From positions 1 through 32,416 of the forward strand of contig WJKR01000025.1 of assembly GCA_014729015.1 (NCBI GenBank): a stretch of DNA of 32,416 nt. Reading direction: 5' to 3'. The stretch's first letter is position 1. Each line of letters opens with the position of its first letter. Below are positions 1 to 32,416 of this stretch, piece by piece. This stretch comes from Candidatus Woesearchaeota archaeon (GTDB lineage Archaea; Nanobdellota; Nanobdellia; Woesearchaeales; WJKR01). The position numbers were made by a program, and so were the translations under genes. The notes below the pieces were generated by a model, which searched no databases, was not told where the DNA came from, and saw only the letters and a list, made by a program, of their open reading frames with translations.

Positions 1-440
1 CCTTAGGGGCGATCTACACGTTCATCCTCTTTGCTGTCATCCTCTACCTGTTCGGGCCGAAAGCATTCTCATTGCCGTTCGGTATATTCGTCATCCTCTC
101 CGCCATCGTAGCGTACCCCATCAAATGGTTGTTCCCGACGCCGCGACCGGACCACAAAGAGAAACCGTTGCCGAAGAAGATAACCCTTTGGAACTACTGG
201 CGCGTCATCGACCACGGCGCCTTCCCCAGCGCACACGCCATGAGGACCGCAGGACTAGCGACACTCTCATTATTTTTCTCATCGCGAACATTACACGTAA
301 TCTTACTAGCATTATTCTTCATTATCTGCTGGTCACGAATACACCACAGAAGGCATTACCCGAAGGATGTCATCGGCGGAGCGCTGATGGGAATAATCAT
401 CATGGTGCTCTCCTGGTACCTCGCGCAATGCATGCACTAA
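1..440 (+). CDS. PAP2-family membrane phosphatase, 5' end cut by the window
   Basis: This is the C-terminal part of a type 2 phosphatidic acid phosphatase (PAP2) family membrane enzyme. The frame is open from the first bases of the window, so the TTG start at 72 in the ORF track is not the real start. All three catalytic motifs are visible: KWLFPTPRP (K-x6-RP), FPSAHAMR (the PSGH-type motif) and SRIHHRRHYPKD (SR-x5-H-x3-D). Hydrophobic segments flank them, including one at the C terminus. Family members dephosphorylate lipid phosphates or polyprenyl pyrophosphates on the outer membrane face. Recycling of the glycan carrier lipid would suit the glycan genes downstream, but that is inference. 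The TAA stop is at 438-440. Confidence 0.9.
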   Translation, partial: LGAIYTFILFAVILYLFGPKAFSLPFGIFVILSAIVAYPIKWLFPTPRPDHKEKPLPKKITLWNYWRVIDHGAFPSAHAMRTAGLATLSLFFSSRTLHVILLALFFIICWSRIHHRRHYPKDVIGGALMGIIIMVLSWYLAQCMH

Positions 441-533
441 AGAAATATTTCCAAAAAAATTGAATTACCAACGAAATTCTTACCTCAAACCAATTAAAAA
501 ATCCTGTTTTCTCATCCACCCGGTGATACAACA

Positions 534-716
534 ATGGGATTAACCAACAAGAAAGAAGAACAACTCAAGAAGATGCCAAAGATAGAAACTAAACTGAGCA
601 AGAGTAATGATGGAAAGTTTGTCATACACCAAACCATTATTACGCATGTTCGACCAGTGACGTACTATCAAGCAGTGCTTGAGAACAATGAAGAAGTGGC
701 TGAGGAATCAGCCTAA
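534..716 (+). CDS. Small 60-aa protein of unknown function
   Basis: A short charged protein that I do not recognise. It has a lysine-rich N-terminal half (KKEEQLKKMPKIETKLSK), a central stretch likely to form beta strands (KFVIHQTIITHVRPVTYYQ) and an acidic tail. Support for it being real: an ATG start, a GGTGAT Shine-Dalgarno-like sequence at about 522-527 with good spacing, an A/T-rich TATA-like element (ATTAAAAAAT) near 494-504, and T-rich runs after the stop that look like an archaeal terminator. There are no cysteines, signal peptide or membrane segment. It stands between the PAP2 gene and the epimerase pseudogene, so context gives no function. Confidence 0.6.
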   Translation: MGLTNKKEEQLKKMPKIETKLSKSNDGKFVIHQTIITHVRPVTYYQAVLENNEEVAEESA

Positions 717-717
717 T

Positions 718-761
718 TCTTTATTTCTTTTGCATAATTCTTTTAAACTACTTTTTTTTCT
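718..761 (+). terminator. T-rich terminator region after the 60-aa gene
   Basis: After the stop at 716 the plus strand has T-rich runs (TTTATTTCTTTT at about 721-731 and an 8-T run near 752-759). Archaeal transcription typically stops at such runs without needing a hairpin. This supports independent transcription of the small gene. Confidence 0.45.
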
Positions 762-1271
762 CAATCCGAACGTCATAAGGCCAGAATTCTTCAGGCTTCA
801 ACGTCTGAAGTATACGGTGATCCTGAGGTACACCCTCAAAAGGAAGAGTATAGGGGGAGTGTTAACACTATTGGTCTTCGTGCGTGTTATGATGAGGGGA
901 AGCGTTGTGCAGAAACACTCATGTTTGACTATCACCGGAAGAATGGTGTGGACATAAGAGTTGTGAGAATTTTCAGCACGTATGGTCCTAGAATGGCTGC
1001 TGATGACGGGCGTGTTGTTTCTAATTTTATCATACAAGCTCTTGATGGTGATGATATCACTATCTTTGGTGATGGTTCCCAAACAAGGAGTTTTTGCTAT
1101 GTTGATGATTTGTTGAATGCTATGGTATCTTTCATGAACACGCTAAACTGCACAGGTCCTTTGAATATTGGCAATCCTACTGAATTCACTATTAAAGAGC
1201 TAGCACAAGAGGTTATTTCTTTGACAAGTTCTACCTCTAAATTAGTTTATTTCTTTGTACTAAAGATTTAA
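747..1271 (+). pseudogene. Fragment of a UDP-glucuronate decarboxylase (UDP-xylose synthase)-like epimerase
   Basis: From about 770 the frame encodes the middle and C-terminal part of an extended short-chain dehydrogenase/epimerase closest to UDP-xylose synthase: [18 protein letters not shown], a [10 protein letters not shown] segment with the catalytic Y-x3-K pattern, [19 protein letters not shown] and [14 protein letters not shown]. The N-terminal Rossmann fold with its GxxGxxG NAD-binding loop is absent: an in-frame stop lies at 744-746 and no start codon precedes the conserved block. The C terminus stops shortly after the KLVY segment, where about 40 more residues are expected. The ORF-track start at 921 is inside the conserved core. 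I read it as a decaying remnant truncated at both ends; the 3' break lies next to the 5S terminator. Confidence 0.8.
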
Positions 1272-1279
1272 AAAAAAGG
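1271..1279 (-). terminator. Poly-T terminator of the 5S rRNA gene
   Basis: On the minus strand the 3' end of 5S rRNA (CTGTCC) is followed by TCC and then a run of T residues (poly-A on the plus strand just before 1279). This is the usual form of an archaeal intrinsic stop and overlaps the end of the truncated epimerase reading frame on the other strand. Confidence 0.55.
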
Positions 1280-1394
1280 AGGACAGCTTTCCGGTTTTCC
1301 CACACATAAGTGCAGTACCAGCCGAAACGTGGGCATGCTTAACTATCCGTGTTCGAAATGGGAACGGGTGGAACCACGCCGCTTTGACCGTCCA
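1280..1394 (-). rRNA. rrf: 5S ribosomal RNA
   Basis: The minus strand carries the conserved 5S core: CCCGTTCCCATTTCGAACAC, then GGATAGTTAAGC and a GGTACTGC segment. The terminal helix I pairs GGACGG at the 5' end (1388-1393) with CTGTCC at the 3' end (1281-1286), which sets the ends to within a few bases; the size of about 115 nt fits. No 16S or 23S rRNA lies nearby, so it is an unlinked single-copy-style 5S gene, as in many archaea. It has its own TATA box and T-rich terminator. Exact ends are approximate. Confidence 0.93.
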
Positions 1395-1414
1395 CTGTTG
1401 GGAAACACGATTTC

Positions 1415-1424
1415 ATTTATAAAG
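1415..1424 (-). promoter_or_regulatory. TATA box of the 5S rRNA gene
   Basis: CTTTATAAAT on the minus strand is centred about 26 bp upstream of the inferred 5S 5' end at 1394, the standard archaeal TATA-to-start distance. The 5S gene is therefore transcribed alone and not from the heptose genes upstream. Confidence 0.7.
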
Positions 1425-1436
1425 TTAATGGTGAGT

Positions 1437-2420
1437 CTATTTTAATAGATTTGTGCTCGAGAAGCCTTCTATCCTTGGTATTAGGTATATTTTACCACCA
1501 TATTTCTTGACAGTTGTTGCTTCTATGCAGTTCTCTCCGTACTCAGCGCCGTTGGCATGTATATCTGGTTTTATATCTTCTACTATCTTCCTTGGGTCTG
1601 GCTCTGCAAAGCTGGTGATAAGATCGACTGCTGTGTACATGCTCAGCATACGTTGCCGTGCTTGTAGCGTGTTAACAGGTCTGTTTTTTCCTTTGTTCTT
1701 TCTGATGCTTTCATCCTCATTAAGTGCAACGATAAGCACATCCCCTTGTTTTTTTGCTTGTGAGAGAATGTAATCATGGCCTTCATGGAGGAGATCGAAG
1801 GCGCCGTTGAGCGTTACAATTTTTTTGCCTGCTGCTTTGAGCTCTGCTACTCGGTTTTTGATGGTTGTTCGTGATACTATTTTTTCTTCTTTAGCCTTAG
1901 CTACAAACGTCGCTGCTTGCAGGAGATCAGACGTGATGTACGCTGGACCTGCGGTTTTTACCTTTTGTAGTGTTACTTTTCCTTGTTCTGTGAGAAGGTG
2001 AATTGCTTTACATCCTATGTTGTTTGCTAGTTTTGTGTCCGATGGTTTGTCACCAATAATCCATGATTGTGTAAGGTCGATGTTATATTCTCTGGCAGCT
2101 TTTTGTGCGAGTGCAGTTTTTGGTTTTCTACATTTGCACACTTCTTCTGGTGAATGTGGGCAATGATATACTTTTTGTATGTTAACTTGTGATTGTTGTA
2201 GTGTATTAGTAAGGTGCTTATTGAACTGGTGCATTTGTTCTTCTGTGTAATATCCTCTTCCTATACCTGACTGGTTGGTAATAATGATTAATTCGAAGTT
2301 TTCTAGAATTTGCAGTCCTTCAATGACTTTGTGGTGAAGGGAGAACTCATCGACTTTGTAAGTGTAGCCACCATCTTTATTGAGTGTGCCATCTCTGTCA
2401 AGAAAGATTGCTGGATTCAT
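1437..2420 (-). CDS. gmhB-hldC: Fused heptose-1,7-bisphosphate phosphatase (GmhB) and heptose-1-phosphate nucleotidylyltransferase (HldC/RfaE2)
   Basis: A 327-aa two-domain enzyme. Residues 1 to about 165 are a HAD-IIIA phosphatase of the GmhB type: nucleophile motif DRDGTLN near the N terminus, the ITNQSGIGRG loop, a zinc-binding CPHSPEEVCKCRKP loop and the final acidic motif GDKPSDTKLA. Residues about 185-327 are a cytidylyltransferase-fold domain like the C-terminal half of HldE/RfaE: LNGAFDLLHEGH (HxGH site), a KGKNRPVN segment and a FSSTNLLK end. Together they would convert D-glycero-D-manno-heptose 1,7-bisphosphate to the 1-phosphate and then to NDP-heptose, probably ADP-heptose. The ATG overlaps the TGA of the epimerase gene by 4 bases, so the two are co-translated. 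In classical HldE the nucleotidylyltransferase is fused to the kinase instead. The gene is A/T-rich compared with the sulfate genes. Confidence 0.88.
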   Translation of the reverse strand: MNPAIFLDRDGTLNKDGGYTYKVDEFSLHHKVIEGLQILENFELIIITNQSGIGRGYYTEEQMHQFNKHLTNTLQQSQVNIQKVYHCPHSPEEVCKCRKPKTALAQKAAREYNIDLTQSWIIGDKPSDTKLANNIGCKAIHLLTEQGKVTLQKVKTAGPAYITSDLLQAATFVAKAKEEKIVSRTTIKNRVAELKAAGKKIVTLNGAFDLLHEGHDYILSQAKKQGDVLIVALNEDESIRKNKGKNRPVNTLQARQRMLSMYTAVDLITSFAEPDPRKIVEDIKPDIHANGAEYGENCIEATTVKKYGGKIYLIPRIEGFSSTNLLK

Positions 2421-3307
2421 TTTAGCTGTGGTAAATAATCTTTAATACCATCGATAAGCGAGTATTCTGCCTCAAACTTAAGGTGTTTTTTGGCTCGAGT
2501 AGTGTCTGCTTCTGTGTGGTGCTGGTATGTTTTCATATCGTAAGGGCTATCGATATATTCTGGTTGAAGATTTGTTCCAAGAGCTTTATTAATAGCAGCT
2601 ATTAGTTCGTTAAAACTTGTGCCGATACCTGTGCCTACGTTGTAGACTCCACTTTTTGCATCAAGTGCTTTTATGGTTGCTTTAACGACATCTTTGACAT
2701 AAATATGATCTCTTTTGTGTTCGCCGTGCTTGAACAATTTTGGTCTTTTACCTTGTCGCATCTGTTTTATGAGGTGGTATATCATCGATGCGGGTCTTCC
2801 TTTGTGTGTTTCTCCTGGTCCGAAGACATTGAAATACCGTAGACCAACGACCTGTAGGTCATCGTAGTGGTGGCTTGCCATCTCGTCTATGATGAGCTTT
2901 GATTCAGCGTATGCGGTGGTAATCTCTTTTGCTTGGTCTTCTTTTTGTGGTGCCGGACCGTTGCCGTATAAGCCTGCTGTTGACGCGTAGACAAGTTTTG
3001 CTTTTTTCTCTTTGGCAAGCTCCAGTATGTTTTGAAATCCTTTGACGTTGGCTTCGAGGAGTCTGGCATCCTCTTCGTAGCGTGGGTCTGTGATTGCTGC
3101 TATATGGAAGATTGCATCTATGTTTCCTTCAACAGTGAATGGTTTGCTGACGTCTTGCTCGATTGTTACCCCTTTGCATGTTTCGAGGTTGTCTTTGTGT
3201 CCGCTAGAGAAATCGTCGATAACAATGGTTTCGTGGTTTTGTCGTTCAAGTTCTTTCACAAGGTTGCTGCCGATAAACCCTGCTCCACCCGTAATGACGC
3301 ATTTCAT
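2417..3307 (-). CDS. hldD: NAD-dependent epimerase, ADP-glycero-manno-heptose 6-epimerase (HldD)-like
   Basis: An extended short-chain dehydrogenase/reductase of 296 aa. It has the Rossmann motif GGAGFIGSN at the N terminus, an STAGLYG serine/threonine segment and the catalytic YAESK (Y-x3-K). The substrate-side segment RYFNVFGPGETHKGRPAS followed by PKLF and a KRD-x-YVKDV motif resembles HldD rather than GalE. HldD inverts C6 of ADP-D-glycero-D-manno-heptose. I start at the ATG at 3307 (MKCVITGG), not the longer track ORF, because it begins exactly at beta strand 1, does not overlap the upstream gene, and has a TATA element about 24 bp upstream, implying a leaderless start. It is directly coupled to gmhB-hldC. 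A UDP-hexose 4-epimerase role is the main alternative. Confidence 0.78.
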   Translation of the reverse strand: MKCVITGGAGFIGSNLVKELERQNHETIVIDDFSSGHKDNLETCKGVTIEQDVSKPFTVEGNIDAIFHIAAITDPRYEEDARLLEANVKGFQNILELAKEKKAKLVYASTAGLYGNGPAPQKEDQAKEITTAYAESKLIIDEMASHHYDDLQVVGLRYFNVFGPGETHKGRPASMIYHLIKQMRQGKRPKLFKHGEHKRDHIYVKDVVKATIKALDAKSGVYNVGTGIGTSFNELIAAINKALGTNLQPEYIDSPYDMKTYQHHTEADTTRAKKHLKFEAEYSLIDGIKDYLPQLK

Positions 3308-3326
3308 GTTATTATTAATGGTGCTT

Positions 3327-3336
3327 TTTTTATATG
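3327..3336 (-). promoter_or_regulatory. TATA box of hldD
   Basis: CATATAAAAA on the minus strand is centred about 24 bp upstream of the hldD ATG at 3307, predicting a leaderless mRNA. It overlaps the stop region of the upstream gene, so hldD-gmhB-hldC may be transcribed separately as well as by read-through. Confidence 0.55.
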
Positions 3337-3338
3337 CA

Positions 3339-4016
3339 TTATGCATCGAGGTTCTGTTCGAAGGTTTGTGCTTTGACAAGATCCCTGCCTTTTCGACGCT
3401 TAAATTGGACGAGTCCTTGTAACTCTAGCTCATCCATATATCTATAGAATGATGCTTTTGAGCAGTATTTTTTCTGATCAACAACTACATCTCGTAAACT
3501 GATCTTTGTGAGATCTCCTTTGGCTACTTCGCTAAGAATTTGTTGTTTGATGATGTCTTTACGATTCCGCTCATAATTTTTGAGCAGGTCTTCTTTGAGT
3601 TTATCTGCAACTAGTTTCTGACTTTTTATGATTGGTTCTGGTTGTTGTATATTTTGTTCTTCTCTAACAGGTATTTCTTCAATTTTTTGCTCAGTCTCAG
3701 GCTGAGACTGGGTTGAGAAAACGCTTGATTCTTTTGTATTTAACTCTTTCAAGGCTTTTCCGACACCTTCGGCAACTGCTTCTTTGAGAATGAGTCTCAG
3801 CGTCTCAGGGTTGAGAATGGGTTGAGACTCGGATGATTTTCGCTCTTCTTCGAAAGAACGTCGGACATTTTCTTCTTTTTGCAACTGCTCCCTTACCCTC
3901 TGCAATTCTTCCTCGAACAAAGAAAACTTCGCGTTGAGCTCTGAGATGTCCTTTTTCACTTCCTGGAAGCTCTTTCTGATTCGCTTCCGATCGTTCCCCA
4001 ACAAATCCAATCTCAT
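3339..4016 (-). CDS. Coiled-coil and winged-helix-like protein, possible DNA-binding regulator
   Basis: A 225-aa soluble protein, not assignable to a named family by eye. Residues about 10-65 are heptad-like and charged (SELNAKFSLFEEELQRVREQ), a probable coiled coil. Residues about 110-140 are a Q/E/P-rich linker. The last 75 residues look like a winged helix: a basic helix (NYERNRKDIIKQQIL), then ISLRDVVVDQKKYCSKASFY with a recognition-helix pattern (SKASFYRYMDELELQGLVQF) and a basic wing (KRRKGRDLVKA). The ATG at 4016 lies about 27 bp after an ATTAAATAC TATA element. Its coding region and its promoter hold most of an array of TGAGA/TCTCA pentamers, which could be its own binding sites. It precedes hldD by 31 bp. 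Regulation of the heptose or sulfate genes is a guess. Confidence 0.65.
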   Translation of the reverse strand: MRLDLLGNDRKRIRKSFQEVKKDISELNAKFSLFEEELQRVREQLQKEENVRRSFEEERKSSESQPILNPETLRLILKEAVAEGVGKALKELNTKESSVFSTQSQPETEQKIEEIPVREEQNIQQPEPIIKSQKLVADKLKEDLLKNYERNRKDIIKQQILSEVAKGDLTKISLRDVVVDQKKYCSKASFYRYMDELELQGLVQFKRRKGRDLVKAQTFEQNLDA

Positions 4017-4150
4017 GCACGAAGAGGAATAATCCTCGGTATTTAATCCTTTCTCACGCTGAGACTGGTCTCAAAAAAACACGTTTGTTTATAAATGAAA
4101 TTCTCAATTAAGACTTTTCCATGTGCAAAAAGGCTGAGACTGAGCTGAGA
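3695..4150. repeat. Array of TGAGA/TCTCA pentamers with three exact GCTGAGACTG copies
   Basis: Sixteen TGAGA or TCTCA pentamers occur in about 455 bp, against roughly one expected by chance. They fall at 3695, 3703, 3714; 3785, 3795, 3803, 3812, 3823; 3942; 4011; 4052, 4060, 4069; 4102; 4135 and 4146. Within clusters the spacing is 8-11 bp, close to one DNA turn. The 10-mer GCTGAGACTG is exactly repeated at 3701, 4058 and 4133. Two clusters lie inside the winged-helix gene and the rest between it and cysQ. Confidence 0.75.
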
Positions 4151-4203
4151 ATGTCTTTTTTTCCCTCATCACAAGCAACTCTCTTTCAGAACGCTTATAA
4201 ATG
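4039..4203. promoter_or_regulatory. Divergent promoter region between the winged-helix gene and cysQ
   Basis: Minus-strand TATA element ATTAAATAC (4039-4047) lies about 27 bp from the start at 4016. Plus-strand TATA element CTTATAAATG (4194-4203) lies about 26 bp from the cysQ ATG at 4224. A third TATA-like box, GTTTATAAATG, is at about 4087-4097 on the plus strand. TGAGA/TCTCA pentamers sit just upstream of both main TATA boxes (4052-4073 and 4135-4150), a position suited to an activator or a shared repressor. Confidence 0.6.
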
Positions 4204-4223
4204 GTGTTTTTTTCTCTAGGCAC

Positions 4224-5021
4224 ATGGAATTAGGGAAAGAAGCATCAATCGCACAAGAACTCGCACTCCAGGCAGCGGCTATCATCATGGGCTTTTACCA
4301 ACAAGATATGTCCGTAGCTGAGAAGGAAGATAAGAGCCCTATTACCGAAGCGGACCTTGCGGCGAACAAGCACATACTCAAAGGACTCAAGGAATTATTC
4401 CCAGATGATGCCATCCTCTCAGAAGAAGCGGCTGACGACAAGGCAAGGCTCGACAAGAGCCGGGTGTGGACAGTCGATCCTCTGGATGGCACCAAGGAGT
4501 TCATCAAGCGGAACGGCGAGTTCACCGTCAACATAGCCCTAGCTATCGATGGTGTGCCGGTCGTCGGGGTGGTGTGCTTACCGGCGAAGGACGAGTTCTA
4601 CGCGACTGATGGGGAGGATGTGTTCGTCATCAAGGATAGTGAACGCTTGCCCATCAAAGTCTCCGACAAGGATGACTTTCGGGAGATGACGCTGATGAAG
4701 AGCCGCTCGCACGCCTCAGAAGCACTCATAGCCATCGCCAAGAGGGCAGGCTTCAAGGATGAGAAACCTGCTGGCAGCGCCCTCAAAGGGTGCCTCGTCG
4801 CCTCAGGAGACGCGGACGTCTATATCAGGATGGGGAACACGCATGAATGGGATATCTGCGCGTTGGACGCAGTCATCAGGGCTGCAGGGGGCGTCGTGAC
4901 CGACCTGGAAGGCAATCCTTTAAAATACAACAAGGATGACACCCTCGTCAGGGGGTTCGTGGCTTCTAATGGTAAGAAGCACGAAGCATTGGTGGGGTTA
5001 ATACAAGATGGACAGGCTTGA
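4224..5021 (+). CDS. cysQ: 3'(2'),5'-bisphosphate nucleotidase CysQ
   Basis: A 265-aa member of the inositol monophosphatase superfamily, matching CysQ in length. Metal-binding motifs are present: [18 protein letters not shown], and the signature DPLDGTKEF, followed near the C terminus by [16 protein letters not shown]. CysQ hydrolyses adenosine 3',5'-bisphosphate (PAP), the product left when sulfotransferases use PAPS, and so relieves product inhibition. It is the first gene of the sulfate-activation operon and overlaps cysD by 14 bases. The TATA box at 4194-4203 predicts a leaderless start at this ATG. General inositol-phosphatase activity cannot be excluded from sequence, but the context strongly favours PAP hydrolysis. 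Confidence 0.88.
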
Positions 5022-5886
5022 AGCATTGGAGGCGCAAAGCGTCTACATATTGAGGGAGGCGTATGCCAAGTTCAAGAGCCTCGTCATGCTCTGGAGCATC
5101 GGGAAAGACAGTACGGTCATGCTCTGGATGGCGAGGAAGGCTTTCGGTGGCCACGTGCCTTTTCCTTTGGTGCATATCGATACGGGCTACAAGATACCAG
5201 AAATGATCAAGTATCGTGACAAGCTCGCCATAGAACTCGGCCTGAACATGGTCATCGGCCAGAACAAGCAAGCACTCAGAGAAAAAAACACCTTCCCCGA
5301 CGGCAAGCTCAACAGGATAGAGTGCTGCAAAGCACTCAAAACAACAGCGCTCAGAAACACGCTCTCAGGGGAATGGCCTCGGTACCGATTGGATCACCAC
5401 AAAAAGAAATACGTGCTCGACGAGGACAAAGAGCCGTACACAGGTGTCATCGTTGGCGTACGAGCAGACGAGGAAGGCACCAGAAGCAAAGAACGCTACT
5501 TCTCACCAAGAGACAAGAACAACGACTGGGACGTCGCAGACCAACCCCCAGAACTCTGGAACCAATTCAAGACCGACTTCGCGCCGAACACCCACCTCAG
5601 GATACACCCCTTACTCGATTGGACTGAGCTGGACATCTGGCTGTACATCCAGAAAGAGAATATACCTGTCACTTCACTGTACCTCGCAAAGAATGGGAAA
5701 CGCTATCGATCACTAGGCTGCTATCCCTGCACCAAACCAGTCGACTCAAACGCAGATACTATCGCAAAGATCGTTGAAGAACTCAGAAGTGGAAAGTTCT
5801 CTAACATCGCTGAACGATCAGGAAGAGATCAAGACAAAGAAGACGGTGGAGGACTCGAGACCTTACGCTTGGATGGATACATGTAA
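5008..5886 (+). CDS. cysD: Sulfate adenylyltransferase subunit 2 (CysD)
   Basis: A 292-aa N-type ATP pyrophosphatase (PP-loop) protein, about the length of bacterial CysD. The PP-loop motif [10 protein letters not shown] is near residue 30, followed by [16 protein letters not shown], then [34 protein letters not shown] and LGCYPCTKP, and an ERSGRDQD segment near the end. With the GTPase CysN it makes APS from sulfate and ATP. There is no iron-sulfur ligand set of a PAPS reductase, and no sulfite-producing gene follows, so the operon looks built for sulfation rather than sulfur assimilation. The start overlaps the end of cysQ. Codon use changes to mostly A/C-ending codons from about 5270 on. 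Confidence 0.93.
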
Positions 5887-5887
5887 A

Positions 5888-6106
5888 ATGAGAAAAGAGA
5901 CGCACGCAAGAACACTCATAAAAAGTATTACCTGGAGGATTATCGCGACGATGGCTACCATCATTATCGTGTATCTTCTCACAGATAACTTTGGTATAGC
6001 AACAGCAGCAGGACTCGTCGAAGTAGTCACGAAACTCATCATCTACTACTTGCATGAAAGGGCATGGATACATGTCCCTTGGGGCATAAAGAAAAATGCG
6101 CGCTGA
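5888..6106 (+). CDS. DUF2061-like small membrane protein
   Basis: A 72-aa protein with two predicted membrane segments: [19 protein letters not shown], and a second around [20 protein letters not shown], ending in a [11 protein letters not shown] segment typical of DUF2061 proteins. The start is the ATG at 5888, one base after the cysD stop; the longer track ORF (5774) runs through cysD in another frame. It overlaps the following cysN by 11 bases, so it is embedded in the operon. My recollection is that DUF2061 genes are often found near sulfate-activation genes; a role in sulfate supply or as an enzyme anchor is speculation. Confidence 0.8.
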
Positions 6107-7883
6107 AAAAGAACAGATGAACATCGTACTCGTAGGTCATGTCGACCACGGTAAAAGCACAGTCGTCGGTAGATTGCTCGCTGACACCGACTCATTACCA
6201 AAAGGAAAACTCCAACAAGTCAAAGACTACTGCAAGAACAACGCAAAAACATTCGAATACGCGTTCCTCCTAGACGCATTGAAAGCCGAACAATCACAAG
6301 GCGTCACCATTGACAGCGCGAGATGCTTCTTCAAGTCAAAAAAACGGGAATACATCATCATCGACGCCCCAGGACACATAGAATTCCTCAAGAACATGAT
6401 CTCAGGAGCGGCACGAGCAGAAGCAGCAATTTTAGTCATCGACGCACAAGAAGGCATACAAGAAAACAGCAAGCGGCACGCGTACATGCTCTCCCTCCTC
6501 GGCATCAGGCAGGTGTTGGTGGCCGTGAACAAGATGGACCTCGTTGACTACTCGCAGGAGCGGTTCGACAAGGTCAAACAGGATTTCACCGGGTTCCTCG
6601 AGGGCATCGGCATCAAGCCTAGGGATTTCATCCCGGTGTCTGCTCGTGAGGGTGACAACGTCGCCTCCAATTCCAAGAATCTCTCATGGTTCAAGGGCGA
6701 CACCGTCCTGGAGGCGATAGACCATTTCGAGAAAGAGCCGTTGCCTGAGGACAAGGAGTTCCGCATGCCCATCCAGGGGGTGTACAAGTTCACCAACCTC
6801 GGCGACGACCGCCGCATCATCGGGGGGCGCGTCGAGACCGGCACGCTCAAGGCAGGGGACAAAGTGGTGTTCCTGCCTTCCTACAAGACCTCCACGGTCC
6901 AGTCCATAGAGGAGTTCAACGTCTCCGGCAAGAAATCCATCTCAGCCGGCGAGTCGACAGGTTTCACCTTGACTGAGCAGGTCTTCGCCACCCGCGGCGA
7001 TATCGCCTGCAAGGCCTCCGAACCACCTCCCTATGTCGGCCGGCTGTTCAAGGCGAGCATCTTCTGGATGGGCAAGAAGCCCCTGGAGCTGGACAAGGAG
7101 TACAAGCTCAAGCTCACCACCTCCGAGGCTAAGGTGCGCGTCACCGAGATTACGGGTGTCTTGAATTCGTCATCGTTGGAGAGCGCGAAGGCCCCCGAGG
7201 TCAAGCGCCACGAGGTGGCCGACTGCGTCATCGAATCCAAGGTTCCCTTGGCGTTCGACACGTTCAAGGCGATGAAATCTACTGGCCGGTTCGTCCTCGT
7301 GGACGAGTACGAGATCCGCGGCGGCGGCATCATCACCGAGCCCTTGGAGGACGAGGAGTCAGCCACGCGCGAGCAGATTTCGCTTCGCGAGCAGAAGTGG
7401 GACCCTGGCAGCATCGGCTTCAGGGAGCGCTCGTTGAAGTACGGCCAGTTCCCGACGCTCATGCTCATCACCGGGCCTTCCGGGGTGGACAAGAAATCCA
7501 TCGCGAAGCAACTCGAGAGAACGTTGTTCGACCAGGGACGCTCGCCCTACTTCCTCGGCATCGGTAATTTGTTGCGTGGCCTGGATGCGGATATCGACAA
7601 GGAAAGACGACAGGAGCATATCAGGCGTCTCGGCGAAGTCTCTCACTTGCTGTTGGATGCCGGCTTGATCGTCGTGGCGACCGCTAGTGATTTGACTGAG
7701 CCCGAGATAAGGTTGCTGCGGACCATCATCAACCAGGATTTCATCATCACCGCCAACGTCGGAGACTTCACCAATGGTAATGGTGTTATTGACGTCTTCC
7801 TCGACGAGAACGACGGCGTCGAGGCGAACGCGAACAAACTCTTGGGCAAGTTGTCGTCGAACAACAACATCTTCAGCAGGTAG
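6096..7883 (+). CDS. cysN: Sulfate adenylyltransferase subunit 1 (CysN) with a degenerate APS-kinase-like C-terminal domain
   Basis: A 595-aa protein. Residues 1 to about 430 are an EF-Tu-like GTPase: G1 loop [10 protein letters not shown]3 DAPGH, G4 NKMD, then the beta-barrel domains ([14 protein letters not shown]). It drives APS synthesis by CysD through GTP hydrolysis. Residues about 445-595 resemble the APS kinase domain of NodQ/CysNC fusions, but the P-loop reads GPSGVDKKS instead of G-x4-GK-S/T and the DGDNxR motif is replaced by GIGNLLRGL, so kinase activity is probably lost. A complete CysC follows 6 bp later and would supply it. The start could instead be the ATG at 6117, just before the G1 loop. 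Glutamate codons switch from all GAA to mostly GAG near 6490. Confidence 0.92.
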
Positions 7884-7889
7884 GGAATC

Positions 7890-8462
7890 ATGGCTGACAA
7901 CATCACCTGGCACCACGGCAAGGTCACGCGGGAAGACCGCGTCAAACTCTTTGGGAAGAAGAACAAGGTGTTCTGGTTCACCGGACTGTCAGGATCGGGG
8001 AAGTCCACCATCGCGGTCGAGTTCGAGAAGCGGCTGCACGAACAGGGACATCCTACATTTATTCTTGATGGGGATAACGTCCGCCACGGCCTGAACAAGA
8101 ACCTCGGCTTCTCTCCCGAGGACCGTGAGGAGAACATCCGACGGGTGGCCGAGGTGGTCAAGCTGTTCTACGACGCTGGTGTGACTGTGTTGGTATGCTT
8201 CATCAGCCCTTATAGGAATGATCGTGAGTACGCGCGGTCATTGATAGGCGATGATTTCGTGGAAGTGTACGTCAAGTGTTCCTTGGAGACGTGCGAGGAG
8301 CGCGATCCTAAGGGCTTGTACAAAAAGGTCCGGAAGGGTGAGATAAGAGGATTCACAGGGGTAGACGCGCCGTATGAGGAGCCGACTTGCCCTGAGGTCA
8401 CAATCGTGAGTGATATTGTTGGTGTGGATGAATCTGTCTCTGCATGTATGGATTTGTTGTGA
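7890..8462 (+). CDS. cysC: Adenylylsulfate (APS) kinase CysC
   Basis: A 190-aa complete APS kinase, which phosphorylates APS at the 3' position to PAPS, the sulfate donor for sulfotransferases. It has an intact Walker A motif (GLSGSGKST), the DGDNVRHGL substrate motif, NLGFSPEDREENIRR, the FISPYRNDRE segment, and the lid and C-terminal KVRKGEIRGFTGVDAPYE region. It is the last gene of the operon. The short gap after cysN suggests co-translation. It ends convergently with the frameshifted sulfotransferase gene. Confidence 0.96.
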   Translation: MADNITWHHGKVTREDRVKLFGKKNKVFWFTGLSGSGKSTIAVEFEKRLHEQGHPTFILDGDNVRHGLNKNLGFSPEDREENIRRVAEVVKLFYDAGVTVLVCFISPYRNDREYARSLIGDDFVEVYVKCSLETCEERDPKGLYKKVRKGEIRGFTGVDAPYEEPTCPEVTIVSDIVGVDESVSACMDLL

Positions 8463-8494
8463 AGAAGTGTATCATGGGTTTTTGGCGATTCATG

Positions 8495-9590
8495 TTAATA
8501 GTACTTGTATTTTTTGAGGTTCTTGTTGAGTGAACGGGCAGTCTTGATATTTTCTTTCCTGTAGAGTTCGGTGATTTTTCTCCTGGTTTTCTTGTCCATT
8601 CTATATTTGCCTGATATTTTCCTCAGCATGAGTTTGTCGTCGAGGAATAGCAGGGTCTTGGTGCATAGTCTTCTCAATTGTTGGTCGAAGAAGTTTTTAT
8701 ATCGGTAGTATTCGGCCTTTTTGAAGTCCCGGTTGCTATTGTTTCCGATGAGTTTTTTTTTGTAACTGGGATGAGATATTGAACTTCTCGAGGATTTGTC
8801 GGAACCATAATAGTAACATGGCGGAAAGCGATGTTAGCCATGATAGGGGGCTCAAGGGGGATTCGTTTAACTTGCTTGTTAGGAATGTGTTGAGGAATCT
8901 ATGGATGGAAATTGTTATCTTTGACAATCCTTGTTTTTGTTTTTTCTTATCAGGTGTGGGGGGTTCTGAAATCCCCAAAAATTTGCATAGTTGTTTCAGA
9001 ACCTTTGCAGGTTCGCTTTTAAACTCTTCGAATACATAGACGAAAACATTTTCTTTCCCGAATACGTGTTGGTAGTGGGTTATGAATGTGTGGTAGAAGA
9101 GCTTGCTCCTCAAGGCAACGCTCCTCTTGTTTGGTGAGAACAATAGTTTTGTTGAGGGAAGTCTTCCTCCTCTTTTGATATACTGGTTGTAGTAAGATTC
9201 GAGCATGGATGTTTGGTTTCTTATCCCGATTATGATTCGTGTGTCAAAGTCCTTGAAGCTTTCTTTCAATCGCTCTGCTACATAGAGGGAAGAAGGCATC
9301 AGTCCGCCGTTTCCGAAAGATAATCCTTCATAGCTCACCCCATATATCTTCTTCTCAGTGGGATGTTTCCTTATTATGTTTCTTACTGTATCTCTTGATT
9401 TCTTCGGGGAGAACGTGATATCTGGCTCGTTCTGGAGGTTCATCTGTAGTCTTGTCAGTTGCTGGACGTGCTTCCTTGAGCTTTTTCCCAGGAACTCTAT
9501 ATCCTGATGTGTTGAGAAGAACTCATTCTGGAGCCATGTCGTGGCGGTCTTTGGAAATCCTATATTGATGAATATCTTTTTCTTTTTCAT
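8495..9590 (-). pseudogene. Sulfotransferase gene interrupted by a frameshift in an A9 run
   Basis: The intact N-terminal reading frame (8736-9590) has a PAPS 5'-phosphosulfate-binding loop (GFPKTATTWLQ) at residue 11 and a 3'-phosphate-binding segment (IRNQTSMLESYYNQYIK) near residue 125, so it is a sulfotransferase. It ends soon after SSQLQKK. Removing one A from the A9 run (8753-8761) joins it to a second frame that reads LIGNNSNRDFKKAEYYRY and includes the 60-aa track ORF 8495-8677. Its end (ISGKYRMDKKTRRKITELYR) resembles the C terminus of the sulfotransferase at 14684 (KPYRIPEAWRKELLELFS). The whole gene would encode about 365 aa. The start overlaps the upstream sulfotransferase stop by 4 bases. 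It may be an assembly error, a real break, or a slippage-controlled gene. Confidence 0.8.
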
Positions 9591-10567
9591 TTTTCATGGG
9601 ATTCGCTTCTAGAAGATTGGGATTTGGGATTCGGAGTTGTTATCTTATCGTAATTCCATTGCGTTACCAGATCCCTATCCAGTAGTTCGCTGAGTCTCTT
9701 CACCTCCGGCTTGAATTTCTTCATAAGTCTTTCTTTCAGGGATGGCTTTATTTTCTGGTGTTTGACAGGGATTTTAATGAACTTGTATAATTTCCGTTTG
9801 ATGGCCTTGTATGCTTTCTGGGGCAGTACTGCTTTCCAGAATTTCCATACGAGAGGGTGTTCTGCTATGTTCTTGAGAGGCCTGTATTGTATTTTGTGCC
9901 TGTAATTTATTTTTTTGAAGGCGGGCGTGAACGTGTTGTCGACCCCTATGAATTTGGTGACTTCCGAAAACGTTTTTCTGTTGTCTCGGTTGAACTCATC
10001 GAAGAGTATGACTTTCACCTGGGAGCGTCCGAAAGTGCGAAAATACCGTTGTATGGATGTTGAGAATGTCGCGAGTTCGGTGTAGAAAAGTTGTGCGGGG
10101 AATGCTATTTTGGGCGGTAGTTGTTCTCCTTTTTTCCATGATTTCTCTTTTTCGAGTGATCTTTCAAAACTCTCTGTTTCAACCTTTCCGCCTTTGAATT
10201 GGTGGTATAGGGAGTGTATGTAATCAACGGGTTCTCTAATCATAATGATAATCTTGGCATTCGGGTTGAAATTATGGATGTTCTGTGCTGCTTCTTTCGA
10301 GTGGAGGTAGGCAGTGGTCCCTTCTCCTGCAACTTTCTCATCCTTCCAATCCCTGAATAGTGAGAGATATTTGCTCTGGGTGCGGTATGGGAAATGCTTT
10401 TTCTTACTATGGAACCTGTCGCTTTCCCTGATTCTGTCTGTGCAGAAAAAACCGATTTCTTTGGGTTCTGCCATGAAGATGTCCGGATGCTGCTTGAGGA
10501 ATTCGTACATCGCTGTGGACCCGCTCTTGGGAGCTCCCACGAGGAAGACACTGGGTTTTCTTCTCAT
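9587..10567 (-). CDS. PAPS-dependent sulfotransferase
   Basis: A 326-aa cytosolic sulfotransferase-fold protein. The 5'-phosphosulfate loop GAPKSGSTAMYEFL is at residue 11, and the 3'-phosphate motif IREPVDYIHSLYHQF at about 135. Conserved features shared with the next gene include PKEIGFFC, KKKHFPYR, a DEKVAGE segment and HPLVWKFWKAVLP. The acceptor is unknown; the glycan context suggests a carbohydrate hydroxyl. The ATG at 10567 lies about 28 bp from a CTTTTAAGG TATA element. It overlaps the frameshifted sulfotransferase gene by ATGA, so the two form an operon. It is a diverged inverted paralogue of the N-terminal part of the gene at 10741, and more A/T-rich than that gene. Confidence 0.9.
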   Translation of the reverse strand: MRRKPSVFLVGAPKSGSTAMYEFLKQHPDIFMAEPKEIGFFCTDRIRESDRFHSKKKHFPYRTQSKYLSLFRDWKDEKVAGEGTTAYLHSKEAAQNIHNFNPNAKIIIMIREPVDYIHSLYHQFKGGKVETESFERSLEKEKSWKKGEQLPPKIAFPAQLFYTELATFSTSIQRYFRTFGRSQVKVILFDEFNRDNRKTFSEVTKFIGVDNTFTPAFKKINYRHKIQYRPLKNIAEHPLVWKFWKAVLPQKAYKAIKRKLYKFIKIPVKHQKIKPSLKERLMKKFKPEVKRLSELLDRDLVTQWNYDKITTPNPKSQSSRSESHEK

Positions 10568-10589
10568 CTGGTTTTATTGATGGGAGGGT

Positions 10590-10719
10590 CCTTAAAAGGT
10601 TTTCTGAGGGGGTATTATGCGATTTGGCCCTGTTCCGCTTCGTAGTGTCTCTTAATCCCTTTGTCAGGGGTGGCTGTGAGGGCTTGTGGTGGCTGTCTAA
10701 GGCATAATGTTTTTAAATG
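10590..10719. promoter_or_regulatory. Divergent promoter region between two sulfotransferase genes
   Basis: Minus-strand TATA element ACCTTTTAAGG (10590-10600) is about 28 bp from the start at 10567. Plus-strand TATA element TTTTTAAATG (near 10710-10719) is about 26 bp from the ATG at 10741. Both predict leaderless mRNAs. Confidence 0.55.
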
Positions 10720-10740
10720 ATATATGTTTTTTAGAACGTT

Positions 10741-12480
10741 ATGAGGAAACCTTCTCTATTTATTGTTGGGGCCCCCAAATGTGGAACCACGACGTTGTAT
10801 GATTTGCTTTCCCAACATCCTGACGTTTTTATGACTGTCCCTAAGGAGCCTATGCATTTTTGTAAGGACTTTATTAGGGAGAGCGATTGGTTTTGGGGGA
10901 AGAAGAAGTATTTCCCTTATAGGGATAGGTCCCGTTATTGGGAGCTTTTTAGCGAGTGGTCTGATGAGAAGGTTGCGGGAGAGGCCTCGACCGTTTATCT
11001 GTACTCGAAGGTGGCTGCCAAGCGGATACGTCACTTCAACCCTGAGGCGAGGATAATCATCATGTTGCGGGAGCCTGTCTCCTTCATCGAGTCGCTCTAC
11101 CTCCATAACAGGCGTGAAGCGGGGGAGGTCCGTTCCTTAAGGGAGGCGCTTGATTTGGAACCGAAGCGGAAATGGAACCATAGATTGGCCCCCTCACGCA
11201 TTCGGTTCCCCTCCTATAGCTTCTACAGAGAGTTCGCCAACTTTCCTGAACAGGTAAGGAGGTTCACCGCAGTCTTTCCTCGGGAGCAGATACTGTTCAT
11301 CACGCTGGACGAGCTGAAGAGCAGCCCCGAGAATGTCTTGGAGAGGGTGTGCCGTTTCGTGGGGGTGTCTCCTTCCAGGACCTCCGCTTCACCGGCCTCT
11401 TCAAACACTCGTAGGCTCCCGAAATCGCAGGCGTTGAGAAAGGTGTTGGAGAGTCCCCTTGTATGGCAGCTGCCCAAGATGGTACTGCCGAGGAAGTGGT
11501 ACGACAAGCTGAAGGACGTCTACCGGGGAGCAGCCTACACTCTGCCTTCGAGGTCTGTTATGGAGTCTGATCTCGTGGAATCGTTGAGGAAGGAGTTCAA
11601 GCCCGTCGTGCGGGAGCTCAGCAAGATCACAGCCAAGGATTTGGAAGGGTTATGGTCTTACAGGGAGAGGAAGCTCAGCTCCTCAAAGGAAGACCCCCTG
11701 CCGGTGTGCTTGGGTGGCACGCTCGGCGACACCTTCATCGTGTTCTGCAAGATCACCAAATACTGGCAGAAGCACGGCGGCCACTACACCTTGAGACGCT
11801 TCAATGACCACAAAGGATTCGACAAGCCCTTGAAGGAATTCTTCAAAGGGGTGTCCTACATCGATTATCTCCCCAGCAAGAGCCATGCGATGCTTTCCAA
11901 GGAGATTTACAAGCACGTGTATCTTAATGCGGACGTCGAGGGGGGTAGGGGGACCAGGACCCGGATAAAGGATTCCGTCGATTTCGGTATGGAGCCTTTT
12001 CCGGATGTTCCTTTCAAACCGAAGCGCCCCAGGGGGAAGCATGTGGGCGTACAGCTCCATGCGGGGAAATCGCTCAACAACTACAAGGGGTTCCGTTTCA
12101 GCCATGTCTTGCGGTTCATGTCAGAGCATCCCGGCGCCACCTTCCACCTCTTCGGGACCGGCTACGGCTACAGCGAGCGGAGCGTAAGACGTTTCTGCAG
12201 GAAGCATGGCATACGGAATCATGTGGGCCGGACCAGTTTCTCGGAATGGCTGCGGTACCTCAAGTCCATGGATTTCCTCTACACGCCCGAAGGGTTCAGC
12301 GCGTTCTTCTCGCTCTCGCAGAAGGTTCCTTGCAGGGTGTACTACATTGATCCTCTCAGCACCAAGCGCATACATCCCGCCTGGAAGTCCCATGCCGACC
12401 TTGTACGTGCGAAATCCGTAATTCTATGGCCTTGGTTGTTCTTGGGGAGGGTGCGGCAGCGGCTTAAGATTCCGCGATGA
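10741..12480 (+). CDS. Sulfotransferase fused to a GT9/heptosyltransferase-like domain
   Basis: A 579-aa two-domain protein. Residues 1 to about 315 are a sulfotransferase: 5'-phosphosulfate loop GAPKCGTTTLYDLL, 3'-phosphate motif LREPVSFIESLYLHN, and clear paralogy to the gene at 9587. Residues about 320-579 look like a GT-B glycosyltransferase of the GT9 (ADP-heptose:LPS heptosyltransferase) type: GGTLGDTFIVFCKI at the domain start, GVQLHAGKSLNNYKGFRF (compare the GT9 HPG motif), FHLFGTG and VGRTSFSEWLRYLKSMDFLYTPEG. The usual DTG-x-x-H motif is replaced by TPEGFSAFF, so the acceptor or activity may differ. The fusion would couple sugar transfer to sulfation. The 3' end overlaps the convergent GT4 gene by 17 bp. 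Confidence 0.78.
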   Translation: MRKPSLFIVGAPKCGTTTLYDLLSQHPDVFMTVPKEPMHFCKDFIRESDWFWGKKKYFPYRDRSRYWELFSEWSDEKVAGEASTVYLYSKVAAKRIRHFNPEARIIIMLREPVSFIESLYLHNRREAGEVRSLREALDLEPKRKWNHRLAPSRIRFPSYSFYREFANFPEQVRRFTAVFPREQILFITLDELKSSPENVLERVCRFVGVSPSRTSASPASSNTRRLPKSQALRKVLESPLVWQLPKMVLPRKWYDKLKDVYRGAAYTLPSRSVMESDLVESLRKEFKPVVRELSKITAKDLEGLWSYRERKLSSSKEDPLPVCLGGTLGDTFIVFCKITKYWQKHGGHYTLRRFNDHKGFDKPLKEFFKGVSYIDYLPSKSHAMLSKEIYKHVYLNADVEGGRGTRTRIKDSVDFGMEPFPDVPFKPKRPRGKHVGVQLHAGKSLNNYKGFRFSHVLRFMSEHPGATFHLFGTGYGYSERSVRRFCRKHGIRNHVGRTSFSEWLRYLKSMDFLYTPEGFSAFFSLSQKVPCRVYYIDPLSTKRIHPAWKSHADLVRAKSVILWPWLFLGRVRQRLKIPR

Positions 12481-13591
12481 TACGGGTGAGTCGTTTCTCG
12501 AGCTCTTTCTTAGGTGCTTCGGAGTCGAACTTTTTGGCGTGGGTCCTGGCTTTTTTTGAGTAATTTTTGTATTCTTTCTCTATTTGCAGGATGGCCTTTT
12601 TCCAGTCCTTCACTGTGGCTGAGGGCTTCATTAGTATACCGCCCCCGTCCACTGATTCTGCGTGCCCTCCCAGGTCGGTGGCGATGGCGGGGATGCCTGA
12701 CAGCATCGCCTCGACCGGCACGCGGCCGAAGGCTTCCGGGTGCTCCCTGGCTGAGATGAATATCCTCGTCTGGCGGTAGATATCCCTCGGGTCGTCGACG
12801 TATGTCCGCTGGACCTTCAGGTTGGGGATGTCGACCTCGTCCTTATGCCCGACCGAGAGGAACTTGTGGTCGGGCATGCTCCGGGCAAGGGCTTCCATCA
12901 TCCGGTGTCCCGACTTCTTCCCCAAGCCTATCGCCGTGATGTAGGATCCTGTGCTTTTCACCCTGTACTTGTGGGCGCGTATCCTGTAATACGACACTAT
13001 TGCGTCGACCCCGATTATCTTTTGTATCATGCGTCTCGTGTATTCGCTGTTCGCGACCACGAGGTCTGCTTCACGGAAGCTCTCTGGGATGGTACAGCCG
13101 TAGACGAACGTGTCCATCAGCCACGCGTACCCTACTCTGAGCGGTATTTTGAGCGTGTTCTTCTTCCCTCTGAACTGGCTGTTCTTCAGGGAGGGCAGCA
13201 GCCGTTCGAACTTCCTGAACAGCCGCCAGTATCCTCCTATCAGCGTCTCGAAGCGGTGGACGAAGAATACGTAGGGAATGCCAAGTTCACGTTTCAGGTT
13301 GAGCGCTATCTTCGATTCGAAGCTCCAGGTGAGGAGACACTCCGGCCTGTGTTTTTTCGCGAAGCTGGTGGCGAGTGCGAGCTTCCTCTTGTTGCTTGTG
13401 GCTTTGAGGGTGTAGTAGTGGACGCCGTTCAGCGTTCGCTTCTGGTTTTGCCAGGAGAATTGCAACACTTCTATCTCATGTCCTTGTGCAGTGAGGTATT
13501 CCGAGAGTTCCCTCATGCTTATCTCGCCCCCTCCTGGCATGGAGTGCTTTGTGGGAATCATGGGGTTGTGCGCGAGTATCATCAGTTTCAT
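12464..13591 (-). CDS. Family 4 (GT-B) glycosyltransferase
   Basis: A 375-aa retaining GT-B glycosyltransferase. The N-terminal half has MKLMILAHNPMIP, a PGGGEISMRELSEYL segment typical of GT4 acceptor domains, and DLVVANSEYTRRM. The donor half has AIGLGKKSGHRMMEALA, and FISAREHPEAFGRVPVEAMLSGIPAIATDLGG, the E-x7-E signature of GT4 enzymes. Sugar donor and acceptor are unknown. It follows the CgeB-like gene with an ATGA overlap, so the two are co-translated, and it converges on the sulfotransferase-GT9 fusion. No membrane segments are evident; it probably acts on the cytosolic lipid-linked glycan. Confidence 0.9.
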   Translation of the reverse strand: MKLMILAHNPMIPTKHSMPGGGEISMRELSEYLTAQGHEIEVLQFSWQNQKRTLNGVHYYTLKATSNKRKLALATSFAKKHRPECLLTWSFESKIALNLKRELGIPYVFFVHRFETLIGGYWRLFRKFERLLPSLKNSQFRGKKNTLKIPLRVGYAWLMDTFVYGCTIPESFREADLVVANSEYTRRMIQKIIGVDAIVSYYRIRAHKYRVKSTGSYITAIGLGKKSGHRMMEALARSMPDHKFLSVGHKDEVDIPNLKVQRTYVDDPRDIYRQTRIFISAREHPEAFGRVPVEAMLSGIPAIATDLGGHAESVDGGGILMKPSATVKDWKKAILQIEKEYKNYSKKARTHAKKFDSEAPKKELEKRLTRIIAES

Positions 13592-14604
13592 GTTTTCTTC
13601 CTCTTATTGTGGTCTTCCACGAATGACAGCAGCCTCTCAATCTGGTTCTTCCAGGTGTAGTCTTCGAGAACTTTCTTTCTGCCTGCTTTGGCTATCGTTT
13701 CTCGTTCCTTGTGGTGCTTGAGGTAGTGCCTGATTGCGTTGAGACATTCCTCTTTAGTGGCGAACCATTCAAGGTGTTTCCCTTTCACGAAGAATTTCTC
13801 GAGATCCTTGTTGTGCGTCGCTAGGAGGAACGAGCCTGTCGCCATGGCGTCGAATACCCTGGCTGAGAAGCCTGCTCCTGGCCTGTTGATGTTGAGTATG
13901 ATCCTCGATTCCTGGTACAGTTTCGTGAGCGCTTGGTTGTAGCGGGGGCCGTTCCTGGTGTTAGGGCCGTACACCTCCACCTTAATGCCGTTCCTCTTGA
14001 GGTATGAGAGGAGCCTCCTCCGCGGCCTGTCTATCATGCCGACGAAGATGACGTCATGTTTCTTCTTCCTCCGCTTCAAGTGCTTGTAGTCCTGCAGCGA
14101 GGCTCCTTGGATGAGGTGCAGTTTCCTCGTGTTCCCGAAGAACGGCAGCACGTCGGACCAGGTGGTGCTTGCGTAGTCGCACCTCTTCGCGTACTCGTCG
14201 GCCTCGACAATCCTGGCGGTCTTCAGGTAGTCCATGAAATAGTAGAACAGCGGGCCGTGCCGCCGTAGTTTTGGGAGGAACTTGTAGTGGAGGTCTTCCG
14301 CTTTTGAGATCAGGATGAGGTCGTAGGTCTCGCCCTTGATCTTGCTGAAGAGCTCTTTCGCCATGCCTTGCCTGGCGGGATCCCTGTAGAACAGCCGCCT
14401 GACAGGTTTGGGGAAGAAGGGGAGCTTCAGGGCCCAGAAGAGCCTCCATGCGAACCATTTGAAGGGCCCCCTGCGCTTGTTCGTGTTCGCGCGGTAGTCG
14501 AATGTGGTGACATCGATGCCCTTCCGTCGCAACTCTTCCAACTGGGGTATGTTCTTCGAGTGAGTGGGTGAGAACACTCCTATGAAGAGTACGCGCTTCA
14601 ACAT
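13588..14604 (-). CDS. CgeB-like glycosyltransferase (GT-B fold)
   Basis: A 338-aa protein resembling the CgeB/glycosyl-transferase group 1 family: N-terminal RVLFIGVFSPTHSKNIPQ, middle KHDVIFVGMIDRPRRRLLSYL, and C-terminal ILNINRPGAGFSARVFDAMATGSFLLATHN, where a conserved arginine and acidic residue contact the nucleotide sugar, ending with a VLEDYTWKNQIERLL segment. The start at 14604 is about 25 bp from a TTTTTTAAAC TATA element. It is the first gene of a two-gene operon with the GT4 enzyme. Donor and acceptor are not predictable. Confidence 0.85.
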   Translation of the reverse strand: MLKRVLFIGVFSPTHSKNIPQLEELRRKGIDVTTFDYRANTNKRRGPFKWFAWRLFWALKLPFFPKPVRRLFYRDPARQGMAKELFSKIKGETYDLILISKAEDLHYKFLPKLRRHGPLFYYFMDYLKTARIVEADEYAKRCDYASTTWSDVLPFFGNTRKLHLIQGASLQDYKHLKRRKKKHDVIFVGMIDRPRRRLLSYLKRNGIKVEVYGPNTRNGPRYNQALTKLYQESRIILNINRPGAGFSARVFDAMATGSFLLATHNKDLEKFFVKGKHLEWFATKEECLNAIRHYLKHHKERETIAKAGRKKVLEDYTWKNQIERLLSFVEDHNKRKKT

Positions 14605-14624
14605 GCGGGTGAAATTGCCTCGCC

Positions 14625-14659
14625 GTTTAAAAAAATTGTGAAAGCAAAAGGTTTATAAC
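14625..14659. promoter_or_regulatory. Divergent TATA boxes for the CgeB-like and sulfotransferase genes
   Basis: TTTTTTAAAC on the minus strand (14625-14634) is about 25 bp from the start at 14604. GTTTATAAC on the plus strand (14651-14659) is about 29 bp from the ATG at 14684. The two divergent starts are separated by only 79 bp. Confidence 0.5.
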
Positions 14660-14683
14660 ACTGCTGGAGCTTTTGGGGAGCGT

Positions 14684-15553
14684 ATGCGGACGCTCATCTG
14701 GCACGTCGGCCTCCACAAGACGGCTTCAACCTTCCTGCAGCACGAGGTCTTCCCCAAACTCGGTGGTGTCAAGCAACTCACCAGTCATGGCAAGTATGGT
14801 ACTGTTGACCTGATGAACAAGAATCTTTCCCAGCGTGATGTCAAGCGGATACGGGGAGAGTTGAAGAAGAGGGCGACGGCAGGCACGAACCTGCTTTCCT
14901 GTGAGGGTCTGGCTGGGTCCGCGTATCCTCGCCGCCCAGTCAAGGATAGGGTCCAGATACTGGATGATATAAAGAAGGTCTCCCAGGGCTTCAAGCCAAA
15001 GGTCATACTCGTGCTCCGCCGGCAGGACAAGCTGATTGAGTCCGTGTATCGTGACTATGTCCGTGGGGGGGCAGTTGATGACTTCGACACCTTCATGGGA
15101 CGGCTCTTCAGGAGGTGGGGTGGCCGGGGAGGCTTTGTCCAATGGTTCAGCTTCTCTGCTTACGTACGGGAATTGCACAAGATGTTCGAGAAGCAGAACG
15201 TCCTAGTGCTTACGCAGGAGGGGCTCAAAGCCTCCCCCACCCATTTCATGGAGTCGCTCTGCAGGTTCATCGGGACTGATGTGCCCGCTTATCACAATAA
15301 GCCGAGGAACAGGAGTTATGGGGCGGTGCAGATGAGGTTAGCGAGGAAGCTCAATATCCTCTTCAAGACGAGGTGTAATCCCCGTGGCCTTATACCATTG
15401 AGGATTGTCCCGGCGATTCTGGGGAGGGAGGTCTTCTTCAGGCTGTTCCCAAAACCCTACAGGATTCCTGAGGCGTGGCGGAAGGAGCTCCTGGAGCTAT
15501 TCTCAGAGGACAACCGGATTCTGAAAGAGAAGTATGGTATCGGATTCTCATAG
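14684..15553 (+). CDS. PAPS-dependent sulfotransferase
   Basis: A 289-aa sulfotransferase. The 5'-phosphosulfate loop is HVGLHKTASTFLQHEVFP at residue 7, and the 3'-phosphate-binding segment is LVLRRQDKLIESVYRDYVRGG near residue 110. The C-terminal KPYRIPEAWRKELLELFSED block is typical of this family and helped identify the broken C terminus of the gene at 8495-9590, with which it forms a second paralogous pair. The acceptor is unknown. The TATA box at 14651-14659 gives a nearly leaderless start. Its stop lies 5 bp from the convergent flippase gene. Confidence 0.9.
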   Translation: MRTLIWHVGLHKTASTFLQHEVFPKLGGVKQLTSHGKYGTVDLMNKNLSQRDVKRIRGELKKRATAGTNLLSCEGLAGSAYPRRPVKDRVQILDDIKKVSQGFKPKVILVLRRQDKLIESVYRDYVRGGAVDDFDTFMGRLFRRWGGRGGFVQWFSFSAYVRELHKMFEKQNVLVLTQEGLKASPTHFMESLCRFIGTDVPAYHNKPRNRSYGAVQMRLARKLNILFKTRCNPRGLIPLRIVPAILGREVFFRLFPKPYRIPEAWRKELLELFSEDNRILKEKYGIGFS

Positions 15554-15558
15554 GATGC

Positions 15559-16992
15559 TCAGCTGGTCTTTTTTCGGAGCATCTTGACTTGCCGTATCAT
15601 CCAGAAGAGTCTCGATTTCTCCATTAGTGCAAGGATGATGATGTAACTGACTCCTATGATGAGGGCGTGGGTTATGAATGAGGTGAGCTGCTGCGAGAAG
15701 CTTATATGATTCCTCACCAGGAGGTGGACGGCTGCGCTTCCTGCCCCTGCTATGACTGGGTTGACAATCACTCTCTTGAGGTTGAGCGATACTATCCTTC
15801 TAGTCCTGCGGAGCAGCTCCACGATGCCGGCGACCATGCCGAGGTTGACGGCCATGGCCGCCCCCTCCGCTCCTGCGATCAGGGTGGCTGGTATGAGTAC
15901 GATAGCAAACCCGGCGAATTCAACCGTCTTCGCTGCCGCCACGTTCTTCGGGAGGCCCACGTGCTTGTTGAGGTTGATGTGCAACTGGCGGTAGGGTAGG
16001 AGGAGTGCGTATAGGACCATGATCTGTGCGATGGTGGTCATCGGCGCCCACTTCGCGCCGTAGACTATGACTATGGCTTCTTTTGCCAGGAGGAAGAAAG
16101 GTACGTATAGGAACAGGACGATTCTCATGACGAGGGCGCAGAGGACGTTGTAGTTCCTCTGGAGCACGCGCTTGTTGTTCTGGAACTTGGCGAAGACTGA
16201 GGCTGCCACTCGTCCAATCGAGCCTATGGTGAACTTGCTGAACAGTCCGCTGAGGGTGTAGGCTTGGCTGTACAGGCCCAGCGCGCCCGTGCCGACGAGG
16301 TGTTTCACCGTCACGTCGTCGGCGCGCTCGTTCGTCCTGTTGAGGATGGACGTCGCTATGTTGTACTTTGCGTAGTCGAAGAAGCGCCTGAAGTCCCGGC
16401 GCGAGAAGGCGAGCCGTAGCTTTGTGGGGCTTCTCATGAGGAGATAGGCTGATTTGATGATGTTTGGGGTTATGGTGAAGAGAAGGAGGGCCCATATCCC
16501 GAGCCCGTTGAACGCTACTATGAGGGCTGCCGCGAACGAGAGCGCCGTTGATGTCAGGAGGAGGATGGAGAGTTCCTTGAAGCGTATGTCCCTGGCGTAC
16601 AGGGCCTTGATTGATGTCGTCACGTGCTTGAGTGTCATGGCGACCCCTACGCAGAGGAACAGCCAGGTGTGGTTGCCGGCGGTGGTCGGGAAGAGGATGG
16701 GGTAGAGGAGCGATAACGCGCCCACTAGGATGAGGGATCCGGCCAGCTTGAATGTCATGATGGACCTGAGCGCGCCTTTGAGGTCGTTCTGGGTCTGCAC
16801 CAGGTAGGAATGCTCGTCCCAGGAGATGAACATGAATGTGAGGGTGAAGACGCTCATGAGGTACGCGATGGTGCCGAAGTCCTGCGGGGAGAGCAGGCGG
16901 GCGAGGACGATGGTTCCTACGAATTCCAGGAAGAGGACGACGTAGTTGGCGGTGGCGTTCCAGGCGAAGCTCTGTATGATTTTCTTCTTCAT
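15559..16992 (-). CDS. Wzx-type polysaccharide/lipid-linked oligosaccharide flippase
   Basis: A 477-aa membrane protein of the MOP/MVF exporter superfamily with about 12-14 hydrophobic segments. The N terminus KIIQSFAWNATANYVVLFLE and the following VLARLLSPQDFGTIAYLM match Wzx/polysaccharide biosynthesis proteins; further on, DDVTVKHLVGTGALGLYSQAY is the conserved mid-protein block. It would flip the lipid-linked glycan to the outer face for AglB. I choose the ATG at 16992 because it overlaps the upstream stop (ATGA) and starts the family homology; the track extension to 17115 is low-complexity read-through of the neighbour. Confidence 0.9.
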   Translation of the reverse strand: MKKKIIQSFAWNATANYVVLFLEFVGTIVLARLLSPQDFGTIAYLMSVFTLTFMFISWDEHSYLVQTQNDLKGALRSIMTFKLAGSLILVGALSLLYPILFPTTAGNHTWLFLCVGVAMTLKHVTTSIKALYARDIRFKELSILLLTSTALSFAAALIVAFNGLGIWALLLFTITPNIIKSAYLLMRSPTKLRLAFSRRDFRRFFDYAKYNIATSILNRTNERADDVTVKHLVGTGALGLYSQAYTLSGLFSKFTIGSIGRVAASVFAKFQNNKRVLQRNYNVLCALVMRIVLFLYVPFFLLAKEAIVIVYGAKWAPMTTIAQIMVLYALLLPYRQLHINLNKHVGLPKNVAAAKTVEFAGFAIVLIPATLIAGAEGAAMAVNLGMVAGIVELLRRTRRIVSLNLKRVIVNPVIAGAGSAAVHLLVRNHISFSQQLTSFITHALIIGVSYIIILALMEKSRLFWMIRQVKMLRKKTS

Positions 16993-17849
16993 GGCGTCGT
17001 CACGATTTTCGTTTTGATGTTCCTCATGTCCGGGACGTGACGGTAGGGGTGGTTGTCGAGTATCTTTGGATGTCTTCCCCTGTACTTCTTGATGACTCTC
17101 TCGCTGCCCGGCCACCAGCCGTAGACGCCCGTGTTCCTCTCGTTCTCCTTATAGAGTTTGTCGGCATTCTTCTCGTTCCACTTGTAGTAGATGTGGTCGT
17201 ACCAATCCAGACTCTCCTTGGAGCGGGACCCGCCCTTGACTTCCATCAGGCGCGTGAGGTATTCCCTCTCATTAGTCCGTATGAAGCTGTAGTGGAACAT
17301 GGGGTCCTTTTCGAGCGCTATGTGCTCGCTTTTTTGGTAGCGGCTCCCGTTCGCGTAGAGCGCATACTGGTTGTAAAAGTGGAATTTCATGCCTTTGGTG
17401 TAGCGCCAGAGCCGCTTGGAGTAGCCGTCTATATAGTGGGTGAAATCGTACACGAAGATTCTCGCCTTCAGGCGGATCATGTCTTTTTTTGTGGTGCGCA
17501 TGATTCGTCTTATCTTCTTCATCTGCTCCTCGGTGTAGAACTCGTCGACGTCGCAGAGCATGATCCAGTCGCCTTCTCGTATTCCCATCCTTTTGAACTT
17601 GGAGAGGATTTTCTTGAATGACAAGCCCTTGCCTATTTCGACGCGGGGTCCCGCGACGTTCCTCATGAGGGTGACCTTTGGGTGGTCCTTGTACCTTTTG
17701 ATGATATTTCTCGTTCCGTCCTTCGACCGATTGGTCCAAAAGTGCCATATGGGGCCGTGATATCCTTCTCCGATTATCAGGTGGTCGACATGCTCGAGGT
17801 GCGCTTTGATGGCGTAGTCAGCCCAGTCCGCATCCTCGTAGATGGGCAT
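16989..17849 (-). CDS. DxD glycosyltransferase (GT-A, GT2-like), N terminus probably displaced by a frameshift
   Basis: A GT-A-fold glycosyltransferase with the metal-binding motif MLCDVDEFY at about residue 98, preceded by FWTNRSKDGTRN and followed by KFHFYNQYALYANGS and a FHYSF histidine segment, as in the GT17/GT92-like families. The ATG at 17849 starts within MPIYEDADWADY and lacks beta strand 1. Just upstream the frame reads KIAVYGF but has no start codon before a stop. If one A is removed from the A5 run at 17867-17871, a GTG at 17877 gives MIKIAVYGFMPIYED, an ideal N terminus. The gene is coupled to the GT9 gene upstream and the flippase downstream. Confidence 0.8.
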   Translation of the reverse strand: MPIYEDADWADYAIKAHLEHVDHLIIGEGYHGPIWHFWTNRSKDGTRNIIKRYKDHPKVTLMRNVAGPRVEIGKGLSFKKILSKFKRMGIREGDWIMLCDVDEFYTEEQMKKIRRIMRTTKKDMIRLKARIFVYDFTHYIDGYSKRLWRYTKGMKFHFYNQYALYANGSRYQKSEHIALEKDPMFHYSFIRTNEREYLTRLMEVKGGSRSKESLDWYDHIYYKWNEKNADKLYKENERNTGVYGWWPGSERVIKKYRGRHPKILDNHPYRHVPDMRNIKTKIVTTP

Positions 17850-17863
17850 GAATCCGTAGACAG

Positions 17864-18907
17864 CTATTTTTGATCACCTTGTATGTCTGACAGCGTCAGG
17901 TTTTTTTTAAAGGTTGTTCTCTCTGGGTCGACGTTGCCGGCTTCCATCGGGCGGTCTCGGGGCAGACCCTGCTTCCTGTCGTTGATCACCGTGTGGTCTT
18001 TTCCGTAGGGTTTCGTCCGGGGCCAGTTCGTCGGTCCTGCTATGGTGACGGTTCTCGTCCCCACTGCCGCGGCGAGGTGTCCTAGCCCGGTGTCCGCGTG
18101 TATTACCACGGCGCATTTGCGGAGGAGTGCTGCCGTCCGCGGCAGCGAGGTCCTGACAACTTTTTTTTCCAGCCCTGCTTCCTTTAGGGATTGGAGCAGC
18201 TCTTCCTCGTCCGGCCCGAGGAATACCATCGCCTCGTGCGTCGGGGGCAAGGACTGTATGAGTGAGATGTATCGGCTTATGGGGTACCGTTTTATGGCTT
18301 GTTTCTTCTCGCTGCCCGGGTGGATGCCGATGACGGTTTTCTTCTCGAGTCCTCTCTTGCTCCAGAGTTTGTCAGCGTAGTGCCGCGCTTCTTGTGGGAT
18401 GGTGTAGTGGTATGTCATTGATGACGGTCGGGCCATGCCGAGCTCATGGAGGATCTTGGTGTTCTCCTCGACCCGGTGCAGGCGAGGTGTTTGTGCGATG
18501 CTTATGTCTGCGCCGAAAGAGGTGGGGTGGCCTGCCAGGTCGTAGATGTGCGATGCCTTGGTGTTTCCTCTCAGCAGCCGAAAAAGGAGTCCTGACTTGG
18601 GACCTGCTCCGTGGGCAAGGAATATGAGATCGTAATTTCTCCTGTTGACGCGTCGGAGGGTGCGGAGACCTTGGAAGTGCAATATCTTTTTGACATCCTG
18701 GTTTCCCTCGAGGACTTCCGCTTTGGCTGCCAGGCAGAGGACGTCCACCGAGCAACCCTTTTTTTTGAGAGTGTGCGTGAGGGGTGTGGTCATCAGGAGA
18801 TCCCCCGCACCTTGGAGGTTCACGATAAGGATGGTCGATGTCTTGCCGGCCTTCTTGACAGGCCTGACAGGAAGACTCCTGCTCACGAGCTTCCAGAACG
18901 CCTTCAT
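17864..18907 (-). CDS. GT9 ADP-heptose:glycan heptosyltransferase
   Basis: A 347-aa GT-B enzyme of family GT9, like WaaC/WaaF heptosyltransferases. N-terminal acceptor domain: ILIVNLQGAGDLLMTTPLTHTL. Donor domain: IGIHPGSEKKQAIKRYP, VFLGPDEEE, and the hallmark VIHADTGLGHLAAAVGTRTVTIAGPTNW, with the DTG-x-x-H ADP-heptose-binding motif intact. Such an enzyme in the same window as a full heptose-activation pathway strongly supports heptose as the sugar transferred. A TATA box (CATATAAAG, about 18930-18938) lies about 27 bp from the start at 18907. It heads an operon with the DxD glycosyltransferase and flippase. The N-terminal 25 residues are an extension compared with WaaC. Confidence 0.92.
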   Translation of the reverse strand: MKAFWKLVSRSLPVRPVKKAGKTSTILIVNLQGAGDLLMTTPLTHTLKKKGCSVDVLCLAAKAEVLEGNQDVKKILHFQGLRTLRRVNRRNYDLIFLAHGAGPKSGLLFRLLRGNTKASHIYDLAGHPTSFGADISIAQTPRLHRVEENTKILHELGMARPSSMTYHYTIPQEARHYADKLWSKRGLEKKTVIGIHPGSEKKQAIKRYPISRYISLIQSLPPTHEAMVFLGPDEEELLQSLKEAGLEKKVVRTSLPRTAALLRKCAVVIHADTGLGHLAAAVGTRTVTIAGPTNWPRTKPYGKDHTVINDRKQGLPRDRPMEAGNVDPERTTFKKNLTLSDIQGDQK

Positions 18908-18929
18908 GGGGTGAAATCACCAGAATTCA

Positions 18930-18938
18930 CTTTATATG
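18930..18938 (-). promoter_or_regulatory. TATA box of the GT9 operon
   Basis: CATATAAAG on the minus strand is centred about 27 bp from the ATG at 18907. Between them a short palindrome GGTGATTTCACC (18911-18922) sits over the start region and could be a weak hairpin or protein site. Confidence 0.5.
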
Positions 18939-19042
18939 TTTTGTGGAATGCTTTTGTCCTTGCAGGTGGACTCCTCGGACTCCTCGATGTGGAACTCAGT
19001 GATGGGGCGAGTCGGTGATTCAGGGGTGTGGTACTACCACTA

Positions 19043-19052
19043 ATTATATAAA
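19043..19052 (+). promoter_or_regulatory. TATA box of the FkbM methyltransferase gene
   Basis: ATTATATAAA is centred about 29 bp upstream of the ATG at 19077. The GTG at 19062 used by the ORF track is only about 14 bp away, too close, so the box favours the ATG as the true start. Confidence 0.55.
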
Positions 19053-19076
19053 GGCTATCTCGTGTACTACGTGGCT

Positions 19077-19928
19077 ATGAGAAGGGTGTTGTTCAGGGCG
19101 TTGCGTCGGACGGCAAGGGTGCTCGGGGGTGGCTCCCTGAAGCGGCAGAACGCCCTTGCGAGGTCGCTGGTGGTCCAGAAGGTTTACGATGCCCTCTTCA
19201 GGTTGACGCGGCCGTCCACGGCGTCGGTGCATGGACACGTAATGTACCTTGATGAGCGCGACACTCTCAACCTCTCGCAGCGGGAGGAGTATGAGCCGTT
19301 GATTACGGGTCTGTTCAGGGAGCAGCTGAGAGAGGGTGACGTCGTGGTTGATGTGGGGGCGCACATCGGCTATTACACCTTGCTCGCCGCAAAGCTCGTC
19401 GGCTCTAAGGGTCACGTGTACAGTTTCGAGCCTGATCCTAAGAACTTCAGGCTCCTTGAGAAGAATGTCGCCGTGAACAAGTACCGCAACGTCACGCTGT
19501 TGAACAAGGCCGCTGGCGACAGGAAGGGGACGGTCCGGCTTTACCAGGCTGGCTACAATAAGGGTGACCACAGGTTGTTTGATGATGTGAAGGGCAGGTC
19601 AAGCGTCGAGGTCCCGATGGTACGGGTGTATAGCGTGGTCCGGAAATCCGACTTGGTCAAGGTCGACGTGCAAGGGGCGGAGATGCTCGTGTTGGAGGGT
19701 ATGAAAAGCTTGTTGTCGCGGGAGTCCGTGAAGCTGATATCGGAGGTTGAGCCTGCCAGTTTGCGTAGTATGGGTGCCTCCGCGCAGGGATACTTCTCGG
19801 ACTTGTGGAAGCTCGGATTCAAGATTCAGCACGTCAACAGCTCGAAGGGACGCTTGGAGCCCCTTGATGAGAAGCGTTTCTTGAAGGAGTACGAGCACCG
19901 CGTGAGCAACATCTTCTGTCGCAAGTGA
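19077..19928 (+). CDS. FkbM-family methyltransferase
   Basis: A 283-aa SAM-dependent methyltransferase of the FkbM type. The SAM-binding motif I is VVVDVGAHIGYYTLLAAK, followed by VYSFEPDPKNFRLLEKNV and NKAAGD, then the family-specific DLVKVDVQGAEMLVLEGM and ISEVEPASL. FkbM enzymes O-methylate hydroxyl groups on sugars and other metabolites; here a glycan sugar is likely. The basic N-terminal 60 residues are less conserved. Start chosen at ATG 19077 from the TATA position. It is transcribed alone and converges on the beta-propeller gene with a 3-bp gap. Confidence 0.9.
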   Translation: MRRVLFRALRRTARVLGGGSLKRQNALARSLVVQKVYDALFRLTRPSTASVHGHVMYLDERDTLNLSQREEYEPLITGLFREQLREGDVVVDVGAHIGYYTLLAAKLVGSKGHVYSFEPDPKNFRLLEKNVAVNKYRNVTLLNKAAGDRKGTVRLYQAGYNKGDHRLFDDVKGRSSVEVPMVRVYSVVRKSDLVKVDVQGAEMLVLEGMKSLLSRESVKLISEVEPASLRSMGASAQGYFSDLWKLGFKIQHVNSSKGRLEPLDEKRFLKEYEHRVSNIFCRK

Positions 19929-19931
19929 TGG

Positions 19932-20828
19932 TCAATCCTGTAGGGGTTGTGTGTAGTCCTTGCCTTCCAACAGGCATCCTCGGAATCCTCCCGTTCCTGA
20001 GAATTCCTTCCGCTTCACTTCTTCGTTGCTCTCCTTGTCGACGACGAACAGCACTCCTTTCGTTCGCCGCCTGTTCTCGCGTTTCTCCACGCTTCCCCCT
20101 ACGATGTAAATGTGCTTCTTGTCTATGGAGTAATCTTTGCAGAAATACTTGTCTGGATAGTGCTCAAACAGGAAGGTGTCATCCACGAGAAGCCCTGCCT
20201 GGTGGGGGTGGTTGACCCTCTTTATCGTCCCTGAGGACCCGCAGAGTTCCATCTCCTTCCCGTCGATGATGCAGTACTTGTGGGCTTCCCAACCTTTCTC
20301 ATACCTCTCTATCTCGTTGAGGTGTTTATCGAGCACTGCCACTCCGCTCGGTCCGTACTGTTTGTTCAGCCAGTTCAGGCAGATGTAGTATTTTCCCTTA
20401 TGGGGCCAGATGCTGTTGAGATGGTTGTAGTTCTTCTTGTAAATGGTTGGCAGGTACTTATTCGGTGGCTGTATCTTTACTTTCTTCTGGAGTTTGGGTT
20501 CCTTGTCAAACAAGTAGATGTGGTTGTCATACGTCCCTGACACCAGGAGATGCCCATGGTGTAGTGCCATGTGGTGGAAGTCTGGTTTTCTTCTCTTCCC
20601 CAAGATATTCCTGGTGCTGTGTTGTTCGCTTGTAGAGATGAGGGTGTAACTCTTCCTATCGAGTTTGAATATTGCTGATGATCCTCCCACATAGAGGTGG
20701 TGGCTATCTCCCGCTAAACCCATGACTGTTTGGCCGATTCCTGCTCGGAAGACTTGGGTGAGTTTGTCGCTTTCATGGGAGTACTTGTAGAGTTTTCCGT
20801 TCTCTCCTCCAAGCAATATGTTTTTCAT
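19932..20828 (-). CDS. Predicted beta-propeller protein of unknown function
   Basis: A 298-aa protein that looks like a WD40/YVTN-type beta-propeller. It has repeated blade-like strands with a polar turn: ILLGGENGKLYKYSHESDK, HHLYVGGSSAIFKLDRKS, GHLLVSGTYDNHIYLFDKE, VAVLDKHLNEIERYEKGWE and KHIYIVGGSVEKRENRRR. There is no signal peptide or membrane segment, so it should be cytosolic. It lies 17 bp downstream of the frameshifted FkbM gene on the same strand, probably the last gene of the heptose operon. It could be a scaffold or an enzyme acting on the glycan or its precursor; the sequence does not decide. Confidence 0.6.
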   Translation of the reverse strand: MKNILLGGENGKLYKYSHESDKLTQVFRAGIGQTVMGLAGDSHHLYVGGSSAIFKLDRKSYTLISTSEQHSTRNILGKRRKPDFHHMALHHGHLLVSGTYDNHIYLFDKEPKLQKKVKIQPPNKYLPTIYKKNYNHLNSIWPHKGKYYICLNWLNKQYGPSGVAVLDKHLNEIERYEKGWEAHKYCIIDGKEMELCGSSGTIKRVNHPHQAGLLVDDTFLFEHYPDKYFCKDYSIDKKHIYIVGGSVEKRENRRRTKGVLFVVDKESNEEVKRKEFSGTGGFRGCLLEGKDYTQPLQD

Positions 20829-20845
20829 ATTTAATACGATTCTCT

Positions 20846-21569
20846 TTATTTTTTGGTCGCTTTGAGGTAGTAGCTGTGGTATTTTTCTGGGTTGATGTCT
20901 TCTATCTCTTTGATGTTGATGGGTTTGAAATATCCTTTTTTGCTCCTGTAGTTCAGGCTTAGTTCTACGTGGTGGTCTTTGAAGGATTTTTTCAAGGTTT
21001 CAACTCGCTCTTGGTAATCGTCATTAGTGTGGACTTCTATGAACCATGTGGTATTTTTCTTGAGCAATTTTTTGCTTCCTTTCAGAGCTTGAGTTTCAGA
21101 ACCTTGGATGTCCATCTTGATGACATCGGGAACTCCGTATTTTTTTTGCGAATGAATCAAGTGTGTTATTCTGTCCGTCGATTTCTACTGTGAGCACTTT
21201 GCTTTCCTGCGGACTTCCGTTTAATTTTAAGTTCTCTTTCGCCTTTTGCACTCGTTTCTTCCTGGGTTCAAACAGGGTGCAGGTGATATGCATTGCAGAA
21301 GCGAGCGCCGAATAGTAGCCAACACTGGCTCCGACATCAAAGAACAGGTTTGATTTTTGGAATGTCTTTTTAATCTGTCTTATGACAGGCGGTTCTATCA
21401 ATCCATTGTTAAGGAAGAAATCTTTTCCGAGACCGAGGTTTTGTGGATTTATGTTTTTGCTCCCTTTTAGCTGGAAATCCATATGGTCTATCTTTACTTT
21501 ATATGGGCTTTGTCGAAATAAACGGTGGGTATAATCTGCTAGTATTCTCTTCCCATGTACGAATTCCAT
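20846..21569 (-). pseudogene. FkbM-family methyltransferase gene interrupted by a frameshift in an A8 run
   Basis: The first frame (21096-21569) encodes the SAM-binding half: LFFDVGASVGYYSALASA, then CTLFEPRKKRVQKAKENL and LTVEIDGQNNTLDSFAKK. The second frame (20846-21160) carries the rest: KKYGVPDVIKMDIQGSETQALKG and WFIEVHTND, matching the FkbM DxxKxDIxGxE motif. Deleting one A from the A8 run at 21140-21147 joins them as DSFAKKYGVPDVIKMDIQG, giving about 240 aa. It starts 6 bp after the stop of the heptose kinase gene. The locus is A/T-rich compared with its upstream neighbours. It may be a real break, an assembly error, or slippage-restored. Confidence 0.82.
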
Positions 21570-21575
21570 TATGGA

Positions 21576-22541
21576 TCATCTCGTTCTTCTTACTTTATTT
21601 AAGTCTTTCTTCTCCAGCGTCTCCGTCCCGGCCTTCCCTACGACAACGCCTGCTGCTTTATTCGCCAGCCGCACGCTCTCTTCCAGGTCGCCGCCAGCGC
21701 CCAGTCCCAAAGCCGTCACCGCCGTCACTGTGTCTCCTGCTCCGGTGACGTCGAACACTTGTTTCGCTTCTGTAGGTATCATCAGCGGCTCGTGGCCTGT
21801 CCTGAACAGTGCCATGCCTTCCTCGCCGCGTGTCACCAGCACGTTGCTCTCCAATTCCGCCGCGATGGCCACGCCGATCTTGGTGATTCCCTCTCCGTTT
21901 TCCTCTGGTATGCCTGCGTAGGAGCTCGCTTCCACGTGGTTCGGCGTCAGCAGGTAGCAGTGCCTGCAGTGCCTGATGTTCTTCGGCTTCGGGTCGATCA
22001 CAGTCTTCAGGCCTTGCTCGTTGCAGTACGTGACGAGCTTTTCGATCACGTTGCCGGTCAGCACGCCTTTGGCGTAGTCTGACAGCACCACGATGTTGAT
22101 ACCGTCGCTGGAAACAACTTCCTTCACCTTCTCGAGCAGGGCCTGTCCGGTCTCCTCGTCCAGCCCGCCGTCTTCCTCGTAGTCCATCCGCAGCAATTGC
22201 TGGTTGTGCCCCAACACCCGGCTCTTGATCGTCGTCCTGCGCTTTTTTATGGTGACGAGCCTGTCGACTATCCCTTTGTCCTTCAATAATCCGCGCAGCT
22301 TCTTCAGGCCTTCGTCCTGCCCCGCTACGCTCACCAGCACCGCGTTCCCGCCGAGGCTTGTGATGTTCGCCGCCACGTTCGCCGCGCCGCCGAGCCGTTC
22401 GTACTCTTCCAGCACTTGCACGACGGGCACCGGCGCTTCCGGTGATATCCGGGACACCTTGCCTTTGATGTAGTGGTCTATCATGACGTCTCCTATCACG
22501 AGCACTTTCGCCTTTCCGAAGCTCTTGATGGTGTCGTTCAT
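21576..22541 (-). CDS. hldE1: D-glycero-beta-D-manno-heptose-7-phosphate kinase (HldE N-terminal type, RfaE1)
   Basis: A 321-aa PfkB/ribokinase-family kinase matching the N-terminal half of HldE. It has VLVIGDVMIDHYIKGKVSRI, SPEAPVPVV, GGAANVAANITSLGG, VLSDYAKGVLTG, a LLTPNHVEA block and the catalytic anion-hole motif DVTGAGDTVTAV, then ANKAAGVVVGKAGT. It phosphorylates heptose 7-phosphate at C1 to the 1,7-bisphosphate. It ends where the HldE linker would begin, so there is no attached nucleotidylyltransferase; that domain is fused to GmhB at 1437-2420. I start at ATG 22541 because it overlaps the gmhA stop (ATGA); the track ORF adds 11 residues. Confidence 0.92.
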   Translation of the reverse strand: MNDTIKSFGKAKVLVIGDVMIDHYIKGKVSRISPEAPVPVVQVLEEYERLGGAANVAANITSLGGNAVLVSVAGQDEGLKKLRGLLKDKGIVDRLVTIKKRRTTIKSRVLGHNQQLLRMDYEEDGGLDEETGQALLEKVKEVVSSDGINIVVLSDYAKGVLTGNVIEKLVTYCNEQGLKTVIDPKPKNIRHCRHCYLLTPNHVEASSYAGIPEENGEGITKIGVAIAAELESNVLVTRGEEGMALFRTGHEPLMIPTEAKQVFDVTGAGDTVTAVTALGLGAGGDLEESVRLANKAAGVVVGKAGTETLEKKDLNKVRRTR

Positions 22542-23116
22542 TGCGTGAACGCCTCGTCTATCATGCCGCACCACGTGTGTATGAGTGTGATGTGGACCTC
22601 TTGGATCCGTTTCGTCTCCTGGGATGGCACCACGACGGCGTGCCCGTATTCCTTGAGCTTGCCGCCGTCCTTGCCCAGCAACAAGATGATGTTCATGCCT
22701 TTCTCCTTGGCGGCTTCCGCAGCCCTCAAGACGTTCTCCGAGTTCCCGCTCGTGCTGATGCCCACGAGCACGTCGCCCTCAGCGCCATAAGCCTCCACTT
22801 GGAGCTTGAACACGTTGTCGTAGCCGTAATCATTCCCGCAGGCGGTGAGGATGCTCGTGTCCGTCGTCAACGCCAGCCCCGGCAGCTTCCGGCGCTCCTT
22901 CTCGAACCGCACCACGAGCTCGCCTGCGAAGTGCTGCGCGTCCGCCGCACTGCCGCCGTTGCCGCACACCAGGACCTTCTTGCCGTCCTTGAGCGCCTGG
23001 ATGAGGATGTCGCCGGCCTCGGCGGATTTCTTGATGAACCCCTCGTCCTGGGCCAGCTCTCCCTTGACCTTCCTTGAGGAATCCAGCTCCTCCTTGATGA
23101 ATACGTCGTGCTTCAT
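22538..23116 (-). CDS. gmhA: Sedoheptulose-7-phosphate isomerase GmhA
   Basis: A 192-aa SIS-domain isomerase, the normal length for GmhA. It converts sedoheptulose 7-phosphate to D-glycero-D-manno-heptopyranose 7-phosphate, the first step of heptose activation. Motifs: VLVCGNGGSAADAQHFAGELVVRF, a SILTACGNDYGYDNVF block, DVLVGISTSGNSENVLRA and a C-terminal QEVHITLIHTWCGMIDE carrying the catalytic histidine region. The ATG at 23116 begins the family homology; the long track ORF upstream is read-through of the neighbouring glycosyltransferase in another frame. It is coupled to the kinase gene by a 4-base overlap. Confidence 0.95.
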   Translation of the reverse strand: MKHDVFIKEELDSSRKVKGELAQDEGFIKKSAEAGDILIQALKDGKKVLVCGNGGSAADAQHFAGELVVRFEKERRKLPGLALTTDTSILTACGNDYGYDNVFKLQVEAYGAEGDVLVGISTSGNSENVLRAAEAAKEKGMNIILLLGKDGGKLKEYGHAVVVPSQETKRIQEVHITLIHTWCGMIDEAFTQ

Positions 23117-23163
23117 TGTCTCTAGGCCTTCCGGTCTCGTTTTTATGCTTTGCGGAACCCGTT

Positions 23164-24159
23164 CTACGCCCGGTCCCTCGTCTTGTCCGTCCTCTTCACC
23201 CAACCTGCTACAGTCCCGGTGCCGTAGCCGAAGTGGATGCACAGGTATGTGATGAGGACGTACCACGGGTTCGTCTTCTTCGCCGCGCTCACCACGCCGC
23301 TGCCTCCGAGCAGCGCTGCCAGGTGTGCCGCCAGCGGCGCCAGCAGCCATCCTTCTCCCGTCGCGACCGTCCCGGCTCCCAGTCCCAGCCATCCTATCAC
23401 CGCGGCTGCCGGTGCCAGCGCGAACGGTTGCCATCGTCGCGCGTGCTTCATGACCTTCCACCGCCAGAACCCGTACCTGTACATCTGGTTCCATAATTTC
23501 TTGCTGCTGTCGCGCTTGTAGTAGTACGTCACTGCCTTGGGCTGGAGGTAGAGGTTGTACGCCTTGCTCACCCGCAGGTTGAATTCCAGGTCCTGCCCTT
23601 TGAGGAACCGCTTGTCGTACCACCCTAGTTCTTCGAAGACTTTCTTGGGGAACAGGCACGCGTACGCCGTGTCGACTCTCTTCAGGTCCTTCTTCTCGCT
23701 GTAGCTCGACCCGAGCCCTCCTCCTAACACGCTGTTCATCGCCGCTGTCGTGGCCTTGCTCATCCTCGTCCTGCCGGCGTCCTTGTGGATGCTCCCCACC
23801 CCGCCGACGTGCGGGTCTTCAGCCGACAGTCTCTTGTACGTGTCGTACAGCGTTCTCAGCCAGCTCTTGGACGCGTAGCTGTGCCCGTCGATGTACGCGA
23901 CGAACCCTGCTCGTGACTTCCGGATGGCTAGATTACGTCCTTGCGCCTGGTGCTTCTCCTTGTTGTCCAAGAGAACGACGTTTCCGTGCTTTGCCTGGTA
24001 CTCCTTGACGATGTCCCGCGTCCGGTCCGTGCTCATCCCGTCCGCGACGATGATGTCGTACGGCTCTTTGAGGTCTTGCTTGAGCAGGCTGTTCAGGCAG
24101 CGCCTGATGTGCTGTTCCTCGTTGTACGTTGGTATGATGACTGAGATCAGCGGTTTCAT
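23164..24159 (-). CDS. Family 2 glycosyltransferase with C-terminal membrane segments
   Basis: A 331-aa GT2 enzyme. The N-terminal GT-A domain has SVIIPTYNEEQHIRRCLNSL, IIVADGMSTDRT, GRNLAIRKSRAGFVAYIDGH (the DxD-like site is DGH), and DKRFLKGQDLEFNLRV. The last about 90 residues contain hydrophobic stretches (ALAPAAAVIGWLGLGAGTV; APLAAHLAALLGGSGVV), suggesting two to three membrane helices, as in succinoglycan ExoA-like or dolichyl-phosphate-linked GT2 proteins. The ATG at 24159 overlaps the DUF2304 stop (ATGA). It sits just upstream of gmhA in the operon. Its donor and acceptor are unknown. Confidence 0.9.
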   Translation of the reverse strand: MKPLISVIIPTYNEEQHIRRCLNSLLKQDLKEPYDIIVADGMSTDRTRDIVKEYQAKHGNVVLLDNKEKHQAQGRNLAIRKSRAGFVAYIDGHSYASKSWLRTLYDTYKRLSAEDPHVGGVGSIHKDAGRTRMSKATTAAMNSVLGGGLGSSYSEKKDLKRVDTAYACLFPKKVFEELGWYDKRFLKGQDLEFNLRVSKAYNLYLQPKAVTYYYKRDSSKKLWNQMYRYGFWRWKVMKHARRWQPFALAPAAAVIGWLGLGAGTVATGEGWLLAPLAAHLAALLGGSGVVSAAKKTNPWYVLITYLCIHFGYGTGTVAGWVKRTDKTRDRA

Positions 24160-24491
24160 TTTTTCTTCTTTCGTTGGAGCGCTATTTGCCGCACAAGCCT
24201 TGTAATGTCTTGTTGTTGCTGCTCCACTTTGACGTAGAGTCGGAATTGGAGGTAGAAGAGTACGAGTACCGTTACGATGATGACGAGGTCTATCGCGCTG
24301 CTGAATCCTGTCTTGTTGGCCACTGACGCGACCAGTTCGGGGAAGAGGGCTATGGCTATCGCTCCTAACCATATGATGCTCCAGAAGATGAGTTCTCCTA
24401 GTGGTACTGCTCGGTCTCTTCTTCGCAGAATGAGCCTGCTCAGCGCGAAGATGCTGAACAGAATGATGATTATTTGTAGTACGTGTACCAT
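24156..24491 (-). CDS. DUF2304 membrane protein
   Basis: A 111-aa protein with three predicted membrane helices: VLQIIIILFSIFALSRLIL, GELIFWSIIWLGAIAIALF and SAIDLVIIVTVLVLFYLQF, followed by a charged coiled-coil-like tail VKVEQQQQDITRLVRQIALQ. This is the DUF2304 pattern; such genes are commonly paired with Dpm1-like GT2 genes, as here (7 bp after the gene at 24499). It may anchor or assist the glycosyltransferase at the membrane. It overlaps the next GT2 gene by ATGA. Confidence 0.82.
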   Translation of the reverse strand: MVHVLQIIIILFSIFALSRLILRRRDRAVPLGELIFWSIIWLGAIAIALFPELVASVANKTGFSSAIDLVIIVTVLVLFYLQFRLYVKVEQQQQDITRLVRQIALQRKKKK

Positions 24492-24498
24492 GGGTGTT

Positions 24499-25173
24499 TC
24501 ACCTTTTGAGTTTTCCTAAAATCATTTTTGTCATGATGTTGATGGCGTTGCTGTTGCCTTGTCCTTTAGCAAGTGTTTCGTCACTGTAGGTAATGGTGTT
24601 TGGGATTTCTTTGTACTTAAGTTTATTATCTGCTATTTGTTCGATGATTTCTGAAGCGTGTTCCATCCCATCGCTTTTTATCTTTATCTTGTTTGCTGCT
24701 TTTCTGGAGAGTGCTCTGAAGCCGTTGTGTGAATCGGTTAATTTTAGTCCGTAGAAGATACGCAGGGATAAGGCTCCTCCTTTGAGAATAACTCTTCTCA
24801 TGAACGGCGCATTATTAGTGTTTTTGAGGAATCGTGATCCTAGGCAGACGTCTGCTTCGCCTTTTTCAATAGGTTTGATGAACTTCGGTATATCTTTTGC
24901 TTTGTGTTGTCCATCTGCGTCAAATGTGATAATGATATTAGCTCCTTGCTTAAGTGCATAACTAATCCCTGTTTGTAGTGCTGCTCCTTGGCCGCGGTTG
25001 ATGATGTGTCTGAGCACGATAGCTCCAGCTTCTGTTGCTTCTTCAGATGTTTTGTCTTTGCTGCCATCATCTACTACAATAATATGTTGATAATTATGTT
25101 TATGTAGATTTTTAACGACTTTTCCGACACTGCCTTGTTCGTTGTACGCGGCTATTACTATCGCTATGTCCAT
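24499..25173 (-). CDS. Dpm1-like polyprenyl-phosphate glycosyltransferase (GT2)
   Basis: A 224-aa GT2 protein similar to dolichol-phosphate mannosyltransferase catalytic domains. It has IVIAAYNEQGSVGKVVKNL, IVVDDGSKDKT, NRGQGAALQTGISYA, and the metal site TFDADGQHKAKDIPK, then GSRFL, SHNGFRALSRKAA and a C-terminal NTITYSDETLAKGQGNS segment. Family members transfer a sugar from a nucleotide to a polyprenyl phosphate on the cytosolic face. No C-terminal membrane segment is present; DUF2304 next to it may supply one. The gene is A/T-rich. A TATA-like element (CTTAAAAAAG, about 25192-25202) lies about 25 bp from the ATG. Confidence 0.9.
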   Translation of the reverse strand: MDIAIVIAAYNEQGSVGKVVKNLHKHNYQHIIVVDDGSKDKTSEEATEAGAIVLRHIINRGQGAALQTGISYALKQGANIIITFDADGQHKAKDIPKFIKPIEKGEADVCLGSRFLKNTNNAPFMRRVILKGGALSLRIFYGLKLTDSHNGFRALSRKAANKIKIKSDGMEHASEIIEQIADNKLKYKEIPNTITYSDETLAKGQGNSNAINIMTKMILGKLKR

Positions 25174-25212
25174 ATGCTAAAGAACAAAAATCGCTTTTTT
25201 AAGCTTTATGAA

Positions 25213-28080
25213 TCACCAGTTGACTTTCCAAACGATAATCCGGTCGCCAGTGATGGGACTTCTTTCATCACTAAATTTCTCGAAATGCTTTGTATGTGCT
25301 CCTTCGAGGAAGAAGAGCCTGGTGAACATGCTCGTTGCCAGTTCGCTAGAAGCGATGACTGCCTTGTAGCTGCTTCCTTGTTGTACGAGGAACAGCTCGA
25401 AGTCTAGCCCTGGATTCTCGAATCTGGTTGTTTCTAGATTATTATTTTTAATGGTGACTGCTTTGAGGGTGAGCGTGTTCTCGCCGACCCGTTGTCCTGT
25501 TTGTCGGTTGTACGCGCCGATGCTGGCGATCGTGTTTTCCGGGTTTTCGAGGTCGACGACCACTGTTTCTAGCCTGATCGTTTGTCCTTGTTGGTTGCCG
25601 AGGTTCACGTTCTGGTTGCACGTGACGGTGTCGTTGTCGTCTTGGCAGCTGATTGCGTTTCTGGTGAGGTATTGCGGCCAGGGGCTGATCCACGCGTTCG
25701 CCGCTTGTTCGTTGGCGAGGCTGATTACTTGGTAATATAGTTGTCCTGCTGCTTTTGTTTCTATGTCGAAGAGTTCTTCGATGATAGGGGTTGCGACGTC
25801 CGGTGTTTCTTTTCGGAGCACGTTGTACGCGTACGCTTTCCTGAAGTCCCAGTTGCCGAAGTGTCCCCACACGCTCGCTTTACCGATCATGTCTGAACTA
25901 GTAATAAAATAGTTTTCTGGCGGTTCGCAATGGGTGAGTCTTGTGACGTCTTCAGCTTCTTCTTGTGTGAGTCCTTGTTCTTCCAAGTACGCAGTTGCTG
26001 CTTCTTGGTCTTCTATGAGGATTATCTCTCCCATGATTGCTCTTGCCTGCAAGGTGGTTTCTGGTGTTATGGCTTCTCCGTCTCCTTGGACGTGTTCTGC
26101 TAGGGTGTCGAATCCTTTTCTTGAACCGCAGTCAAGCATCCTCAATATGCCGACTGCTTCTTCCTCGTTGTTCGTGCTGAGCGCTCTGCCCACCCAGTGG
26201 GCCATGGGCGTGTTCTGGCTGGTGCCGTCGAACGTGACTGCTCTGTCGCCGATGGCTTTGAACCAGTGTCCGAAGTCCCACCAGCTGTTGATGATTGCGT
26301 CTGGTGCTGCTTCTTCATTGATTTTTGTTAGTGAACTCCACCAAGCGTCGTTCATGCTGGGTATTTCATGAAGTGCTGCTTGTTTTCCTGCATTGATGGG
26401 TTTGATGAGAATGAGTAATGCGATGATGATGAGTCCTGCTTTGATCCATGCTTGGTCTATTTCGAAGTTTTTCTCGCTCCAGGTGATGACGAGCTTGTAG
26501 AGTTGTCCGATGAGGATGCCTAACGCGACAGCGTAGGCTGGTACGAGGACGAGGATAAATCGTACGCCTTGTGTGCTGGCGTAGATGGTGCCTGCGAACC
26601 AGACGACGAGGAACAATGCGTATTTGATGTCTATGTCTCGTTGGTCTTTGAGGAAGAACAGGATGCCTGTAGCGACCGGTATTAGCAGTAATGCGAGGAA
26701 CACGTAGGGGTTGCCTCTGAGCAATGGTTTGGTGATGAGGATGAGGTAGAGGAATGCGCCGCCGCCGAGGATGGCCCAGTCTTTGTTCTTGAATTCCTTG
26801 ATGGTGATGAGGCTGAGGAGGAGTCCGAGGCAGGCTAAGTAGAAGTAGGCGCTGCCGCCTATCTGGTTGACGATGCTGGACAGTGATGCCCTGTTGAGCT
26901 CTGCGACGGTGGTGAAGACGTTCGGCCAGAGGTCTATTTTTGCCGCGTTCTGGATGCTGGCGAATTTAACTGCTCCTAATGGTCCGTTGATGAATCGGGA
27001 GAAAGATGAGAATAATGATACGAATATGCCGCTCGCTACCAACACTCCTAGTATGCTTCTGCCGGCGTTCTTCACTTCTGGTGCTGTGAATATTCTTTTC
27101 ACGTCTTTTGTTTGCAGCCATGATTTGATGATGCGGAATCCGAGGTATGCGATGATGGTGATGAGCATGAAGTCGAAGATGTACCACCAACCACTCCAAA
27201 ACTTGCTGTAGATGCCGAGGAAGAGGCCGGTGAGTCCTGAGTAGATAAGTTTCTTCTTGAGGTCTTTGGCGTCGAATGCTTCGATGAACATCCAGAGAAT
27301 CAGTAAGGGAAAGGTGACGTTGTAGCTGTCGGTGTCGGCGAATCCTGCTGCGGTTCTGCCGAGGAAGGTGGAGTGGACGGCGACGATTGTGCCGGCGATG
27401 AACCCTCCGAGGTTGCCTGCTTTTTTCCTCGTGATAAAGAATGCGGGGATGACGGCTAGTGAAGAAATGATGACTGGCATCCAGAAGAAGACGTTGAAGA
27501 GCTCTGCGTCTTTGTTGAAGAATCTCACAATCTTGTAGATCATCGCTGAGAATCTTGTGTGGTAGTCTGTTTCTGTTTCTGCTCTTCCTATTGGCGCGAG
27601 CATATGGTTGTTTATTTTGACACCGTCTATTTCTACGTCTGCGCCGTAGCCATGATCAAGAACGTTTTTTGTGTGTCTGTAGTAGAAGTAAGGGTCTATC
27701 GCCAAGAGGTAGGTCTGCCCGTCGTCTTTTTGGAGCCGTTCCCTGATGTATTGTCCTTGGGTCTTTGCTTGTTCTGCGATTTCCGTTTCTTGTTGCTTGA
27801 TGACTTGCGTGAGCTGTTCGTTGACGAGCGCTTGTTTCCGTTCTGGTGGCAGGTTGGGGTATTGTTGGTTTATCCCCGTGGTGATTTGGTTTTTGAGGTT
27901 GGTGATGATGCTGTTCTCTGCCCATTGGTCTGTGATGGGGAGTGTTGCTGGGTAGCTGCGGTAGGTGATGGAGAGTCCTGTGCTGATGAGGATGAGCAGG
28001 ATGATGAGTAGGACGCGGAGGTGTTGGTTGGTGATGCGTTGCAAGAATGCTCGTGGTGTCTTTGTTGTTTGTCGTGCCAC
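25213..28080 (-). CDS. aglB: Oligosaccharyltransferase AglB (STT3 family)
   Basis: A 955-aa archaeal AglB. It has an N-terminal membrane anchor, an acidic substrate/metal motif AIDPYFYYRHTKNVLDHGYG near residue 130, a second DxD-type motif GFADTDSYN around residue 250, about a dozen membrane helices, and the catalytic WWDFGHW (WWDxG) motif at the start of the extracellular C-terminal domain. AglB moves a lipid-linked glycan onto asparagine in N-x-S/T sequons outside the cell. It starts with GTG at 28080, preceded by purine-rich AGGAG/GGGGG sequences and a TATA box (CTATATAAAC) near 28117-28126, giving a short leader. It lies head-to-head with the PKD-protein gene and upstream of the Dpm1-like operon. 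Confidence 0.95.
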   Translation of the reverse strand: MARQTTKTPRAFLQRITNQHLRVLLIILLILISTGLSITYRSYPATLPITDQWAENSIITNLKNQITTGINQQYPNLPPERKQALVNEQLTQVIKQQETEIAEQAKTQGQYIRERLQKDDGQTYLLAIDPYFYYRHTKNVLDHGYGADVEIDGVKINNHMLAPIGRAETETDYHTRFSAMIYKIVRFFNKDAELFNVFFWMPVIISSLAVIPAFFITRKKAGNLGGFIAGTIVAVHSTFLGRTAAGFADTDSYNVTFPLLILWMFIEAFDAKDLKKKLIYSGLTGLFLGIYSKFWSGWWYIFDFMLITIIAYLGFRIIKSWLQTKDVKRIFTAPEVKNAGRSILGVLVASGIFVSLFSSFSRFINGPLGAVKFASIQNAAKIDLWPNVFTTVAELNRASLSSIVNQIGGSAYFYLACLGLLLSLITIKEFKNKDWAILGGGAFLYLILITKPLLRGNPYVFLALLLIPVATGILFFLKDQRDIDIKYALFLVVWFAGTIYASTQGVRFILVLVPAYAVALGILIGQLYKLVITWSEKNFEIDQAWIKAGLIIIALLILIKPINAGKQAALHEIPSMNDAWWSSLTKINEEAAPDAIINSWWDFGHWFKAIGDRAVTFDGTSQNTPMAHWVGRALSTNNEEEAVGILRMLDCGSRKGFDTLAEHVQGDGEAITPETTLQARAIMGEIILIEDQEAATAYLEEQGLTQEEAEDVTRLTHCEPPENYFITSSDMIGKASVWGHFGNWDFRKAYAYNVLRKETPDVATPIIEELFDIETKAAGQLYYQVISLANEQAANAWISPWPQYLTRNAISCQDDNDTVTCNQNVNLGNQQGQTIRLETVVVDLENPENTIASIGAYNRQTGQRVGENTLTLKAVTIKNNNLETTRFENPGLDFELFLVQQGSSYKAVIASSELATSMFTRLFFLEGAHTKHFEKFSDERSPITGDRIIVWKVNW

Positions 28081-28116
28081 GTTCCCCCAGCTCCTGTTCG
28101 CCGGGTTCGGGGCGAT

Positions 28117-28126
28117 GTTTATATAG
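28117..28126 (-). promoter_or_regulatory. TATA box of aglB
   Basis: CTATATAAAC on the minus strand lies about 42 bp upstream of the GTG at 28080. This predicts a leader of about 15 nt that includes the purine-rich AGGAG sequence. Confidence 0.55.
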
Positions 28127-28331
28127 TTTGTTGTTGGTTTTCTTTTTAAAGACGATTTATTTTCTTTAAGGAAAAGAATTATTTTGTTTCTACCAATTAG
28201 TGGTCACTTAAAGAAAATTATTTAAATCAATTAACTTTACTGTTTGGTAGTAACAAGCGTATGTTTTGGTGAGACACCACATGATCCGACAAGAAACAAG
28301 CACTTCTCAACCACGACACAGGAGGGATTCC
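28127..28331. promoter_or_regulatory. Intergenic region upstream of the PKD-protein gene with a 12-bp inverted repeat and a Shine-Dalgarno sequence
   Basis: This A/T-rich spacer has an exact 12-bp inverted repeat, ATTTTCTTTAAG (28159-28170) and CTTAAAGAAAAT (28207-28218), with a 36-bp gap. A TATA-like ATTATTTAAATC follows at about 28217-28228, so one arm abuts it. A shorter inverted pair (CTACCAA / TTGGTAG) lies near 28190 and 28245. GGAGGG at 28321-28326 is a strong Shine-Dalgarno sequence 5 bp before the ATG at 28332. The leader would be about 80 nt, unlike the mostly leaderless neighbours. Confidence 0.5.
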
Positions 28332-31300
28332 ATGAAACAACTACTATTCTCCATCCTGCTGGTCATCATGCTTATCATGACCGTACAAGCAGCGAGCGCA
28401 GCCGTGACCTACGCGCACTGGCAGCCCAACGAAACAGCAACCATTACCATCAACGAAGGCGACACCGCAGCATTCGACTGGTACGCGCAGACGAACTGGT
28501 ACAACCTGGACGTAGACGTCCAGCTCAACGACGGAACGGACACGCTCGTGACCTATGTCGCAGGCCTGCAACCGAACAACTACGCCGGCGGCACCGTCGA
28601 AGTGGACCAAGACGATTACCAAGCACCAGGCACCTACACCGTCTCCGTCTGGGCGACCGACATCCTCGGCTACCAGGACACGCACACCATCGAATTGGTG
28701 GTCGAAGGACGAACACCCGAAGACAACGACCTCATCGACGTCGAAGTCACCGCAGAACCGACCGATGGCGAAGCACCATTAGAAGTGAGCTTCACCTGCA
28801 CCGCTGTCGGCGGCGACGCCCCCATCAGTTATGCATGGGCGTTCGGCGATGACACGACGAGCGATGAACAGAACACGACGCACACCTACACCGAACCAGG
28901 AGCGTACACGGCGATGTGCACGGCCACCGACAACGACGGTGACTTGATGAGCGAACTCGTCGTCATCACCGTCGGACTCGTCAACAAAGCGCCGGAAATG
29001 GAACCTATCGACGACCAATACGTCGATGAGACAACGACATTCACCTATGACTTGCAGGTCTCGGACCCTGACAACACGTTAGACGAGCTGATTTGCTATG
29101 ACGCGGAGTTCATGAAGGTCGACACGAAGCACACGAAAGGGGCCGACGATATCAAATACATCCCCGACTGGGCAGTCCTCGACGGCTGCACCATCGTCGG
29201 AGAAGCACCAGCAGTCGAATCCGACGAGGAGTATTACGTCCGAGTCGGCGTCAAGGACCCGGAAGGGCTGTTCGACGAAGAAGACTTCTACATCACCGTG
29301 CGACAACGCAACCAGCCGCCGACCATAGAGGACGTCGCAGACCTGACCATAAGCGAGGGGACGAACATCACCGTGCCCTTCACCGTGACGGATGCAGACG
29401 CGTTGGACACGTTGACATGCAGTGTCACGTCAGGGACGGAACTACCTGCCTGGCTGACCCTCGAAGACTGCGGCCTGGCCGGTACGGCGCCGCAAGTGAA
29501 TGGTAGCGACACGAGCACGATAAGCATCACCGTCACCGATGATAAAAATGCAAGTGACACGATGGCATTCACGATCACGGTCGTCGACGCGGGCAACGGC
29601 CCGACAGCCGACTTCACATGGTCACCGACGAACCCACTCGTCGCCGAAGCCGTGCAGTTCACCGACACCTCCTCTGATGATGGCAACATCGTCAGCCATG
29701 ACTGGACGTTCGGCGACGGCGCCCGCAGCGACCAGCATCACCCGACGCACAGCTACGCGAGTGGTGGAAGCTATCAGGTGACGCTCGTCGTGACCGACGA
29801 CGACGGCCTGACAGGCATCACGCAACAGACCATCACAGTGACCGACTACGACTTTTCCAGCATCACGGTAAGCGCAGACCCGACGACAGGTACCGCGCCG
29901 CTCGACGTAAACTTCACCTGCTCGGTCATCGGCGGCGACGCACCCCTGACATATTCATGGGAGTTTGATGACGGAACCTTCTCTACAGACCAGAATCCGA
30001 CGCACACCTATCACGCTGTCGGGACGTACACCGCCTCTTGCCTGGCAAAGGATGTGGACGGGGACACCATTTCAGGCCCCGTCGTCGTGTACGTTGAAGA
30101 GACGACGGCCACGAACCATCCGCCCATCATGCAACCGCTTCCTGACGACGAAGTGTACGAAGGAGAGCATTACACCAAGCAGTTGCTGGTGAGCGACCCT
30201 GACGACGACCCAGTGACTTGCTACTCAGCGGCAGACCTCGGCTACGGCATCTCACTGCCGGCATGGCTATCCTTGGACAAGGACAACTGCGTCCTGTCAG
30301 GCACCGCGCCTGAAGTGACTGAAGACAAGGTCTACTTGGTGGAGGTCGGTGTCGAGGATGACGGCGGGCTGACCGACTCTGAATACTATTATCTGACGGT
30401 GAAGGACCTCCCGGCAAATAACGTGCCGCCGACAGCGGACTTCGCTTGGGACCCGGCCGCACCATCGGTCGGGGAGACAGTCACCTTCACCGCGACGGCG
30501 ACGGATATCGACGGGAATATCGTCCTGTATGAGTGGGACTTGGACGACGACGGCTCTTACGAGCTGTCAGGGCCGACCACCGACACCGTCTTGAGGAGTT
30601 ATCCTTCCGCAGGCGATGTTGCCGTACGGCTCCGCGTCACTGATGACGACGGCGCCGCCGACTCGGTCGCGAAGATTATCACCATCACCGACGTCTCGGA
30701 CCATGACTTCACGGACATCGCAGTCGCGGCGGACCCGATCAGCGGTTTTGCGCCGTTGGCGGTCAATTTCACCTGTTCGGTCATCGGCGGCGACGCCCCC
30801 ATCAGTTATGCATGGGCGTTCGGCGATGACACGACGAGCGATGAACAGAACACGACGCACACGTACCGGACGACCGGCCCGTTCACCGCGACGTGCACCG
30901 CACGGGACGAGGACGGCGACGCCATACATGGCAGCGTTGACATAGCGGTCGCGGCGCTGCCGACTAACGATGCGCCCGTCGCCTCGTTCTCTTGGTTGCC
31001 CGTCGTTCCCGAGACGAACGAATCAGTGACCTTTAATGCGAACGCCTCGACTGACAACGACGGGAGCATCGTGTTGTACGAATGGGATTTCGACGGTGAC
31101 GGCGTCTGGGACGCGACTGGGGTCGCGGTGACGATTGCGTACGCCGCGCCAGGGGCGTATGACGTCACGTTGCGCGTGACTGACGACAACGGCGCTCAGG
31201 ATACGGAGACGAAGGAGGTCGCGGTCGTCAAGCCGTCTGCATTGCCGGTGGCGGAAGCAGGCCCTGACCTCACCGTGTACGTCAACACGCTGGTCAAGAT

Positions 31301-31955
31301 TGATGGTAGCGCTTCGTATGATCCTGACGGCGGCGACATCGTTTGGTATCATTGGGATTTCGGCAATGGTGAGATTGCTGCGGGCGTGCACGCGCAGGGC
31401 AGCGTCGTGTACAACCAGCTCGGCACGTACACGGTGACGTTGACGGTGACTGATGACGAGGATGACACGGTGGACGATACGGTGGTCGTGACGGTGATTG
31501 ACGAGCCGTACGTCGCGAAGTGCGCTGATGGCAGGGACAATGATGGTGACGGCTTGGTGGACATGGCCGACCCTGGTTGCTCGTCGCCTGATGATGCGAG
31601 CGAGGTCAACCTGGTGAATAGCGGTCCCGAGAAGGGGTTGAAGGTCGTTTCTATCAGCTCATATAGTGCCGAAGGCGCTGCTGTCGCGTTGCCTGGCGAC
31701 GTCTTGGTGGTGAAGACCGTGCTGGAGAACGTCTTGCGCCAGCCGTTGGAGGACTTGCGTATCGGCTTCGCTGTGCCTGAGCTGGGCGTGCAGCAGAAGA
31801 GCAGCCAGTTCGACGTGCAGCCTGGTAGGCGCGTGACGAAGCAGTTGCTCGTGTACTTGCCGTGGGACGCTGCTCTTGGCGAGTATTATACGGAGTTCAC
31901 CGTGGCGAACGATGAGCTGCGCAGGTCGTTGCATCGTTCGTTGACCATTAAGTGA
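28332..31955 (+). CDS. Secreted multi-domain PKD/Ig-repeat surface protein
   Basis: A 1207-aa exported protein. The start at 28332 is chosen from the GGAGGG sequence and the signal peptide KQLLFSILLVIMLIMTVQA, with cleavage likely after ASA. It contains about seven PKD domains, recognised by YxWxFGD-type cores (YAWAFGDDTTS, SHDWTFGDG, YEWDFDGDG, YHWDFGNGE), and three He_PIG/cadherin-like domains with a PAWLTLEDCGLAGTAP pattern. Near the C terminus is CADGRDNDGDGLVDMADPGC, a calcium-loop-like cysteine-bounded motif, then a final Ig-like domain. There is no C-terminal membrane anchor or obvious sorting signal. Ten N-x-S/T sequons make it a plausible AglB substrate. Two PKD units share an exact 79-bp repeat. 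It is probably a cell-surface, adhesive or S-layer-associated protein. Confidence 0.88.
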   Translation: MKQLLFSILLVIMLIMTVQAASAAVTYAHWQPNETATITINEGDTAAFDWYAQTNWYNLDVDVQLNDGTDTLVTYVAGLQPNNYAGGTVEVDQDDYQAPGTYTVSVWATDILGYQDTHTIELVVEGRTPEDNDLIDVEVTAEPTDGEAPLEVSFTCTAVGGDAPISYAWAFGDDTTSDEQNTTHTYTEPGAYTAMCTATDNDGDLMSELVVITVGLVNKAPEMEPIDDQYVDETTTFTYDLQVSDPDNTLDELICYDAEFMKVDTKHTKGADDIKYIPDWAVLDGCTIVGEAPAVESDEEYYVRVGVKDPEGLFDEEDFYITVRQRNQPPTIEDVADLTISEGTNITVPFTVTDADALDTLTCSVTSGTELPAWLTLEDCGLAGTAPQVNGSDTSTISITVTDDKNASDTMAFTITVVDAGNGPTADFTWSPTNPLVAEAVQFTDTSSDDGNIVSHDWTFGDGARSDQHHPTHSYASGGSYQVTLVVTDDDGLTGITQQTITVTDYDFSSITVSADPTTGTAPLDVNFTCSVIGGDAPLTYSWEFDDGTFSTDQNPTHTYHAVGTYTASCLAKDVDGDTISGPVVVYVEETTATNHPPIMQPLPDDEVYEGEHYTKQLLVSDPDDDPVTCYSAADLGYGISLPAWLSLDKDNCVLSGTAPEVTEDKVYLVEVGVEDDGGLTDSEYYYLTVKDLPANNVPPTADFAWDPAAPSVGETVTFTATATDIDGNIVLYEWDLDDDGSYELSGPTTDTVLRSYPSAGDVAVRLRVTDDDGAADSVAKIITITDVSDHDFTDIAVAADPISGFAPLAVNFTCSVIGGDAPISYAWAFGDDTTSDEQNTTHTYRTTGPFTATCTARDEDGDAIHGSVDIAVAALPTNDAPVASFSWLPVVPETNESVTFNANASTDNDGSIVLYEWDFDGDGVWDATGVAVTIAYAAPGAYDVTLRVTDDNGAQDTETKEVAVVKPSALPVAEAGPDLTVYVNTLVKIDGSASYDPDGGDIVWYHWDFGNGEIAAGVHAQGSVVYNQLGTYTVTLTVTDDEDDTVDDTVVVTVIDEPYVAKCADGRDNDGDGLVDMADPGCSSPDDASEVNLVNSGPEKGLKVVSISSYSAEGAAVALPGDVLVVKTVLENVLRQPLEDLRIGFAVPELGVQQKSSQFDVQPGRRVTKQLLVYLPWDAALGEYYTEFTVANDELRRSLHRSLTIK
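28807..28885 (+). repeat. 79-bp exact direct repeat, copy 1 (PKD domain 1)
   Basis: This segment, beginning TCGGCGGCGACGCCCCCATC, is identical to 30784-30862, also inside the PKD gene. The flanks and the corresponding part of other PKD units (for example near 29930) have diverged, including at synonymous sites. Confidence 0.85.
30784..30862 (+). repeat. 79-bp exact direct repeat, copy 2 (PKD domain 5)
   Basis: Identical to 28807-28885, 1977 bp away (a whole number of codons). It encodes the same GGDAPISYAWAFGDDT stretch. Identity at silent sites suggests recent copying between units. Confidence 0.85.
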
Positions 31956-31956
31956 A

Positions 31957-31982
31957 ATCATTCTTTTTTTATTCTTTTTTTA
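31957..31982 (+). terminator. T-rich terminator after the PKD-protein gene
   Basis: Two T-runs (CTTTTTTTATTCTTTTTTT) directly follow the stop codon, the usual form of an archaeal terminator. Confidence 0.6.
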
Positions 31983-32030
31983 AGTCATCATCAATCCATA
32001 TAAAAACTGTTCTTACTCATGAATAGAAAA

Positions 32031-32070
32031 CTTTATATGTGTTCTTGTGTTCTCCCATGGCCTAGGAGGG
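32031..32070 (+). promoter_or_regulatory. TATA box and Shine-Dalgarno sequence of the last gene
   Basis: CTTTATATG (32031-32039) would place the transcript start near 32061. AGGAGGG at 32064-32070 is a strong Shine-Dalgarno sequence with correct spacing to the ATG at 32079. A second TATA-like box (CCATATAAAAAC) is at about 31997-32008. Confidence 0.6.
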
Positions 32071-32078
32071 ATGGTGCT

Positions 32079-32416
32079 ATGGCAAAAACTACTATTCAAG
32101 CGCAACAAGAACGATTTCGCAAACTAAGCGAATTATTTTCACACAAGAACGTGACCGACGTCGAAGCACTCAAGCAACTCGGCCTCTATGAGCAGGCAGA
32201 GGCGTTCGTGAAGCGAGTGATGGGAGAGGGATACAGCCTCAACGACCAAAAGCTCAACATGGACGACTTTGTGGAGCACGACCCCATCCCTGAGCGGAAG
32301 GTATCGATGGGCCAGAAGGTCGCCGCCGGCACCTTGGCAGCCGGCGCCGCGCTAGCGCTTGGCGCAGGGGACATATTCGGAAACCCCGCCCCTGACGTTC
32401 CGGCACCGCTCAGCCA
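32079..32416 (+). CDS. Unrecognised protein, 3' end cut by the window
   Basis: The first 112 codons of a gene missing from the ORF track because it runs off the edge. The ATG at 32079 is set by the AGGAGGG sequence. The N terminus (MAKTTIQAQQERFRKLSELF) is helical and charged. It is followed by TDVEALKQLGLYEQAEAFVK, an acidic stretch, and a small-residue hydrophobic segment AAGTLAAGAALALGAGDIF that could cross the membrane, then a proline-rich stretch. I cannot assign a family. It could be a membrane-anchored surface protein with a cytosolic N-terminal helix bundle. Confidence 0.7.
   Translation, partial: MAKTTIQAQQERFRKLSELFSHKNVTDVEALKQLGLYEQAEAFVKRVMGEGYSLNDQKLNMDDFVEHDPIPERKVSMGQKVAAGTLAAGAALALGAGDIFGNPAPDVPAPLS

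Follow-up and report, generated by a model that had tools for sequence, protein, structure and literature searches.

WhiP is the winged-helix initiator protein of Sulfolobus oriC3, an origin without an ORB or mini-ORB (PMC4010727). RepE, pi and TrfA are winged-helix Rep proteins of iteron plasmids (PMC4980987). The common archaeal ORB consensus is TCCA..GAAA....GGGGT (PMC4164010). An open-access literature search for Woesearchaeota together with "replication origin" returned G-quadruplex work only. To our knowledge, the start and control of replication and the segregation of DNA in DPANN archaea are almost unknown. The locus described here offers a defined protein and a DNA code that is likewise defined and comes in several natural, swappable specificities. 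The ORB links it to the replication initiator, and the question could be tested in vitro without cultures.

The window (the whole 32,416-nucleotide stretch analyzed, contig WJKR01000025.1 of a Candidatus Woesearchaeota archaeon) contains a dense array of the pentamer TGAGA/TCTCA around a winged-helix (wHTH) gene. All 16 copies that the first-pass annotation had reported in about 455 bp were recounted at 3695-4150, with the same spacing of 8-11 bp within clusters, and the three exact GCTGAGACTG 10-mers were found at 3701, 4058, and 4133. Ten of the 16 pentamers lie inside the coding sequence (3339-4016, minus strand), where clusters had been noted, and the remaining six are upstream. The suggested enrichment test against shuffled sequence was run: the densest 456-bp cluster has 16 pentamers, whereas dinucleotide-shuffled versions of the 32-kb window (300) gave 8 at most and shuffled versions of the local 1 kb (3000) gave 9 at most. 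Across the window as a whole the pentamer shows no enrichment (90 copies against an expectation of 90.5), so the finding lies in the clustering, and no other 5-mer is as densely clustered. A search of the 838.6-kb assembly matched TGAGACTGNNNTGAGA exactly at this site only, and elsewhere TGAGA pairs 2-10 bp apart occur as isolated pairs. A regulon reading was dropped because the assembly has no second array. The array is confirmed as real, and its features are as follows.

3339..4016, minus strand: wHTH gene, encoding a 225-aa winged-helix protein with a predicted coiled coil and class A recognition helix YCSKASFYRYMDE (ORF, homologs, AlphaFold model).
3695..3718, no strand assigned: in-gene iteron block of TCTCA at 3695 and TGAGA at 3703 and 3714 (motif positions, conservation); it codes for part of a low-confidence linker (FSTQSQPETE).
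3785..3827, no strand assigned: in-gene iteron block of TGAGA at 3785, TCTCA at 3795 and 3803, and TGAGA at 3812 and 3823 (motif positions); it codes for SESQPILNPETLRLIL, and four of its sites are homologous in position to sites in a same-genus relative.
3942..3946, plus strand: lone TGAGA in the coding sequence, absent from the same-genus relative (motif position, comparison).
4011..4015, minus strand: lone TCTCA overlapping the start of the wHTH gene, absent from the same-genus relative (motif position, comparison).
4038..4045, minus strand: probable TATA box of the wHTH gene, read from the sequence and kept in the same-genus relative.
4052..4073, no strand assigned: promoter iteron block TCTCAcgcTGAGACTGGTCTCA (motif positions, comparison with the relative).
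4088..4095, no strand assigned: TTTATAAA, a second possible TATA box, also present in the same-genus relative (comparison).
4102..4106, minus strand: lone TCTCA, kept in the same-genus relative (motif position, comparison).
4116..4137, plus strand: decayed ORB-like element TTTCCATGTGCAAAAAGGCTGA (motif score, comparison with the same-genus relative).
4135..4150, plus strand: promoter iteron block TGAGACTGAGCTGAGA, an 11-bp direct repeat (motif positions, comparison).
4196..4203, plus strand: probable TATA box of the divergent gene, read from the sequence.
4224-5021: divergent gene of the inositol-phosphatase family, PAP-phosphatase-like (Pfam); a neighbor, not a conserved part of the locus.

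The wHTH gene's TATA box lies 22-29 bp ahead of its ATG, which suggests a leaderless transcript. Co-control of heptose and PAPS genes by the array, one of the functions first proposed, was rejected because the neighbors are not conserved among genomes, the same-genus relative included. The region 4224-15553 holds PAPS-synthesis genes, for the PAP-phosphatase-like protein, a PAPS-reductase-domain protein, a GTPase with a partial APS-kinase domain, and an APS kinase. Within it they are followed by ORFs resembling sulfotransferases, and a sulfation locus in a DPANN archaeon is possible. In the same-genus relative, a segment directly after the wHTH gene (L007, about 2098-2215) resembles a 5S rRNA gene.

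A Pfam search with the 225-aa window protein returned no family, comparisons of the protein with Pfam, NCBIfam, and PDB sequences gave no match of note, and there were no matches in plasmid and phage records. Homologs occur in 128 of the 288 genomes of the order, and the named records are from Woesearchaeota/Nanoarchaeota; the complete chromosome of GW2011_AR15, an archaeon, is among them. The AlphaFold model of the window protein (mean pLDDT 84.9) has a helix at residues 4-62, an unstructured linker at about 99-130, and a wHTH domain at 131-216; this fold is of the DNA-binding type, in agreement with the earlier call of a probable DNA-binding protein. The homolog at locus L055 (pLDDT 90.9) is modeled with a long N-terminal helix and a C-terminal winged helix, and the long helix looks like a coiled coil. 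Pfam FUR matched 13 of 25 family members weakly (best E 1.1e-5), and the top fold matches are to Fur, but with TM-scores of just 0.3-0.4 or so. The wHTH proteins weakly resemble Fur-family regulators in their winged-helix DNA-binding domain; unlike them, they have a predicted coiled coil in place of the metal-binding dimerisation domain, which is absent from the AlphaFold models.

The array is kept in relatives, with at least four GTCTCA at 36 of 39 class A loci (non-redundant loci whose recognition helix is CS[KR]A[TS]FYRY). Class A iterons are mostly 11 bp apart on a single strand, and same-strand spacings peak at 11 bp (73 pairs), 22 (42), 32-33 (50), and 43 (15). Up to 19 sites occur per locus, and some loci, such as L055, L063, and L066, have them split into two blocks with three to five repeats each. 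The same-genus relative, whose wHTH protein is 51% identical to that of the window, has 25 TGAGA in 3.56 kb (8.3 expected) in its promoter and gene, and six in-gene sites are positionally homologous between the two. Of 371 genomes across the phylum, 29 contain the GTCTCANNNNNGTCTCA pair; these all belong to the same order, and the pair is mostly at the wHTH gene.

Proteins with other recognition helices have different arrays, and protein and repeat therefore co-vary. Class A loci have GTCTCA arrays in 33 of 39 cases. Class B (CS[KR]S[ST]FYR[ILA]L) has GTCCCA/TTCCCA at 26 of 41 loci and a GGACTA type at nine of 41, class C (CGRTxFYD) has GTCCGGAC at four of five, and class D (CGRTxFY[AS]) has a GGTTCG type at seven of seven. 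None of the four class E loci (FYNY; CSKATFYNY; L012, L018, L035, L176) has a clear array. Helix classes and motifs were set after inspecting the data and related sequences are non-independent, so no p-value is given for the co-variation. The pattern is nevertheless the one to be expected if the recognition helix read the repeat directly. Class B paralogs with GTCCCA/TTCCCA arrays include those at L120 (G011, 436.5-438 kb), L022, L024, L025, and L150, among others. The class B arrays examined, such as that in G011, have no ORB, and no class B protein was found in the viral contigs searched. At L015, L030, L212, L218, L222, and L120, a second motif, AGTGAG, is repeated 5-9 times at a distance of several hundred bp from the class B gene. 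Genome G066 holds one class A and one class B locus, 475 kb apart.

An ORB is present at 31 of the 39 class A loci (T[TC]TCCA[CTG][AT]GGAAA[TC][AG]A[AG]GGGGTGTCTCA), and these elements fit the published archaeal consensus (PMC4164010). Most arrays contain just one. Among 92 strict ORBs in 35 genomes (leaving out the window's own genus and G011), 43 are within 1.5 kb of a wHTH-family gene, 29 have cdc6 within 15 kb, and the other 20 are elsewhere, some of these on short contigs whose neighborhood is not visible. Further wHTH paralogs at G132:C17 24.0 kb and G091:C21 1.3 kb each have their own ORB nearby. An intact ORB in the window was considered and dropped, as a scan gave decayed matches only and nothing stands out. 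The element TTTCCATGTGCAAAAAGGCTGA is weak alone (-3.1 bits, rank 33 of 64,790 positions), and it occupies the position equivalent to TTTCCACACGAAAAAGGCTGAG in the same-genus relative. In G001, of the same genus, the highest-scoring ORB-like site in 20.5 kb falls in the array (12.1 bits, below intact ORBs). The ORB is thus decayed in the window's own genus, and any Orc1 link there is therefore doubtful.

One class A gene is carried by a small contig catalogued as viral in IMG/VR (L067; IMGVR_UViG_3300032020_000585, 1-3638). It has an exact 127-bp terminal repeat and is therefore probably a 3,511-bp circle. Besides the class A gene, the contig has ORFs for a resolvase, a NikA-like mobilisation protein, and a primase-like protein that shares 24-25% identity with parts of plasmid proteins of this kind. 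No ORB is present, and Pfam found no NTPase gene among its ORFs. It is probably a woesearchaeal plasmid, and this one circular 3.5-kb contig may replicate autonomously.

GC skew was analyzed because it had been proposed as a check for an origin, and it gave no support for one at the array. Raw skew switches sign at the array of AR15, but no consistent flip occurred within 10 kb of the array at 21 loci, and gene-strand correction left no switch at the array in AR15 or G066. Skew in AR15 is weak, and the corrected analysis gives no clear switch there. A main chromosomal origin at the array was rejected, despite the raw skew in AR15. In G066 the corrected switch coincides with the cdc6/ORB site (497 kb), and in G011 the best corrected candidates, at 774-859 kb, are near cdc6; the main origin is therefore probably at the cdc6 locus. 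The gene-strand-corrected GC3 switch at the cdc6/ORB locus of G066 (C1, about 497 kb) is strong and makes this site a good main-origin candidate. The gene cdc6/orc1 is not adjacent to the array, being 402 kb away in AR15 and on a separate contig in the window genome. Possible roles of the array are those of a centromere, a secondary origin, or a site of initiation control.

The array is very probably the cognate binding site of the product of its own gene. We infer that the wHTH protein would dimerise via its N-terminal coiled coil, that its recognition helix would read TGAGAC, and that sites 11 bp apart, roughly one helical turn, would be filled along one face of the DNA. A single large nucleoprotein complex would then form at one genomic place and would serve replicon maintenance, as a replicator or in initiation control, tied to Orc1/Cdc6 by the neighboring ORB in most relatives. 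Where the array spans the promoter, the protein would also repress its own gene. Of the functions first suggested, an iteron-like replication or partition element fits best, given the 11-bp phased repeats, the ORB in most relatives, and the one plasmid copy. Recurrence across the order, the usual ORB, and the plasmid copy make this probably a DNA-maintenance locus and not a simple on/off switch, and on balance replicon maintenance, and not autoregulation alone, is the probable role. The reading that we prefer is an iteron-type replicator or initiation-control locus that is linked to Orc1/Cdc6 in most relatives and is also self-repressing, with a probability of roughly 0.45.

An autoregulatory operator had also been proposed, and for loci with the array over the promoter self-repression is likely. 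As the only role, with the protein cooperatively repressing its own promoter and the ORB letting Orc1/Cdc6 couple the gene to the cell cycle, it is unlikely. It would explain why most class A arrays lie within 250 bp upstream of the gene and why iterons flank the probable TATA box in the window, and the weakly Fur- and PadR-like wHTH domain and the co-variation of helix and motif agree with it. However, array and ORB are 3' of the wHTH gene at L043, L044, L053, L058, and L064, so a promoter position is not required and an operator is not supported as the general role. In the three of these loci with DUF192 (L043, L044, L058), the order array-wHTH-DUF192 is constant while the wHTH gene alone is inverted. 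In addition, all 11 iterons near the plasmid gene are within its coding sequence, and up to 19 sites are many for an operator. A centromere is quite unlikely. In this reading a protein similar to ParR, TubR, or AspA would bind the array as a parC/tubC-like site, and a motor whose gene lies elsewhere would segregate the chromosome or plasmid. One dense site per genome, direct repeats of 11-bp period in two blocks at some loci, a coiled-coil type of wHTH protein, and the copy on a small plasmid would all suit it, and TubR is itself a wHTH centromere binder. Against it, the recurrent neighbors of the wHTH gene include no replication, Par-type, or NTPase gene, the plasmid also has no NTPase gene by Pfam, and the ORB would need a separate explanation. 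It is highly improbable that the array is a by-product of protein repeats, in which SQP/ETE-type linkers chance to encode TCTCA/TGAGA. The in-gene blocks do encode low-confidence linker, but the sites are intergenic in most relatives with exact 11-bp phasing, and other helix classes have different repeats. The in-gene codons are also kept beyond amino-acid needs: 10 of the 11 iteron-overlapping codons match exactly between the window and the same-genus relative, compared with 38 of the 84 other codons (Fisher p=0.004). The array is also a case of putative DNA-binding sites kept within the coding sequence of their own binder.

Compared with described systems, the iteron-type replicator that we favor shares features with several. 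In the case of UBP and the ucm element, Sulfolobus origins likewise have a second sequence-specific protein where an ORB lies. However, UBP binds DNA by beta-hairpins at hundreds of genomic sites (PMC12141716), whereas here a wHTH protein has a single site, and this parallel was set aside. ParMRC, TubZRC, and AspA of pNOB8 (PMC9178275) also pair phased direct repeats with a small DNA-binding protein, which is wHTH in TubR, but here no ParM, TubZ, or ParA gene was found adjacent and most loci have an ORB. The archaeal oriC beside cdc6 has the same ORB consensus (PMC4164010); the array differs in lying away from cdc6, usually with one ORB, and in not being picked out as the main origin by skew. 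WhiP and oriC3, compared by description, are similar in that a winged-helix gene lies beside its presumed site in archaea that also have cdc6-linked origins, but oriC3 has no ORB. Iterons of iteron plasmids are 17-22 bp, while the array here has an 11-bp period and a 6-bp core. RepE-type Rep proteins have two WH domains, whereas the wHTH protein has one plus the predicted coiled coil and no such Pfam match, and the woesearchaeal array is mainly chromosomal. A second, plasmid-related woesearchaeal replicator, with a new coiled-coil wHTH family whose members each have a matching iteron code and act with Orc1/Cdc6 at one ORB remote from the cdc6 origin, can be proposed only tentatively and is itself doubtful. 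The likeness to iteron plasmids consists of a winged-helix protein, helix-phased direct repeats near or in its gene, and a copy on a small plasmid.
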